Below, piece by piece: positions 1 through 64,000 of a stretch of DNA of 64,000 bases. The first letter of the stretch is position 1. Each line of letters starts with the position of its first letter. The notes beneath the pieces were generated by a model that worked only from the letters and a program-made list of their open reading frames with translations, was not told the origin of the DNA and did not search any database. The DNA comes from Methylovorus glucosotrophus (GTDB lineage: Bacteria; Pseudomonadota; Gammaproteobacteria; Burkholderiales; Methylophilaceae), in contig NZ_VMSE01000001.1 in the NCBI RefSeq assembly GCF_009858335.1, positions 1,116,001-1,180,000 on the forward strand, read 5' to 3'. The translations under genes and the position numbers were made by a program.

Positions 1-6
1 CGAAAA

Positions 7-996
7 ATGGGTAGAAATTCGCAGGTTATTAGTCAGCAGAAGCAAGTTATAAAAGCAATACTTCAACCATTACTACCTAAAAATACTCAATATGCATTGG
101 TTGATTTTCCTGACCATTCTAATGTTGGAGACAGTGCTATTTGGGTAGGAGAGATTGATTTACTGAAAGAAATAACCGGAAACCATCCTTCCTATATAAG
201 TAAAATCGAAAATTTTCGGCTGGATATTTTAAGTAATGCTTTGCCAGAAGGACCTATTCTCATTCACGGAGGTGGAAATTTTGGCGATCTTTGGCGCAAA
301 CATCAGGATTTTCGAGAATACTTGATGATTGCATGTAAAGGGAGAAAGGTAATTCAGCTTCCGCAATCAATTAAGTTTGATAATCCTGAAAGTATTGCCA
401 ATTGTGCAGACTTGATTAAACAGCACGGTGATTTCCACCTATTGGTTCGTGATAAGCCCAGCTTGGATTTTGCAGTTAAAAATTTCTCATGCCATGTTGA
501 ACTCTCACCCGATAGCGCTTTTGGTATTGGTGAATTGGCCAAGCCCTCAAAACCTGAGGCTGACTTATTTATGCTGTTACGCAATGATAGCGAACGTGCG
601 GAATATGACAGAACACCTCTTTTTGCATTGAACGCGCTTGGGGCTGATTGGTTAGATGATCCATCATTTTTCCATCAAAGAAGCAAAGTGATTGCGACTT
701 TGAGCGCACTAAAACAAGGCCGTAAGCCCAATCGATTGGATTATTATCAAGCCTTGGCGCAGGGGCGTTTGATGCGAGGTGTGAAAATGCTTTCACGTGG
801 GAAGCGCGTGGTAACCGATCGCTTGCATGCTCACATTATTTCCACCTTATTGGATATTCCCCATGTGGCTTTAGATAATAATTACGGGAAAGTGTCGGGG
901 TATATTAACGCTTGGACAAATACATACCCACAAGTGAAAATCGCAAGTTCGGCGCAAGATGCGATTGAAAAGCTTGATTCCTTGGCCACGTTCTAA
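7..996 (+). CDS. polysaccharide pyruvyl transferase family protein
   Basis: A 329-residue soluble protein of the polysaccharide pyruvyl transferase family, which transfers pyruvate ketals (or acts in related glycan steps) during exopolysaccharide or surface glycan synthesis. Visible signs are the early motif DHSNVGDSAIW (about residues 36-46), the Gly-rich HGGGNFGDLW (about 87-96) and the late TDRLHAHI (about 271-278), all typical of the family. The ATG at 7 is close to the window edge, so a start further upstream cannot be excluded. The gene is markedly richer in A and T than genes further on, suggesting transfer. It is followed after 25 bases by a glycosyltransferase gene. The sugar substrate is not predictable. 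Confidence 0.85.
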   Translation: MGRNSQVISQQKQVIKAILQPLLPKNTQYALVDFPDHSNVGDSAIWVGEIDLLKEITGNHPSYISKIENFRLDILSNALPEGPILIHGGGNFGDLWRKHQDFREYLMIACKGRKVIQLPQSIKFDNPESIANCADLIKQHGDFHLLVRDKPSLDFAVKNFSCHVELSPDSAFGIGELAKPSKPEADLFMLLRNDSERAEYDRTPLFALNALGADWLDDPSFFHQRSKVIATLSALKQGRKPNRLDYYQALAQGRLMRGVKMLSRGKRVVTDRLHAHIISTLLDIPHVALDNNYGKVSGYINAWTNTYPQVKIASSAQDAIEKLDSLATF

Positions 997-1021
997 TCCA
1001 GTTAATTTAGTAGACACCTCC

Positions 1022-1984
1022 ATGAATACACAACCTTTTATTTCGATGATTATTTGCACGCGAAACCGTGCCAATCAATTGCGCCAGGTGCTGGAATCTG
1101 CAAGCAAGATGATGATTCCGGCAGGCTTGGATTGGGAGTTTCTCGTTGTCGATAACGGTAGTACGGATAACACAGCGGAGGTGGTCACGAGTTTTGCTGG
1201 CCGCTTGCCTATTCGTTGCGTGCGCGAAAACGTGCCTGGGCTTTCAAATGCACGTAATCGCGGAGTGCAGGAGGCACGTGGAAAATATATCTGCTGGACC
1301 GACGACGATGTGATTCTGGATAGCCAATGGCTGGCTGCATATGTGGATTCGTTTAATAAACATCCAGAGGCCGTTATTTTTGGTGGCAGGGTCATTCCGG
1401 TACTTGAGGAGCCAATACCTGTATGGTTCAGGGGCGCCATGGATATTTGGCCTTTGAGCAGTATTACCGCTACACGCGATTTTGGAGATGCCGAAATCCC
1501 ACTGGATTTCAAGCGAGGGATTAACCCTTGGGGGGCTAATTTTGCGGTGAGAACCCAAGAGCAAAAGCAGTATCTTTACAACCCTCAGCTTGGGGTGGCG
1601 CCGACTCACAAGCGTACTGGGGAAGAAGTGGATGTCATGTACAAGATGCTGCAAGCCGGGGCTACAGGCTGGTGGGTGCCAGGCACCAAGGTCTTGCATC
1701 AGATTCCGCTTAAACGTCAGAGTCTTTCTTACATTTATGAGTACTGCTATCAGGCGGGAGAAACGTTCGCGTTTGTACAGGCTAATTATCCTGGTAACAA
1801 CCATTATTACGTGAATGGGACACCACCGGATTGCAGCCTCAGTCGGTTGCGCTTATACCGGCGAGCGTTTTTTAAGGCGATCAAGTATGCGGTTAAGACG
1901 CTGCTGGGCGCCAAGGATCGCTTCTTTTATCTTGGGCAGTTCGCATACTACTGGGGGGCAGCATCCTATAAAACCAAAAACTGA
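1022..1984 (+). CDS. glycosyltransferase family 2 protein
   Basis: A 320-residue GT-A fold family 2 glycosyltransferase, expected to add a sugar from a nucleotide-sugar donor at the cytoplasmic membrane face. The N-terminal nucleotide-binding strand ISMIICTRNR, the VVDNGSTDNT segment and the metal-binding CWTDDDV (about residues 95-101) are all present. The reading frame extends upstream to 959, but that would overlap the pyruvyl transferase gene; the ATG at 1022 begins the family-typical sequence and is chosen. Its Shine-Dalgarno sequence is weak. The gene converges with the acyltransferase gene on the other strand. Donor and acceptor are unknown. Confidence 0.85.
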   Translation: MNTQPFISMIICTRNRANQLRQVLESASKMMIPAGLDWEFLVVDNGSTDNTAEVVTSFAGRLPIRCVRENVPGLSNARNRGVQEARGKYICWTDDDVILDSQWLAAYVDSFNKHPEAVIFGGRVIPVLEEPIPVWFRGAMDIWPLSSITATRDFGDAEIPLDFKRGINPWGANFAVRTQEQKQYLYNPQLGVAPTHKRTGEEVDVMYKMLQAGATGWWVPGTKVLHQIPLKRQSLSYIYEYCYQAGETFAFVQANYPGNNHYYVNGTPPDCSLSRLRLYRRAFFKAIKYAVKTLLGAKDRFFYLGQFAYYWGAASYKTKN

Positions 1985-2013
1985 ACTGTCTTACCCGTTC
2001 AGGATTTCTGCTC

Positions 2014-3054
2014 TCAGGAGATCATGCGCAATGCGGCTTGCTTGCGCATGATTGAGATGGTTAACCATGATAAAAGCAGTGTGATGAAGATGGTCATACA
2101 TATGGCAATCACGCCGCCTGCCCCGTTGGTGCTGAAGTGACTGGGGATCAAATAGCGATTAATAAGGAAAATAAACGCGGGGTGTATCAGGTAAATACCA
2201 AAACTAGCGTCTGATAATGCGCCTATCAGTCTGTTAGCCTTGATCTTATCCATATGTCGGCGGGCAAGTATAAATACGCCAAACGTGATGAAATAAATTA
2301 ATACCCCGTCATTGCGGAGTACCAAATAATCTTTGAATATTCCTAACTGATCGGCTACCCCGTAATTCATGCCTATGCCTATCCCCAGGCTTACCAAAAC
2401 CGTCACCACGATATACACACTCGATAGCTTGATTTGATCGCTATAGCGGTCAATAAGGAAGCCGCCTATAAAGTAAGGGACAAACCATATAAATGTTTTA
2501 AACCATTGAATAGGTTTGTCTTTAATCAGCGCATATACATGATCAAGCTCATTCAGGATCAGAAAGACCAGCACAATCCAGCAGAGTATTTTGACTTCAT
2601 GCTTGGTAACAGGCTCATTCAGAATGATTTTGTTGATATAAGGCGCAAACAGCATCAGGCACGCAAACATCGAGAGATACCACAAGTGCGTTGTAGTATT
2701 GCCTTGGATCAGGATGCCCCCTTTTAAAAACCATACCAGGGTGTACAGATCACCTGTGAAAACATAATTGAAAATCAGAAATGCTACCGACCAAAATATC
2801 CAGGGCGGAAGAATGCGCCAGGCACGTTTTTGGTAAAACTCGGCAACGGGCTGGGATTTTCCCAGCAGTACCGCACCGGAAATCATGACAAATAGGGGAA
2901 CGGCAAATCTGGAGGCGGCGTTGATGATATTCGCCATCCACCATGTGGCAGTGCCAGACAGCTCACTATCACCATAGTATTTTACCGTGACATGCGTACA
3001 GATCACCCCGATGATGGCAAATGCACGAAGGTAATCAAGGTAAATTTTTCTCAT
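2014..3054 (-). CDS. acyltransferase family protein (acyltransferase 3)
   Basis: A 346-residue integral membrane acyltransferase of the acyltransferase-3 family, which commonly O-acetylates surface polysaccharides. The family hallmark near the N-terminus is visible: LDYLRAFAIIGVICTH, with Arg in the first helix and His at its end. About ten hydrophobic segments follow, and a late SFGIYLIHP motif is typical of the family. It is the last gene of a minus-strand run (GT2, GtrA, membrane protein, acyltransferase) with a 17-base gap to the gene upstream, so probably co-transcribed. The acceptor glycan is unknown. Confidence 0.85.
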   Translation of the reverse strand: MRKIYLDYLRAFAIIGVICTHVTVKYYGDSELSGTATWWMANIINAASRFAVPLFVMISGAVLLGKSQPVAEFYQKRAWRILPPWIFWSVAFLIFNYVFTGDLYTLVWFLKGGILIQGNTTTHLWYLSMFACLMLFAPYINKIILNEPVTKHEVKILCWIVLVFLILNELDHVYALIKDKPIQWFKTFIWFVPYFIGGFLIDRYSDQIKLSSVYIVVTVLVSLGIGIGMNYGVADQLGIFKDYLVLRNDGVLIYFITFGVFILARRHMDKIKANRLIGALSDASFGIYLIHPAFIFLINRYLIPSHFSTNGAGGVIAICMTIFITLLLSWLTISIMRKQAALRMIS

Positions 3055-3071
3055 GAAGGGCTCTTAAGAAA

Positions 3072-4601
3072 TTAGCTGCGACTGAAGCCTGCAGCCTCTG
3101 ACGGGTGTCGTAAACTGTACGCATAGAACGCAATTAGCGGAAGTAACCAGATGACTCTCGCCTGATAGCGATCATGCGGAGTAGAGAGTGCCCCGCAGAT
3201 TAATGCATTGATGAGTATGCCACTCAAGATAACTATCGAGAGCCAGAATATGGGCTGTGTGCGTCGCTGGAGGCGTGCATGGTATGCATAGACCAGCAAC
3301 GAGACAATGATACCGGTCAGAATGAGCCACTCAGAGGTGATTAAGGGGAATATATCTTTCCCCGCCTTTGATTCTTGCAGCCTTTTAAAGTCGGCCTCGG
3401 GAATTTTCTCGCTGAAGTCGGTAATCATTAGCTTGGGATAATTAAACTCTTCCAGGCCGACCAGAGTGAGCTGGGAGAGGAAGTTCAGTGCTGTGGAGCG
3501 CAATACTTCGGTCGGGTATTTCTTGAATACGGCGATGGCAAATGCGGAATCCTGATGTGACAGAAGCTCGCGCGATTCTTTGCTGGCGAGGGTGAATATG
3601 CCTATATCAGGATTGAGGCTCCATAGGAAATCATCAGAGGATGCTTTGCCTAGAGCAGCCTGATAATGGCAGATTTCAAAAGCGGTCGTGCTGCAGTAGT
3701 TTTTAGCATATAGCGTCCCTGGCCCGTCGGCGATCAAACGGGCGGAGATAAAGGGGGGGCGTATGGGCGCATTATGCGTAAAGTGCTTAACTGCGGCATT
3801 AAAAAAGACTTCGCCTGCAATCCCAATCAATACAATCACAAAGAGCAGGGCGGTTTTATGCACCAGGCTTTTCTTGTTTGCGGGTGGGACAAATGCAATG
3901 ACCAGAGTTATGACCAGCAAGCCACTCAGTATAAGAATATTGGCGGTGTGAAATAACACAGCGCAAAGAATGATGATGGCCCATAAATAGCGATGCCATT
4001 TATATAGTGGTGAGATGAATAAAATTGCGGCTGCAGCAAGAATCGCCAGGCCCGCAAAGACATCCGGCATGAGCATGCTGTTGAAAAAGGGCAGTGGGCT
4101 GACTGCGACCAATATGGCAAGCAAACCTGATGTCTGGAGATGATTTAATCCCACTGAACGGCTCACAGTGGCGATGGTAAGCACTGTCAGAATAGCGGTA
4201 ATAACAGGGACAAGATTGATGCTTGAGATGGCCGTGATCGTGAAGAGATACATGCCGTAATAGATCGATCTGCCTGCCAGAACGCCTTTCTTGTCGGGCG
4301 AGCTGGAATAGTCCTTGCTGTGTGTATCCGAATGTTCATTCGTTGAGCCTGGCTGGCTTGGCGCAGGGCGTGCTGAATGGCTTGGATGCAGCCATTCCTG
4401 GGCTGTAGGGGATGGTGAAATGAGGGCTACACCACTAGCTGCCCCCTTTATATAGGCGGTGGTATCTTGCAGAAAAAAGGCTTGGCCGTTAAGCCAGGCT
4501 GGCCAGCACAAGGCAAATACCAGCAGCGCATAAGCCAGGATGGGCCATCGGGAGTGTTTCACCGCTTCACTGGATGATCTAGCGCGCAATCCTTCGTTCA
4601 T
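3072..4601 (-). CDS. hypothetical polytopic membrane protein in a glycan cluster
   Basis: I do not recognise a named family for this 509-residue protein. It has an N-terminal membrane segment (about residues 20-40) followed by a long soluble loop that includes a Ser/Pro-rich stretch around residues 60-100. Eight or more hydrophobic segments follow, and a second soluble region lies around residues 280-400. This plan resembles GT-C type glycosyltransferases or lipid-linked sugar handling proteins, and the first loop holds FLQDTTAY, where acidic residues in GT-C enzymes often sit; this is inference. A good ribosome site (AAGGGGG, six bases before ATG) fixes the start. It lies between GtrA and acyltransferase genes on the same strand. 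Confidence 0.6.
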   Translation of the reverse strand: MNEGLRARSSSEAVKHSRWPILAYALLVFALCWPAWLNGQAFFLQDTTAYIKGAASGVALISPSPTAQEWLHPSHSARPAPSQPGSTNEHSDTHSKDYSSSPDKKGVLAGRSIYYGMYLFTITAISSINLVPVITAILTVLTIATVSRSVGLNHLQTSGLLAILVAVSPLPFFNSMLMPDVFAGLAILAAAAILFISPLYKWHRYLWAIIILCAVLFHTANILILSGLLVITLVIAFVPPANKKSLVHKTALLFVIVLIGIAGEVFFNAAVKHFTHNAPIRPPFISARLIADGPGTLYAKNYCSTTAFEICHYQAALGKASSDDFLWSLNPDIGIFTLASKESRELLSHQDSAFAIAVFKKYPTEVLRSTALNFLSQLTLVGLEEFNYPKLMITDFSEKIPEADFKRLQESKAGKDIFPLITSEWLILTGIIVSLLVYAYHARLQRRTQPIFWLSIVILSGILINALICGALSTPHDRYQARVIWLLPLIAFYAYSLRHPSEAAGFSRS

Positions 4602-4625
4602 TTTTTGCCCCCTTGAGTACGATCT

Positions 4626-5048
4626 TCATAATGTAGGTGATTGATTGTTTTTGTTTTTAAATACGTATAGATGGGCAATGGTGAAATTAAGCACCATGCC
4701 AGCGCAACTGCCCAACGCGACTGATATCCACGGGTTGCTTTTGATATAAGGCAGAAAATTAAATGCCAGTACTGAGACCAACGCATTCACCAATGCACCC
4801 GGTAATTGGGATAGTGCAAACTTGATGAATTCCTGAAAGGTGGGCTTTTCTCGGCTGTAGGCGAAGGTAAAGCTACGGTTGATGATCCACGATAAAAAGA
4901 TGGAAGCCGCCACACTCAAGCATCTTGCGATGATGCTGGATGGAATCACATGCAGCAAAAGCCAGAAGGTCACCGCATCAAAGCCTAATACCACGACCCC
5001 AACAAAACCGAACTTTAAAAACTTGATGCTGACTGCGTTGCTGGTCAT
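4626..5048 (-). CDS. GtrA family protein
   Basis: A 140-residue four-helix membrane protein of the GtrA family. Members are thought to flip or help present polyprenyl-phosphate-linked sugars made by a partner GT2 enzyme. The family pattern is visible: KFGFVGVVVLGFD in helix 1, the INRSFTFA motif after helix 2, and two more helices ending in FTIAHLYVFK. The DPM-like glycosyltransferase gene just upstream on the same strand is the classical partner; together they look like a GtrA/GtrB-type pair. The two genes are separated by 126 bases holding an imperfect hairpin. Confidence 0.85.
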   Translation of the reverse strand: MTSNAVSIKFLKFGFVGVVVLGFDAVTFWLLLHVIPSSIIARCLSVAASIFLSWIINRSFTFAYSREKPTFQEFIKFALSQLPGALVNALVSVLAFNFLPYIKSNPWISVALGSCAGMVLNFTIAHLYVFKNKNNQSPTL

Positions 5049-5096
5049 GGTATTAATCCGTCATGGTTGCGGCCGTTTATTTTCAGCGCTTTACCC

Positions 5097-5136
5097 GGTA
5101 TAGCCAGCTTACCCATGAAGTGGAGCTGGCCATACC
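5097..5136. other. imperfect 13-bp hairpin between GT2 and GtrA genes
   Basis: The arm at 5097-5109 (GGTATAGCCAGCT) is complementary to 5124-5136 with one mismatch, around a 14-base loop. It sits between two minus-strand genes of one likely operon and has no following T run, so it may be an RNA-stability or attenuation element rather than a terminator. Function is not shown. Confidence 0.4.
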
Positions 5137-5174
5137 CTGGTGAGGCATCGCTGATGCGCGTGAATCACGGCATG

Positions 5175-6113
5175 TCAGGATGTGTATTTGTTGGTATTGA
5201 TATAGGCGAGCTGCTTGGCTTCTTTTCGCCCTTGTGTCACCGTCGCCAGTATCAGGCCACTCATGATGCTGAGAATAGAGAGCGCCATGATCAAACCAGA
5301 GAGTATGGCTGTCGGGAAACGCTCTACCAAGCCAGTATGCAAGTAATCGATCAGCACGGGGTAAAACAGAGCAAGTGAGGTAAAGAAGAACAAAATGCCG
5401 AGCGAGTAGAAGAAAAGTGAAGGGCGCTCCAGTTTGATCAGCTTGATGATCATCCACAAAATCTTGAAGCCATCTTTGTAGGTGCTGAGTTTGCTGGTTG
5501 AACCCTCTGGCCGGGCGCCATAGTTTGTTTCGACATCCATGCTGCGCATTTTCAGTTCCAGGGTATGGACTGTCAGTTCGGTTTCAATCTCAAAACCAGA
5601 GGCCGTCACAGGAAATGACTTGACGAATCTGCGCGAGAAAACCCGGTATCCGGTGAGCATGTCTTTGGTGGATTGCCCAAAGAGTTTCGCTACCATGGTG
5701 GTCAACATCCAGTTACCGAAGCGATGACCATTTCTGTAGGATTCATCGAGCTCGGAGATCCGCACACCGTTCAGGGTATCCAGGTCCTCATCAATTAGTA
5801 AGCGGACCAGTTGCGGGGCGATAAATGCATCATAGGTATCGTCGCCATCCACCATGATATAGACATCCGCCTCGATGTCGGAAAACATGCGTCTGACGAC
5901 ATTGCCTTTGCCTTGAAGATGTTCTTTTTTGGTAATGGCACCGGCGGCTTGCGCTTTGGCAAAGGTGTCATCTTTTGAATTGTTGTCGTAAACGTAGATG
6001 TTGGCGGAGGGAAGTGCTTTTTTGAAGTCGGTGACGACTTTGGTGATGGTTAAACCTTCGTTGTAGCACGGCACCAGCACGGCTACAGATAATGCTTCAA
6101 ACGCCTTTTCCAA
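5175..6113 (-). CDS. glycosyltransferase family 2, dolichol-phosphate-mannose-synthase-like
   Basis: A 312-residue GT2 enzyme of the polyprenyl-phosphate glycosyltransferase type. It has the N-terminal VAVLVPCYNEG, the NNSKDDT segment, the metal site MVDGDDTYD (about residues 87-95) and two C-terminal membrane helices (about residues 225-245 and 260-285). It should charge undecaprenyl phosphate with a sugar for the neighbouring GtrA protein. The start is a TTG codon at 6113; a strong AGGGGA site six bases upstream supports it and no ATG fits better. It begins the minus-strand run that continues to the acyltransferase. Confidence 0.85.
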   Translation of the reverse strand: MEKAFEALSVAVLVPCYNEGLTITKVVTDFKKALPSANIYVYDNNSKDDTFAKAQAAGAITKKEHLQGKGNVVRRMFSDIEADVYIMVDGDDTYDAFIAPQLVRLLIDEDLDTLNGVRISELDESYRNGHRFGNWMLTTMVAKLFGQSTKDMLTGYRVFSRRFVKSFPVTASGFEIETELTVHTLELKMRSMDVETNYGARPEGSTSKLSTYKDGFKILWMIIKLIKLERPSLFFYSLGILFFFTSLALFYPVLIDYLHTGLVERFPTAILSGLIMALSILSIMSGLILATVTQGRKEAKQLAYINTNKYTS

Positions 6114-6160
6114 AATAATTCCCCTGTTATTTTAAGTCATTCTGAGAGTATCAAGGGGAG

Positions 6161-6190
6161 GCATCAATAGCACGTTTGCACTATTGATGC
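6161..6190. other. perfect 10-bp inverted repeat with 10-base spacer
   Basis: GCATCAATAG at 6161-6170 is repeated in inverted form at 6181-6190. It lies 19 bases beyond the slyD stop on the minus strand and 48 bases before the TTG start of the glycosyltransferase, so it could be a transcription stop of the bcp-slyD unit or an operator for the glycan operon. No T run follows, which argues against a classical terminator. Confidence 0.5.
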
Positions 6191-6208
6191 TGGCCTGAGT
6201 TCGGAGGC

Positions 6209-6688
6209 TTAGTGGTGGTGGCCGCCGGCGCCATGCACGTGGCCGTGCTCGACTTCTTCCTTACCTGCTTCGCGCACGCCGGTGACCGTACACTTGAACA
6301 GCACGCGCTCGCCTGCCCATGGGTGGTTACCATCGACGATGACTTTGCCATTTTCGATGTTGGTGATGGTGTAGAGGATCACTTCGCCGGTTTCGTCTTC
6401 ACCTTCAAACTGCATGCCGACCTTGAGGTCTTTACTGGGGAATGCCGAGGCGGGTTCCATTTGCACCAGTTCTTCGTCATAGTCGCCAAAGGCATCGGAG
6501 GGCTCGAGGGTGATCTCGACGGTATCGCCCACGGATTTTCCGTGCAGCTCTTCTTCAACACGCGGGAAGATGTTGTCATAACCGCCATGCAAATAGCTCA
6601 CGGGGTCGGTGCTGGACTCCAGGATTTCGCCTTCGCTGTTGCGAAGTTCGTAGGTCATGGAGACAACAGTGTTCATGGTAATTTGCAT
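6209..6688 (-). CDS. slyD: FKBP-type peptidyl-prolyl isomerase, SlyD-like
   Basis: A 159-residue cytoplasmic prolyl isomerase and chaperone of the SlyD type. The split FKBP domain is interrupted by the insert-in-flap chaperone domain: YLHGGYDNIFPRVEEEL before it, DAFGDYDEELVQ and the NHPWAGERVLF segment after it. The tail ends in a His-rich stretch (HGHVHGAGGHHH), which in SlyD binds nickel or other metals. It is shorter than E. coli SlyD because the Cys/His metal tail is brief and contains no Cys. It starts 10 bases after the peroxiredoxin gene, so both form one minus-strand unit. Confidence 0.9.
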   Translation of the reverse strand: MQITMNTVVSMTYELRNSEGEILESSTDPVSYLHGGYDNIFPRVEEELHGKSVGDTVEITLEPSDAFGDYDEELVQMEPASAFPSKDLKVGMQFEGEDETGEVILYTITNIENGKVIVDGNHPWAGERVLFKCTVTGVREAGKEEVEHGHVHGAGGHHH

Positions 6689-6698
6689 AGCGGTTCTT

Positions 6699-7163
6699 TC
6701 AGTCCAAAGTTTTGATAATGTTCAGTATTTCCAGTGCATGGCCTTTGGCCGTGACACCATATTGCATGTGACGCAGTACACCTTTGGCATCAATAATGAA
6801 GGTAGAACGTACTATCCCCATTTTTTTGATGCCGTCTTTCTCTTTTTCTTGCCATACCTTGTATTTTTCGCAGACTTTACGGTCTTCATCAGCGAGTAGC
6901 GTGATGGCGAGTCCGTGTTTGTCGCGGAATGTGGCGTGGCTGAGACAGTCGTCTTTGCTGACACCGACAATCAAGGTGTTATAGCGGGCAAAATCCTCTT
7001 CGTGGTCGCTGAATTCGATGGCTTCCACGGTGCAGCCCGGCGTATCATCCTTGGGATAGAAATAAAGGACGATATTTTTGCCACGGACACCGGAGAGCTT
7101 GAAAAGCTCCATGTCTGCGTCAAAGAGGGAAAAATCAGGAGCCGGTGCACCAAGCTGCAACAT
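6699..7163 (-). CDS. bcp: peroxiredoxin of the Bcp/PrxQ type (thiol peroxidase)
   Basis: A 154-residue thioredoxin-dependent peroxidase that reduces hydrogen peroxide and organic peroxides in the cytoplasm. The peroxidatic Cys44 lies in KDDTPGCTVEA. The resolving Cys found five residues later in E. coli Bcp is replaced here by Ile49, so the enzyme either works as a 1-Cys type or uses another Cys such as Cys73. The frame stays open to a TTG at 7193, but the ATG at 7163 starts the family-typical LQLGAPAPDF and has an AAGG site five bases upstream, so it is chosen. It is co-transcribed with slyD. Confidence 0.9.
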   Translation of the reverse strand: MLQLGAPAPDFSLFDADMELFKLSGVRGKNIVLYFYPKDDTPGCTVEAIEFSDHEEDFARYNTLIVGVSKDDCLSHATFRDKHGLAITLLADEDRKVCEKYKVWQEKEKDGIKKMGIVRSTFIIDAKGVLRHMQYGVTAKGHALEILNIIKTLD

Positions 7164-7242
7164 CTTGACCTTGCAGTAAATGAGTGTGATCAAATTCTAA
7201 CCTATTTTTTATTGGCAAGTCGCTACACAGTAGGATGATTGG

Positions 7243-8394
7243 ATGAAAAAAACAGATAAAACGCCCCAGACAGGCGAGCAGCCACTGGCCTTGCTGGGCG
7301 GCATTTCAGCAGAAACATTCCTCGCGGAGTATTGGCAAAAAAAACCATTGCTGATTCGCGGCGCCATCCCCGATTTTGCGGGCTTGCTAAGCCCGGATGA
7401 ACTGGCGGGTCTGGCTTGCGAGGAGGATGCCCAGGCGCGCCTGGTGAGCCAGGTGAAGGGGCAATGGCGTTTGCGTCAGGGCCCTTTTGCGGAGGAGGTG
7501 TTTGCCAAGCTGCCGCAAAAAAACTGGACGTTGCTGGTGCAGGGCGTCAATCATCATTTGCCATCGGCCATGGCGTTGCTGCAGCAATTTTCTTTTATTC
7601 CCCATGCCCGGCTGGATGACTTGATGGTGAGCTATGCGCCTAGCGGCGGTGGTGTGGGACCGCATTTTGATTCGTATGATGTTTTTTTGCTGCAGGGCCA
7701 GGGTAGTCGTCTCTGGCGCATCAGTGAGCAGCGGGATCTGGCTATTGTCGAAGGCGCACCACTGCGCATATTGCAGCGCTTTGATACGGCGCAAGAGTGG
7801 GTGCTGGAAGCCGGCGACATGCTGTATTTGCCACCTCATCTGGCGCATTGGGGTATTGCCGTTGGCGATTGCATGACCTATTCCATCGGCTTCCGTGCCC
7901 CCTCTGCACAGGAGCTGGGCAGTGAGTTCCTGGCGTATTTGCAGGAGCGTTGTGCGTTGGAGGGCATGTACGCAGACCCCGACCTCAGCCTGCAAGCCCA
8001 TCCTGCAGAAATCAGCGTTGGCATGCTGAATCGGGTAGCCAATATGCTGGAGCCACTGCGCTGGCAACCGGAAGACATTGCGCATTTTCTGGGGTGTTAT
8101 CTGTCGGAGCCCAAGCCGCATGTGGTGTTTGATGTGCCGCCCACCATGCGTCCTGCTACATTCGCCAAAAAACTGCAAACACACGCACTGGCGCTTGATC
8201 TCAAAACGCAGATGCTGTTCTTTCGCGATGCTTTGTTTATCAATGGCGAAAAGGTGGATATGCATGAGCCAGCGCGCCCGCTCCTGATTTCACTGGCAGA
8301 TCGACGCCAGATTGAACCACAGGAGATCAAAGACACCGATCTGCTCTCGCTGTTACATGATTGGTACCAGGCGGGTTACGTCGAGTTTGTATAG
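7243..8394 (+). CDS. roxA: cupin / JmjC-type ribosomal oxygenase, RoxA (YcfD)-like
   Basis: A 383-residue 2-oxoglutarate and Fe(II)-dependent oxygenase resembling RoxA/YcfD, which hydroxylates an arginine of ribosomal protein L16. The iron ligands are visible as His141 and Asp143 in VGPHFDSYD and His202 in LPPHLAHWG. The N-terminal segment WQKKPLLIRGAIP is typical of the family, and a winged-helix-like C-terminal region follows. Its length matches E. coli YcfD. It is the first gene of a plus-strand run (DUF7931 protein, secretin-like protein) and diverges from bcp. The L16 target is inferred from the family. Confidence 0.85.
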   Translation: MKKTDKTPQTGEQPLALLGGISAETFLAEYWQKKPLLIRGAIPDFAGLLSPDELAGLACEEDAQARLVSQVKGQWRLRQGPFAEEVFAKLPQKNWTLLVQGVNHHLPSAMALLQQFSFIPHARLDDLMVSYAPSGGGVGPHFDSYDVFLLQGQGSRLWRISEQRDLAIVEGAPLRILQRFDTAQEWVLEAGDMLYLPPHLAHWGIAVGDCMTYSIGFRAPSAQELGSEFLAYLQERCALEGMYADPDLSLQAHPAEISVGMLNRVANMLEPLRWQPEDIAHFLGCYLSEPKPHVVFDVPPTMRPATFAKKLQTHALALDLKTQMLFFRDALFINGEKVDMHEPARPLLISLADRRQIEPQEIKDTDLLSLLHDWYQAGYVEFV

Positions 8395-8417
8395 CGCACT
8401 TCACAGGGAAGGATGCC

Positions 8418-8906
8418 ATGAGTTCCTTACCAGAAAACACGGTATTAACCAGCAGGCGCGAGTATGAAGCAGCCCTGACGGCAGTGCTGGCGCATGCCCA
8501 GCACAAGCTGTTTATTTTTGACCCTGATCTGACCTTTGGCGGATTTGAAGCCGCCGAGAATGTCATGCGTCTGAGAGACTTGCTGGTGAGACAGCCCGCT
8601 GCCAAGGTGACCTTGGTATTGCAGGACGCCCGATACCTGCTGGATCGCTGTCCACGGCTTCTCGGTTTGATGCGGCAATATCAGCATGCGATGACAGTCT
8701 ATGAGACGAACGACGAGGGTAAACGCGTGAGTGACAGTTTTGTATTAGCGGATGATCATGCTTACCTGCGGCGATTCCATGTGGACCAGGTGAGATTCAA
8801 ATTCAGCTTGAACGATATTGCTACGGCCAGGTTGCTTGGCTTGCGGTTTGAGGAACTGTTGCAGCTCACTCATCATCAGATCAGTACCACACCCCTGGGG
8901 TTATGA
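8418..8906 (+). CDS. DUF7931-type protein, phospholipase-D-like fold (tentative)
   Basis: A 162-residue protein of unknown function. The pattern KLFIFDPDLTF near residue 35, the later RDLLVRQPAAKVTLVL and the C-terminal FRFEELL-like helix resemble the DUF7931 group of betaproteobacteria, which I recall as having a phospholipase-D-like fold without obvious catalytic HKD motif; none is seen here. The start at ATG 8418 has an AAGG site five bases upstream, while upstream codons overlap roxA. The gene lies 23 bases after roxA and 3 bases before the secretin-like gene, so it is in the same operon. Confidence 0.55.
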   Translation: MSSLPENTVLTSRREYEAALTAVLAHAQHKLFIFDPDLTFGGFEAAENVMRLRDLLVRQPAAKVTLVLQDARYLLDRCPRLLGLMRQYQHAMTVYETNDEGKRVSDSFVLADDHAYLRRFHVDQVRFKFSLNDIATARLLGLRFEELLQLTHHQISTTPLGL

Positions 8907-8909
8907 GAT

Positions 8910-9770
8910 ATGACGCGAATATTGGCTAATTATCGAGGCGCAGGCACGAGCGTCATAAAGTTGCTGCTGCTGATGGGGCTTTTCAGTGCCTCTCCTGCGT
9001 GGGCGCGAACCGAGTTCAAGATGATCACCTTGCAGCATCGCTTTGCGCAGGAGCTGGTACCTATCGTGGCGCCGATGGTGGGCGAGGATGGCAATGCCAG
9101 TGCCATTGATAACCACCTCGTCATCCGCGCATCCCCCGAGCGCATGCAAGCGATAGAAGAGCTAGTGGCCAAGCTGGACACGGCACGCCGCAACATGCGC
9201 ATTACGGTCTCGCATGAAGACATGCAATCGGGTAATCAGCAGAATATTGGCGCGAGTGGCAATGTGCGGATTGGGCAAGGGCAGGTAATCGTGCAGCGAC
9301 GCATGCCGGGAGACCTCCCACCGGAAAACAATCTGAATATTGACCTGGACCAGCGCGAGTACAGCAGGTCGCAGCAAGGCAGTGAGTTTGTCAATGTGGC
9401 AGAAGGCGAACGGGCATTCATACGGGTGGGGCAGCGTGTGCCTTATACCCAGCAATGGCTAGTGCTAACCCAGTCATATGCGCAGCGTATTCGTAATACC
9501 CAGTTTCAGGATATTACGACCGGATTCGCGGTCAGGCCGCGTGCGCTGGGCGATCAAGTCGAAGTTGAAATCACGCCCAGAATTGCGCGAGCGGGGGCAG
9601 GTGGGGTGATTGATTTCGAGGAGCTTTCCACCATTGTGATGGTGAGGCCGGGTGAGTGGCTCGATATCGGTGGCACCATGCAATCTCGCGATGATGTCAG
9701 TCGTGCCATTCTGAATAGTCAGTCTGCAAGCGGCAGTGGCTATAGTCGCCTCATGATTCGGGTAGACTGA
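8910..9770 (+). CDS. secretin-like / NolW-like exported protein
   Basis: A 286-residue protein with a hydrophobic export signal (about residues 14-32, ending SPAWA). The domain at about residues 36-95 looks like a secretin N domain: repeated FAQELVPIVAPMV, LVIRASPERMQAIEELVAKLD. The C-terminal half carries a secretin-like beta-rich segment ending in VRPGEWLDIGG. It is much shorter than a type II or type IV pilus secretin and no other secretion genes are adjacent, so it is probably a periplasmic or outer-membrane accessory protein. It follows the DUF7931 gene by three bases. Confidence 0.6.
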   Translation: MTRILANYRGAGTSVIKLLLLMGLFSASPAWARTEFKMITLQHRFAQELVPIVAPMVGEDGNASAIDNHLVIRASPERMQAIEELVAKLDTARRNMRITVSHEDMQSGNQQNIGASGNVRIGQGQVIVQRRMPGDLPPENNLNIDLDQREYSRSQQGSEFVNVAEGERAFIRVGQRVPYTQQWLVLTQSYAQRIRNTQFQDITTGFAVRPRALGDQVEVEITPRIARAGAGGVIDFEELSTIVMVRPGEWLDIGGTMQSRDDVSRAILNSQSASGSGYSRLMIRVD

Positions 9771-9850
9771 CTGCGCTCTCGCGAAACGTATTTTAAATTA
9801 AAGTTAAATTAAGCTGAGGATGATAAAAACAGTGGTTTTTTTTTTCGGAG

Positions 9851-9869
9851 GTGGTAGAATTTTTACCAC
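9851..9869. other. short inverted repeat upstream of small lipoprotein gene
   Basis: GTGGTA at 9851-9856 pairs with TACCAC at 9864-9869 around a seven-base A/T-rich spacer, just after a T run at about 9836-9845. It lies about 65 bases before the lipoprotein start and may be an operator or a leader hairpin. Confidence 0.3.
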
Positions 9870-9935
9870 TCGGCTTCTTTCACAGGTTTGCCGTACTGGT
9901 TTAACTTATAGACTATATTGTTAAGGGATACAAAA

Positions 9936-10154
9936 ATGACTCGTTCCGCTCTGCTTGCCGCTTTGCTCGCTTTGGCTCTTACCGCTTGCGGTCAAAAAGA
10001 AGAAGCTCCCGCTGAGGCTCCTGCTGTTGAAGCACCAGCTGCTGAAGCTCCTGCCGCTGAAGCACCAGCTGCTGAAGCTCCTGCCGCTGAGGCACCAGCT
10101 GCTGAAGCACCAGCCGCTGAAGCTCCTGCTGCACCAGCTGAAGAAGCTAAGTAA
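9936..10154 (+). CDS. small Ala/Pro/Glu-rich repeat lipoprotein
   Basis: A 72-residue predicted lipoprotein. The signal peptide ends in a lipobox LTAC, with Cys as the lipidated residue after about 16 hydrophobic residues. The mature part is almost only AEAPA pentapeptides (about eight imperfect copies) followed by PAEEAK. Such Pro-Ala spacers are extended and may bridge periplasm or decorate the surface; no function can be assigned. The ATG at 9936 follows an AAGGGA site; an upstream in-frame TTG has none. A strong terminator follows. The repeat also opens long frames on the other strand, which are artefacts. Confidence 0.7.
   Translation: MTRSALLAALLALALTACGQKEEAPAEAPAVEAPAAEAPAAEAPAAEAPAAEAPAAEAPAAEAPAAPAEEAK
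10012..10140 (+). repeat. 15-base tandem repeat encoding AEAPA
   Basis: Imperfect 15-base units of the form GCTGAAGCTCCTGCC occupy most of the mature lipoprotein coding region. Unit changes would keep the frame and only alter spacer length. Confidence 0.8.
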
Positions 10155-10181
10155 GTCTTTCTAGTATTTACTAGCAAAGTA

Positions 10182-10211
10182 AAAAGGCCAACTGCAAAGT
10201 TGGCCTTTTTG
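10182..10211 (+). terminator. Rho-independent terminator of the lipoprotein gene
   Basis: A 12-bp perfect stem, AAAAAGGCCAAC at 10182-10193 and its complement at 10200-10211, encloses a six-base loop and ends in a T run. The A run on the other side could let it also stop minus-strand transcription. Confidence 0.9.
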
Positions 10212-10355
10212 TTTGTCTGTACTCCTGCTAATGCATTGATAAATTTACGATAAACAAGAGCTAATTGCAGGCTGTTGCTTGCATTCAGCACAGAATTAGC
10301 GTGGTCAAGATCACATCTCTAACCCGTCATGGGTAGATAGTTTTCCTGCTTAAAG

Positions 10356-11132
10356 CTAGCGAATATCCCGCCAGTCAAACCCCAGTTCCTGATCAGCAAT
10401 GCTGATCCAATCGCGTTCACAATTGAGTGCCGAAGATAAACAGTCAATGACCAAATCCGGGTGATTGTTCTTTGCACTTAGATGAGCCGCAAGCAAATGT
10501 TGCAGATGGCTCAGATCCAGATTGGCAAGAATAGCGGCCGAGGTTGTATTGTCCAGATGGCCCAGCCGCCCACTCACACGCTTTTTCAGTGGCCAGGCGT
10601 AAGGCCCGTTCATGAGCATATCCAGATCATGATTGCACTCCAGCACCAGGCCATGACAGCCAGACAGCATGGCTTCGATATGCGGTGTGGAGGTGCCGGT
10701 ATCGGTTAATACGCCTAGCTTGGTATTGCCATCATCAAAGGTATATTGCACGGGTTCACGTGCGTCATGCGGGACGGGAAAGGGGTTAACACCCAGGTCT
10801 TGTATGGTGAATGGTACGTGGCTGTCGATGACATGCAGTTCAAACCCGCGCTGTTTGGGCATCAGTCTTTCGACCATGGTAAATGTGCCATGCGTTAGCC
10901 ATACCGGGATGCTGAATTTGTTGGCGAGTTTGAAAACGCCGCCAGCATGGTCATCATGCTCATGGGTAACCAAAATGCCATTCAAACTCTCGGGGGATAT
11001 GCCTGCACGTTGCAGGCGATGAATGGCGTCGCGCAGGCCGAAGCCACAATCCAGTAGCAGGGTGGTATCGCGAGATTGAATCAGCAGTCCGTTGCCGGAG
11101 CTGCCGCTTCCTATGGAGCTGAAACGCATCAT
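10356..11132 (-). CDS. MBL-fold metallo-hydrolase (YycJ/WalJ-like)
   Basis: A 258-residue metallo-beta-lactamase-fold hydrolase. The metal motif THEHDDH (His57, His59, Asp61, His62) is intact, preceded by LLLDCGFG, and later VLTDTGTST and VLECNHD supply further ligands. It resembles the YycJ/WalJ group, linked elsewhere to DNA or RNA processing phosphodiesterases, but its substrate is not known. It lies 48 bases after bamC on the same strand, in the dapA-bamC-MBL arrangement often seen in betaproteobacteria. Confidence 0.85.
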   Translation of the reverse strand: MMRFSSIGSGSSGNGLLIQSRDTTLLLDCGFGLRDAIHRLQRAGISPESLNGILVTHEHDDHAGGVFKLANKFSIPVWLTHGTFTMVERLMPKQRGFELHVIDSHVPFTIQDLGVNPFPVPHDAREPVQYTFDDGNTKLGVLTDTGTSTPHIEAMLSGCHGLVLECNHDLDMLMNGPYAWPLKKRVSGRLGHLDNTTSAAILANLDLSHLQHLLAAHLSAKNNHPDLVIDCLSSALNCERDWISIADQELGFDWRDIR

Positions 11133-11180
11133 GATGCCATGGAGCTTAGCGCCCCATGGCCTGGAAGATCAAGTGCAAAC

Positions 11181-12443
11181 TTACTTCAGTTGTTCGAACA
11201 GCAGGTTCATGATGCGTTTGGCGCTGGCAGACTTGCTCGGCACACCGTCTTTGTCGGTCACGGAGACTTTGGAGCCCGTGCCGTCATCTTCCACCTTCAC
11301 GCGGTATTGACGTTCTGCTTCCTGCTTGGCTTTGTCCTTGTCGCTGCCCCAGAATTTCAGCTTGTCGGTAATACCCTTGTCATCGGCGGGCTTGGCGGCA
11401 GCATCTTTCTTGGCTTCATCATCCTTGTCATCACCCCAGAATTTCAGGCTGTCGATCAAGCCTTTTTTCTTTTGAGGCGTGTCATCAATGTCCACATCGG
11501 AATAGCGCACGTAGAAAATGCCACTGGAGCGGTCGCGGTCTTCTACCACAAAGCCTACGCGGTCCAGTGCCAGGCCGACACGGCGCCAGGCACGGTCAAA
11601 GCTGTCATTGACGGCAAGCGAGACGGTGCCATCGCTATTCTGGTTAAGCTTGGCTCTGACTTCGGTATTGGATGTCGTGATAATGGTGCGCGATTTCTTT
11701 TCTTCCACGCCCAGTTTCACCATCAGGCGACGCAGCAATTCAGCGTCGATATCTTCTGCATCGGCGCGTGCTTCTTCTTTCTTGCTGCGCTTGTAGCCCA
11801 TCTCAACCACGCCGGCGCTGGTGACGACGCGTTCTTTGTTATCGTCCGGAGCATCGCTGACTGAGCGGTGGCTCATATAAATTTCAGTGGTGCCAGTTTC
11901 GGTACCGTTATCCAGACGGGTACGGAATTTCTGGCGGTTTTGCAGGGTATTCAGCTTGTCGAGCCAGCCCTGGAATTTATCCAGGTAATTGCCCTTGTCA
12001 TCCTTGGTCAAGGTGCTGGGGTCTACCCATTCGGTTTCCATCACGCCAGTTTGTGGATTCTCCACACGGACGGAAAAGCCGAGGTCTGCCCAGAATTCAC
12101 GAACAACAGGCCAGATTTTCTCCGGAGGCGCCTGAACAACCAGCCAACGCTGGGCACCCGCGCGCTCCAGACGCACATTGTCAGGGTTGGCTAATACTTT
12201 GACCTGTTCCTCACCTTGCTCAGATTGCCCTTGGGTGTAGTTGGAATAGGTGGTAGAGCCAGGAACGGCATAGGTGTCGTTTGACGAAATCGAGGTCAGA
12301 TCCGGCGGCACTTCAAGCGGGCGTGAACGGCCAGCTGCCTTGTAATCGGATGAAGTGTCGATAAAAGGGATGGAGTCGCAGGCGCTGACAGACAGCGCAA
12401 GTAAGGTCGCGAGTACAAGCGGTTTCAAAGTGAATCGATTCAT
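11181..12443 (-). CDS. bamC: outer membrane protein assembly factor BamC
   Basis: A 420-residue lipoprotein of the BamC (NlpB) family, an accessory part of the BAM complex that inserts beta-barrel proteins into the outer membrane. A signal peptide ends in the lipobox SVSAC (Cys about residue 22), followed by an unstructured N-terminal stretch and two helix-grip domains. The frame extends upstream to 12503, overlapping dapA; the ATG at 12443 begins the signal peptide MNRFTLKPLVLATLLAL and is chosen. It follows dapA by 31 bases, as in many proteobacteria. It is longer than E. coli BamC because of Lys/Asp-rich inserts (about residues 330-380). Confidence 0.85.
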   Translation of the reverse strand: MNRFTLKPLVLATLLALSVSACDSIPFIDTSSDYKAAGRSRPLEVPPDLTSISSNDTYAVPGSTTYSNYTQGQSEQGEEQVKVLANPDNVRLERAGAQRWLVVQAPPEKIWPVVREFWADLGFSVRVENPQTGVMETEWVDPSTLTKDDKGNYLDKFQGWLDKLNTLQNRQKFRTRLDNGTETGTTEIYMSHRSVSDAPDDNKERVVTSAGVVEMGYKRSKKEEARADAEDIDAELLRRLMVKLGVEEKKSRTIITTSNTEVRAKLNQNSDGTVSLAVNDSFDRAWRRVGLALDRVGFVVEDRDRSSGIFYVRYSDVDIDDTPQKKKGLIDSLKFWGDDKDDEAKKDAAAKPADDKGITDKLKFWGSDKDKAKQEAERQYRVKVEDDGTGSKVSVTDKDGVPSKSASAKRIMNLLFEQLK

Positions 12444-12474
12444 GCGGTTTCTCGTCAACTTTCGAGTCAGTGAG

Positions 12475-13347
12475 TTAGATAGAGGCGTTGCCCATGGCGG
12501 CACGCAGCGTCTCGTGATGCTGCGCGGAAAGAGGGACCAGCGGCAGGCGGATGCCTGGGCCTATCAGTCCCATTTCGCCCAATACCCATTTGACCGGGAT
12601 GGGGTTGGCTTCGACAAACAGTTTCTGGTGGAGTGCAAACAACTTGGCATTAATGCTGCGTGTGGTAGCCACATCACCCGCGAGGGCGGCCTTGCACATT
12701 TGCTGCATCAGGCGCGGTGCCACATTGGCCGTCACCGAGATGACGCCATGCGCGCCCATCAGCATCAAGGCAGCGCCAGTGGCATCGTCGCCGCTGTAAA
12801 TGGCAAAGCCGGCAGGGGCGCGCAAAATCAGGTCGGTACCGCGTTCCAAGCTGCCAGTGGCATCCTTGATACCTACAATATTCGGCAGTGCTGCCAGCCG
12901 CAGGGCGGTTTCATTGCTGATATCGCAACCGGTGCGGCCAGGTACGTTGTACAGGATTTGCGGAATATCGACAGCCTCAGCCACGGCCTTGTAATGCTGA
13001 TACAAGCCTTCCTGGGTGGGCTTGTTGTAATAGGGAGCCACCAGCAGGCAGGCGTCAGCGCCCAATTCCTTGGCCTTGCTTGTCAGGTAAATGGCCTCGC
13101 TGGTCGAGTTGGCACCTGTACCAGCGATCACGGGGATACGACCTGCCACTTGCTCAATGGCAGTTTTGATCAGCAGGCAATGTTCATCAAAATCCACGGT
13201 AGGTGATTCGCCAGTGGTACCGACAATCACGATACCGTCGGTGCCTTCCTGCACATGAAAGTCGATTAGGGAACGTAATGCCTGAATATCAAGACCACCA
13301 TCCTCATGCATGGGGGTGGCGATGGCAACAAGACTGCCTTGCAGCAT
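12475..13347 (-). CDS. dapA: 4-hydroxy-tetrahydrodipicolinate synthase
   Basis: A 290-residue TIM-barrel enzyme that condenses pyruvate with aspartate semialdehyde in the lysine and diaminopimelate pathway. All key residues match E. coli numbering: Thr44 and Thr45 in VGTTGES, Tyr133 in LYNVPGRTG and the Schiff-base Lys161 in GIKDATG. The ATG at 13347 gives the usual length; the longer frame to 13410 adds unrelated residues. It heads the dapA-bamC-MBL operon and diverges from the rnfB-like gene. Confidence 0.95.
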
Positions 13348-13417
13348 GATCAACCTGACAATATGAATTAAATCAAAACATTTTAACTTAAAGTAGCCTC
13401 TGTAGAACACGCTTTTT

Positions 13418-13468
13418 GCATATGCTTACATCATATTTGAGCATATGGCGGCTATGGTTGGGCATATG
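13418..13468. repeat. three phased GCATATG copies in the dapA-rnfB intergenic region
   Basis: GCATATG occurs at 13418, 13441 and 13462, at intervals of 23 and 21 bases, about two helical turns. The second and third copies share the longer context GCATATGGC followed by GGC. This looks like an array of regulator sites for the divergent dapA and rnfB-like promoters; the regulator is unknown. Confidence 0.4.
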
Positions 13469-13533
13469 GCTGGCGTGAGCAGGCCCGATATTAGCCATGG
13501 TCTGTTACCGCTTAATTAAAGGGCTCAAGCCTG

Positions 13534-13539
13534 TATAAT
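13534..13539 (+). promoter_or_regulatory. perfect -10 box right before the rnfB-like start
   Basis: TATAAT at 13534-13539 would place the transcription start at about 13546, only five or six bases before the ATG at 13552. A weak -35 (TTAATT at 13512-13517) lies 16 bases upstream. No Shine-Dalgarno sequence is visible, so the mRNA may be leaderless. Confidence 0.5.
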
Positions 13540-13551
13540 CCGTTTCATATC

Positions 13552-14451
13552 ATGTCTGTATCCAAGCCTATTTCCCCCCCGATCTTGCAGCGCCTGCGTC
13601 GACTAGTCGTGGGCAAGTCCATTCCAGCCAGTGCCAATGCACTGCCTGCGCAGGGTGAAACCAGTCCGCTGGTGGCAAGCATTGATGCCATTTTACCCCA
13701 GACGCAATGCACGCAATGTGGCTATCAGGGTTGCAAGCCCTATGCTGAAGCGATTGCGCGGGGCGAGGCCAATATCAATCAATGTCCGCCAGGCGGCGAT
13801 GCGGGGATACGCGCACTCGCCAGTTTATTGCAGCGACCTTACATTCCGCTGAATCCCCAGCATGGCGTACAAAAACCCAAACAGGTTGCCTTCATCGATG
13901 AGCAAACCTGTATCGGCTGCACGCTATGCATACAGGCGTGTCCGGTGGATGCGATATTGGGCGCATCCAAACAGATGCATACCGTGATCGCGGACGAATG
14001 CACCGGCTGCGAGCTTTGCATTGCGCCTTGTCCGGTGGATTGCATCACTATGCAGCCACCGCCTGTCACGCAAAGCCCACGCTGGCGTTATCCTGAATTT
14101 ACCCTGCATGCGCCTGCCGGGCCGCTGGATGTGCATGCAGCCAATAACGCGCGCGAGCGCCATGCGTTCCGTGTGCAGCGGCAAGCGCGTGAACAGGAGG
14201 AGCGGGCACGCAAACTGGCGCAGCGGCGCGCTGCCAGTGCCGCGAATAGCACCACGCAAGATCCGGTCGCTGAACAGGCAGCATTGGCGAAAAAAGCCGC
14301 CATTGCCGCGGCCATGGCCCGGGTTCAGGCACAAAAAGCCGCCTCGGCACCCCGCAATACCGAGGTGCTTAGCCCTACCGTGGCGGCCGAGATTGCGGCC
14401 ATTGAGGCAAGACGTGCGCAGATGAAAAAGACCGATGACAGTGCAGATTGA
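13552..14451 (+). CDS. rsxB: RnfB-like ferredoxin (orphan electron transport complex subunit)
   Basis: A 299-residue iron-sulfur protein of the RnfB/RsxB type. After a short N-terminus comes the four-Cys cluster region [11 protein letters not shown]...CPPGG (about residues 57-85), then two 4Fe-4S motifs [14 protein letters not shown] and [14 protein letters not shown] (about 121-165), and an Ala/Arg/Gln-rich C-terminal tail. Unlike true RnfB it lacks a clear N-terminal membrane helix, and no other Rnf subunit gene is nearby. In betaproteobacteria such an orphan is commonly next to nth, as here, and might supply electrons or clusters; this is inference. Translation may start on a leaderless mRNA. 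Confidence 0.8.
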
Positions 14452-14492
14452 ATTTTTAAAACTGCGTCAGCAAACACCATGAGCGCAACCCC

Positions 14493-15125
14493 ATGAATGC
14501 AGAAAAAAGACACGAGATATTCAGGCGCTTGAGTGAGGCCATACCAGAGCCTAAAACCGAGCTGACGCATACATCCACATTTGAATTGCTGATTGCGGTG
14601 ATTCTGTCGGCCCAGGCCACCGACAAGGGTGTCAACATTGCCACGGCAAAGCTGTTTCCGGTGGCCAATACACCACAGGCGATTGTCGATCTTGGGCTGG
14701 AAGGGTTGGAAAGCTATATCAAGACCATAGGCCTCTACCGCAGCAAAGCCAAAAATGTGCTCGCCACCTGCCGCATGCTGGTCGAGCAATACAACAGCGA
14801 AGTGCCGCGCACGCGTGAGGCGCTGGAAAGTCTGCCCGGAGTCGGCCGAAAGACGGCCAATGTGATCCTCAATACGGCATTTGGTGAGGCCACCATTGCC
14901 GTTGATACGCATATTTTCCGGCTGGGCAATCGCATAGGGCTGGCCCCCGGCAAGACCCCGCTGGATGTGGAAAAGAAGTTAATGAAGACCGTCCCCAGGG
15001 AATACATGCAGGATGCTCATCACTTGCTGATCCTGCACGGGCGCTATGTGTGTGTGGCACGCAAGCCAAAATGTGCAGCTTGCGTGATCTACGATCAATG
15101 TGAATACAAGGAAAAAACCGCTTGA
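14493..15125 (+). CDS. nth: endonuclease III
   Basis: A 210-residue DNA glycosylase and AP lyase that removes oxidised pyrimidines in base excision repair. The helix-hairpin-helix LPGVGRKTAN holds the catalytic Lys120 and the following loop holds Asp138, with the same numbering as E. coli. The C-terminal 4Fe-4S cluster motif C-x6-C-x2-C-x5-C is complete (YVCVARKPKCAACVIYDQC). It lies 41 bases after the rnfB-like gene, and its stop overlaps the start of the FIST gene. Confidence 0.95.
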   Translation: MNAEKRHEIFRRLSEAIPEPKTELTHTSTFELLIAVILSAQATDKGVNIATAKLFPVANTPQAIVDLGLEGLESYIKTIGLYRSKAKNVLATCRMLVEQYNSEVPRTREALESLPGVGRKTANVILNTAFGEATIAVDTHIFRLGNRIGLAPGKTPLDVEKKLMKTVPREYMQDAHHLLILHGRYVCVARKPKCAACVIYDQCEYKEKTA

Positions 15126-16186
15126 ATGAAGTCGCGACGGGTCTGGCAGTCGGCAATACGGCACGTCCCGAACTGGCTGCCGAAGCCGTGCAGCAGGCCA
15201 TGCAAAAACTCGGAAATCGCGTTCCGAATAGCGTTTTGCTGTTTTTGACGGAAGAATTCGCCGCCGATCCGCAGCCAGCCATCCGGGCCGCCGCTGCGGC
15301 GGCCAGTTGCCTGCAGGTCATGGGATGCTCGGCCCCCGGCATTTTTACCGAGCAGGATTGGGTGCTGGATACGCCCGCTGCGGCGGCCATGGTATTCAGT
15401 GGTGATGTGACCATGCTGCCCAAACCGGAGGGCCCGGAACTGCGGATGGCACTCACCGCTCCCAACGCGCTCAATACGGTCTGGTTGCAATCACCCGCTT
15501 TGCGTTTTGGCGGGGTCTCCGGCGACGCCACGGGCCAAGGCCCTTTCTCCGTATGGCAGCACGCCAAGGGCACGCCGGTCGGGCATTGCGAAGCTGCGTT
15601 TCGCGGCGTCAATCCTGCGGTGCTGGTGTCGCATGGGTTGCGTATATTGACCTCCATCCAGACCATCGATGCCGCCAGCGACTACGATCTCCTGCAGTTA
15701 AATGCGCAAGCCGCATTGCCGATGTTTCACCTGTCCTTTCCGGATACGGCTCCTTCATCTCACTTGCTGATGGCCATGGTGGCGGATAGTGAAGCCCAGT
15801 TGTTGGCGGGCGATTTTCAGCTGGCGGGTATCGTCTCGGAAAATGCGGCGCAGCAATCGTTGACGCTGACCAAGCCATTGCGCGCAGGGCAAGTGGTGTG
15901 CTGGGGCGTGCGTGCCGCCGATGCCGCCGAAGCCGAGCTGCAAGGCCTTATCGCCAATCAGCTTGCCGCCTGGGGGCGCCAGCCAGCGTTTGGATTGTTT
16001 TTCAGCTGCCTCGGACGCGGGCCCTATCTGTATAACGGCATGGATAGAGACCTGGATGCATTGCGGCTGCGTTGCCCTGGCATGCCCTTGATTGGTTTTT
16101 ATGGCAATGGCGAAATTGCCCCGCATGGACAGGGCAGTGAACTGCTCGAATATTCGGCCGTACTCGGCCTGTTTGCCAAGGATTAG
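15122..16186 (+). CDS. FIST signal transduction protein
   Basis: A 354-residue protein with FIST N and FIST C domains, predicted ligand-sensing modules found in bacterial signalling. Typical features are the N-terminal helix, the GCSAPGIFTE segment, LRILTSIQTIDA, and the late C-terminal FSCLGRGPYLYNGMDRD with GNGEIAP. No membrane segment or output domain is present, so it probably partners another protein. The start is a TTG at 15122 that overlaps the nth stop, with AAGGA nine bases upstream. A second FIST protein lies at 46564-47724. Confidence 0.75.
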   Translation: MNEVATGLAVGNTARPELAAEAVQQAMQKLGNRVPNSVLLFLTEEFAADPQPAIRAAAAAASCLQVMGCSAPGIFTEQDWVLDTPAAAAMVFSGDVTMLPKPEGPELRMALTAPNALNTVWLQSPALRFGGVSGDATGQGPFSVWQHAKGTPVGHCEAAFRGVNPAVLVSHGLRILTSIQTIDAASDYDLLQLNAQAALPMFHLSFPDTAPSSHLLMAMVADSEAQLLAGDFQLAGIVSENAAQQSLTLTKPLRAGQVVCWGVRAADAAEAELQGLIANQLAAWGRQPAFGLFFSCLGRGPYLYNGMDRDLDALRLRCPGMPLIGFYGNGEIAPHGQGSELLEYSAVLGLFAKD

Positions 16187-16188
16187 TC

Positions 16189-16629
16189 ATGGCCTTATTC
16201 AACCCCTCCCGCGATGAAGTCCGGCGTTTCTTTTTTGATAGCTGGGCCAAATATCGCCAGCAGGCAGCATTGACGCCGTTGGAGGCATTGGCGCTGCAAG
16301 TGATGCAGTTGCATCCGGAATACCATGCGGTGCTCGATGCGCCCGAGCGCTATCTGGAGCAGGCGTATTTTCCCGAAATGGGCGAAACCAATCCCTTTTT
16401 GCACATGAGTTTGCATTTATCGGTGCTGGAGCAGCTCTCCATCGACCAGCCGCCCGGCATACGCCTGGCCTATGAGACGCTCAGGCAACGTCACGGCAAT
16501 GAAATGGATGCGCAGCATGATCTGATGGACTGTCTGGCAGAAACCATCTGGCGGGCGCAACGCGATCAGCAGCCGCCGGACGGCATGGCCTATATCGCCT
16601 GTTTCCAGGCCAAGGCCAGGGCAGACTGA
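16189..16629 (+). CDS. DUF1841 family protein
   Basis: A 146-residue soluble protein matching the DUF1841 pattern: FNPSRDEVRRFFFDSW at the N-terminus, HPEYHAVLD and the ETNPFLHMSLHLSVLEQL segment rich in conserved His. The family is common in beta- and gammaproteobacteria and has no known function. It follows the FIST gene by two bases, so it is co-transcribed with nth. Confidence 0.8.
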   Translation: MALFNPSRDEVRRFFFDSWAKYRQQAALTPLEALALQVMQLHPEYHAVLDAPERYLEQAYFPEMGETNPFLHMSLHLSVLEQLSIDQPPGIRLAYETLRQRHGNEMDAQHDLMDCLAETIWRAQRDQQPPDGMAYIACFQAKARAD

Positions 16630-16696
16630 CTAAGTATTGTCCAAGCCAAGGCTTACTTGATGCGAGGTATCAAGGCAGGCTTGCGATGGCCGGATT

Positions 16697-16714
16697 TGCC
16701 AGCCACTGCTGGCA
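16697..16714. other. 7-bp inverted repeat before the ECF sigma gene
   Basis: TGCCAGC at 16697-16703 and GCTGGCA at 16708-16714 are separated by four bases. It lies about 35 bases before the sigma factor start. It may be an operator or a weak terminator for the nth operon; no T run follows. Confidence 0.35.
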
Positions 16715-16749
16715 TGGTGCAAACCCTGCATTTCGTGATTGAATAGCGC

Positions 16750-17313
16750 ATGAAAAAAACAGACCCCCATGCCTGGCTTGCCGAACACGGTGATTATCTT
16801 TACCGCTTCGCCCTGGCGCGCTTGCGCGATACCCATCAGGCGGAAGATGTGGTGCAAGAAACCTTGCTGGCCGCCATGCAGAGCGCCAGCTATGCCGGGC
16901 AATCGGCTCCCCGCACCTGGCTGGTGGGCATACTCAAGCACAAGATTATTGATCTGATTCGCAAGCAAATGCGCGAGCAACCAGTGGAAGGGTTGGGAGA
17001 GGATTTGCCCGATGAGCCAGGCATGGATGAGTTTTTTGACGAGGACAACCGTCACTGGAACGACAAACCCCAGAGTTTTGGCATGCCGGAAAACAGCCTG
17101 GAGCAAAAGCAGTTCTTGACGATTTTGCAGGACTGCATGGATCGCTTACCCAAAAAACTGGCGGCACTTTTCATGCTGCGCGAAGTGCAGGAAGAAGAAA
17201 ACGAAATAATTTGTAAGGAACTGGATATTAGCTCGACCAATGCTTGGGTGATGTTGTATCGCGCCCGAATGGGATTACGCAAATGTCTTGAACTGCACTG
17301 GTTGGGGCGCTAG
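16750..17313 (+). CDS. ECF-type RNA polymerase sigma factor
   Basis: A 187-residue sigma-70 family factor with region 2 (YLYRFALARLRD, then AEDVVQETLLAAM at about residues 33-45, and RTWLVGILKHKIIDLIRK) and region 4 (about residues 125-180, with the recognition helix near STNAWVMLYRAR). An acidic linker of about 40 residues rich in Asp and Glu separates the two. It is followed by a small zinc-finger protein and the HvfABC-type genes, so it likely controls this operon, as ECF factors do for related copper-stress RiPP clusters. The signal is unknown. Confidence 0.85.
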   Translation: MKKTDPHAWLAEHGDYLYRFALARLRDTHQAEDVVQETLLAAMQSASYAGQSAPRTWLVGILKHKIIDLIRKQMREQPVEGLGEDLPDEPGMDEFFDEDNRHWNDKPQSFGMPENSLEQKQFLTILQDCMDRLPKKLAALFMLREVQEEENEIICKELDISSTNAWVMLYRARMGLRKCLELHWLGR

Positions 17314-17357
17314 AAAATGAGCGCTTGTTACCTGAATAGAGGAAAGGGAGGAGCGGT

Positions 17358-17609
17358 ATGCTGAGTTGCAAACAAGCCAGCAGGCTGTTGTCCCAGTCGC
17401 TGGACAGGCGTCTGACGTGGCGTGAACGGACTGCGCTGCGTCTGCATTTGACGATATGCGATGTGTGCAGGCGGTTTGGGCGGCAATTGTTACTGCTGCG
17501 TGAAGCTGCCAAACGCATGGTCAGGCTGACCGAGCAGAATGAGACCCTGCAGTTATCCCAGGAGGCGAAGGCGCGTATTGCCAGTGCTCTTGATCTTGAG
17601 CGTCAGTGA
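17358..17609 (+). CDS. small zinc-finger (zf-HC2-like) anti-sigma-type protein
   Basis: An 83-residue cytoplasmic protein. An N-terminal Cys4 plus the motif His30-x3-Cys34-x2-Cys37 match the zinc-binding anti-sigma (ZAS, zf-HC2) pattern; no membrane segment is present. It directly follows the ECF sigma gene with a strong GGGAGGAG ribosome site, so it is the likely regulator of that factor. Because it is soluble, it may sense metal or redox state directly through its Cys residues; this is inference. Confidence 0.75.
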   Translation: MLSCKQASRLLSQSLDRRLTWRERTALRLHLTICDVCRRFGRQLLLLREAAKRMVRLTEQNETLQLSQEAKARIASALDLERQ

Positions 17610-17693
17610 TTTAATGCTGGATTGATGCGCAGGACATGGGGCTGATGCTATTCACTAGTTGAGCTATCCACTTAAATTTTAGGAGAAATAAAA

Positions 17694-18026
17694 ATGAACA
17701 CTTCCAAGAAAACCCTGAGCCTGATGGTCGGTACTGCATTCGTTGCTTCCATGGCGGCCGCCAATGTCCACGCTGCTGAAAATCCGTTTGCCATGAAGAC
17801 CCTGTCTTCCGGCTACATGGTGGCAGAGGCCGACAAGATGAAAGACGGCAAGTGTGGCACGGGCAAGTGCAGTGCTGAAATGAAAGCCAAGATGGCCAAG
17901 GAAGGCTCATGCAGCGCCGATAAAAAAGCCGAGGGTTCCTGCAGCGCTGACAAGAAAGCCAAAGAAGGTTCTTGCAGCGGTGACATGAAGTCCAAGGAAG
18001 GTTCCTGCCACGCCGACAAGAAGTAA
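17694..18026 (+). CDS. hvfA: HvfA/bufferin-type Cys-rich RiPP precursor
   Basis: A 110-residue exported precursor peptide. Residues 1-27 form a signal peptide ending in VHA, then a leader-like segment with LSSGYMVAEAD, and a Lys/Glu/Ser-rich core with six Cys: Cys54 and Cys59 in GKC motifs and Cys73, Cys83, Cys94 and Cys105 in EGSC motifs. Precursors of the HvfA family carry EGKC repeats whose Cys are converted by an MNIO enzyme into heterocycle-containing copper-binding sites. Here four of six motifs are EGSC. The gene has an AGGAGA site and is followed after one base by hvfB. Copper buffering in the periplasm is the expected role but is not shown by the sequence. Confidence 0.8.
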   Translation: MNTSKKTLSLMVGTAFVASMAAANVHAAENPFAMKTLSSGYMVAEADKMKDGKCGTGKCSAEMKAKMAKEGSCSADKKAEGSCSADKKAKEGSCSGDMKSKEGSCHADKK

Positions 18027-18027
18027 T

Positions 18028-18930
18028 ATGGAACAGGCGCAATCGCATCATCCCATCAAGGGGGCGGGTCTGGGCCTTAAGCGTGAGCTGTTGCCGCAGA
18101 TTCAGGCAGCTTACGGCACCAGCCTGACCGCTCACCTTGATTTTGTTGAGATTGCGCCTGAAAACTGGATAGGCGCCGGTGGCAAATATGCCAAGCAATT
18201 GGCCTGGTTCACCGAGCGCTATCCCATCGTTTGTCATGGATTGTGCCTGTCGCTGGGCGGGCCGGATCCACTGAATGAAGATTTTCTGCATCAGGTAAAA
18301 CAGTTTCTCGATCAGCACCAGATTCCGCTTTATACCGAGCATTTAAGCTATTGTACCGATGGTGGCTATTTGTATGATCTGCTGCCTATCCCCTTTACCG
18401 AAGAGGCCGTGCACCATGTGGCTGCGCGTATCCGCCGCACGCAGGATATTCTGGAGCGGCGCATTGCGGTAGAAAATGCCTCGTTTTATGTGGCTTCGCC
18501 CATCGCCGAAATGGATGAGGCCAGCTTCATCCGTGCCGTGTTGCAGGAGGCGGATTGCGATTTGCACCTCGATCTAAACAATATCTACGTCAACAGTGTC
18601 AACTTTGGTTTCGATCCGCATGCGTTTCTGCGTGAAATGCCGGGCGAACGTATCGTCTATGCGCATATCGCCGGGCATGATCACGAGGCTGAAGACCTGA
18701 TTATCGATACCCATGGACAGGATGTGATTGATCCTGTCTGGCAGTTGCTGCGCGAGGCTTATGCGATGTTTGGTGTTTTCCCCACCTTGCTGGAGCGCGA
18801 TACCAATATTCCGCCGCTAGCGGAGGCCATGCGCGAGGTGAATAAAATTGCCGATTTGCAAATGGCGCAGCAAGCTATTGCCAGACAGCAACCAGCGGAT
18901 GCCGTCAGCCGCAAACGGGTGTCCGCATGA
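18028..18930 (+). CDS. hvfB: MNIO-family (DUF692) RiPP maturase, HvfB/BufB-like
   Basis: A 300-residue TIM-barrel protein of the multinuclear non-heme iron oxidase family (formerly DUF692). Clustered conserved acidic and His residues that bind two or three irons are visible: VEIAPENW, CHGLCLSLG, YTEHLSYC, AVENASFY, LDLNNIYVN, HIAGHDHE and LLERDTNIP. These enzymes oxidise Cys of the precursor into oxazolone/thioamide or thiooxazole groups. It starts one base after the precursor and overlaps the partner gene by four bases, so all three are translationally coupled. Confidence 0.9.
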   Translation: MEQAQSHHPIKGAGLGLKRELLPQIQAAYGTSLTAHLDFVEIAPENWIGAGGKYAKQLAWFTERYPIVCHGLCLSLGGPDPLNEDFLHQVKQFLDQHQIPLYTEHLSYCTDGGYLYDLLPIPFTEEAVHHVAARIRRTQDILERRIAVENASFYVASPIAEMDEASFIRAVLQEADCDLHLDLNNIYVNSVNFGFDPHAFLREMPGERIVYAHIAGHDHEAEDLIIDTHGQDVIDPVWQLLREAYAMFGVFPTLLERDTNIPPLAEAMREVNKIADLQMAQQAIARQQPADAVSRKRVSA

Positions 18931-19715
18931 GCGGGGCTGATACTGATTTGCCCTTGTTTCAGCAATATCAGCTGGCATTCACCGCGCATATTCGCCATCC
19001 GCGTCAGCATGCCCGCCCGGCAGGAGTGCAGGCCAAGCGCATGCGCGTCTATAACGAAATCGTATTCAATAACCTGCAGTCTGCCGTTGGCGCCTGTTAT
19101 CCGGTTTTGCAGCGAGTGTTGGGCAAGCGTGCCTGGCAGGCGCTGCTGCGCCGGTTTTTTGCCGAGCATCAGGCGAGCAGCCCTTTTTTTCGGGATATTC
19201 CCCAGGCCTTTCTGGAATTTTTACCGCAGGTAGCAACATTGCCGCCTTACGCCGTCAGTCTCGCGCATTATGAATGGGTAGAACTGGCGATTGCTTCGGC
19301 GCCAGCAGAAGCGCCAGAGCTGGCTGAGGAGGGCGATTTGTTGCTGGGCGTGCCCGTTCTGGCGCCGGCGTTGGCGCTGCTGGCCTATGATTATCCAGTG
19401 CAGCAGATTTCAGTCCGTTACAAGCCGCGTCAGGCCTTGCCTGAGCCTGTGCATCTGCTGGTGTTTCGCAACCAGCTGGATGAGGTGAAATTTGTCGAGA
19501 TGAATGCCATGACGGCGCGCCTGCTGGCGCTATTGCAAGCGGGTGAGCTGACGGGCAGCGCCGCCTTGCAACAATTGGGCATGGAGATGGGGCATGCGGA
19601 TCCTGATTCCCTGATGCGCTTTGGCGGGGCACTGCTGGAAGAGTTGCGCCAGCAGGATATCGTCTGGGGCATTGCGGTTAGCGACGATGCTGGTATCAGG
19701 CCCGACGCATCCTGA
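18927..19715 (+). CDS. hvfC: HvfC/BufC-type partner protein (DUF2063 N-terminal domain)
   Basis: A 262-residue protein of the DNA-binding-domain-like DUF2063 family, the usual partner of MNIO maturases. The N-terminal half carries the family pattern RMRVYNEIVFNNLQSAV and ACYPVLQRVLG, and FFRDIPQAFLEF. It probably recruits the precursor leader to HvfB; it is not expected to be catalytic. Its ATG overlaps the hvfB stop (ATGA). It ends the operon, convergent with a small minus-strand gene. Confidence 0.85.
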   Translation: MSGADTDLPLFQQYQLAFTAHIRHPRQHARPAGVQAKRMRVYNEIVFNNLQSAVGACYPVLQRVLGKRAWQALLRRFFAEHQASSPFFRDIPQAFLEFLPQVATLPPYAVSLAHYEWVELAIASAPAEAPELAEEGDLLLGVPVLAPALALLAYDYPVQQISVRYKPRQALPEPVHLLVFRNQLDEVKFVEMNAMTARLLALLQAGELTGSAALQQLGMEMGHADPDSLMRFGGALLEELRQQDIVWGIAVSDDAGIRPDAS

Positions 19716-19736
19716 CCTGATATAAAGGAAAGTGGA

Positions 19737-20072
19737 TCAGCCTGGCAGATCTGTCACGCTGTAGATGGTCCAGTGCTGATTGCCCGCCCGAGTGATGGAG
19801 CATCCCAGGCTTGCACTGGGGTGTTCGACATCAAGCACATGTTTGGTATGGTCGGCCGTCTGCTTGTCCAGATACCAGCGGTCTACCCATACCACTTTGC
19901 CGGATTGCGGCTGCGTATTGGTCAGCGTGATCAGTTTTCCATCATTTATCGCACAGTCTGCATCCTCCACTTCGATCAATTGCACGGCAGCAGTCGAGCT
20001 GTTGTCTGCCTGCGAATACAGTGGGGCGAGGAAGGCCGCGATCAGCGCGGCAGATAGCCAGATGTGTTTCAT
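19737..20072 (-). CDS. hypothetical exported protein
   Basis: A 111-residue protein with a signal peptide (MKHIWLSAALIAAFL, cleavage likely after YSQA). The mature part has two Cys (in EDADCAIND and ASLGCSIT) that could form a disulfide, and a WVDRWYLDKQT segment. No family is recognised. The ATG at 20072 starts the signal peptide; an earlier TTG adds only two residues. It lies 20 bases after nadB on the same strand and may be co-transcribed. Confidence 0.6.
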   Translation of the reverse strand: MKHIWLSAALIAAFLAPLYSQADNSSTAAVQLIEVEDADCAINDGKLITLTNTQPQSGKVVWVDRWYLDKQTADHTKHVLDVEHPSASLGCSITRAGNQHWTIYSVTDLPG

Positions 20073-20092
20073 AAGCAAACTTTCGTCTGAAT

Positions 20093-21751
20093 CTAATGTG
20101 TTGCCTTGGTGCGGCGCGCCGGTTTTTTCAAACTCGTCACCTCGTGATGTCCATGATGGCGATCCAGCAGGCTGTAGTAATTGGATGGGGTCAGCACGGT
20201 AGGAATCGCATCCGGCAGCATGTCCGGGTAATCCTTGCTGTAGTGCAGGCCGCGGCTCTCATGCCGTTCCATGGCGCTATTCACGATCAGCTCCGCCACC
20301 TGCAGCAGGTTGCGCAGCTCAATGAGATTATTGCTGATGCGGAAATTGCTATAAAACTCGTGCACCTCATCGCGCAGCAAGTGTATGCGGTGCAGGGCGC
20401 GCGTCAGGCGCTTATTGGTGCGAACGATACCCACGTAATTCCACATGGTGCGGCGTAGCTCGCTCCAGTTGTGGGTGATGATGATTTCTTCATCGGCATC
20501 GGTCACGCGGCTTTCATCCCAGTAGGGCAGCTTGACCGGACGATTATTGGGTTTTGCCAGAATATCCTGAGCAGCGGCCTGACCGAACACCAGGCATTCC
20601 AGCAGCGAATTGCTGGCCAGGCGGTTGGCGCCATGCAGGCCGGTGCAGGCGGTCTCGCCGATGGCGTACAGCCGCGGAATATCGGTGCGGCCAATGTGGT
20701 CGGTCATGACACCGCCACAGCTATAGTGGGCGGCCGGTACCACAGGGATAGGCTCGCGCGTGATGTCGATGCCCAGCTCCATGCAGCGGCGATAAATGGT
20801 GGGGAAATGCGAAAGTACAAAATCGGCTGGCTGGTGCGAGATATCCAGATACACGCAATCAATGCCGCGCTTTTTCATTTCAAAGTCAATCGCACGTGCG
20901 ACCACATCGCGTGGCGCCAACTCGCCACGCGGGTCATGTTCCAGCATGAAACGGGTGCCATCGGGCAACAGCAGGCGACCACCTTCGCCGCGCACCGCTT
21001 CCGTGATCAAAAATGACTTGGCCTGCGGATGGTACAAGCAGGTGGGGTGGAACTGGATGAACTCCATGTTGGCCACGCGGCATCCTGCGCGCCAGGCCAT
21101 GGCAATGCCATCGCCGGTGGCGACATCCGGATTGGTGGTGTAGAGGTAAACCTTGCCCGCGCCGCCCGTGGCGAGCACGGTATTCTGTGCGGCAATGGTG
21201 AGTACCTTGCCGCTCTGGTTATCCAGCACATAGGCGCCCAGGCACTCCGCACCTTCAATTTTTACCTTGCGTGCCGTGATCAGGTCCACGGCAATATGGT
21301 CTTCCAGCAGGGTGATGTTGGGGTGATTGCGGACTTTCTCGGCCAGCGTTTTTTGCACGGCATGCCCGGTCGCATCGGCGGCATGAATGATGCGACGATG
21401 ACTATGACCGCCTTCACGCGTCAGGTGAAAGCCGCTATCGTCGTCTTCACGGGTAAACGGCACGCCCTCGTCAATCAGCCATTGCACGGTTTCGCGGCCA
21501 TGCTCGGCCACCAGGCGGGTGACCTCGGCATCACAGAGTCCGGCGCCGGCAATCAGGGTGTCCTGAATGTGAGCTTCAATGGAATCGTCGTCGGTGAGCA
21601 CCGCAGCAATGCCGCCTTGTGCCCAGTTACTGGAGCTATCATTGATGCTGCGCTTGCTGACCAGACATACTTTTTTGTCTGCTGCCACTTTCAAGGCCAG
21701 GGTGAGACCCGCCAGCCCGCTACCAATGATCAATACATCAAATTGCTGCAT
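20093..21751 (-). CDS. nadB: L-aspartate oxidase
   Basis: A 552-residue flavoprotein that oxidises L-aspartate to iminoaspartate, the first step of de novo NAD synthesis. The FAD-binding motif [12 protein letters not shown] is at the N-terminus, followed by [14 protein letters not shown]. The active-site region is visible as [10 protein letters not shown] and [16 protein letters not shown], and [14 protein letters not shown] is typical. The helical C-terminal domain is complete. It diverges from rpoE, an arrangement common in betaproteobacteria. Its length is usual for the family (about 530-550). Confidence 0.95.
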
Positions 21752-21766
21752 ATATATCCGTCAGGT

Positions 21767-21796
21767 GAAACTTTAATCAGTGTAGCGCTGTCTTCA
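21767..21796 (+). promoter_or_regulatory. putative sigma-E (ECF) promoter of rpoE
   Basis: GAAACTT at 21767-21773 and TCTTCA at 21791-21796 with a 17-base spacer resemble the AlgU/RpoE consensus GAACTT-N16/17-TCTGA. The extended -10 GTCTTCAAC recurs upstream of the degP gene, which supports autoregulation. The start of transcription would fall near 21802. Confidence 0.5.
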
Positions 21797-21833
21797 ACAC
21801 TAAGCTAGTCGACACCAAGCTGGGAGAAACACA

Positions 21834-22547
21834 ATGATTAATGCAAAAAATATGGGAGAATTTTCGCGCCTCGGTTTCGTAGACACTACGATGCAAGGGT
21901 ATACTCCGAAAATTAACAATATGCAGACAGGGAGCGCTGGCCCCATGGTGGGCAACCGGGAGATAGATCAGGAATTGGTTGAGCGTGCTCAGCGCGGCGA
22001 CAAGCGCGCCTTTGGCATGCTGGTGGACAAATACCAGCGCAAGCTGGGACGTTTATTGTCCAGACTGATTCGTGACCAGGCCGAGGTTGAGGACGTGGTA
22101 CAAGAGTCCTTCATCAAGGCCTATCGTGCCTTGCCTAACTTCCGGGGTGAAAGTGCGTTCTACACTTGGTTGTATCGTATTGGCATCAACACCGCCAAGA
22201 ATTATCTGGTGGCCATGGGCCGTCGTCCACAGGTATCCAACGACATCGAAATCGAAGATGCAGAAAACTTCGAGGACGGTAACGAGTTGCGTACCATGGA
22301 CACGCCTGAAACAGAGTTAATGACCAAGGAAATCGCCCGTACCGTCAACGATACCGTTGCGGCACTTCCTGATGAATTACGGACGGCGATTACCCTGCGC
22401 GAAATCGAAGGTTTGAGCTACGAGGAAATCGCGACCCTGATGAACTGCCCGATTGGTACGGTGCGTTCACGTATTTTCAGGGCTCGTGAAACCATTGCGC
22501 AGAAACTGCGCCCGCTGCTGGATACGCCTCAGGACAAGCGCTGGTAA
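21834..22547 (+). CDS. rpoE: RNA polymerase sigma factor RpoE (AlgU)
   Basis: The sigma factor of the envelope stress response. Region 2 holds ERAQRGDKRAFGMLVDKYQ and the EDVVQESFIKAYRAL helix; region 4 holds TLREIEGLSYEEIATLMNCPIGTVRSRIFRAR. The ATG at 21834 has a GGGAG site seven bases upstream and lies just after a sigma-E-like promoter, giving 237 residues with an unusual 37-residue N-terminal extension. The ATG at 21945 (GGGAG ten bases upstream) would give 200 residues, the normal family length. Either or both may be used. It heads the operon with rseA and rseB. Confidence 0.9.
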   Translation: MINAKNMGEFSRLGFVDTTMQGYTPKINNMQTGSAGPMVGNREIDQELVERAQRGDKRAFGMLVDKYQRKLGRLLSRLIRDQAEVEDVVQESFIKAYRALPNFRGESAFYTWLYRIGINTAKNYLVAMGRRPQVSNDIEIEDAENFEDGNELRTMDTPETELMTKEIARTVNDTVAALPDELRTAITLREIEGLSYEEIATLMNCPIGTVRSRIFRARETIAQKLRPLLDTPQDKRW

Positions 22548-22563
22548 GTAACAGGAGAAAGTA

Positions 22564-23019
22564 ATGAAAGATCAAGTTTCTGCTCTCGTTGACGAAGAGC
22601 TGTCTCTGGAAGACTCCGAGTATCTATACACGGCCATTCGGTCCAGCGAAACCCTGTCCGATTCCTGGACCACATACCACCTGATTGGGGATTGCATGCG
22701 TGGCAGTCCCATTTTCAAGGCGGATTTGACCGATCGCATCATGCAGCAACTGGAACAGGAGCCGGTGGTACTGGCTCCCAAGGCCAAAAAAGCGGTCTAC
22801 AAGACGCCTACACTCTGGTCGGTCGCTGCTTCGGTGGCTGCCGTCATGTTTGTCGGCTGGATGGTATTGCAACAACAGGTGCAAACACACGGCGAAGCTG
22901 CACCTGCCGAAATCGCACAGAATGTCGCCTCCGAGTATCTGCTGGCCCATCAGTCCATGGCCCCAAGCAACTCCGCTTATTACATTCAGCCTGCGTCTTA
23001 CTCTGAAAGCGAGAAGTAA
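22564..23019 (+). CDS. rseA: anti-sigma-E factor RseA (MucA-like)
   Basis: A 151-residue single-span membrane protein. The N-terminal cytoplasmic domain (about residues 1-75, beginning KDQVSALVDEELS) binds sigma-E; one membrane helix follows (about 81-100, SVAASVAAVMFVGWMVL), then a short periplasmic domain that RseB would guard. It follows rpoE by 16 bases and its stop overlaps the rseB start by one base. Regulated proteolysis of this protein should release sigma-E on envelope stress; this is known for the family. Confidence 0.9.
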   Translation: MKDQVSALVDEELSLEDSEYLYTAIRSSETLSDSWTTYHLIGDCMRGSPIFKADLTDRIMQQLEQEPVVLAPKAKKAVYKTPTLWSVAASVAAVMFVGWMVLQQQVQTHGEAAPAEIAQNVASEYLLAHQSMAPSNSAYYIQPASYSESEK

Positions 23020-23987
23020 TGAAGCGTGGGGTGCTGGGTTTTTTGCTTGTCAGCCATGTTGCGCTTGCAACAGCGGCGGGAGAAGCCACTGGTGACCCCT
23101 GGATGGTCTTGCAAAAGGCAGCTCAGGCTGCCCGCGAGCTGAGTTATCAAGGCGTATTTGTTTATCAGTCTGGCACTGGTTCACGCTCGGTACAGATCAC
23201 CCACATGAATTACGGGCAGGGCGAGTATGCCCGCATTGTGGTGCTGGATGGCACTCCGCGCGAGGTATTGAGCCAGGGCCGCGATGTGGTGATTTTCAGC
23301 CCACGCAATGAGAAAGTTGTCATCGAAAAGCGCCGGGGGCAGAATATGTTCCCCGCCGTTTTGCCGTCCAACCTGGATGCGATCAAGTCCAGCTATGACG
23401 TCAAGTTTGGCGGCACGGAGCGTATAGGTGGGCGGGATGGCCAAATGGTGATTCTCTCCCCCAAGGATAAATTCCGTTATACCTACAAGTTCTGGGCAGA
23501 CCGTGAATATGGCCTGCTCCTGAAATCGATGTCAGCGAACGAACGCAACGAGCCTATGGAGCAATTTGCGTTCAACCAGCTGACCTTGATGAATAGCCAG
23601 AAAATGGACTGGTTTCAACCTAATGTCAGTCCGGAAAAGCAGTATGTCATGGAAGAATCCGGGGCGGGCCGCTCCGAACCGGTCGAGGCTATTACCTGGA
23701 CGGTAGAACAGCTTCCTTCTGGTTACCGGAAGGTCGACGAAATCACACGCCTGGTCCCAGGCAAGCCAGCACCCGTTACCCAGATCGTCTATTCCGATGG
23801 TCTTGCGTCCGTGTCGCTGTTTATCGAGCCTTTGCTCAAAGGCATGGCACCCAAAGTCGGGCATAGCGCTTTTGGCGCCACCCATTTCTATGCCAATGTC
23901 CTTGAGGGACACCAGGTTGTGGTGGTGGGGGAAGTCCCCGAAGCTACCGTAACCCAGATCGCCAACACCATTCATTTCAAGAAATAA
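23019..23987 (+). CDS. rseB: sigma-E regulatory protein RseB (MucB-like)
   Basis: A 322-residue periplasmic protein with a signal peptide (cleavage likely near TAAG) and the two MucB/RseB domains: an N-terminal LolA-like lipid or peptide-sensing domain (with SYQGVFVYQSG and FSPRNEKVVIEKRRGQ) and a smaller C-terminal domain (VSLFIEPLL, GATHFYANVLEGHQVVVVGEVP). It binds RseA and delays its cleavage. Start and rseA stop overlap (TAATG), so translation is coupled. Confidence 0.9.
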   Translation: MKRGVLGFLLVSHVALATAAGEATGDPWMVLQKAAQAARELSYQGVFVYQSGTGSRSVQITHMNYGQGEYARIVVLDGTPREVLSQGRDVVIFSPRNEKVVIEKRRGQNMFPAVLPSNLDAIKSSYDVKFGGTERIGGRDGQMVILSPKDKFRYTYKFWADREYGLLLKSMSANERNEPMEQFAFNQLTLMNSQKMDWFQPNVSPEKQYVMEESGAGRSEPVEAITWTVEQLPSGYRKVDEITRLVPGKPAPVTQIVYSDGLASVSLFIEPLLKGMAPKVGHSAFGATHFYANVLEGHQVVVVGEVPEATVTQIANTIHFKK

Positions 23988-24096
23988 CTCCCGTATGGAT
24001 TTTCCTTGCAGCATGCAGTGCCAGCGCGGCAACGCGTGTTGCTGCCATGCTGCTTATCCATGCGTGATCGATGCATCTTTATCTAGTGTTATTAGG

Positions 24097-24125
24097 GGAA
24101 CAGGCATGACGGCGCGATGTCTTCA
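24097..24125 (+). promoter_or_regulatory. putative sigma-E promoter of the degP-type gene
   Basis: GGAACAG at 24097-24103 and TCTTC at 24120-24124 with a 16-base spacer mirror the element before rpoE; both share GTCTTCAAC at the -10. The start of transcription would be near 24131, about 60 bases before the ATG. Confidence 0.45.
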
Positions 24126-24146
24126 ACCATACGTGGCTCATGCCTG
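24101..24146. other. 9-bp inverted repeat flanking the degP promoter -10
   Basis: CAGGCATGA at 24101-24109 is repeated in inverted form at 24138-24146, 28 bases apart, embracing the putative -10. It may be a regulator site or fold in the early transcript. Confidence 0.35.
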
Positions 24147-24189
24147 AGGTATGACTGTCATTTAACCGATGTATGAATGAGGTGTATGC

Positions 24190-25611
24190 ATGCTTAAAAA
24201 ATTAATCGCCACTTGCGCGATCCTTATTACAGTGTCAGGAACTGCGTCGGCCAAGGATTTGCCCGACTTTACCGAGCTGGCGGAAAAGCAGGGGCCGGCG
24301 GTGGTCAATATCAGTATCACGCAGGTGATGCATGGCCAGGCAGAAGGCACGGTGCCATTTCCCGGCATGCCGGATGATCCGGCGCTGGGCGAATTTTTGC
24401 GTCGCTTCGGCATCCCCGGCATGCCAGGCCAGGGTAACGGCGCTCCGCAACAGGATTACAAATCGCAGTCGCTGGGTTCGGGCTTCATCATCAGCAATGA
24501 TGGTTATATCCTGACCAATGCGCATGTGGTTAATGAAGCCGACGAAGTGCTGGTGAAGTTGTCCGACAAGCGCGAATTCAAGGCCAAGATCATAGGCTCT
24601 GACCGTCGTACCGATGTAGCACTGATCAAGATTGATGCGACCAACCTGCCCAAGGTGACCATCGGCGACCCCAATCAGCTGAAGGTTGGCGAATGGGTAG
24701 CGGCCATCGGCTCACCGTTCGGTCTGGAAAACACCATGACTGCCGGTATCGTCAGCGCCAAGGGCCGTGCCTTGCCGCAGGAAAACTTTGTTCCTTTCAT
24801 TCAGACCGACGTGGCAATCAACCCAGGTAACTCGGGAGGTCCGCTGTTCAATCTGCGTGGCGAAGTGGTGGGCATCAATTCCCAGATATACAGCCGTAGC
24901 GGTGGCTCCATGGGCCTGTCATTCTCCATCCCGATTGATGTGGCGATCGATGTGTCCAACCAACTGAAAGCCAACGGCAAGGTGACCCGTGGCTGGCTGG
25001 GTATCGGCATTCAGGAAATCACCAAGGATCTGGCAGATTCATTCGGCATGAAGAGCACCAACGGTGCGCTGGTTGCGGGTGTGGAAAAAGGCGCTCCTGC
25101 AGAGAAGGGGGGTCTGGAAGCGGGCGATGTCATCGTCAAGTTTGATGGCAAACCTGTACTGACTTCCTCTGACCTGCCGCGTATTGTTGGCGCTACCAAA
25201 CCTGGCAAAACCGTGCCGGTAGAAGTCTTGCGCAAGGGTAGCACCAAGACCCTCAACATCACCGTGGGCGAAGCACCTACTGAGAAAGATGGCGTTGCGC
25301 CAACGCCCAAAGGCTCGGCCAAACCAGAAGTGAACCGTCTTGGCCTGGTGTTGCGCGAGCTGACGCCAGTGCAGAAGCGCAAACTCAGTGGCAAGAATGG
25401 CCTGCTGGTGGTAGATGCGCAGGGCGCTGCTGCTCAGGCAGGCATACGCCGTGGCGATGTGGTGCTTGGTCTTAACAACACCGAAGTGCAGAGCCTGGAG
25501 CAGTTCAACAAGCAACTCGCTGGTGTCGCTAGTGGTAAAACCGTGGCCTTGCTGGTACAGCGCGATGACAACACCTTGTATGTACCATTGAAGCTCGCTG
25601 CGGATAAATAG
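24190..25611 (+). CDS. mucD: periplasmic serine protease of the DegP/DegQ (MucD) family
   Basis: A 473-residue HtrA protease and chaperone for misfolded envelope proteins. It has a signal peptide (cleavage near ASA at 19-21), the trypsin-like domain with catalytic His112 (TNAHVV), Asp142 (RTDVALIKI) and Ser215 (NPGNSGGP), and two PDZ domains (about residues 275-375 and 385-470). The loop with Met/Pro/Gly-rich sequence (about 48-85) is the flexible LA loop. The position behind rpoE-rseA-rseB matches algU-mucA-mucB-mucD of Pseudomonas. It has its own promoter and a GAGG ribosome site, and a strong terminator follows. Confidence 0.92.
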   Translation: MLKKLIATCAILITVSGTASAKDLPDFTELAEKQGPAVVNISITQVMHGQAEGTVPFPGMPDDPALGEFLRRFGIPGMPGQGNGAPQQDYKSQSLGSGFIISNDGYILTNAHVVNEADEVLVKLSDKREFKAKIIGSDRRTDVALIKIDATNLPKVTIGDPNQLKVGEWVAAIGSPFGLENTMTAGIVSAKGRALPQENFVPFIQTDVAINPGNSGGPLFNLRGEVVGINSQIYSRSGGSMGLSFSIPIDVAIDVSNQLKANGKVTRGWLGIGIQEITKDLADSFGMKSTNGALVAGVEKGAPAEKGGLEAGDVIVKFDGKPVLTSSDLPRIVGATKPGKTVPVEVLRKGSTKTLNITVGEAPTEKDGVAPTPKGSAKPEVNRLGLVLRELTPVQKRKLSGKNGLLVVDAQGAAAQAGIRRGDVVLGLNNTEVQSLEQFNKQLAGVASGKTVALLVQRDDNTLYVPLKLAADK

Positions 25612-25672
25612 CCGTGATCAGCAGTGCTATTAGGCCTGCTTTACGGTAAAATCACGTACTAGTGAATGTAAG

Positions 25673-25693
25673 AGGGCGCTTCGGCGCCCTTTT
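25673..25693 (+). terminator. Rho-independent terminator after the degP-type gene
   Basis: A 7-bp stem AGGGCGC / GCGCCCT closed by the stable TTCG tetraloop (25680-25683) and followed by four T. It separates the envelope-stress unit from lepA. Confidence 0.9.
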
Positions 25694-25878
25694 GCTATAT
25701 TCGCGGCAGGCTGAATCAGTTATGCCGCGAGCAGGCTTGCTGATTTGAAACAGGCTGAAAGTCCCGACCGGCAGCGCTTTCCGCACGCCGGTACTGGTGG
25801 CGGCCGAGCGGTCTGACCTCAGTGTCGATCAGGCTTGGACGCATGGACTTTCCTCGCTATATATTGCAAACGGACCTC

Positions 25879-27672
25879 ATGAAAAATATTCGTAACTTTT
25901 CCATCATTGCCCACATTGATCACGGTAAATCCACGCTGGCTGACCGCATCATTCAGCTGTGCGGCGGTCTTTCGGATCGCGAAATGGAAGCGCAGGTGCT
26001 GGATTCCATGGATCTGGAACGTGAGCGTGGCATTACCATCAAGGCGCAGACTGCAGCCCTGCAATACAAGGCGCTGGATGGCCAGATCTACCAGCTTAAC
26101 CTGATTGATACCCCAGGGCACGTCGACTTCTCCTATGAGGTGAGTCGTTCGCTGTCTGCCTGTGAGGGGGCCTTGCTGGTGGTGGATGCATCGCAGGGCG
26201 TGGAAGCGCAGAGTGTGGCCAACTGTTACACCGCGATTGATCTCGGTGTTGAGGTGACAGCGGTACTGAACAAGATCGACTTGCCCTCGGCAGACCCTGA
26301 GCGCGTGATTCAGGAAATCGAGGACGTGATTGGCGTGGAAGCCACCGATGCCGTGCGTTGCTCGGCCAAGACCGGCGAAGGCGTGCGCGATGTGCTGGAA
26401 GCCGTCGTTGCTCGTATTCCGCCACCTGAGGGCGATCCAACCAAGCCATTGAAAGCGCTGATCATCGACTCCTGGTTTGATAACTATGTGGGCGTGGTGA
26501 TGCTGGTGCGCGTGATTGACGGTACGCTCAAGCCCAAAGACAAGATTCGCATGATGGCCACACGGGCCGTGCATCTGTGCGAGCAGGTCGGTGTGTTTAC
26601 CCCCAAGTCACGCCAGAAGGAATCCTTATCCGCGGGTGAAGTGGGGTTCATTATTGCCGGTATCAAGGAACTGACCAGTGCCAAGGTAGGCGATACGGTG
26701 ACCCTGGCCGACAAGCCTGCTGCCGAAGCGTTGCCTGGCTTCAAGGAAGTAAAGCCGCAAGTGTTCGCGGGTTTGTATCCGGTGGAATCCAATCAGTTTG
26801 AAGCCTTGCGTGATGCGCTGGAAAAACTGCGCCTGAATGACGCCTCGCTGCAATTCGAGCCGGAAAACTCCACTGCCCTGGGCTTTGGTTTCCGTTGCGG
26901 CTTCCTCGGTCTCTTGCACATGGAAATCGTGCAGGAACGGCTGGAGCGCGAGTACGACATGGACCTCATTACCACGGCGCCTACCGTTGTGTATGAGCTG
27001 TTGCTGAAAAACGGTGAGGTTGTGCAGATCGAGAATCCATCGCGCCTGCCTGAGCCCTCGCGCATCGATGAAATCCGCGAGCCGGTGATCAACGTCAACC
27101 TGCTGATGCCACAGGATTATGTGGGCCCGGTAATGACGCTGTGCAATGGCAAACGTGGCGTGCAGCGCAATATGCAGTACATGGGCCGTCAGGTCATGCT
27201 GAGCTACGAGATGCCGTTGAACGAAGTGGTGCTCGATTTCTTTGACAAGCTGAAATCCGTATCGCGTGGCTATGCATCCATGGATTACGAATTCCTCGAG
27301 TTCCGTGCGGCCGATCTGGTCAAGCTGGATATCATGGTCAACGGTGACCGCGTGGATGCGTTATCCCTGATTGTGCACCGCGCCAACAGTATCTACCGTG
27401 GTCGCCAGTTGTGTGCCAAGATGCGCGAGCTGATTCCGCGCCAGATGTTTGATGTGGCAGTGCAGGCGGCCATTGGCGCCAACATCATTGCCCGTGAAAC
27501 CGTGAAAGCCATGCGTAAGAATGTGCTGGCAAAATGCTATGGCGGCGATATTACCCGCAAGAAAAAACTGCTTGAGAAACAAAAAGAAGGTAAAAAACGC
27601 ATGAAGCAAGTGGGCAATGTGGAAATTCCACAAGAAGCATTCCTGGCGATTCTGAAAGTAGAAGACAAATGA
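25879..27672 (+). CDS. lepA: elongation factor 4 (LepA)
   Basis: A 597-residue translational GTPase that acts on stalled or mistranslocated ribosomes. The G motifs are intact: [10 protein letters not shown] (G1), DTPGHVDF (G3) and NKIDLP (G4), and the C-terminal LepA-specific domain ends in [19 protein letters not shown]. The frame extends upstream to 25822, but the ATG at 25879 begins the canonical [12 protein letters not shown] and gives the exact family length. Its stop overlaps the start of lepB, as in most proteobacteria. Confidence 0.97.
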
Positions 27673-28415
27673 TGTTCGCACTGTTTATGGTGGTTATCCT
27701 GGCTGTCACCGGCCTGATCTGGTTGCTGGATATTCTGGTGCTGAAAAAGCGTCGCCCGGCAGGCAAGGCAGACCCGGTACTGGTGGAATATTCCAAAAGC
27801 TTTTTCCCGGTGATTCTGGTGGTGTTCATGATCCGCTCCTTCGTGGTCGAGCCCTTCAAGATTCCATCCGCGTCCATGATGCCTACCCTGATCGCAGGCG
27901 ACTTCATCCTGGTGAACAAATTCATCTACGGCCTGCGCGTGCCTATTCTTAACAATACCTTTCTCGAGATCCGCCATCCGCAACGTGGCGAAGTGTTCGT
28001 GTTCCATTATCCAAAGGACCCGTCGATTGATTACATCAAACGTGTGGTCGGCGTGCCTGGCGACAAGATTGCCTATCGCGACAAGCAGCTCTACATCAAT
28101 GGCAAAAAGCTGGATGTGAACTACGCGGATGACTACCAGTATGTAGGCTCCGGCCTCAGCATGGTGGTGACCAAGCGTTACCAGGAGCAATTGGGCGAGC
28201 ACAAGCACGATATCCTGCTGGAAGAAGAAAAGCCCTCGCTGGATGGCGAAGTGGAAGTGCCGCCAGGGCATTACTTTGCCATGGGCGATAACCGCGATAA
28301 CAGTAATGACAGTCGCTTCTGGGGCTTTGTGCCGGAAGAGAATCTGGTCGGCAAGGCGTTTTTCATCTGGTGGAATTTTGATAATTTCGGCAGAATTGGC
28401 AACACCATCAACTAG
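27669..28415 (+). CDS. lepB: signal peptidase I
   Basis: A 248-residue inner-membrane serine protease that removes signal peptides. Two N-terminal membrane helices (about residues 4-24 and 45-60) precede the catalytic Ser69 (PSASMMP) and general base Lys124 ([12 protein letters not shown]); box E appears as [11 protein letters not shown]. Its ATG overlaps the lepA stop by four bases. It is shorter than E. coli LepB, as usual for betaproteobacteria. Confidence 0.95.
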
Positions 28416-28427
28416 GGGCTGATCAAC

Positions 28428-28799
28428 ATGAACCGTCAACGTGGTATTACCTTTATCGGGCTGGTGCTGCTTATTGCCGCGGGGCTGTTCGTGGTCATGG
28501 TAGGCATGAAGCTGACGCCTGCCTATGTTGAATATTTCACCATCAAGAAAACGCTGAAGAAAATCAGCCAGGAGCCTGGCTTTGAGAGCATGAGCCGCAA
28601 GGAAATCATGGATGTCTATACCAAGGCGGCGATGATAGACGAGATCGGCGATGTGAACGCCAAGGATCTCGTGGTGGGCAAGAATGCGGCTGGTCAAAAC
28701 ACGGTGTCCATTGATTACCAGAAAGTGATCCCGATTATCGCCAATGTCAGCGTGCTGATTGATTTCACCGCCTCTACCGATGCTTCGGCATCGCCCTGA
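28428..28799 (+). CDS. DUF4845 domain-containing membrane protein
   Basis: A 123-residue protein with an N-terminal membrane helix of prepilin-like look ([22 protein letters not shown], no clear processing site) and a periplasmic DUF4845 domain containing [15 protein letters not shown]. The family sits between lepB and rnc in many beta- and gammaproteobacteria; its role is unknown. The final part is Ser/Ala/Asp-rich. Confidence 0.8.
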
Positions 28800-28804
28800 T
28801 CCGG

Positions 28805-29479
28805 ATGTCACAAACCGGACTGGAACGGCTGCTAGGCCATGATTTCACCAATGGGCAACTGCTGACGCAGGCACTGACCCATCGCAGCCATAGTGCGCGT
28901 AACAACGAGCGTCTCGAATTCCTCGGCGATGGTGTGCTGAACTGCATTATCGCCAACCAGCTTTTCCAGCGTTTTTCCAAACTGCCAGAAGGCGACCTCA
29001 GCCGTTTGCGCGCGCATCTGGTCAAGGAGCCAACCCTCTGCGAGATTGCCCAGCGCCTGCAACTGGGTGACATGCTGAAACTGGGCGAGGGCGAATTGAA
29101 AAGCGGCGGCTGGCGTCGTCCTTCCGTATTGGCCGATGCGCTGGAAGCCATTATCGGCGCAGTGTTTCTCGATGCTGGTTTTATTGCCGCCGAAGCGCTG
29201 GTGGTCAGGCTATACACGCCTTTGCTCGAAGCCATAGACCCCAAATCCATAGGCAAGGATGCCAAATCCCTGCTGCAGGAATACCTGCAAGGCCGCAAGA
29301 TCGCCTTGCCCGAATACACCGTGACAGCCACCGAGGGCGAGGCGCATTGCCAGTTGTTCAAGGTGGATTGCACCATCCCCAAACTCAAGCTGGTCACCCA
29401 TGGTGAAGGCTCCAGCCGCCGCGCGGCCGAGCAACAGGCCGCCGAGCGTGCCTACCAGCAACTTACAGCTACCTCGTAG
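28805..29479 (+). CDS. rnc: ribonuclease III
   Basis: A 224-residue double-strand-specific RNase that processes rRNA and mRNA. The signature [12 protein letters not shown] with catalytic Glu and Asp is at about residues 36-47, the second acidic pair at [14 protein letters not shown], and a double-stranded RNA-binding domain fills the C-terminus (about 155-224, ending [16 protein letters not shown]). It is five bases after the DUF4845 gene and 14 before era, the classical rnc-era order. Confidence 0.96.
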
Positions 29480-29493
29480 CGAAAAGACTTTAT

Positions 29494-30396
29494 ATGACCA
29501 CTGAAAATACTCCTGCTTCTCCCTTTCGCTGCGGTACCGTGGCGATTGTGGGCCGTCCCAACGTCGGCAAATCCACGCTGCTCAACCACATTCTCGGGCT
29601 CAAGCTCAGCATTACCTCGCGCAAGGCGCAGACCACGCGCCACCGCCTGCTGGGCATTCATACTACCGACGATACCCAGTACCTATTTGTGGATACGCCC
29701 GGGTTCCAGCAAAAGCATGTGAATGCCCTGAACCGCAGTCTGAACAAGACCGTGACGCAGGTGCTGGCCGAGGTGGATGTGGTGCTGTTCGTGATCGAAC
29801 CCATGCATCTGGGGGATGCTGATCGCCTGGTGCTGAACATGCTGCCGCGCAACAAGCCGGTATTGCTGGTGGTCAACAAGGCTGACCTGATGGGCGACAA
29901 GGGCAACCTGCTGCCGCTGATCCAGGATTTTGATCTGGAATTCCCGTTTACTGCCATCGTGCCCGTCAGCGCCAAGAAAAACCTGTATCTGGATGAACTG
30001 CTGCAGGCGGTGCGCCAGCATCTGCCAGAGCAGGAGGCCATTTATGGCGAAGATGAGCTGACCGACAAGAATGAGCGTTTTCTGGCAGCCGAACTTCTGC
30101 GTGAGAAAGCCTTCCGCTTCCTGGGCGATGAAGTGCCTTACAGCATCGCTGTTGAAATTGAAAAATTTGAAATGGAAGGCAATCTGCGCCGCATTCACGC
30201 CGCATTTATTGTCGACAAGGAAAGCCAGAAGCCCATGCTGATAGGCAAGGGTGGCGCCAAGCTCAAGCAGATTTCCACCGAAGCGCGTCAGGACATGGAA
30301 AACCTGTTTGGCGGCAAAGTCTGGCTCGAAACCTGGGTCAAGGTCAAAGGCGGCTGGGCGGATGATGAGCGTGCCCTCAAGTCCCTGGGCTATTGA
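29494..30396 (+). CDS. era: GTPase Era
   Basis: A 300-residue GTPase needed for 16S rRNA maturation and 30S assembly. G1 GRPNVGKST, G3 DTPGFQ and G4 NKADL are present; the C-terminal KH domain contains MLIGKGGAKLKQI and is complete. The start ATG at 29494 follows rnc by 14 bases. The next gene, recO, is 138 bases downstream, in the usual order. Confidence 0.97.
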   Translation: MTTENTPASPFRCGTVAIVGRPNVGKSTLLNHILGLKLSITSRKAQTTRHRLLGIHTTDDTQYLFVDTPGFQQKHVNALNRSLNKTVTQVLAEVDVVLFVIEPMHLGDADRLVLNMLPRNKPVLLVVNKADLMGDKGNLLPLIQDFDLEFPFTAIVPVSAKKNLYLDELLQAVRQHLPEQEAIYGEDELTDKNERFLAAELLREKAFRFLGDEVPYSIAVEIEKFEMEGNLRRIHAAFIVDKESQKPMLIGKGGAKLKQISTEARQDMENLFGGKVWLETWVKVKGGWADDERALKSLGY

Positions 30397-30534
30397 TCGT
30401 CATTGATGATCAATCCCCCCGGCATTGCCGCCAAGCGGTGACTGCCTCGGTGTACGCAGGCCTGCGGGTTGCGGATGCCCGGTGTGGTGGTTGCCTCTGA
30501 ATCCATCTGATTTTATTCGCAGTTAATTCTTCTT

Positions 30535-31260
30535 ATGGCCGTCCTCCACAAACAAGACAATCAGCCGGTGTATGTGCTGCATACCTATCCTTTCAAGGAA
30601 ACCAGTCTGGTGGTGGAGCTGTTCAGCCGCGATTTTGGTCGCGTGGCGGCAGTGGCAAAAGGCGCGCGCCGTCCGCGTTCCGCCATGCGCGGCATGCTGC
30701 AATCCTTTCAACCCCTGCTTGCCACCTGGTCAGGCAAGGCGGAGCTGAAGACCCTGCATAGCCTGGAGTGGGGCAGTGGCCTGCTGCTGTTGCAGGGCGA
30801 TGCCCTGATGTGCGGCTTTTACATGAACGAGCTGCTGCTGCGCTTGCTGCCGCGTGAGGATAGCCACGATGCGCTGTTTGCTTACTACGGGGATACCTTG
30901 CGTACCCTGTCGCAGAGCGCCGAGCATGCCACCAGCCTGCGCCGCTTTGAGCTGCGCATGCTGCAGGAGATGGGCTATGCCGTACCCCTGCTGAACGATG
31001 AGCGCGACCAGCCGGTCGAGGCGGAGCGCATCTATGAATACGTAGCCGAGCGCGGCGCCTGCACCGGTGCCACTCCACTGCCTGTGGCCAATCGCGTACA
31101 ATTGCGTGGCAAAACCCTGCTGGACATGGCGCGGGATGATTACGCCGATAGCCAGACCCAGCAGCAAAGCAAGCAATTGATGCGCATGCTGCTGGCGCAT
31201 TATCTCGGTGACAAGCCGCTGCATACGCGGCAGTTGCTGATCGACTTGCAAGGCCTGTAG
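30535..31260 (+). CDS. recO: DNA repair protein RecO
   Basis: A 241-residue recombination mediator that loads RecA together with RecR. The N-terminal OB fold is visible in [34 protein letters not shown], followed by a helical domain. As in many betaproteobacteria the four-Cys zinc finger of some RecO proteins is missing. It lies 138 bases after era and 52 before pdxJ. The Shine-Dalgarno sequence before ATG 30535 is poor. Confidence 0.92.
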
Positions 31261-31312
31261 TGCCGGGCAGCCCAGGCTGTCTCTTACTGTCATCAATGAA
31301 AGTTACTCCATC

Positions 31313-32044
31313 ATGATTAAACTCGGGGTCAATATTGACCATGTCGCCACGCTGCGCCAGGCACGCGGCACCCAGTACCCCAGCGTGGTGCAAGCCGCGT
31401 TGCGCGCGGAAGAGGCGGGCGCTGACAGCATCACTATTCATTTGCGTGAAGACCGCCGCCATATTCAGGATGCGGATGTGTTTGCCTTGCGGCCCTTGCT
31501 GCAGACCAAGATGAATCTGGAAATGGCGGTGACCGAAGAAATGCTGGGCATTGCTTTGCAGGTGAAACCGCAGGATGTCTGCCTGGTACCAGAGCGGCGT
31601 GAAGAGCGCACCACCGAAGGGGGCCTGGAAGTAGCAGGCAATCTGGCGGCGGTGAGCCATGCCTGCCAGGTGCTGCGCGATGCGGGCATTCGCGTGTCAT
31701 TGTTCATCGCCCCTGATATTGCGCAGATTGATGCCGCCAAAGCGGCAGGTGCTCCGGTGATTGAAATCCACACCGGGACCTTTGCCGATGCAGAAACACC
31801 GGAAGAGCAGGCCCATGAACTGGCCCGCGTTCAGGCCGCTGTTGCGCATGGGCGCAAGCTGGGCCTGGTGGTCAACGCCGGGCATGGCTTGAATATTCAC
31901 AATGTGCATTTGATCGCGGCGATCCCGGGTATTGAAGAGCTGAACATCGGACACGCCATTGTGGCGCATGCCATTTTTGTCGGTTGGGAATACTCGGTGC
32001 GTGAAATGAAAGCCTTGATGCTGCAGGCGGCCAAAGCCGAATGA
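31313..32044 (+). CDS. pdxJ: pyridoxine 5'-phosphate synthase
   Basis: A 243-residue TIM-barrel enzyme that forms pyridoxine phosphate from deoxyxylulose phosphate and 3-amino-2-oxopropyl phosphate, the last ring-closing step of the DXP-dependent vitamin B6 route. Typical segments are [19 protein letters not shown] at the start, [29 protein letters not shown] and [10 protein letters not shown]. It precedes acpS, the common proteobacterial pairing. Confidence 0.97.
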
Positions 32045-32081
32045 TCTGCTCCCAGCATTTGCCGACGCAGCAGGGCGCGCA

Positions 32082-32462
32082 ATGATCTTCGGCATAGGTA
32101 CCGATATCGTTGAGGTATCGCGGATTGAGGATTCGCTGGCGCGCTTTGGCGATGCATTTGCCGAGCGCATACTGACCGCGGCCGAGTATGATGAGTACCT
32201 TGCGAGCAAGACCCGTGCGCGGTTTCTCGCCAAGCGCTTTGCCGCCAAGGAAGCCTTTGCCAAGGCACTGGGGACCGGTATTCGCGGGCCCGCGGCGTTT
32301 GAGAATATTGGGGTCGGCCACGATGAGCTGGGCAAACCCATATTGGTGCTGGCGCAAGAATTGCAAAGCTTGCTCGATGCCAAAGGCATCGTGCACAAAC
32401 ATTTATCAATCAGCGATGAAAAAGCCCTGGCGGCTGCGTTTGTCGTTTTGGAAAAGGCGTGA
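32082..32462 (+). CDS. acpS: holo-[acyl-carrier-protein] synthase
   Basis: A 126-residue enzyme that transfers phosphopantetheine from CoA to acyl carrier protein. The magnesium site is visible as Asp in [12 protein letters not shown] and Glu in [13 protein letters not shown], both at standard positions. Its TGA stop overlaps the ATG of the next gene by one base (TGATG), so the unknown exported protein downstream is translationally coupled. Confidence 0.95.
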
Positions 32463-33448
32463 TGGTGAATTCTCGATTACTCAAGCTGGTGTTTTTCCTG
32501 CTGTCCCTTGGTCTGGTCATGCCAGCTCAGGCGGCCAACTGGAATCTCCTAGGCGAAAGCAGCTTTGGCAAGCATTACATTGATATCGGCACTCTGGAGT
32601 GGGAAGCCAGCAAGACCGCATTCACCATCAGTACCCGCGTAGTGCAGCCTGACAGCGCCGAGTGGCTGACGACCATACGCGTGGACTGCAAGGACAGCAG
32701 CTATGCCTATCTGAGCGGCAGCAAAACCCAGGATGGCCAGGTGCTGAGCGAATTTGAGACGCCCAAGCCGGCCAGCGCCATTGTGCGTGATTCCATGCCT
32801 GACCAGCTGAAAGGCAGTTTCTGTGGCGTGCGCTCCATTGCAGGTCAATGGGAGTCCATAGGCAAAAGCAAGGTATCCGAAGTCTTTTACAATCGGCAAT
32901 CCATCAAGCAATACGCCGACGGCAGCCATTTCATGGTCGATACCCGGGTCGTGCCTTTCGATAAAAGCCAGGAAACCCTGAGCACACTGTCGTTTGATTG
33001 CGATGCCAGCTCCTTTATCATGACTCGCATGAGCACGCTAAAGGATGGCAAGCTGACGCAGGTGTTCGACAAGCCCAAGCCCACGACCATGGTCAGCAAA
33101 ACGGCGACGCTGGAAGCCTTGTCGCAGAAATTCTGCGTGGAAATCCCCATTATCAATGACTGGCAGCAACTGGACGTGGGGGGCAAAAGCCGCTTGTACC
33201 TCAGTAACCAGAGCGTGCGCTGGAATACCGACCGCAGTTTCTTCTCCATCATGCTGAAGTCGACCTATGACGAGGGTAGCGAAATGCTCAACCATGTGTC
33301 GATTGATTGCGATAAAAACACCTCGACCTTTCTTGGCGGCACGCTCAAGGTCAACGATGTGATCGAAAACCTCGGTGCCGAGCCGCCCAAGACCATCCTG
33401 GCCAACACCCCGTTTGCCACCATCAAGCGCCTGTATTGCGGGCAGTAG
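32462..33448 (+). CDS. exported protein of three Cys-paired repeats (surface-adhesin-E-like)
   Basis: A 328-residue protein with a signal peptide (cleavage after PAQA). The mature part is three repeats of about 100 residues, each starting with a W-x2-(L/I) strand and carrying one Cys near the middle (VDCKD, FDCDA, IDCDK) and one at the end (FCG, FCV, YCG), a likely disulfide in each unit. This pattern recalls the surface-adhesin protein E domain; normally one copy is seen per protein. The function is unknown. It sits between acpS and tcdA and overlaps acpS by one base; a GTG three bases upstream is less likely. Confidence 0.65.
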   Translation: MVNSRLLKLVFFLLSLGLVMPAQAANWNLLGESSFGKHYIDIGTLEWEASKTAFTISTRVVQPDSAEWLTTIRVDCKDSSYAYLSGSKTQDGQVLSEFETPKPASAIVRDSMPDQLKGSFCGVRSIAGQWESIGKSKVSEVFYNRQSIKQYADGSHFMVDTRVVPFDKSQETLSTLSFDCDASSFIMTRMSTLKDGKLTQVFDKPKPTTMVSKTATLEALSQKFCVEIPIINDWQQLDVGGKSRLYLSNQSVRWNTDRSFFSIMLKSTYDEGSEMLNHVSIDCDKNTSTFLGGTLKVNDVIENLGAEPPKTILANTPFATIKRLYCGQ

Positions 33449-33451
33449 GCC

Positions 33452-34282
33452 ATGGCATTGCGTTCGTCTACCAACCAGTCTGATGCCGGACAGGGCGCAA
33501 TCCCTGATACGCAGGATGTGGATATGGAGCGACGCTTTGGTGGCGTGCGGCGTCTGTATGGCGCAGAGGCGCTGGCGCGTTTTCAGGCGGCGCATGTCTG
33601 CGTGATCGGCATAGGCGGCGTCGGGTCCTGGGCCGCCGAGGCGCTGGCGCGCAATGCGATTGGCCGTATCACGCTGATTGACCTCGACAACATCGCTGAA
33701 TCCAATATCAATCGCCAGCTGCATGCGCTGGATGGCGAGCTGGGCAAGGCCAAGGTGACGGCCATGGCGGAGCGCATCCAGCGGATTAATCCATGGGCGC
33801 AGATAGTGCAGATAGAGGATTTTGTCACGGTGGAGAATGTAGACGCCATGCTGGGGCAGGGCTTTGATGGCGTGATTGATGCGATTGATGATGCACGCGC
33901 CAAAGTGGCGATTGCCGCCTGGTGCCGTCGCCACAAGCTGCCACTGGTTGTGACAGGTGGTGCTGGTGGTCGCCTGGATCCCACCCGTATTCGCCATGCT
34001 GATCTGGCCCAGGTGCATGGAGATCGACTGCTGGCCAAGGTGCGCAACAGCCTGCGACGTGATCATGGCTTTCCCCGCGCGCCTTCTGGCAATAAAGCCC
34101 CGACCAAATTTGGCATTCCCTGCATTTACTCCGATGAACCCATCCAGAAACCGGATGCAAGCTGCGAGGCGGATGGCGGGCTGAGCGGCCTTAATTGTGC
34201 CGGCTATGGCTCCTCCGTTTGCGTGACTGCGCCATTTGGCATGGCCGCTTCCGCGCTGTTACTGAAGCTTCTCTCGGCCTGA
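33452..34282 (+). CDS. tcdA: tRNA threonylcarbamoyladenosine dehydratase
   Basis: A 276-residue ThiF/E1-like enzyme that uses ATP to cyclise t6A to ct6A at position 37 of tRNAs. The nucleotide-binding GIGGVGSWAAEALARN and the LIDLDNIAESNINRQ segment are intact, and the C-terminal catalytic region with Cys in LNCAGYGSSVCV is present. It follows the three-repeat protein by three bases and is followed by the DUF2256 gene. Confidence 0.93.
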   Translation: MALRSSTNQSDAGQGAIPDTQDVDMERRFGGVRRLYGAEALARFQAAHVCVIGIGGVGSWAAEALARNAIGRITLIDLDNIAESNINRQLHALDGELGKAKVTAMAERIQRINPWAQIVQIEDFVTVENVDAMLGQGFDGVIDAIDDARAKVAIAAWCRRHKLPLVVTGGAGGRLDPTRIRHADLAQVHGDRLLAKVRNSLRRDHGFPRAPSGNKAPTKFGIPCIYSDEPIQKPDASCEADGGLSGLNCAGYGSSVCVTAPFGMAASALLLKLLSA

Positions 34283-34292
34283 GGCATGCACC

Positions 34293-34454
34293 TTGCCTTC
34301 CAGGGAATTCAAAGGCAATAAGGCCTACCTCCCCAGCAAACCCTGCGTGCAATGTGGCCGCACCATGACCTGGCGTAAAGCGTGGGAAAAAAACTGGGAT
34401 AGCGTCAAATACTGTTCAGATGCCTGCCGCCGCGCGGCTAAGAGCAAGGGCTGA
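34293..34454 (+). CDS. DUF2256 family small zinc-binding-type protein
   Basis: A 53-residue protein with the DUF2256 pattern: KAYLPSKPCVQCGRTMTWR, then WEKNWDSVKYCSDACR. Two Cys pairs (CVQC and CSDAC) suggest a zinc ribbon. No ATG is available in frame; a TTG at 34293 is chosen because a GAGG site lies eight bases upstream. It follows tcdA by ten bases. The role of the family is unknown. Confidence 0.7.
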   Translation: MPSREFKGNKAYLPSKPCVQCGRTMTWRKAWEKNWDSVKYCSDACRRAAKSKG

Positions 34455-34523
34455 AAACCCAAACGACCCGCTGCTCGGCGCATTACCAAGTCTGGCTCAG
34501 ACAATCCGCAGGCTTAATGCCCG

Positions 34524-34781
34524 CTAACGCTGAATTTCGGATTCGTATTCCGGAAAGTAGCGCGCAATCACGGAAAGATCAAAGCTGCGCAGGATGCTGG
34601 TGTTGGATTCACGCGCCAGCAAAAACTCGAAGGAGCGCTTGACCAGCGACACGGTGTCTTCATCTTGCCGCGCCAGTTTTCGGGCATATTCCGGCTGTAC
34701 CGTGACCACATGCGTGGTTGTTGAGCGGCTGGTCACTTCCACTTCAAACTTGCTATTGTCTAGCGGTTTTACCTTGATCAT
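34524..34781 (-). CDS. hypothetical protein, conserved-looking
   Basis: An 85-residue soluble protein. The N-terminal half looks like a beta-hairpin (VKPLDNSKFEVEVTSRS), the C-terminal half is helical and charged (KRSFEFLLARESNTSILRSFDLSVI). No family is recognised. It diverges from htpG with 156 bases between the starts, which include the sigma-32-type promoter. Confidence 0.55.
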   Translation of the reverse strand: MIKVKPLDNSKFEVEVTSRSTTTHVVTVQPEYARKLARQDEDTVSLVKRSFEFLLARESNTSILRSFDLSVIARYFPEYESEIQR

Positions 34782-34823
34782 GTTTGCTCCCCGGCTGTCC
34801 TGCGTCAGTTTAGCAAAATCGCA

Positions 34824-34850
34824 CTTGAAAATATGACGAATGCCCCAAAT
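34824..34850 (+). promoter_or_regulatory. sigma-32 (heat shock) promoter of htpG
   Basis: CTTGAA at 34824-34829 (followed by A), a 13-base spacer, then CCCCAAAT at 34843-34850 match the sigma-32 consensus CTTGAAA-N13-15-CCCCATNT with one mismatch in the -10. Transcription would start near 34857, leaving an 80-base leader before htpG. Confidence 0.7.
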
Positions 34851-34937
34851 TTATAAGCACGTTTTTATGCATGTATGAACCCTGATTTCATACAGCCTGC
34901 TTCTTACCAACACCAAAGTTTTACCATGGGAGTTTAT

Positions 34938-36824
34938 ATGTCGACCGACACCATTCAAAAAGAAACGCTAGGTTTTCAGGCCGAAGTAAAACAACTGCTG
35001 CAGTTGATGATTCATTCGCTCTACAGCAACAAGGAAATTGTGCTGCGCGAGCTGATCTCCAATGCCTCGGATGCGGCAGACAAATTGCGCTTTGAGGCGC
35101 TGTCTGACAACAGCCTGTATGGCAATGACAGTGATTTGAAGATTCGTGTGTCCTTTGATAAGGATGCCCGTACGCTGACGATTTCGGATAACGGTATCGG
35201 CATGAACCGCGCTGAAGTCATCAGCAATATCGGCACCATTGCCAAGTCTGGTACCAAGGAGTTTTTCCAGTCGCTGACCGGCGACCAGGCCAAGGATGCC
35301 AATCTGATTGGTCAGTTTGGCGTGGGCTTTTACTCGGCATTCATTCTGGCTGACAAGGTCACCCTGATTACCCGCCGCGCGGGCAGCGATGAAGCGGTGA
35401 AGTGGGAATCGGCAGGCGAGGGCGACTACACCCTGGAAGCGGTTGAGAAAGCTGGCCGTGGCACCGATATCATCCTGCACTTGCGTGAAGGTGAAGATGA
35501 ATTCCTGAATGACTGGAAGCTGAAGAGCATCATCCGCAAGTATTCCGACCATATCACGCTGCCCATCATCATGAAGAAGTCGGAGTGGAAAGATGGCGAG
35601 CAGGTGCCGACCGATGAGGATGAAACCGTGAACAAGGCGTCTGCCTTGTGGGCGCGTGCCAAGAGCGATATCAGCGACGAGGAGTACCAGGAGTTTTACA
35701 AGCATGTATCGCATGACTTTGAAAACCCGCTGGCCTGGAGCCATAACCGCGTAGAAGGCAAGCAGGAATATATCTCGCTGCTGTATGTGCCGAGCCGCGC
35801 GCCGCTGGACTTGTACGACCGCGAGCGCAAGCATGGCATCAAGCTTTACGTGAAGCGCGTGTTCATTATGGACGATGCGGAGAAACTGATGCCGCAATAC
35901 CTGCGCTTTGTACGCGGGGTGATCGATAGTGCGGATTTACCACTGAATGTGTCGCGCGAAATCCTGCAGTCCAGCCGGGATATCGACAATATCAAGGCCG
36001 GTTCGGTGAAAAAGGTATTGGGTCTGCTGGAAGATCTGGCAGAAAACAAGCCGGAAGAGTATGCCGGTTTCTGGAAGGAATTTGGCCGCGTGCTGAAAGA
36101 GGGCCCGGGCGAAGATTTTGCCAATCGCGAAAAGATCGCAGGCCTGCTGCGCTTTGCTTCCACCCATGCCGATACCGATGCGCAAGTGGTGTCGCTTAAG
36201 GATTACATCGGCCGCATGAAGGAAGGCCAGGACAAGATTTACTACATCACGGCAGATAGCTTCGCAGCCGCCCAGCATAGCCCGCACCTGGAAATCTTCC
36301 GCAAGAAGGGCATTGAGGTCTTGCTGATGTCTGACCGCGTGGACGAGTGGATGCTGTCCAGCCTGACCGAGTTTGATGGCAAGGCCTTGCAATCAGTGGC
36401 GAAGGGCGACCTCGATCTGGGCAATCTGGAAGATGAAGCCGAAAAAGAGCAGCAGAAGAAGGTGGAAGAAGAAGCGCGTGATCTGATTGAGCGCGTGAAA
36501 ACGACACTGGGCGAACGCGTGAAGGAAGTGCGCGTAACGCACCGCCTGACCGATTCCCCGGCTTGTCTGGTGGCCGGTGAAAACGATCTCTCGGGTAATC
36601 TGGAGCGGCTGCTTAAGGCTGCCGGACAGAAAACGCCGGATAGCAAACCTATCCTGGAAGTGAATCCTGAGCACAAGCTGGTTGCCAAGCTCAAGACCGA
36701 GTCGGATGACGGCCGTTTTGCCGACCTGGCAAACCTGCTGTTTGATCAGGCTTTGCTGGCAGAAGGCGGGCAACTGGAAGACCCGGCCAGTTTTGTGCGT
36801 CGCATGAATAGCCTCATTAGCTAA
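34938..36824 (+). CDS. htpG: molecular chaperone HtpG (Hsp90)
   Basis: A 628-residue ATP-dependent chaperone. The ATP-binding GHKL domain shows [24 protein letters not shown] and [11 protein letters not shown]; the middle domain carries NVSREILQ; the C-terminal dimerisation domain is complete. The frame stays open upstream, but the ATG at 34938 with a GGGAG site starts the family-typical sequence. A sigma-32-type promoter lies upstream and a strong terminator downstream. Confidence 0.96.
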
Positions 36825-36849
36825 TACATCGCGCACAGTGATGATCCCC

Positions 36850-36875
36850 AATGCCCCGCTTGTCGGGGCATTTTT
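36850..36875 (+). terminator. Rho-independent terminator of htpG
   Basis: A 9-bp stem AATGCCCCG (36850-36858) and CGGGGCATT (36864-36872) with a five-base loop, followed by a T run. It isolates htpG from the PEP-CTERM protein gene. Confidence 0.9.
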
Positions 36876-37009
36876 ATGTCTGCAATCCTTTGTAACTGCT
36901 CGGTTTCATCATCCTGTCACACATCATCTTTACATTTATTAACATTGCCTGTTGCACGCAGGCATTGAACACACACACCAATTACACACCTAATAACAAG
37001 GATGGGAAG

Positions 37010-38497
37010 ATGAAAAAGAAACTGATCACACTGGCGGTTTCCGCCCTTTGCCTGCCGGCGATGTCGTACGCTGCAGACGCGCTGAGTCTGAGCAAACTCT
37101 GGACATATAACCACGCATCCACCGGCGTGGCTGGTCAAACCTCTGAAATTTCCGCCTATGACAAGATCACCAACACGGTATGGGTGGCTGGTATCAATGG
37201 CGTTGATGTCTTGAACGCGAGCAGCGGCAGTCTGGTGCAGCATATTGATACGACCGCCTATGGATCGATCAACAGTGTAGCCATTCATAATGGCCTGGCC
37301 GCTTTCGCCATCGAGTCCACCGTGGATCGTACCGCCCCTGGTGTGGTCAAGCTGTTTGATACTTCCAGCCGCGCGCTGACTTCCGGCGTGAACTCAATCA
37401 CAGTTGGTGCCTTGCCTGACATGCTGACCTTTACAGCGGATGGCTCGCGTCTGCTGGTGGCCAATGAAGCCACGCCGACCAACTATGCAGGATATGATCC
37501 TGCTGGCAGTGTCAGCATCATCAATATGACATCACGCAGTGTGATCACAAATGCTGGCTTCACCGGCGTACCGACCACCGGCAGCAACATCCGCACCAAT
37601 ACGGGCATGGATTACGAGCCCGAGTATATTGCGGTGAACAAGGCAGGCACAAAGGCCTACGTATCCCTGCAGGAAGCCAACGCGATGGGTGTGCTGGATC
37701 TCAAGACCAATAGCTTCAGCAGTGTGATTGGTCTTGGCACCAAGGATTTCAGCCAGGTTGGCAACTGGATCGATCCCAACCATAAGGATGGCAAGGTTGA
37801 ACTGCGTGCCAGCGACGTGAAGGGTCTGTACCAGCCAGATTCAATGGCAGCGTATGAAGTGGGTGGCAAAACCTTTATCGTGATGGCGAACGAAGGGGAT
37901 ACCCGTGAAGATGACGGCGACAAGGCGCGCGTAAAAGATGTTCCAGCTCTGAAAGCATCTGCACCGGCAGATTTGAAAGAGCTGAATATTTCTGTGCCGG
38001 ATTCCACCCCGGGCAATCTGGTCACCTTTGGTGCTCGTTCCTTCTCGATTCGCGATGCTTCTGGCGCCATTGTGTTTGATAGTGGCAATCAGCTGGATGC
38101 CAAGGCCATTGAGCTCGGCATCTACGATGATGGTCGCAGCGATGACAAGGGCGTAGAGCCAGAAGGTGTTGCCTTGCTCGAACTGGGGGGCCGCACCCTG
38201 GCCTTCATCGGTCTGGAGCGCACCCTGAAAAGTGCGGTGGCGATTTATGACATTACCGACCCCAGCAAAGCCAGCTTTCTGGATATGATCGTGACCGATG
38301 GCGATGTCGCGCCTGAAGGCCTGATGACCTTTGTGCGTGATGGCAAATACTATCTGTCGATTGCCAACGAAGTCAGTGGCACGACCAGTCTTTACAGTAT
38401 TTCTGGTGTATCGCCAGTGCCAGAAGCCCAGACCTACGGTATGCTGCTATTGGGGATGGGGCTGATGGGTTTTGTGACATATCGTCGTAAAGTCTGA
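37010..38497 (+). CDS. choice-of-anchor I family protein with PEP-CTERM sorting signal
   Basis: A 495-residue exported protein. A signal peptide (MKKKLITLAVSALCLPAMSYA) is followed by a beta-propeller-like region with repeated NGVDVLNASSG, LLVANEATPTNYAGYDPAGS and EPEYIAVNKAGTKAYV, then the C-terminal anchor VPEAQTYGMLLLGMGLMGF with RRKV after the helix, the PEP-CTERM type. Such proteins are sorted by exosortase and often meet exopolysaccharide production. Family members resemble mesenchyme-type alkaline phosphatase-like propellers. The ATG at 37010 has a GGGAAG site; an upstream TTG does not. Confidence 0.8.
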   Translation: MKKKLITLAVSALCLPAMSYAADALSLSKLWTYNHASTGVAGQTSEISAYDKITNTVWVAGINGVDVLNASSGSLVQHIDTTAYGSINSVAIHNGLAAFAIESTVDRTAPGVVKLFDTSSRALTSGVNSITVGALPDMLTFTADGSRLLVANEATPTNYAGYDPAGSVSIINMTSRSVITNAGFTGVPTTGSNIRTNTGMDYEPEYIAVNKAGTKAYVSLQEANAMGVLDLKTNSFSSVIGLGTKDFSQVGNWIDPNHKDGKVELRASDVKGLYQPDSMAAYEVGGKTFIVMANEGDTREDDGDKARVKDVPALKASAPADLKELNISVPDSTPGNLVTFGARSFSIRDASGAIVFDSGNQLDAKAIELGIYDDGRSDDKGVEPEGVALLELGGRTLAFIGLERTLKSAVAIYDITDPSKASFLDMIVTDGDVAPEGLMTFVRDGKYYLSIANEVSGTTSLYSISGVSPVPEAQTYGMLLLGMGLMGFVTYRRKV

Positions 38498-38526
38498 TTT
38501 CCCGGAGATTGCCGCGCTAGAAACAC

Positions 38527-38554
38527 AAGCCACCGCAGTTGCGGTGGCTTTTTT
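38527..38554 (+). terminator. Rho-independent terminator after the PEP-CTERM gene
   Basis: AAGCCACCGC (38527-38536) and GCGGTGGCTT (38541-38550) form a 10-bp stem with an AGTT loop, then a T run. It ends the PEP-CTERM unit just before the Fur-type promoter. Confidence 0.9.
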
Positions 38555-38591
38555 ATTTGGGGCGGTTTTACCCTAATTTTCATGATGCGTG

Positions 38592-38620
38592 TTGACTTAA
38601 CAAATGCGAATCATTATCAT
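38592..38620 (+). promoter_or_regulatory. promoter with overlapping Fur-box-like operator (rpsD paralogue unit)
   Basis: TTGACT at 38592-38597 and TATCAT at 38615-38620 with a 17-base spacer form a sigma-70 promoter. A 7-1-7 Fur-type site at 38605-38619 (TGCGAATCATTATCA) matches the TGATAAT-N-ATTATCA consensus at 12 of 14 positions and covers the -10. The GTG start of the 92-residue gene is about 23 bases after the predicted start of transcription. The same geometry is found before hemP. Confidence 0.7.
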
Positions 38621-38649
38621 TATTAAAACTTGGTTAACAAGGATAGTCC

Positions 38650-38928
38650 GTGAAACCCAAAGAAGCGATATTTGATCCAGAATTGCCGAATGCGAATGCC
38701 GTGCTGGCTTCGCTGTGCTGCGTGACGGCGCGTTATGCAAGTCATCCATCGGCTGAGCTTGCCGAGCTGGCCCTGGATCTTTCACGCAAGCTGACTGCTC
38801 CGCAATATGCCGAATCCAAACTGGTATCGGAAGTGGCCCAGCGGCTGATGCGCGACTGGGAGGCGATTGCTCATGAGCAGCATGCCATGCAGGCGGTGGT
38901 CGTGCCTGGCAGTCGTCATCTGCAATAA
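38650..38928 (+). CDS. hypothetical protein of 92 residues in a Fur-type unit
   Basis: A predicted soluble, helix-rich protein with a Cys pair (LCCVTARYASHPS, about residues 23-35) and two charged helices (ELAELALDLSRKL, LVSEVAQRLMRDWEAIAHEQH). It starts at GTG 38650, with an AAGGA site six bases upstream. No family is recognised. Because the next gene, an unusual S4 protein, starts 31 bases later, both appear to be one transcript under an iron-responsive promoter. Confidence 0.6.
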   Translation: MKPKEAIFDPELPNANAVLASLCCVTARYASHPSAELAELALDLSRKLTAPQYAESKLVSEVAQRLMRDWEAIAHEQHAMQAVVVPGSRHLQ

Positions 38929-38959
38929 AACTAACATTATCGATATCGGAGTATAGAGT

Positions 38960-39577
38960 ATGTCCCGTTTTACCGGCCCTCGTCTGAAAGTCATGCGCGC
39001 ATTGGGCGTCGATCTGCCAGGCCTTTCCCGTAAAAGCATAGAGCAGCGCCCAACGCCGCCTGGTCAGCATGGTGCCAAGGCTGTGCGCCGCAAGAAATCA
39101 GATTTTGGCATCAAGCTGATGGAAAAGCAGAAGCTGCGTTTCAACTACGGTTTGTCCGAGCGCCAATTGCGCCGCCTGATGGTGGATGCGCGCCGTGGCA
39201 AGGCACCTACCGGTGAAACTTTGCTGCAGTTGCTGGAACGTCGTCTGGATAACGTGGTATTCCGCGCGGGCTTTGCTCCTACCATTGCAGCCGCCCGCCA
39301 GCTGGTATCGCATCGTCACCTGCAATTGAATGGCAAGGTGGTAAGCATTCCTTCCATTCGGTTGCGAGTAGGGGATGAAATTAGCCTGAAGCCTGCGAGT
39401 GCGCAGATTCCCATTGTGAATGAAACACTTAAAGATATGCCCTTGATTCGGCCTGAGTGGCTGAGTTGGGATGATACACAGCGCGTTGCCCGTATCGCGC
39501 ATTTGCCTGCTGCTGAAGATGTGCCATTCCCCGTGGATGTGCAGCAGGTAGTTGAGTATTACGCCAACAGACTCTAG
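38960..39577 (+). CDS. rpsD: 30S ribosomal protein S4 paralogue
   Basis: A 205-residue S4 protein. The N-terminal domain (FTGPRLKVMRALG, then PPGQHG near residue 36) and the S4 RNA-binding domain (RLDNVVFRAGFAPTIAAARQLVSHRHLQLNGK, about residues 95-126) are complete, so it should bind 16S rRNA. It contains no Cys. From memory the sequence resembles the cyanobacterial, plastid or chlamydial form more than the E. coli form (for example MSRFTGPRLK at the start), and it lies outside the usual rpsM-rpsK-rpsD-rpoA operon, so it is probably a second copy. It is preceded by a 92-residue gene and a Fur-type promoter. Confidence 0.85.
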   Translation: MSRFTGPRLKVMRALGVDLPGLSRKSIEQRPTPPGQHGAKAVRRKKSDFGIKLMEKQKLRFNYGLSERQLRRLMVDARRGKAPTGETLLQLLERRLDNVVFRAGFAPTIAAARQLVSHRHLQLNGKVVSIPSIRLRVGDEISLKPASAQIPIVNETLKDMPLIRPEWLSWDDTQRVARIAHLPAAEDVPFPVDVQQVVEYYANRL

Positions 39578-39606
39578 TTCTGCTGGTTGTTCCTGGTCTC
39601 CTCTCT

Positions 39607-39635
39607 CGGTCGTCGTTGCTGGCGGCCGTTTTTTT
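39607..39635 (+). terminator. terminator after the S4 paralogue
   Basis: CGGTCG (39607-39612) and CGGCCG (39623-39628) pair with one G-U, followed by seven T (39629-39635). A second hairpin, AGGGAA/TTCCCT at 39636-39650, follows at once. Confidence 0.6.
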
Positions 39636-39695
39636 AGGGAAAAATTCCCTGTTCTCATGGCTATTCAAGGTGAATAATCAATTGTAAAATTAGGC

Positions 39696-39724
39696 TTGAC
39701 CGTCTAATTGAGAATCGTTATCAT
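39696..39724 (+). promoter_or_regulatory. promoter with overlapping Fur box of the hemP-tonB unit
   Basis: TTGACC at 39696-39701 and TATCAT at 39719-39724 with a 17-base spacer. The Fur-type site TGAGAATCGTTATCA at 39709-39723 matches 12 of 14 consensus positions and covers the -10. Repression by Fur-iron is the natural reading, since hemP and tonB-exbBD are classical iron genes. Confidence 0.75.
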
Positions 39725-39784
39725 TTGTTTTATCCTGAGTGACTAGGCTCAGGTTCAATTATTTCAGGTTCAAGTGAGGGTCAT

Positions 39785-39982
39785 ATGACAGCGACGACAT
39801 TGTTAACAGATGCACCTCGAGGAGCGGATGCCGGTGTGCAAACGTCCATGACGAACGCGAAACTGCGTCAGCTCGACAGCAAGGAGCTGTTTAATGGGCA
39901 ACGCGAACTGGAGATTGCGCACGGCGATCAAACCTATCGTCTGCGGCTCACCCGTCAGGGCAAGCTGATTCTGACGAAGTAA
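39785..39982 (+). CDS. hemP: hemin uptake protein HemP
   Basis: A 65-residue protein with the HemP domain in its second half (LFNGQRELEIAHGDQTYRLRLT, ending LILTK). HemP is a small iron-regulated protein linked to haem uptake; in some bacteria it acts as an activator of the haem transport genes. A GAGGG site lies four bases before the ATG. It heads the tonB-exbB-exbD operon under a Fur-type promoter. Confidence 0.85.
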   Translation: MTATTLLTDAPRGADAGVQTSMTNAKLRQLDSKELFNGQRELEIAHGDQTYRLRLTRQGKLILTK

Positions 39983-39991
39983 GGAGTTCGC

Positions 39992-40234
39992 ATGAAACCG
40001 GAAAATCCTTGTAAGCGCATTGTGCTCGCGGGTAACGAAGGCTGCAGGATATTATTCTGCGAAGAGTGCAATGTGGCTGAGCTGGAAGTAGGTGCGCTTA
40101 GCCTTAGGCTGGACATGCAGGCGTTTGGCTCCCTGGCAGAATTGCTGCAGGAGGGCGCAGCCAGAATGGCTATATTTAATGCTGTACGAGAAAGAAACGA
40201 TGCAATGATGAATGGGGTAGGGAATGTACACTGA
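39992..40234 (+). CDS. small Cys-rich hypothetical protein
   Basis: An 80-residue protein with four Cys close together in its first third (NPCKRI, GCRILFCEECN, about residues 7-26) and a region VAELEVGALSLRLD. I do not recognise a family. It lies nine bases after hemP and overlaps tonB by eleven bases, so it belongs to the iron operon. Cys spacing would allow metal binding; this is inference. Confidence 0.6.
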   Translation: MKPENPCKRIVLAGNEGCRILFCEECNVAELEVGALSLRLDMQAFGSLAELLQEGAARMAIFNAVRERNDAMMNGVGNVH

Positions 40235-41006
40235 AATGAGGCTGGTAAAGCCTTCATTCCAACCAGCGCAAGCGCCGATTGCCATGATCCGTGGCCTCAA
40301 GCCGCGCGGTGGCAACCAGGGTGGGCAAACACCATCGCGTGCTTCGTATTCGGCCTTGCTGGCGGTATTGCTGGCCCATGCCGCGATCTTTGCCGCAGTG
40401 GTCTGGCTCAAGCCAGAAGAGGTGCGCATCGAGCAGCCGGATACGCCTATGGTGGTCAATCTCGTGAGCGACCCCAAGTCCATCACTGAAGAGCCGCAAC
40501 CCGAACCCACTCCCCCCAAGCCGGTCGTCAAGATTCAAAAGCAAAAGCCGGTCAAACAGCAAATCAAGCCCACGCCCGAACCGCAGCCACAAGTGGCTGA
40601 ACCTCAGCCTGCTGCCCCGGTAGAAGCGCCGCGCGCAGTAGAGGAGGCCAAGCCTACGCCCCCACCACCGCCAGCCGAGATCGTGGAAAAAGCACCACCT
40701 CCACCGCCACCTGAAACCCATGAGCCAGAACTGGTGACGGGCGTCGCTTACCTGTATGAGCCTGAGCGCAAATACCCCACGCTCTCCAAGCGTTTGAAAG
40801 AGGAGGGCAAGGTCAAGATGAAGGTGCGTATTTCAGCCACTGGCATGCCGGAAGACATTCAGCTGCTGGAACGCTCCGGATTTGAACGACTGGACAATGC
40901 GGCGGTGGAGTGGCTGAAGGCAGCCCGCTTCACGCCGTATCGCAAGAATGGCAAGGCGGTAAGTGTGTACGCGATTGTGCCGATGAGCTATTCGCTGCAC
41001 GACTAG
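40224..41006 (+). CDS. tonB: energy transducer TonB
   Basis: A 260-residue protein that couples the proton gradient to outer-membrane iron receptors. It has an N-terminal membrane helix (about residues 40-60, YSALLAVLLAHAAIFAAVVWL) with the SxxxH pattern, a long Pro/Glu/Lys-rich periplasmic spacer (about 85-160) and a C-terminal TonB domain (KYPTLSKRLKEEGKVKMKVRISATG, ending near VPMSYSLHD). The cytoplasmic N-terminus is longer than in E. coli. Its start overlaps the Cys-rich gene. The exbB and exbD genes follow. Confidence 0.92.
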   Translation: MYTEMRLVKPSFQPAQAPIAMIRGLKPRGGNQGGQTPSRASYSALLAVLLAHAAIFAAVVWLKPEEVRIEQPDTPMVVNLVSDPKSITEEPQPEPTPPKPVVKIQKQKPVKQQIKPTPEPQPQVAEPQPAAPVEAPRAVEEAKPTPPPPPAEIVEKAPPPPPPETHEPELVTGVAYLYEPERKYPTLSKRLKEEGKVKMKVRISATGMPEDIQLLERSGFERLDNAAVEWLKAARFTPYRKNGKAVSVYAIVPMSYSLHD

Positions 41007-41062
41007 TCAGAATATTGTCAAAAGCACCATTATTATTTAGTTAAAACAAGAAGGAATATTGC

Positions 41063-41806
41063 ATGCAAAGCGGTTACGAGTTTAATAGTCTGGCCTTTAT
41101 TACCGATGGCGGCGTGGTTTCCATCACCGTTGCACTCTGTCTTCTGGTCATGTCCGTCGCCAGCTGGTACCTGATTATCGTGAAAGGCATCCAGTCCCTG
41201 CGCCTGCGTGCAGCGTCGCGCAATTACAGTCAGCGTTTCTGGGATGCCAGCTCGCTGGAAGTTGCTATCCGTGAAAACGGTGTCTCCACTCCGATGTCGC
41301 GCCTTGCCAATCAGGCAGTCGAAGCCGCAGAACATCATCAGCGTCACGCTTCCAAGCGCTTGGCTGATGCCTGCAATCAGGATGAATTTGTCGCACGCAG
41401 CATGCGTCGCGTTATCAGCGATGAGGGTGCGCGGCTGGAAAACGGCTTGACCATCCTGGCATCGGTCGGCAGCGTGTCACCCTTCGTTGGTCTGTTTGGT
41501 ACCGTATGGGGTATTTACCACGCGCTGGCCAGCATCAGCATGAGCGGTCAGGCGACCCTGGATAAGGTGGCAGGCCCGGTAGGTGAAGCGCTGATCATGA
41601 CGGCATTTGGTCTGGCCGTGGCGATTCCTGCAGTGCTGGCTTACAACGCGCTGGTGCGCAACAATCGCGTGCTGATGGCGCAACTGGACAGCTTTGCCAA
41701 CGATCTGCATGTGCTGCTGACCACGGGTGCTCCGCTGACTCATGGCAATACGCCAGGAGAAAGCGCACTAAAGCCCCAAAGTCACCTTAAAGAGGTGACA
41801 GCATGA
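41063..41806 (+). CDS. exbB: ExbB/TolQ/MotA-type proton channel protein
   Basis: A 247-residue inner-membrane protein with three membrane helices (about residues 20-42, 145-165 and 180-200). The channel-forming region with PFVGLFGTVWGI and TAFGLAVAIPAVLAYN is characteristic of ExbB. It forms the ion-conducting stator with ExbD for TonB. A good AAGGA site precedes the ATG. The ATG of exbD overlaps its stop. Confidence 0.93.
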   Translation: MQSGYEFNSLAFITDGGVVSITVALCLLVMSVASWYLIIVKGIQSLRLRAASRNYSQRFWDASSLEVAIRENGVSTPMSRLANQAVEAAEHHQRHASKRLADACNQDEFVARSMRRVISDEGARLENGLTILASVGSVSPFVGLFGTVWGIYHALASISMSGQATLDKVAGPVGEALIMTAFGLAVAIPAVLAYNALVRNNRVLMAQLDSFANDLHVLLTTGAPLTHGNTPGESALKPQSHLKEVTA

Positions 41807-42228
41807 TAGGTTCAGGCAACGGTTTTGGCTCGGGCAGCCATTCTGCCCCGATGGCCGAGATTAATACCACGCCGCTGGTGGATGTGATGCTGGTGCTGCT
41901 GGTGATCTTCATCATCACCGCGCCTTTGCTGACCCACGCTGTACGCATTGACTTGCCGCAAGCCAGCAGCCAGCCTCTTCCAGAAAAACCCGAGTCCTTC
42001 ACCATCTCGATTGATAACGCCGGGCAGATTTACTGGAACGATACCCCGCTGGTAGAAGGCGAGCTGGTGCTCAAGCTGGAGCAGGCTTCCAAGAAAGAGC
42101 CGCAGCCTGATATCAATCTGCGTGCCGACAAGGAAACCCGCTACGAAGTCATCGCCAAGGTGATGGCAGATGCCAAGAATGCGGGCGTGCAAAAGCTGGG
42201 GTTTGTTAGCGAGCCTGCTGCAAACTAA
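41803..42228 (+). CDS. exbD: biopolymer transport protein ExbD
   Basis: A 141-residue protein with one membrane helix (about residues 22-42). The essential Asp is in TTPLVDVMLVLLVIFII at about residue 25. The periplasmic domain ends in KLGFVSEPAAN. It works with ExbB and TonB. It ends the operon, followed by a terminator. Confidence 0.93.
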   Translation: MIGSGNGFGSGSHSAPMAEINTTPLVDVMLVLLVIFIITAPLLTHAVRIDLPQASSQPLPEKPESFTISIDNAGQIYWNDTPLVEGELVLKLEQASKKEPQPDINLRADKETRYEVIAKVMADAKNAGVQKLGFVSEPAAN

Positions 42229-42255
42229 TCTCTGTCTGCTGTCTCTTGCATTAAC

Positions 42256-42281
42256 AAAACCCCGTCTCTTGACGGGGTTTT
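42256..42281 (+). terminator. Rho-independent terminator of the hemP-exbD operon
   Basis: An 11-bp stem AAAACCCCGTC / GACGGGGTTTT with a TCTT loop (42267-42270). Confidence 0.9.
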
Positions 42282-42473
42282 GCTTTTGGGCTGTCCACAT
42301 TCGCACATTAAACGGGCTTGTTTTTTGCTAGACTAGATGACAAGTCGTCACTGTGCGCTGCGCGCCTGCTGGTATTTTGAGCGGATTTTCCTGCCTGGGA
42401 ATGTCATCTCCAGATCACGGTGGGCCGTTAGCCTGTACTGAATCTCCAGATATATGACAGGAATCTAACCGCC

Positions 42474-44951
42474 ATGATAAGTTCAAATGCGTCCCAGCCC
42501 TCCGAGTTCACTCCCACCGTTACTACTGAAAAAACCCCGATAGCACAGGCTTTACAGAACCACCTGATATTTTCGGCATTCAAAACCAGTGCAACGGCAA
42601 CGCCTCGTGACTGGTATGCCACGACCGCCTATACCGTTCGCGACCATGTGGTGGAACGCTGGGTCAAGACCTCTGAGGCTTATCAGGAGCGTGACCCCAA
42701 GCGCGTGTATTACCTCTCTCTGGAGTTCCTGATTGGGCGTATGTTGTCCAATGCTGCCCTAAATCTGGGCATAGCACCGGAAGTGAGCGAAGGCCTGCAC
42801 GCGCTGGGGCGCGATATGGAGCAGGTGGTGGAGATGGAAACCGACGCTGCGCTGGGTAATGGCGGCCTGGGGCGTCTGGCCGCCTGTTTCCTTGATTCCA
42901 TGGCCAGCATGGATATCCCCGGCACTGGCTATGGCATTCGCTATGAATACGGCATGTTCCGCCAGTCCATCAGCCATGGTCAGCAGATCGAAAATCCGGA
43001 CAACTGGCTGCGCTACGGCAATATCTGGGAATTCCAGCGCCCCGAGAGTACCTATATCGTGCGGTTCTTCGGGCATGTGGTGGAGTTCCCCACCGAGCAG
43101 GGCATTGAATATCACTGGGTGGATTCCGAGGCTGTTGTCGCCATGGCCTATGATGTGCCGATTCCCGGCTATGGTACGGAAACCGTGAACAACCTGCGTT
43201 TGTGGTCGGCCAAGGCTACGCGTGAGTTTGACCTCATGCATTTCAACGATGGCAATTACGAAAAAGCCGTGGAAGAGCGCAATGCCACCGAGAATATCTC
43301 CAAGGTGCTTTATCCAAATGACACCTCGGTCTCAGGCAAGGAGCTCCGCCTCAAACAGCAGTATTTCTTTGTCTCCGCCTCGATTCAGGACATCCTGCGC
43401 CGTTTCCTTGCCAATCATCACGACTGGAACATGCTGCCGGAAAAAGTGGCGATTCAGCTGAACGACACCCATCCGGCGATTGCCGTGGCCGAAATGATGT
43501 ATCAGCTGGTCGATGTACACCGGCTGGAGTGGAGCCATGCGTGGAAGCTGGTGGTCAAGATTTTTGCCTACACCAACCACACGCTGATGCCGGAAGCGCT
43601 GGAGACCTGGTCGGTTGATCTTTTCGGCCGTCTGTTGCCGCGCCATCTGGGCATCATTTACAAGATCAATCATGAATTTTTGCAGATGGTGAATCACCGC
43701 TTCCCCGGCGATACCGATCTGCTGAGCCGCGTATCCATCATTGATGAAACCCACGGCCGCCGCGTGCGCATGGCGCACCTGGCCGTGATCGGCAGTCACA
43801 CGGTCAATGGCGTTGCCGCGCTGCACAGCGAGCTGCTCAAAACCACCTTGTTTGCCGATTTCAACCGGATTTATCCCGGCAAATTCATCAACATCACCAA
43901 TGGCATTACTCCGCGCCGCTGGCTTAACCAGTGCAATCCAGGGCTCACCGCCTTGCTTGCCAAGGTGATAGGCGAGGGCTTTCACAAAGACCTGAGCAAG
44001 TTGCAGGGCATCGTGCCCCTGGCCGAGGATGCCGATTTCCGTCAGGCATTCCGCGAGATCAAGCTACAGAACAAGATCCGCCTCGCTGCCCGCATTACCA
44101 AGCTCACGGGCATCAGCCTCAACCCCAATAGCCTGTTCGATGTGCAGATCAAGCGCATACACGAATACAAGCGTCAGCTGCTTAACATGCTGCATGTCAT
44201 CACCCTGTACAACCGCATCCGTAGTGGCAAGGCCGAGAGCATTACGCCGCGCACGGTGATTTTTGGGGGCAAGGCTGCCCCGGGCTACTGGATGGCCAAG
44301 CTGATTATTCGCTTGATCAACGATGTCGCCGCCATCGTCAACGATGACCCGGCGGTGGGCGATAAGCTCAAGGTGGTGTTCTATCCCAATTACGAAGTTT
44401 CCGCTGCCGAATTGCTGTTCCCCGGCAGTGATCTTTCCGAGCAGATTTCCACTGCAGGTACCGAGGCCTCGGGCACGGGCAACATGAAAATGGCGCTGAA
44501 TGGCGCTCTCACCATCGGTACCCTGGATGGCGCCAATGTCGAGATCAAGGAAGAGGTGGGTGACGAGAATATCTTCATCTTCGGCCTCACCACGCCGGAA
44601 GTCGCCGAGCTCAAGGCGCGTGGTTACAACCCCTGGGATTATTACCACAGCAACGAAGAATTGCGCCAGGTGCTGGATATGATTGCCGGCGGTTTCTTCT
44701 CGGTGGATGAGCCAGACCGCTATCAGCCGATTTTTGACACCCTGCTGCATAAAGGCGACAACTACCTGCTGCTGGCGGATTACCAGAGCTATATTGATGC
44801 GCAGGATGCCGTGGGCCGGCTGTATGAGGATCAGGAAGAGTGGACGCGCCGCGCCATTCTGAATGTCGCCCGCGTGGGCAAATTCTCCAGTGACCGTACC
44901 ATAGGCGAATACGCCAACAACATCTGGAAAGTGCATCCCATCCGCGGTTGA
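42474..44951 (+). CDS. glgP: glycogen/starch/alpha-glucan phosphorylase
   Basis: An 825-residue enzyme that releases glucose 1-phosphate from alpha-1,4-glucans. Motifs include YYLSLEFLIGRML, DAALGNGGLGRLAACFLDS and EASGTGNMKMALNGALT, in which the Lys carries pyridoxal phosphate. The length matches bacterial GlgP. No other glycogen genes are adjacent. The ATG at 42474 lies 245 bases after exbD; the intervening part holds the operon terminator. Confidence 0.95.
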   Translation: MISSNASQPSEFTPTVTTEKTPIAQALQNHLIFSAFKTSATATPRDWYATTAYTVRDHVVERWVKTSEAYQERDPKRVYYLSLEFLIGRMLSNAALNLGIAPEVSEGLHALGRDMEQVVEMETDAALGNGGLGRLAACFLDSMASMDIPGTGYGIRYEYGMFRQSISHGQQIENPDNWLRYGNIWEFQRPESTYIVRFFGHVVEFPTEQGIEYHWVDSEAVVAMAYDVPIPGYGTETVNNLRLWSAKATREFDLMHFNDGNYEKAVEERNATENISKVLYPNDTSVSGKELRLKQQYFFVSASIQDILRRFLANHHDWNMLPEKVAIQLNDTHPAIAVAEMMYQLVDVHRLEWSHAWKLVVKIFAYTNHTLMPEALETWSVDLFGRLLPRHLGIIYKINHEFLQMVNHRFPGDTDLLSRVSIIDETHGRRVRMAHLAVIGSHTVNGVAALHSELLKTTLFADFNRIYPGKFINITNGITPRRWLNQCNPGLTALLAKVIGEGFHKDLSKLQGIVPLAEDADFRQAFREIKLQNKIRLAARITKLTGISLNPNSLFDVQIKRIHEYKRQLLNMLHVITLYNRIRSGKAESITPRTVIFGGKAAPGYWMAKLIIRLINDVAAIVNDDPAVGDKLKVVFYPNYEVSAAELLFPGSDLSEQISTAGTEASGTGNMKMALNGALTIGTLDGANVEIKEEVGDENIFIFGLTTPEVAELKARGYNPWDYYHSNEELRQVLDMIAGGFFSVDEPDRYQPIFDTLLHKGDNYLLLADYQSYIDAQDAVGRLYEDQEEWTRRAILNVARVGKFSSDRTIGEYANNIWKVHPIRG

Positions 44952-44978
44952 TCATTTCAAGCCGTCATAAAAATGTCG

Positions 44979-45006
44979 GGGCGTGCAAGCTTGCACGCCC
45001 TTTCTT
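44979..45006 (+). terminator. terminator after glgP
   Basis: GGGCGTGC (44979-44986) and GCACGCCC (44993-45000) with an AAGCTT loop, then a T-rich run. Confidence 0.85.
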
Positions 45007-45051
45007 TTGCGGTAGACTGTGATTCCTTCATGCCCTTTATGGATATTCATC

Positions 45052-45735
45052 ATGTCCCGTTTGCTCACAACCCTGACCCTGCTTGCTTTTACCCTGAGTG
45101 CTTACAGTGCTGACCTTAGCTCGCTCAGTAACAAGGATGCCAGCAATGGGCTCAAGGAAGCGCTGATTCAAGGCGCAGGCAAGGCCGTGGGCAAACTGGG
45201 GGCCGTGGATGGATTTCTGAATAATCCGGAGGTAAAAATTCCACTGCCAGATAATCTGAAGAAAGCCGAAAAAGCCATGCGCATGTTTGGCATGGGCGAC
45301 CAGGCAGATGAACTGGTGCTCAAGATGAACCGCGCGGCTGAAGCTGCTGTGCCGGAAGCCAAGACGCTGCTGGTTAACTCGGTAAAAAGCATGAGTGTCT
45401 CCGATGCCAAGAATATCCTCACTGGTGGTGACGACGCCGCCACGCAATATTTCAAACGAACCACCTCCGGCCCCATGGCTGAGAAATTCCTGCCCATCGT
45501 CAAAAAAGCCACCGAGAATGTCGCGCTGGCGCAGCAATACAACAAGTTTGCCGAGATGGGCAGCCAGTTTGGCCTGGTGAAAAAAGATCAGGCGACCCTT
45601 GAACAATATGTGACCCAGAAAACCCTCGATGGCGTCTACCTGATGATGGCGGAAGAAGAAAAAGCCATCCGCCAGGACCCGATGGGGCAAGCCAGCAGTT
45701 TGCTTAAAAAGGTATTTGGCAGCCTGGGCAATTAG
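45052..45735 (+). CDS. DUF4197 domain-containing exported protein
   Basis: A 227-residue protein with a signal peptide (MSRLLTTLTLLAFTLSAYSA) and a DUF4197 domain covering nearly all the rest: ASNGLKEALIQGAGKAVGKLG, KIPLPDNLKKAEKAMRMFG, GDDAATQYFKRTTSGPM. The domain is a helical bundle of unknown function. The ATG at 45052 starts the signal peptide; the frame is open to 45019 without a ribosome site. It is flanked by terminators, so it is a single-gene unit. Confidence 0.85.
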   Translation: MSRLLTTLTLLAFTLSAYSADLSSLSNKDASNGLKEALIQGAGKAVGKLGAVDGFLNNPEVKIPLPDNLKKAEKAMRMFGMGDQADELVLKMNRAAEAAVPEAKTLLVNSVKSMSVSDAKNILTGGDDAATQYFKRTTSGPMAEKFLPIVKKATENVALAQQYNKFAEMGSQFGLVKKDQATLEQYVTQKTLDGVYLMMAEEEKAIRQDPMGQASSLLKKVFGSLGN

Positions 45736-45778
45736 CGATGGACTGCTAGCTGTCATTATTTCTGATAGACAGGGAAAT

Positions 45779-45804
45779 AAAAAAGGGGCAATGGCCCCTT
45801 TTTT
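45779..45804. terminator. bidirectional terminator between DUF4197 gene and tpx
   Basis: An 11-bp stem AAAAAAGGGGC (45779-45789) and GCCCCTTTTTT (45794-45804) with an AATG loop. The A run and T run would allow it to serve both converging genes. Confidence 0.85.
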
Positions 45805-45841
45805 ATTCGCATCGCCAGGCTAAACCCAAGCTTTGTTTTTC

Positions 45842-46345
45842 TTACAGCACTGCTAAAGCTGCATCGTAGTCAGGCTCGTTGGCGATCTCGGAAACGAGTT
45901 CGCTGTGCAATACCTTGTTGTTTTCATCCAGCACGACCACGGCACGGGCGGTGAGGCCAGCCAGGCTGCTGTCGGCGATTTGCACGCCGTAGTCTTTGGA
46001 GAACTTGGCGGTGTCACGGAAGGTGGACAGGGTCACTACATTTTCCAGGCCTTCTGCACCGCAGAAACGGCTTTGCGCGAAAGGCAGGTCAGCGGAGATG
46101 CAGAGCACGGCGGTGTTGGGCACTTCAGCGGCACGCTTGTTGAACGTGCGAACCGAGGTGGCGCAAGTGGGGGTATCCACACTTGGGAAAATGTTCAGTA
46201 CTTTGCGCTTGCCGGCGTAGTCAGCCAGGGATTGCAATTCGCGCTTGGCGTTGGCCAATTGAAAGTCAGGGGCGGTCTGGCCGACTTTTGGGAAGTCGCC
46301 AGCTACGGTTACAGGGTTGCCTTTAAGCGTTACTGTGCTGGTCAT
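45842..46345 (-). CDS. tpx: thiol peroxidase Tpx
   Basis: A 167-residue periplasmic or cytoplasmic atypical 2-Cys peroxiredoxin that reduces peroxides with thioredoxin. The peroxidatic Cys61 ([12 protein letters not shown]) and resolving Cys95 ([12 protein letters not shown]) are at E. coli positions. It has an AAGGA site eight bases before the ATG and no signal peptide. A shared terminator follows the stop. Confidence 0.95.
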
Positions 46346-46512
46346 GGATAATGTCCTTGTTAGAAATTGAGGGCGGGATTGCCAATCAGAAAGCGTAGGG
46401 GGCTAATGGTTCCACTTGAACTGATGCTTACACCCGGGTGTCATGCCGTTGCAGGATGGCTGCTCATGGATTTTCCGGAAGTGCGTTCAGCCCACGCTTT
46501 CTTGCACTGTAT

Positions 46513-46531
46513 CGCCCTTGCGTGAAGGGCG
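46513..46531. other. 7-bp hairpin downstream of FIST gene
   Basis: CGCCCTT (46513-46519) and AAGGGCG (46525-46531) with a five-base loop, 33 bases after the minus-strand FIST stop. No T run follows, so termination is only possible with help. Confidence 0.3.
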
Positions 46532-46563
46532 GATGAAAGATGATACACCAGCAGTGACCACCA

Positions 46564-47724
46564 TCAGGACGATAAATTCTCGCTGAGGTAGCCTATGGTC
46601 ATGGTCTGGTTGTGCAGCACGCTGTCCGAGGTGTTGGGGCGCGGGGCAAATTCACCATAGGAATAAAAGCCGGTGAGGGTGGTTTGTGGCCCGAGGATGG
46701 TTTTGATGGCTGCGATCTCGTCCGCGGTCTGCTCGTTCATCACGCCCTTGCGGCCTACACAGCTCACGCAAAGGGCCAGCCCCGGCTGGGTATTGTTGAG
46801 CGATTGCAGGTTACCGGTGACCAGCCGGGCGGCTTCGCTGGCACCTTCCACCAGGCGGTCGTGATTGGTCTGGCACAGGCGCACGATTTCGCCTTCTTCC
46901 ACATTGCCGGCAAAAGTCAGGCTGTTGCGCGCTGTATCTATGGCAAGCAGTGTGCGGATTTTTTCCACCTCGCGCTTGCCTTCCTCGACAATGGCAAAGG
47001 GGAACTTGAGGCCGGTGCCAGGCAGGCCTTTGGCGTAATGTTCGCCGATGTACATGCGGTAGAGCGGCAATGCAGGTTTGCCGTCCATTTCGTACACCAC
47101 GTTTTTTTCGGATTTGGTGATCTTGCGTGGCGGGCCGTAAGGCTTCCAGCCACCGAGTGCGCCACTGGCGGTAATCAGGCTATCGCCATAGAGGCCCACT
47201 GCAATCACCAGATTATCGGAAATGACGCTGTTGCAGATTTGCAGGGTACTTTCAAAGGCGGCGTTATCACCTGCCATGCCGCCTACAATCGGGATATCGC
47301 CCAGCACGCTCTGAAAGCCTTGCAGCAATTCGGAGCCATTGACATGCAAGCCATCGGAGAACAGCAGCACGGTGCGCAGAGCCGGGGTTTGCAGTTGCCT
47401 GGCGAGATTGGTGGCGACTTCAAACGAGCTTTGCATATTGTTCATGCGGGTGTGCACGACACGTTGCTCGGTTTTATTCCACTGGATGGCGGTGATCTGC
47501 AGGCTATCGTCAAAGACGCCGCTGCCATGTATCTCGCCGGACGTTGTGCAGCCGACGATCTGGGCGGCGGGGTAGCGGTCACGCAGGATATTTTGCAGCT
47601 TGCTTTCACTGAAGCGGCGCACCGAGCCAAATACCAATACCAGGTCGGCCGTGAGTAGCGGGGGATTCGCCGCCAGCTCTTTCAGCGTCATTTTGGCGGT
47701 CAGTGATTCCTGTCGTATCTGCAT
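46564..47724 (-). CDS. FIST signal transduction protein
   Basis: A 386-residue protein with FIST N and FIST C sensing domains, expected to bind small ligands such as amino acids. Typical segments are ADLVLVFGSV, IVGCTTSGEIHG, GGMAGDNAAF, MYIGEHYAKGLPG and the late TLTGFYSYGEFAP. No output domain is present. The ATG at 47724 has a GGAAGG site five bases upstream; a further ATG at 47766 adds 14 residues without one. It diverges from the pil-chp cluster, which suggests a partner role in that signalling system. Confidence 0.75.
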   Translation of the reverse strand: MQIRQESLTAKMTLKELAANPPLLTADLVLVFGSVRRFSESKLQNILRDRYPAAQIVGCTTSGEIHGSGVFDDSLQITAIQWNKTEQRVVHTRMNNMQSSFEVATNLARQLQTPALRTVLLFSDGLHVNGSELLQGFQSVLGDIPIVGGMAGDNAAFESTLQICNSVISDNLVIAVGLYGDSLITASGALGGWKPYGPPRKITKSEKNVVYEMDGKPALPLYRMYIGEHYAKGLPGTGLKFPFAIVEEGKREVEKIRTLLAIDTARNSLTFAGNVEEGEIVRLCQTNHDRLVEGASEAARLVTGNLQSLNNTQPGLALCVSCVGRKGVMNEQTADEIAAIKTILGPQTTLTGFYSYGEFAPRPNTSDSVLHNQTMTIGYLSENLSS

Positions 47725-47869
47725 TGTTCCCTTCCCGTGAGCCTCCTTCTGTGAGAGGTCTTTCATCTTGATGGATGCGGCGCAGCCATGATGACTGCAA
47801 GCTTGCGATATTTAACCTGTTTGACACTGGAATGACAACAGAATGTGACCGGCTGCGTCAGCACGAGTC

Positions 47870-47897
47870 TTGCACCATCGTGAATTCTGGATAGAAT
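47870..47897 (+). promoter_or_regulatory. putative sigma-70 promoter of the pilG-chpA cluster
   Basis: TTGCAC at 47870-47875 and TAGAAT at 47892-47897 with a 16-base spacer. A perfect 12-base palindrome GCCGTGCACGGC at 47919-47930 lies between it and the pilG start and could be a regulator site. Confidence 0.45.
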
Positions 47898-47962
47898 GAT
47901 GTGAGTGCATGGCCTCCCGCCGTGCACGGCAAAAGTGCACTACACAATAAAAGGGGATGCAG

Positions 47963-48364
47963 GTGGGGGAAACCAGTTTAGCGGGCGTGAAAGTCATGGT
48001 GATCGATGACAGCAATACCATACGCCGTAGTGCCGAGCTTTTTCTCAAGCAGTCCGGCTGCGAAGTGATTCTGGCCGAAGATGGCTTTGAAGCCTTGTCC
48101 AAGATTGCCAACTATCATCCTGACCTCATTTTCGTCGACATCATGATGCCGCGGCTCGATGGCTACCAGACCTGCACCCTGATCAAGCGCAACCCGCGCT
48201 ACAAAGCTACACCCGTGGTCATGCTATCCAGCAAGGATGGCCTGTTTGACCGCGCTCGCGGCCGCATGGCGGGCTCAGACCAATACCTAACCAAGCCCTT
48301 TACCCAAGAGTCGCTGCTGCATGCGGTGACCAATCACGCCCGCGTGGAAACGGACGAGGAATAG
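47963..48364 (+). CDS. pilG: twitching motility response regulator PilG
   Basis: A single-domain CheY-like receiver of 133 residues with the acidic pocket in VMVIDDSNTIRR, the phosphorylated Asp in FVDIMMPRLDGY, and Lys in LTKPF. It should relay phosphate from ChpA to the type IV pilus extension machinery. The ATG at 47957 directly abuts the AAGGGG site, leaving no spacer; the GTG at 47963 has a six-base spacer and is preferred. The pilH gene follows three bases later. Confidence 0.9.
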   Translation: MGETSLAGVKVMVIDDSNTIRRSAELFLKQSGCEVILAEDGFEALSKIANYHPDLIFVDIMMPRLDGYQTCTLIKRNPRYKATPVVMLSSKDGLFDRARGRMAGSDQYLTKPFTQESLLHAVTNHARVETDEE

Positions 48365-48366
48365 GC

Positions 48367-48744
48367 ATGGCGATTCAAAAGATTCTGGTCGTGGATGATT
48401 CCTTTACCGATCGTTTTTATCTGACGGAATTGCTGGTGGATGCCGGCTTTACCGTGATGACCGCCGAGAATGGCGAAGAATGCCTGGAAAAAGTCGCGGC
48501 CGAAGCGCCCGATCTGGTGCTGATGGATGTGGTGATGCCGGGCCTCAATGGCTTTCAGGCTACGCGCGCACTCTCAAAAAACCCGCTCACGGCGCATATC
48601 CCTGTCATCATGTGCACCGGCAAGGAGCAAGCCACCGATCGCCTGTGGGCCTTGCGTCAGGGCGCCAAGGATTGCGCCATCAAGCCAGTGCAGCTGGACG
48701 AATTGCTGAACAAGATACGGGCTCTGGAAAATGGCCAGACTTAA
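48367..48744 (+). CDS. pilH: twitching motility response regulator PilH
   Basis: A 125-residue single receiver domain with ILVVDDSFTDR, the phosphorylated Asp in LMDVVMPGLNG, and Lys in AIKPVQ. In Pseudomonas PilH opposes PilG, steering retraction. It starts three bases after pilG and overlaps pilI by 14 bases. Confidence 0.92.
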   Translation: MAIQKILVVDDSFTDRFYLTELLVDAGFTVMTAENGEECLEKVAAEAPDLVLMDVVMPGLNGFQATRALSKNPLTAHIPVIMCTGKEQATDRLWALRQGAKDCAIKPVQLDELLNKIRALENGQT

Positions 48745-49246
48745 CCTGCACGAATACCAGCAGGATATTCTGGCCCGCCTGCAAGAGGTGACGGCCAACG
48801 CAGGCAGCACCAGCAGCTCGCGCCTGGGGGTGGAAGTCGGCGGACAACATTGGCTGATCAACCTGCGCGATATCAGCGAAGTGCTGCCAGTGCCGGACAT
48901 CAGCCCGGTGCCGCTGACGCGTAGCTGGTTTCTGGGCATGGCCAATGTACGCGGCAATCTTTACGGCATTACCGATCTGGCTGCCTTTATGGGTGGGCCA
49001 TTTACTTCGATGACCGCGCAAAGCCGCATCTTGCTGGTACACGAACGTTATCAGGTGAACGCCGCCTTGCTGATTGACCGTCTGGTGGGGCTGCGTACGC
49101 TGGAAAGCATGACTGTGCAGACGCCTGAGCCAGGCGAGCCTGATACTCACGGTGAGCATTACAAGGATGAGCATGGCCAGGTCTGGCAAGTGCTCGCGCT
49201 GGAAGGCTTGCTGACGGGCAGCGAATTCATGCAGGTGGCTGCCTAG
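48731..49246 (+). CDS. pilI: CheW-like adaptor PilI
   Basis: A 171-residue CheW-domain protein (about residues 30-160) that couples the receptor PilJ to the kinase ChpA. The pattern WLINLRDISEVLPVP, RSWFLGMANVRGNLYGITDL is typical. Its ATG overlaps the end of pilH. The C-terminal part is complete. It is followed by a 132-base gap and pilJ. Confidence 0.92.
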   Translation: MARLNLHEYQQDILARLQEVTANAGSTSSSRLGVEVGGQHWLINLRDISEVLPVPDISPVPLTRSWFLGMANVRGNLYGITDLAAFMGGPFTSMTAQSRILLVHERYQVNAALLIDRLVGLRTLESMTVQTPEPGEPDTHGEHYKDEHGQVWQVLALEGLLTGSEFMQVAA

Positions 49247-49378
49247 TCTTCGCTGATATTCCGGTCGCTTGCCCAACGCAACGGGAGCCCGGGTCAGGCG
49301 GAGCCAGTGACAGACAGGTGGTACAGAATTTACCTTGAGCCCTACCAGGCTTGAGGCCGCAACATACAAAGGGGTGAT

Positions 49379-51064
49379 ATGGCATTGAATGCAGCAAAAA
49401 AGGGAAACACACCGTCACTGCTGGCGCGCTTGCGCTCCGGGGTGAAGTCCGCATTGACAGGGCAGGGAGACAGCTCGGCCTCGGGCATTCCCAAGACCTT
49501 GCTGGTATTTTTCCTGATCGCCGCTGCCGTGGCCTTGCTCAATCTGCTGTTCAACATCACCCAGGTCGAGCGCGATAACCGTTTTTCCATCCTCTCGGGC
49601 GATGTTCAGGTGTTTGTGCAGCAGGCTGCGCGCGATGCCGTGCTGGCCACGCATAGCCGTGAAGCGGCCAGCGTGCGTCTGGTGAATGTCATGGGCAGTG
49701 TGGAGAGCGACCTCAAGCAGATGCGCAAGCTGGAAGCTGACACGCTGTTCCGCGGGCAGGAAGTGGTTCCCGCCCTCAACAAGCTGGAGGCTTCCTGGCA
49801 GCAGCTGCACAATTCGCTTAAAACGCTGAGCCCCGATGTGTTGGCGGATGAAGCCAACAAGGCCCAGCTTATCAGCATCGTCAACACCAGTGATGAGATC
49901 GTCGCCACCGCCCGCCGCATGGTGGATCAATACAAGCAGCAGGGTCGCGCCAACCTGTTTCTGATTCTCTCCGTGTTATCCGGGCTGCTGGCCTTGCTGA
50001 TGCTGATTGTGGTGGGCTATCGCCAGGTGCTGTCGGCGCGCCGCCAGTTCCTGGATATCGAACAGACCAACCTCGGCAACCAGGAAGCCATTCTGCACTT
50101 GCTGGATGAAATGGGCGATCTGGCCGACGGTGATCTCACGGTCAAGGCGCAAGTCTCGGAAAACATCACTGGCGCCATTGCCGATTCCATCAACTACACC
50201 ATCGACAGCCTGCGTGACCTGGTAGCCGAGATCAACCGCGCGACCGAGCAGGTGAACCAGGCGACGGCGCAAACCCGTACCACCTCCGATTACCTGTTGA
50301 AAGCGACTGAGGAGCAGTCCAAGCAGATTGGCGAAACCAGTGACGCTATCAACAACATGACGCGTTCCATCCTGCATGTGTCCAGCAACGCCGGTCAGGC
50401 CTCGCAAGTGGCGCAACGCTCGCTGCAAGCGGCCACCCAGGGTGCGAAGGCGGTGCAGAACACCATCTCCGGCATGAATGAAATCCGCACGCAGATTCAG
50501 GAAACCTCCAAGCGCATCAAGCGCCTGGGTGAAAGCTCGCAGGAAATTAGCGAAATCGTGGAGCTGATTTCCGACATTACCGAGCAGACCAATATTCTGG
50601 CGCTGAATGCCGCGATTCAGGCGGCCTCCGCCGGTGAAGCTGGTCGTGGCTTTACCGTGGTGGCAGAAGAAGTGCAGCGACTGGCCGAGCGTTCATCAGA
50701 AGCGACCAAGCAGATCAGCGCGATTGTGAAAACCATTCAGACCGATACCAACAGTGCCGTGGTGGCGATGGAGAAAAGCACTGAGGGTGTGGTCGATGGC
50801 GCGCGCCTGTCGGATGCTGCCGGTCAGGCCCTGAATGAAATTGAAACGGTGAGTACCAATCTGGCGCGCCTGATCCAGGCGATTTCCGAAGCGACGGTGG
50901 CGCAGACCGAAGTGGCCTCTACCGTCAGCCGCAACATGCAGAAGATTCAGAACATCACCTCGCAAACCACGGAGGGCACCAAGCTGACCGCGCAATCGGT
51001 CGAACAGCTTGCCACGCTGGCCGAAGAACTCCGCGCCTCGGTGGCCGGCTTCAAGTTGTCCTGA
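49379..51064 (+). CDS. pilJ: methyl-accepting chemotaxis protein PilJ
   Basis: A 561-residue receptor with two membrane helices (about residues 38-58 and 182-205), a PilJ-type periplasmic sensor domain between them, a HAMP-like region (about 205-260) and the cytoplasmic signalling domain. The hairpin tip is visible as [36 protein letters not shown], the conserved MCP sequence. It has an AAAGGGG site. It acts upstream of PilI and ChpA. Confidence 0.93.
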
Positions 51065-51089
51065 TGGTAAAGCCGCACAGGAGCTAGCC

Positions 51090-56390
<5,301 letters not shown>

Positions 56391-56405
56391 CGGAACGGTG
56401 CTCGA

Positions 56406-56424
56406 GGGCAGCCGCGCGCTGCCC
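56406..56424 (+). terminator. GC-rich hairpin after chpA (weak terminator)
   Basis: GGGCAGC (56406-56412) and GCTGCCC (56418-56424) with a CGCGC loop, no T run. It may slow polymerase but is not a classical terminator. Confidence 0.35.
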
Positions 56425-56562
56425 GGTTCGCGATGGCTTGCTGCTTTGCGCCAAGCTGGCCTCCCGCGCCCCCGCAAAGCGGCGCAAAGTCAAGTCGGAT
56501 CTCTCGCTTTTTGTGCATGCCCAGGGCGGAAAAAGCGCCCCGAATCGGGTAAAATTGACCCC

Positions 56563-59500
56563 ATGTCACAACCCACTTTCATACACCTGCGTTGCCACAG
56601 TGAATACTCCGTGGTGGATGGCACGGTGCGCATTGGCGACTACGTCAAGGCGGCCGCCGCTGACCGCATGCCAGCGCTGGCGCTGACCGATCTCAGCAAT
56701 CTCTTTGGTGCCGTCAAGTTTTACAAATCCGCCCGCGGCAAAGGCCTCAAGCCCGTGCTCGGCTGCGATCTGTGGCTGGAAAATGAAACCAACCGCGATC
56801 AGCCTTATCGATTGCTGCTGCTGTGCCAGACGCACGCAGGGTATCTCAAGTTATGTGAATTGCTGAGCCGTGCCTATCTGGAAAACCAGCATCGCGGCCG
56901 CGCCGAAATCAAGCGCCAGTGGCTGGTAGAAGCCGGAGGCGAAGGTCTGATCATGCTGTCTGGCGCCATGGCGGGCGATGTTGGGCAGGCGATATTGCAG
57001 GGTAACCAGCAGGCGGCCTTGGCCCTGGCCCAGCAATGGGCAGCGTTATTCCCCAACCGTTTTTACATCGAGCTGCAACGCGCAGGCCATGCCCAGCAGG
57101 AGTTTTACATCAGCCGCGCCCTGGCGCTTGCTGGTGAGCTGGATCTGCCGGTGGTGGCAACACATCCCGTGCAGTTCATGCAGGCGGATGACTTCAAGGC
57201 ACACGAGGCCCGCGTCTGCATTGCCGAAGGTTATGTGCTGGCCGATAACCGTCGCCCCAAGCATTTCACGCCCGAGCAGTTTTTCAAGACCCAGGCCGAG
57301 ATGGCAGCGCTGTTCGCCGATGTGCCACAGGCGCTGGCCAATAGCGTGGAAATCGCCAAGCGTTGCAATTTGACGCTGACGCTGGGCAAAAACTATCTGC
57401 CGCAATTCCCGACGCCGAATGGCGAAAGCCTGGACGAATACCTGGTAGTGCAGGCCAAGCTGGGGCTGGAGAAGCGCCTGCAGGTGTTGTATCCGGACGA
57501 GGCCGTGCGCGATGCCAAGCGGCCTGTCTACCTCACCCGCCTGGAGTTCGAGACCAATATCATCATCCAGATGGGCTTCCCCGGTTATTTCCTTATCGTG
57601 GCCGACTTTATCAACTGGGCCAAGAATAATGGCGTGCCAGTGGGGCCGGGCCGGGGTTCCGGTGCGGGCTCGGTGGTGGCTTACAGCCTGGGCATTACCG
57701 ATCTGGATCCGCTGCAATACGCCTTGCTGTTTGAGCGTTTCCTGAATCCTGAGCGGGTTTCCATGCCCGACTTCGATATCGACTTCTGTCAGGAAGGCCG
57801 CGATCGCGTCATTGATTATGTGAAGCATAAATACGGCCTGGCATCGGTATCGCAAATCGCCACCTTCGGGACCATGGCCGCCAAGGCCGTGATCCGCGAC
57901 GTGGGCCGTGTGCTGGACCTGCCGTTCAACTTTGTGGATGGCATTGCCAAGCTGATTCCGAATGAGCTTGGCATTACCTTGTCCGATGCGCTGGAAAAAG
58001 AGCCGCAACTCAAGGAGCGGCGCGAGCAGGAAGAAGAAGTCAACGAGTTGCTGGAGCTGGCGCTCAGGCTGGAAGGCCTGACCCGCAATATCGGCATGCA
58101 CGCTGGCGGGGTGCTGATCTCGCCCGGCAAGATTTCGGATTTTTCGCCTATCTATTGCCAGCAGAATGGCGAAAGCCTGGTTAGCCAGTACGACAAGGAT
58201 GACGTGGAAGCCGTTGGCCTGGTGAAGTTCGATTTTCTGGGCTTGCGCACGCTGACCATTCTGGCAATGGCGCTGGAAAATGCCAATGCCCAGCGCGCGC
58301 TCAAGGAGCTGCCGCCGCTCGATTTTGAGACCTTGCCGATCAACGACAAGCCGACCTACCAGCTGTTGAAATCTGCCAATACCACGGCGGTGTTCCAGCT
58401 GGAATCGCGCGGCATGAAAGACATGCTGAAGCAGGCCAAGCCGGACTGCTTTGAGGACATTATCGCCCTGGTGGCGCTGTATCGTCCGGGCCCGATGGAC
58501 CTGATCCCCGATTTCTGCCGCCGCAAGCATGGGCAGCAGCGTGTGGAGTATCCGCACCCGGCTACGGAGCCCATCCTGAAAGAAACCTACGGCATCATGG
58601 TCTATCAGGAGCAGGTGATGCAGATTGCCCAAGTGGTGGCGGGGTACAGCCTCGGCGGCGCCGACTTGCTGCGCCGCGCCATGGGTAAAAAGAAAAAAGA
58701 GGAAATGGACGCGCAGCGTGCCGTTTTCGTTGAAGGTGCGGTGAAGAACGGCACGCCGGAAAAGCAGGCGGCCGAGCTGTTTGACCTGATGGAAAAGTTC
58801 GCCAGCTACGGCTTCAACAAGTCACACGCGGCAGCTTACGCCCTGGTGGCGTACCACACGGCTTACCTCAAGGCGCATTACCCGGCCGCGTTCCTCGCGG
58901 CCACCATGTCGGCGGACATGAACAACACCGACAGCGTGCACATCTTTTACGATGATTGCGCGGCAAATGGCGTGGAAGTGCTGGCGCCAGATATCAACCA
59001 GAGTGAGTTCCGCTTCAAGCCTATTAGCGACAAGCAGGTGCTGTATGGCTTGGGCGCCGTTAAAGGCACCGGCTGGGCAGCGATTGAGGTGATCCTCGCT
59101 GTACGCGAAGCCGAGGGGCCATTCAAGGACCTGTTCGATTTCTGTCGCCGTCTGGATCTGCGCAAGGTCAATCGCCGTGTGATCGAGTCGCTGATACGCG
59201 CAGGCGCATTCGACAAGCTGGAACCCAACCGCGCGGCCTTGCTGGCTGGCGTCAGCCTTGCCATCAGCGCGGCAGAGCAGAGTGGGGCGGCCAGCGGGCA
59301 GAATAGCCTGTTCGGTGAAATGTCCGATAGCGTGGCGCACACCCTGCCCAAGGTGAATGCCTGGAGCGAGCAGGAAAAGCTGCAGCAGGAAAAATCAGCC
59401 CTGGGTTTCTATTTCAGCGGTCACCCGTATGAAGGTTACAAGCGCGAGCTGGCGACATTTGTCCGTACCACGCTGGGCAATCTCAAGCCGCAGGATCAGC

Positions 59501-60012
59501 CGCAGCTGCTGGCGGGTGTGGTCATGGGCATACGCATCCGCATGACGCAGCGCGGCAAAATGGCGATTGTGACGCTGGATGATGCGACATCGCGCATAGA
59601 AATCGTGGTGGGCAATGAGCTGCTCAACCAGAGCCAGCATCTGTTGAAGGAAGATGCGCTGGTGATTGTGGAAGGGCGCGTCAGCAATGATGATTTCTCC
59701 GGTGGCTTGCGCGTCAATGCCCGCAAGGTCTACGATCTGGCGGCGGCCCGCAGTGCCAATGCCAGCCTGCTCAAGATTTCGTGCAATGGTCAGGCCGATG
59801 CCGGACGCCTGCGCGAGATTCTCGCGCCGTATTGCCGGCAGGGTGGCGAAGAAGACCGCCGCCATTGCGCCGTGAAGATCGAATATCACAACGGCAGTGC
59901 CCGCGTGGAGCTCATGCTGGGCGAGCAGTGGCGGGTGGAATTGCATGACGAGCTGTTAAGCAATCTTAAGGGCTGGTTAAGCGAAGATAATGTTAAAATC
60001 CTTTATAATTAA
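56563..60012 (+). CDS. dnaE: DNA polymerase III subunit alpha
   Basis: An 1149-residue replicative polymerase. The N-terminal PHP domain (FIHLRCHSEYSVVDGTV), the palm motif with catalytic Asp (MPDFDIDFC), GPGRGSGAGSVVAY, thumb and fingers (FEDIIALVALYRPGPM, EQVMQIAQVVAGYSLGGAD), and the C-terminal OB domain are all present. The frame extends to 56398; the ATG at 56563 starts the family-typical sequence. It is slightly shorter than E. coli DnaE. The accA gene follows by 27 bases. Confidence 0.96.
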   Translation: MSQPTFIHLRCHSEYSVVDGTVRIGDYVKAAAADRMPALALTDLSNLFGAVKFYKSARGKGLKPVLGCDLWLENETNRDQPYRLLLLCQTHAGYLKLCELLSRAYLENQHRGRAEIKRQWLVEAGGEGLIMLSGAMAGDVGQAILQGNQQAALALAQQWAALFPNRFYIELQRAGHAQQEFYISRALALAGELDLPVVATHPVQFMQADDFKAHEARVCIAEGYVLADNRRPKHFTPEQFFKTQAEMAALFADVPQALANSVEIAKRCNLTLTLGKNYLPQFPTPNGESLDEYLVVQAKLGLEKRLQVLYPDEAVRDAKRPVYLTRLEFETNIIIQMGFPGYFLIVADFINWAKNNGVPVGPGRGSGAGSVVAYSLGITDLDPLQYALLFERFLNPERVSMPDFDIDFCQEGRDRVIDYVKHKYGLASVSQIATFGTMAAKAVIRDVGRVLDLPFNFVDGIAKLIPNELGITLSDALEKEPQLKERREQEEEVNELLELALRLEGLTRNIGMHAGGVLISPGKISDFSPIYCQQNGESLVSQYDKDDVEAVGLVKFDFLGLRTLTILAMALENANAQRALKELPPLDFETLPINDKPTYQLLKSANTTAVFQLESRGMKDMLKQAKPDCFEDIIALVALYRPGPMDLIPDFCRRKHGQQRVEYPHPATEPILKETYGIMVYQEQVMQIAQVVAGYSLGGADLLRRAMGKKKKEEMDAQRAVFVEGAVKNGTPEKQAAELFDLMEKFASYGFNKSHAAAYALVAYHTAYLKAHYPAAFLAATMSADMNNTDSVHIFYDDCAANGVEVLAPDINQSEFRFKPISDKQVLYGLGAVKGTGWAAIEVILAVREAEGPFKDLFDFCRRLDLRKVNRRVIESLIRAGAFDKLEPNRAALLAGVSLAISAAEQSGAASGQNSLFGEMSDSVAHTLPKVNAWSEQEKLQQEKSALGFYFSGHPYEGYKRELATFVRTTLGNLKPQDQPQLLAGVVMGIRIRMTQRGKMAIVTLDDATSRIEIVVGNELLNQSQHLLKEDALVIVEGRVSNDDFSGGLRVNARKVYDLAAARSANASLLKISCNGQADAGRLREILAPYCRQGGEEDRRHCAVKIEYHNGSARVELMLGEQWRVELHDELLSNLKGWLSEDNVKILYN
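60004..60009 (+). promoter_or_regulatory. TATAAT box at the dnaE end, possible accA promoter
   Basis: TATAAT at 60004-60009 is a perfect -10, within the last codons of dnaE and 30 bases before accA. No good -35 is seen at 17 bases, so the promoter is only possible. Confidence 0.35.
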
Positions 60013-60039
60013 ACCAGTTTAGAAAACGGTAGAGTTTGC

Positions 60040-61020
60040 ATGGCCAAAGATATGAAAACGAGTTTCCTGGAATTTGAGCAGCCGATCGCCGAGCTGGAAG
60101 GCAAGATCGAAGAGCTGCGTTACGTTCAGGATGACTCTGCGCTGGATATTTCGGAAGAAATTGACCGCTTGCAGCAAAAAAACCAGACCCTTACCAAGGA
60201 AATCTACAGCAAGCTCAATGCCTGGCAGATTTCCCAAGTGGCACGCCATCCGCAGCGTCCTTACACCCTGGATTACATTCAGGGTATGTTTACCGATTTT
60301 GAAGAATTGCACGGCGACCGTGCCTTTGCCGATGACCCTGCGATTGTCGGTGGCCTGGCACGGTTTGAAGGTCAGCCCGTGGTCGTGATCGGCCATCAAA
60401 AAGGCCGGGATGTAAAAGAACGTCAATACCGCAACTTTGGCATGCCACGCCCTGAAGGCTATCGCAAAGCACTGCGTCTTTATCGCCTAGCCGAGAAATT
60501 TGGCCTGCCGATTATTACCCTGATTGATACCCCGGGTGCTTATCCTGGCATTGGTGCGGAAGAGCGCGGCCAGTCTGAAGCGATTGCCCGGAACCTGTTC
60601 GTCATGGCCGAACTGAAGACCCCGATCATTGGCGTGATTATCGGTGAGGGTGGCTCTGGCGGTGCGTTGGCACTGGGCGTGGTCGATCATCTCATGATGC
60701 TGCAATACTCCACTTACTCCGTGATCTCGCCTGAGGGTTGCGCTTCCATTCTGTGGAAGAGTGCCGACAAGGCATCGGTGGCCGCGGAAACTTTGGGCAT
60801 TACCGCCACTCGTCTGAAAACAGCCGGTCTGGTGGATCGTATCGTTAGCGAGCCTATGGGCGGCGCCCACCGCAACCCGGAAGTCATGATGCAGAATCTG
60901 CGTCGTGCCATTGCCGAAGAGCTGCTGCGCTTGCAGGCCGTGCCTGTCGATCAGTTGCTGACGATCCGGTATGAGCGCCTGATGAGCTACGGCGAATTCA
61001 AGGAAGTTACTGTCAAATAG
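60040..61020 (+). CDS. accA: acetyl-CoA carboxylase carboxyltransferase subunit alpha
   Basis: A 326-residue subunit that, with AccD, transfers the carboxyl group from biotin to acetyl-CoA for fatty acid synthesis. Typical sequence: [18 protein letters not shown] at the N-terminus, [27 protein letters not shown] and [12 protein letters not shown]. The ATG at 60052 would also give a family-like start; 60040 is chosen because a GAG site lies five bases upstream. The tilS gene follows 20 bases later. Confidence 0.95.
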
Positions 61021-61040
61021 ACAAGTCGCCGCCTCCGTCG

Positions 61041-62411
61041 ATGTCACATTCTGCCGCCCCGGGTTCTGCCGGGGCGCTTCATTCCTCCCGCTTGCAGCAA
61101 CATCTGCAGCAATTCATTACCCAACACCATATTGAAGGCCATTTGCTCGTCGCGCTGAGCGGCGGGCTGGATTCCTGCGTTTTGCTGCACCTGCTGGCGA
61201 CGCTACCCAATAACCCCGGCATCCGGCTTTCCGCCATGCATGTGCATCATGGCTTGAGTCCGCATGCCGATGAGTGGGCAGAGCATTGTCAGCGCCTGTG
61301 CGCCAGCCATGCTATCCCCTTGCAGGTCGTGCATGTGCAGGTGCCGCGCGATAGCGGGCAGGGGCTGGAGGCCGCTGCACGGCATCTGCGCTATGAAGCC
61401 ATGCGGGCGGCCCACGCCGATTATGTGGTACTGGCCCATCATCTGGATGACCAGGCAGAAACCGTCATGCTGCAACTGCTGCGCGGCGCAGGTATGCGCG
61501 GCCTTGCCGCCATGGCGAGTTATGATGCTCAGCAAGGTCTGCTGCGCCCTTTGCTGGATATTTCACGCGCGCAGCTGGCTGAGTATGCCGCGCAGCATCA
61601 GCTGGAATGGGTAGAAGATGAAAGCAATCACGATACCCATTACGACCGTAATTTTTGTCGCCAGCAAGTGTTGCCGCTGCTGGAGCAGCGATTCCCTGGC
61701 GCAGGCAAGGCGCTCGCGCGCAGTGCGCTGCATGCGGCTGAAGCCGAGAGCCTGCAGATGGCGCTGGCACAGCTGGATGCTGCAGATGCCCAGCGTGGGG
61801 ATGCTTTGAATGTGGCCCGCTTGCAGGCACTGGGCGAGGCGCGCGCGCGCAATCTGCTGCGCTGGTGGTTATCGTCGCGCTTGCGTTACCTGCCGCACCG
61901 CGAGCATCTGCAGGAAATGCTGCGGCAACTGCTAACGGCCGCAGACGATGCCAAACTCGCCTTGCTGCTGGATGGCGAACAGGGCTTGTGGCTGCGGCGG
62001 TATCGTGGACATGCCTATGTGGTAGCCCAACGCAAGTCTGCCGATCTGGATATCGTCTGGGATCAACAGCCTGTGGTCGCCTTGCCTGACGGTAGCCAGC
62101 TCAAGTTTGAACAACAGCGGGGTGCCGGATTGGCACTTGAACGCCTTGCCGGGAAACGCCTTCATATTCGCCACCGGCAAGGCGGTGAGTATTTCAAGCC
62201 CTATGCCAATCGACCAAGCCGGTCGCTCAAGCATTGGCTGCAGGAGGCTGAGATGCCACCCTGGCAGCGCGAGCAGTTACCGCTGGTGTTTGCTGATGAT
62301 GTGTTGATCTGGGTGCCGGGTATCGGCATGGCAAGCCATTTGCAGGCGGAGTCGCATGAGGAAGGGCTGCTGATACGCTGGAGCGGCAGCCCCTTGAAAC
62401 AGCAGAGTTAA
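61041..62411 (+). CDS. tilS: tRNA(Ile)-lysidine synthase
   Basis: A 456-residue enzyme that adds lysine to C34 of the tRNA-Ile CAU anticodon. The PP-loop SGGLDSCVLL at about residue 40 and HHLDDQAET are intact, and two C-terminal TilS domains follow (with RQGGEYFKPYANRPSRSLKHWLQEA). Its stop overlaps that of the convergent arylesterase gene by three bases (TTAA). It follows accA, a common proteobacterial order. Confidence 0.93.
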   Translation: MSHSAAPGSAGALHSSRLQQHLQQFITQHHIEGHLLVALSGGLDSCVLLHLLATLPNNPGIRLSAMHVHHGLSPHADEWAEHCQRLCASHAIPLQVVHVQVPRDSGQGLEAAARHLRYEAMRAAHADYVVLAHHLDDQAETVMLQLLRGAGMRGLAAMASYDAQQGLLRPLLDISRAQLAEYAAQHQLEWVEDESNHDTHYDRNFCRQQVLPLLEQRFPGAGKALARSALHAAEAESLQMALAQLDAADAQRGDALNVARLQALGEARARNLLRWWLSSRLRYLPHREHLQEMLRQLLTAADDAKLALLLDGEQGLWLRRYRGHAYVVAQRKSADLDIVWDQQPVVALPDGSQLKFEQQRGAGLALERLAGKRLHIRHRQGGEYFKPYANRPSRSLKHWLQEAEMPPWQREQLPLVFADDVLIWVPGIGMASHLQAESHEEGLLIRWSGSPLKQQS

Positions 62412-63049
62412 GGCGCGATTTTCAGTGCAGGTGCCAGCACCTTCCATACGTTATCCAGCAATCGCTCCTGGGCTTCGGCACGTGGGTGCAGCCCATCGTC
62501 CTGATTCAGGCTGGCATTGCCTGCCACGCCTTCCAGCAGAAAGGGCACCAGCGGCAATTTGTGCGCTTCTGCCAACTCGCGGAAGCTGCCATTGAACGAT
62601 TGCGTATAACGAGGGCCATAGTTGGGGGGAATCATCATGCCGATCAGGATGGTCCTGGCCTTGGCAGCCTCGTTGGTGGCGATGATCTTGTTGAGGTTTT
62701 GCTGCATCTGCTCAACGGGAAGGCCACGCAGGCCGTCATTCGCCCCCAGCTCCACCAGCACCAGCGAGGGCTGATGCGTACGCACGGCCTCGGCGATGCG
62801 GCTCAGGCCACCGCTGGTGGTTTCGCCGCTGATGCTGGCATTGACGACACGATGCGGCAGCCCGCGTTGTTGCAAACGCTGCTGCAGCAGGCTGACCCAG
62901 CCCGATTCACGCGGAATACCATAGCCAGCCGACAGGCTGTCGCCGAACACCAGAATGACAGGTGCAGAATTGCTGGATGGCGCGGCCGCCATGGCGGTGA
63001 GCGCGGTGCAACACGAAAAAAACGTAATGATCAGTAAACGGAAAATCAT
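62408..63049 (-). CDS. tesA: GDSL-type arylesterase (TesA-like)
   Basis: A 213-residue exported SGNH hydrolase. The signal peptide (MIFRLLIITFFSCCTALTAMA) precedes catalytic block I FGDSLSAGYG, block III GANDGLRG and block V DGLHP with catalytic Asp and His. It resembles E. coli TesA/ApeA, a periplasmic thioesterase and lysophospholipase. The ATG (63047-63049) overlaps the ATG of the divergent ABC gene in CATG, and its stop overlaps tilS. Substrate not certain. Confidence 0.85.
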   Translation of the reverse strand: MIFRLLIITFFSCCTALTAMAAAPSSNSAPVILVFGDSLSAGYGIPRESGWVSLLQQRLQQRGLPHRVVNASISGETTSGGLSRIAEAVRTHQPSLVLVELGANDGLRGLPVEQMQQNLNKIIATNEAAKARTILIGMMIPPNYGPRYTQSFNGSFRELAEAHKLPLVPFLLEGVAGNASLNQDDGLHPRAEAQERLLDNVWKVLAPALKIAP

Positions 63050-63737
63050 GCAGAAACCTTTGGCAGTTGAAGCAGTAAAACTCGATAAACATGTTAACAG
63101 TAATGGTAACCCGCTGGTCATCCTGAGTGGACTGGATCTGGCGATTGCAGCAGGGGAGCGGATTGCCATTGTCGGCAGTTCCGGTTCCGGCAAGTCCACC
63201 TTGCTGGGCTTGCTCGCCGGGTTGGACAACCCCACGCAGGGGAAAGTGCTGATCCAGGGGCAGGATATCGCACCGCTGGATGAAGATGGACGCGCGGCCC
63301 TGCGAGCACGCAGCATGGGCTTTGTGTTTCAGTCGTTTCAACTCTTGCCTACGCTGACGGCGCTGGAAAATGTCATGCTGCCCTTGCAACTGGCGGGGCG
63401 TGACGATGCCAAATCGCAGGCCATGGCTGCGCTGGAACGTGTCGGGCTGGCGCATCGCCTCTCGCATTACCCACGTCATCTTTCCGGAGGTGAGCAGCAG
63501 CGCGTCGCCATCGCACGGGCATTTGCGCCGCGGCCTGCCATCCTGTTCGCCGATGAGCCCACAGGCAATCTGGATGCTGCCACTGGCGAAAACATCATCG
63601 AGCTCTTGTTCGCGCTCAATGCCGAATCCGGCACCACGCTGGTACTGGTGACGCATGATCTCAAGCTGGCGAATCGCTGCGGCCGCGTGCTGAGCCTGCA
63701 GCAGGGCCGTATCGTTGAGCTGGAAGGTGTGGCATGA
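63048..63737 (+). CDS. ybbA: ABC transporter ATP-binding protein, YbbA-like
   Basis: A 229-residue ATPase of the LolD/MacB-type exporters. Walker A GSSGSGKST, the Q-loop FVFQSFQLLP, signature LSGGEQQR and Walker B ILFADEPT are all present. The ATG at 63048 overlaps the ATG of the divergent esterase; the next gene starts within its stop (ATGA). In E. coli ybbA is likewise divergent to tesA. The transported compound is unknown. Confidence 0.9.
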   Translation: MQKPLAVEAVKLDKHVNSNGNPLVILSGLDLAIAAGERIAIVGSSGSGKSTLLGLLAGLDNPTQGKVLIQGQDIAPLDEDGRAALRARSMGFVFQSFQLLPTLTALENVMLPLQLAGRDDAKSQAMAALERVGLAHRLSHYPRHLSGGEQQRVAIARAFAPRPAILFADEPTGNLDAATGENIIELLFALNAESGTTLVLVTHDLKLANRCGRVLSLQQGRIVELEGVA

Positions 63738-64000
63738 GTCTGGCATTCAACCTGGCCTGGCGTCAGCTGCGCAGCCAGTGGGCCGCAGGCGAAATCCGGG
63801 TGCTGTTGCTCGCCCTGGTGATGGCGGTGGCCGCTACCACCTCCGTCGGATTTTTTACAGACCGCATTCAATCCACGCTGGCGCGCCAAGGCGCCATGCT
63901 GCTGGGTGCCGATGCCGTTATTGTGGCGGATCATCCCATTCCACCGCGCTTTGCTGAAGAAGCCAGGCAGTCCAATATACAGATCAGCCATACGCTGGAA
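63734..64000 (+). CDS. ybbP: FtsX-like ABC permease, YbbP-like (partial, cut by window end)
   Basis: Only the first 89 residues are in the window. They show a cytoplasmic start (SLAFNLAWRQLRSQW), the first membrane helix (about residues 21-41, IRVLLLALVMAVAATTSVGFF) and the beginning of a large periplasmic domain, as in YbbP permeases. The ATG overlaps the stop of the ATPase gene by four bases. The gene continues beyond base 64000. Confidence 0.85.
   Translation, partial: MSLAFNLAWRQLRSQWAAGEIRVLLLALVMAVAATTSVGFFTDRIQSTLARQGAMLLGADAVIVADHPIPPRFAEEARQSNIQISHTLE

Follow-up and report, generated by a model that had tools for sequence, protein, structure and literature searches.

The locus lies in a 64,000-nt stretch of DNA (the window) from Methylovorus, a methanol-eating bacterium, and comprises five open reading frames on the + strand, whose coordinates and gaps (44, 84, 1 and -4 nt) agreed on recomputation with a preliminary description. 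The first gene (16750..17313) encodes an ECF sigma factor of the TIGR02943 family (206.6 bits in a scan of curated models, cut-off 162.2) with Pfam Sigma70_r2 and r4_2 domains. The second (17358..17609) encodes a soluble zinc-binding protein of 83 aa, resembling MseR, HrsE and RsrA, that exceeds the cut-offs of NF052368 (73 bits, cut-off 50) and Pfam zf-HC2 (35 bits, cut-off 22.2), which upholds the earlier view that the ECF sigma is partnered by a soluble, zinc-binding anti-sigma. Its zinc motif, C4-x25-H30-x3-C34-x2-C37, is conserved in 69 of the 71 family proteins, and its sequence contains no hydrophobic stretch and hence no membrane segment, a combination that places it among MseR/HrsE-type proteins; no solved structure matched it at E<=1. 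By analogy, this protein is predicted to bind and inhibit the neighboring sigma, and the cytoplasmic redox or metal sensing suggested earlier would be natural for it, MseR and HrsE being proteins of the same kind.

The downstream genes encode a secreted Cys-rich precursor (17694..18026), an HvfB-type MNIO (DUF692) maturase (18028..18930) and an HvfC/PME1 partner with DUF2063 and NGO1945 C-terminal domains (18927..19715). The anticipated MNIO was recovered by profile search (NF003818 HvfB, 414.5 bits, cut-off 360; PF05114, 351 bits, cut-off 25); it matches PDB 3BWW (E=2.4e-75) and is the only PF05114 match in the whole genome. H70, H105, E149, D182, N185, H213, D227, H229 and E256 are invariant in 157/157 non-identical relatives, and we take these nine residues to be the iron site. 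The partner scores 273.5 bits against NF050145 HvfC (cut-off 142) and matches PDB 3DEE, the gonococcal partner (E=8.9e-12). With both the HvfB and HvfC models above cut-off, the HvfABC-type assignment made earlier is upheld, and an HvfB-type MNIO next to a PME1 (DUF2063) partner and a signal-bearing Cys-rich precursor is the composition of a captophorin (MNIO-PME1) cluster. The label of bufferin has to be dropped: BufABC systems likewise combine an MNIO, a DUF2063 partner and a secreted precursor, but the BufB model reaches only 271.1 bits here, under its cut-off of 310, and the precursor has no DUF2282 (BufA1) match. Judged by sequence, the cluster is thus captophorin/HvfABC-like.

The 110-aa precursor has a signal peptide (judged by eye from the sequence), a conserved AENPFAxKxLSSGYMVA segment and DGKCG-TGKCS, followed by three EGSCS and one EGSCH spaced as ~10-residue repeats, with six Cys in total. 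The expectation that it would match HvfA or BufA families was not borne out: no curated family scored above cut-off, neither of those for HvfA precursors in NCBIfam being reached (NF050188 HvfA, 19.2 of 95 bits; KCGExKCG domain, 16.8 of 19.5), and the sole match listed in a Pfam scan up to E=10 was DUF7016 (E=0.11). Among five relatives scanned, P0076 alone exceeded the KCGExKCG cut-off (24.5 bits) and none that of HvfA. Relatives at E<=0.001 numbered 574 among 830 candidates, 16 of which were aligned, and one is present in all 79 Methylophilaceae HvfB loci read. The cluster resembles the captophorins of Haemophilus (oxazolin, HvfABC) and fontiphorin (FonABC) in its HvfB and HvfC proteins over cut-offs, its secreted Cys-rich precursor and its [DE]GKCG motif; unlike HvfA and FonA, the Methylovorus precursor consists mainly of K-EGSC[SH]-A-D repeats, in which Cys is followed by Ser or His. 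In a double-variant panel of FonBC, Ala alone could replace Gly after Cys, although one Cys-Tyr motif was modified once (PMC12668002). By analogy, HvfBC probably converts the precursor cysteines to 5-thiooxazoles, and copper may be the ligand of the peptide.

This arrangement is not due to chance, since sigma and anti-sigma genes both lie upstream in 71 of the 79 Methylophilaceae HvfB loci read and gene order is conserved: all five genes were found in 69 loci, in identical order in 69/69. Counting only rows above family cut-offs, HvfB and the anti-sigma occur together in 75 of 150 Methylophilaceae genomes, HvfB alone in 8, the anti-sigma alone in 7 and neither in 60, numbers that relatedness inflates; in a sample of the order, under the same rule, an anti-sigma gene lies on the same strand less than 3 kb from the HvfB gene in 24/42 cases and is missing there in 18/42. 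A DUF1841 gene precedes the sigma gene in 58 of 71 loci, overlapping its start in 15.

Within the sigma gene itself, 5' of anti-sigma and precursor, we identified a bipartite element, TGTAAGG-N15-CGACYAA (17212..17240, + strand, reading CGACCAA here), which is the only match in the window and a predicted sigma-type promoter. It overlaps region-4 codons, and its -10 part ends 117 nt ahead of the anti-sigma start. At one mismatch or fewer, it is present in 70 of 71 family loci, and when 79 loci were scanned, the true pattern gave 76 matches and eight altered patterns (swapped, reversed or with other spacers) gave 0-1 each. Its wobble bases are fixed (TGT 48/48, AAG 48/48), and an NCG codon is kept in 47/48 sequences though the residue varies among Ala, Thr, Pro and Ser; within the sigma gene, synonymous conservation is highest in the window of codons 155-164 (excess 0.307 versus a mean of 0.061, SD 0.068). 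The element resembles the promoter consensus of Neisseria sigmaE, GTMAGBWTT-N12-13-CGTCTAAH (PMC2893595, PMC3240639). Of the eight loci lacking a sigma match, seven, one of them cut by a contig end, have no element within 500 bp 5' of the precursor, so HvfABC can exist without this control. Outside the family, no element was seen in two loci where anti-sigma and hvfABC accompany a divergent sigma (L238, L240), and L036, a Methylococcaceae locus with the same gene order, has one at two mismatches only. Six loci whose genes are arranged differently (L230-L232, L059, L067, L069) lack it inside the sigma gene; four of them (L232, L059, L067 and L069) have it, at 1-2 mismatches and once at N16, ahead of a different gene or of sigma, and in L231 it was not found. 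The preliminary description had read the locus as a single five-gene operon; shared strand and order stand, and one transcript is not required given the predicted promoter within the sigma gene.

We initially derived the pattern by eye from msrP upstream regions and knew the sigma-gene copy before the scan; the sites at hvfX, msrA/B, MXKDX, Trx-DsbD and EF-hand genes were blind finds. At one mismatch or fewer it occurs three times in the Methylovorus genome, each time perfectly (in the sigma gene, before msrP and before hvfX), with no match to a reversed control, which did match in 10 of 12 other genomes; the genome's separate msrA and msrB genes are not among the three. Two of the three elements thus belong to an msrP-msrQ-hvfX cluster ~388 kb from the sigma locus. 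A notion that DoxX is absent did not hold, as there are four PF07681 genes in the genome, one of which, beside msrPQ, exceeds the HvfX cut-off (134.5 versus 80). Because hvfX sits in this distant cluster, the 'missing' DoxX/HvfX gene is best described as relocated. Across nine Methylophilaceae genomes, 23 perfect sites lie before the anti-sigma gene (8), msrP (5), hvfX (4), msrA/msrB (2), cytochrome b561-molybdo-oxidoreductase-MXKDX operons encoding methionine-rich peptides (2), Trx-DsbD (1) and an EF-hand gene (1). Among the 30 msrP loci that were read, those with the element 5' of msrP make up 21/21 genomes with anti-sigma and HvfB versus 2/9 others. The hvfX gene is joined to msrPQ in 43/65 HvfB-positive versus 2/38 HvfB-negative msrP genomes, a count that leaves out 12 weaker msrP rows (7 genomes, E 3e-30 to 1e-20) and a second fragment of a single HvfX gene (G012). 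One promoter type is therefore shared by the sigma's own operon and methionine-sulfoxide-reductase genes, as in sigmaE/RpoE2-type systems, which suggests that the same sigma also switches on methionine-sulfoxide repair enzymes.

The pairing of such an anti-sigma with HvfABC has a precedent in the Neisseria sigmaE-MseR operon. Meningococcal NMB2140-2145 and gonococcal NGO1948-1943 (gonophorin) likewise encode an ECF sigma, a C4/H30/C34/C37 zinc anti-sigma and a DUF2063/MNIO pair (PMC2893595, PMC3240639, PMC12668002), and sigmaE controls both this operon, where the gonophorin-type genes reside (PMC12668002), and msrA/msrB (PMC2893595, PMC3240639). In Neisseria, however, sigma and anti-sigma end the controlled operon, whereas in Methylovorus they come first with the promoter inside the sigma gene; the Neisseria operon includes the DoxX gene, whereas hvfX lies here beside msrPQ at a separate locus; and MsrPQ stands in for MsrAB. 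As to inducers, neither peroxide nor diamide nor singlet oxygen changed meningococcal sigmaE transcripts (PMC2893595), while another paper cites peroxide as a Neisseria inducer (PMC7907618). Haemophilus RpoE2/HrsE also has a small cytoplasmic zinc anti-sigma and periplasmic msrAB among its targets, and both HOCl and peroxide raise rpoE2 expression, but the available text names no captophorin cluster as a target (PMC7907618). Azospira SigF/NrsF (with yedYZ, that is msrPQ, and MrpX) and Brucella BcrS/AbcS (BcrXQP) are ECF regulons directed at hypochlorite that comprise MsrPQ and a methionine-rich MXKDX peptide; NrsF is an anti-sigma of another type, and no MNIO peptide is named for either in the available text (PMC4623255, PMC8315932). 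In Cupriavidus, copper-induced gigPABT encodes GigP, GigA, GigB (DUF2063) and a DoxX-like GigT beside the ECF sigma/anti-sigma pair rpoQ-rsqA, but the anti-sigma is predicted to be membrane-bound, the arrangement is divergent and the precursor is of another type (PMC10304878).

Gene families, synteny, the promoter-like element, codon-level conservation and genome-wide positions are all read from sequence, and from these we infer transcription, inducer, chemistry and copper. We regard it as quite likely that the sigma and its zinc anti-sigma govern a regulon at TGTAAGG-N15-CGACYAA, in the sigma gene and before msrPQ and hvfX, that joins a captophorin, negative feedback and methionine repair. 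In this model, the dedicated ECF sigma would be kept inactive by the small cytoplasmic zinc anti-sigma until oxidation or metal attack at the Zn(Cys)3His site, as for MseR, HrsE and RsrA, releases it to initiate at the element. The promoter in the region-4 codons would drive anti-sigma, precursor, MNIO and partner, those at the second locus msrP-msrQ and hvfX. Because no copy of the element precedes the sigma gene, sigma itself would be transcribed from another promoter; induction would therefore raise the anti-sigma and not sigma, constituting negative feedback, and anti-sigma and hvfABC would be inducible without induction of sigma. HvfBC would modify the precursor cysteines, the exported peptide would bind copper or oxidant in the periplasm, MsrPQ would repair oxidized methionines and HvfX (DoxX) would support the peptide pathway.

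The regulon could instead answer copper excess, with copper, or displaced zinc, at the anti-sigma cysteines as the signal, captophorin buffering periplasmic copper and MsrPQ serving because copper oxidizes methionine. Captophorins do bind copper and related clusters respond to excess metal (PMC12668002), the Cupriavidus gig genes are copper-induced, and the HvfX model is named for a Cu-binding RiPP maturation protein. We nevertheless consider this reading doubtful: the genes identified 3' of the 23 perfect sites include no copper exporter, copper oxidase or metallochaperone and are, besides hvf, anti-sigma and one EF-hand gene, Met/Cys redox genes, and hypochlorite is the agent linked to RpoE2/HrsE and to SigF/NrsF with MrpX, the nearest systems that have been studied (PMC7907618, PMC4623255). 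Genes predicted to share this control (MsrPQ and, in relatives, MsrA/B, MXKDX and periplasmic thioredoxin) point to oxidant damage to Met and Cys at least as strongly as to copper.

Two further readings concern the element. It overlaps conserved region-4 residues (C-K-E...T-N) and could be their by-product, with the operon read through from upstream genes such as the frequently adjoining DUF1841 gene, but the fixed synonymous bases, including NCG across four residues, the identical element type before msrP and hvfX, and its absence from the sigma genes at six loci of other gene order, four of which have it elsewhere, make this very improbable. There is an equally slim chance that it is the binding site of another regulator, with sigma and anti-sigma merely neighbors; the sigma-type start is a prediction and some genomes keep hvfABC without sigma, yet the bipartite form, the fixed 15-nt spacing, the close likeness to the Neisseria promoter and the way the msrP element tracks anti-sigma and HvfB in the 30 loci read all speak for the sigma/anti-sigma regulon.

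What is new here is the promoter-like element within the sigma gene, upstream of anti-sigma and precursor: a candidate sigma-type promoter embedded in the sigma's own gene, preserved at codon level, with the anti-sigma as first target. In the published literature, with subscription journals thinly covered, we found no report of this element, of an HvfX-MsrPQ link or of this sigma having a promoter embedded in a gene; a different case of embedding, the sigV promoter within the gene cabp, has been described (PMC13171946). The msrP-msrQ-hvfX link also locates the cluster's 'missing' DoxX gene. What captophorins and their DoxX partner do for the cell is said to require further studies (PMC12668002), and a precise promoter with a few-gene regulon makes directly testable both a common inducing signal and whether the peptide serves methionine protection, copper binding or both. 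We give even chances to a broader proposal, that captophorins are an arm of periplasmic defense against reactive-chlorine-like oxidants, the regulon making the peptide plus whichever repair the genome has available (MsrPQ, MsrAB, MXKDX, Trx-DsbD), and that sigma codons hold, across the order's families, a built-in negative-feedback promoter for inhibitor and peptide. A tree suggested that different sigma lineages were recruited to HvfABC (AU p=0.040 and 0.047), but the groups were picked after the tree was seen and we do not claim it.

Upstream of the sigma gene, a Gibbs motif search returned mostly the coding sequence of the preceding gene. A scan for sigma70-type promoters found 3 versus 4.0 expected. 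TGnTTSAAT was rejected as a regulon signature: TGNTTSAATN{5,8}ATG matches 16 times in the genome (reversed control 0), with ~11 expected by chance on a rough reckoning, and in 10 of these 16 matches the ATG starts a frame no longer than 50 aa. At the sigma gene, the TGATTGAAT element (16736..16744, + strand) lies 5 nt 5' of the ATG, which has no Shine-Dalgarno sequence; among the 71 family sigma genes, 32 have TGnTTSAAT 5-8 nt 5' of the ATG, with a Shine-Dalgarno sequence in 0/32, and the Methylovorus element is possibly a separate, maybe leaderless, sigma promoter.

We recomputed the five plus-strand genes and found their positions and intergenic gaps (44, 84, 1 and -4 nt) exactly as given in the preliminary description, which had read them as a sigma factor with an HvfABC/bufferin-type operon. 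Much of that interpretation stands: the sigma factor (16750-17313) matches the curated model TIGR02943, the soluble zinc-finger protein (17358-17609) the anti-sigma family NF052368, the MNIO maturase (18028-18930) the HvfB model NF003818 and its DUF2063 partner (18927-19715) the HvfC model NF050145, all above cut-off. The bufferin reading does not, the BufB model scoring below its cut-off. The precursor (17694-18026) fell below the HvfA cut-offs. The MNIO gene is the sole PF05114 match in this Methylovorus (Methylophilaceae) genome, the nearest named loci being those of M. mays and M. menthalis (MNIO protein 95% identical). Nine MNIO residues, invariant in 157/157 non-identical relatives, align with solved MNIOs, and we take them to be the iron site of these enzymes. 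Captophorin (HvfABC-like thiooxazole peptide) clusters and sigma systems with an anti-sigma of the MseR type, the Neisseria zinc anti-sigma, are already known kinds; the novelty is a predicted promoter embedded in the sigma gene and conserved at the codon level, together with a predicted two-locus regulon with msrPQ-hvfX.

This element, TGTAAGG-N15-CGACYAA, was first spotted upstream of msrP, whose sites defined the pattern; the in-sigma copy was noticed by eye before the scan, while those at hvfX, msrA/B, the MXKDX operons, Trx-DsbD and the EF-hand gene were found blind. It resembles the Neisseria sigmaE promoter as described in PMC2893595 (GTMAGBWTT, 12-13 nt, CGTCTAAH). Its sole copy in the window lies within the sigma gene, upstream of the anti-sigma gene (17212-17240). 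Across Methylophilaceae the in-sigma element has no mismatch in 62/71 loci and one in 8/71; in the remaining locus the sigma frame is broken and the boxes are 14 nt apart. Over the 79 loci of our synteny sample the true pattern matched 76 times, versus 0-1 for each of eight altered patterns. Coding constraint fails to account for the element, as synonymous bases show. Among 48 sigma genes less than 85% identical to one another, the element's Cys codon is TGT and its Lys codon AAG in 48/48, although these genes overall prefer AAA (327 versus 183 AAG), and the codon preceding Thr-Asn ends in CG in 47/48, whichever residue (Ala, Thr, Pro or Ser) it specifies. The gene's top synonymous-conservation window is codons 155-164 (excess 0.307; mean 0.061, SD 0.068). 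Embedded promoters may be a common feature of sigma factors of this group, since HvfB-less paralogous sigma/anti-sigma pairs (L146, L150) also carry a perfect in-sigma element, in the CGTCTAA form. Two further pairs, beside DUF1841 (L143 in genome G001, L155 in G129), have the element intact with no hvfABC adjoining.

In the Methylovorus genome, a search at up to one mismatch returned three sites, each a perfect match: one within sigma, one upstream of msrP and one upstream of hvfX. The reversed pattern gave none there, but matched in 10/12 other genomes; totals were 42 matches versus 18 control matches in all 13 genomes and 38 versus 13 in nine Methylophilaceae genomes. Among the 23 perfect sites in these nine, eight precede an anti-sigma gene (seven from inside sigma, one before a lone anti-sigma), five msrP, four hvfX, two msrA or msrB-msrA, two operons that each combine cytochrome b561, a molybdopterin oxidoreductase and an MXKDX repeat protein, one a periplasmic thioredoxin-DsbD pair and one an EF-hand protein. 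The latter (L311:741-1294, G035) looks secreted and lies ~6 kb from hvfX; EF-hand fusions of such precursors are described in PMC12452194.

No DoxX gene was found within the five-gene cluster. One of four in the genome exceeds the HvfX cut-off (134.5 bits against 80) and follows msrP (476 against 207) and msrQ (190.9 against 130) at a locus ~388 kb away. Methylophilaceae hold 63 above-cut-off HvfX genes across 61 genomes, 45 of them downstream of msrP, 7 beside HvfB and 11 elsewhere or at contig ends. Where msrP matched strongly (103 genomes, leaving out 12 weaker msrP rows), msrP and hvfX are linked in 43/65 HvfB-positive versus 2/38 HvfB-negative genomes; in a third HvfB-negative genome, G023 (75% complete), an hvfX-like match below the HvfX cut-off adjoins msrP. 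Within the best 30 msrP matches, the element (at most one mismatch) precedes msrP in 21/21 genomes having both anti-sigma and HvfB versus 2/9 others. In 18 of those 21 hvfX is also in view, and a separate copy belongs to it in 13. At L145 and L154, a second sigma/anti-sigma pair adjoins an HvfX gene, away from HvfB.

NF003818 matched in 93/150 Methylophilaceae genomes, 83 above cut-off, and 79 of these loci (all but those of G042, G060, G069 and G100) made up the synteny sample. Both sigma and anti-sigma occur in 71/79 and neither has a match in 8/79, where one locus (L015) ends at a contig edge and another (L012) has an anti-sigma ~2 kb upstream of HvfB. All five genes were recovered in 69 loci, in identical order; HvfC was not found in two further loci with sigma and anti-sigma. 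Of the 150 genomes, 75 have both HvfB and anti-sigma above cut-off, 8 have just HvfB, 7 just the anti-sigma and 60 neither, counts inflated by relatedness. A DUF1841 gene (16189-16629 in the window) lies upstream of sigma in 58/71 loci, overlapping its start in 15, and precedes the precursor in 6/8 loci without sigma. At L148:3387-6410, a pair of anti-sigma-like genes lies close to a glutaredoxin-like one and to two proteins that look secreted and have many Cys motifs of the SPCSPC type.

The pairing of sigma/anti-sigma with HvfABC is common, not unique, given the order-wide and named-locus counts: across 250 genomes of the order, a same-strand anti-sigma lies within 3 kb of HvfB in 24/42 genes, upstream as here in 19 (three of them Methylophilaceae) and downstream, Neisseria-like, in 5, all one genus; sigma and anti-sigma both match in 4/75 further named loci (L036-L110, flanks unequal in length). 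The Neisseria operon described in PMC2893595 and PMC3240639 is a published precedent. Beyond Methylophilaceae, we fetched 11 of 16 order loci with upstream anti-sigma and also allowed CGTC in the -10: 9/11 have an in-line sigma that contains the element, without mismatch in L233, L235, L239, L241 and L243 and as TGTCAGG in L234, L236, L237 and L242, and at L238 and L240, where sigma is divergent, it was not found. Methylococcaceae locus L036, of the same gene order, has it with two mismatches. Loci of other gene order have a sigma without it. Two of the order HvfX, precursor(s), MNIO, HvfC, sigma, anti-sigma differ: at L232 a copy with N16 spacing and one mismatch precedes HvfX, and L231 showed none. 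At L059, L067 and L069, copies carrying 1-2 mismatches lie ahead of sigma or upstream of precursor/MNIO.

The 110-aa precursor begins, as read by eye, with a signal peptide, followed by a conserved AENPFAxKxLSSGYMVA segment, one DGKCG-TGKCS pair, three EGSCS and one EGSCH. Over 443 Cys in 78 distinct Methylophilaceae precursors, the next residue is Gly in 225, Ser in 158 and His in 36, and the preceding one Lys in 247 and Ser in 119. In the FonBC double-variant panel of PMC12668002, Ala is given as the only accepted substitute for Gly after Cys; elsewhere in that paper, one Cys-Tyr motif was modified once. Either these HvfBC enzymes would be more permissive or modification would be limited to GKC sites, a testable difference. 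With start codons assigned by script, the precursor has a Shine-Dalgarno-like word ahead of it in 78/78 family loci and MNIO in only 5/79, so that substrate is probably made in excess of enzyme. At L237:2521-3294, two tandem precursor genes, one built of DAKCAADKKA-type decapeptides, precede a single MNIO.

By the precedents of MseR, Haemophilus HrsE and RsrA (PMC2893595, PMC7907618), the anti-sigma zinc site would be the sensor. Induction would raise the peptide with its enzymes, the anti-sigma, MsrPQ and HvfX, and should spare sigma, because the promoter lies beyond the start of the sigma gene, which has no copy ahead of it. The predicted targets share a theme of periplasmic Met/Cys oxidation, resembling the hypochlorite regulons described for Azospira and Brucella, where different anti-sigmas operate (PMC4623255, PMC8315932). 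Copper, instead of an oxidant, stays a rival signal. As for oxidants, PMC2893595 describes meningococcal sigmaE transcripts as unchanged by peroxide, diamide and singlet oxygen, and peroxide is cited as a Neisseria inducer in PMC7907618.

The mRNA from which sigma itself is translated may be leaderless, since TGnTTSAAT (window 16736-16744) stands 5-8 nt before its ATG in 32/71 loci, with a Shine-Dalgarno in 0/32. By sequence, window positions 21834-25611 encode a second ECF sigma followed by RseA-, RseB- and DegP-type protease-like genes, its putative membrane anti-sigma contrasting with the soluble one of the cluster.
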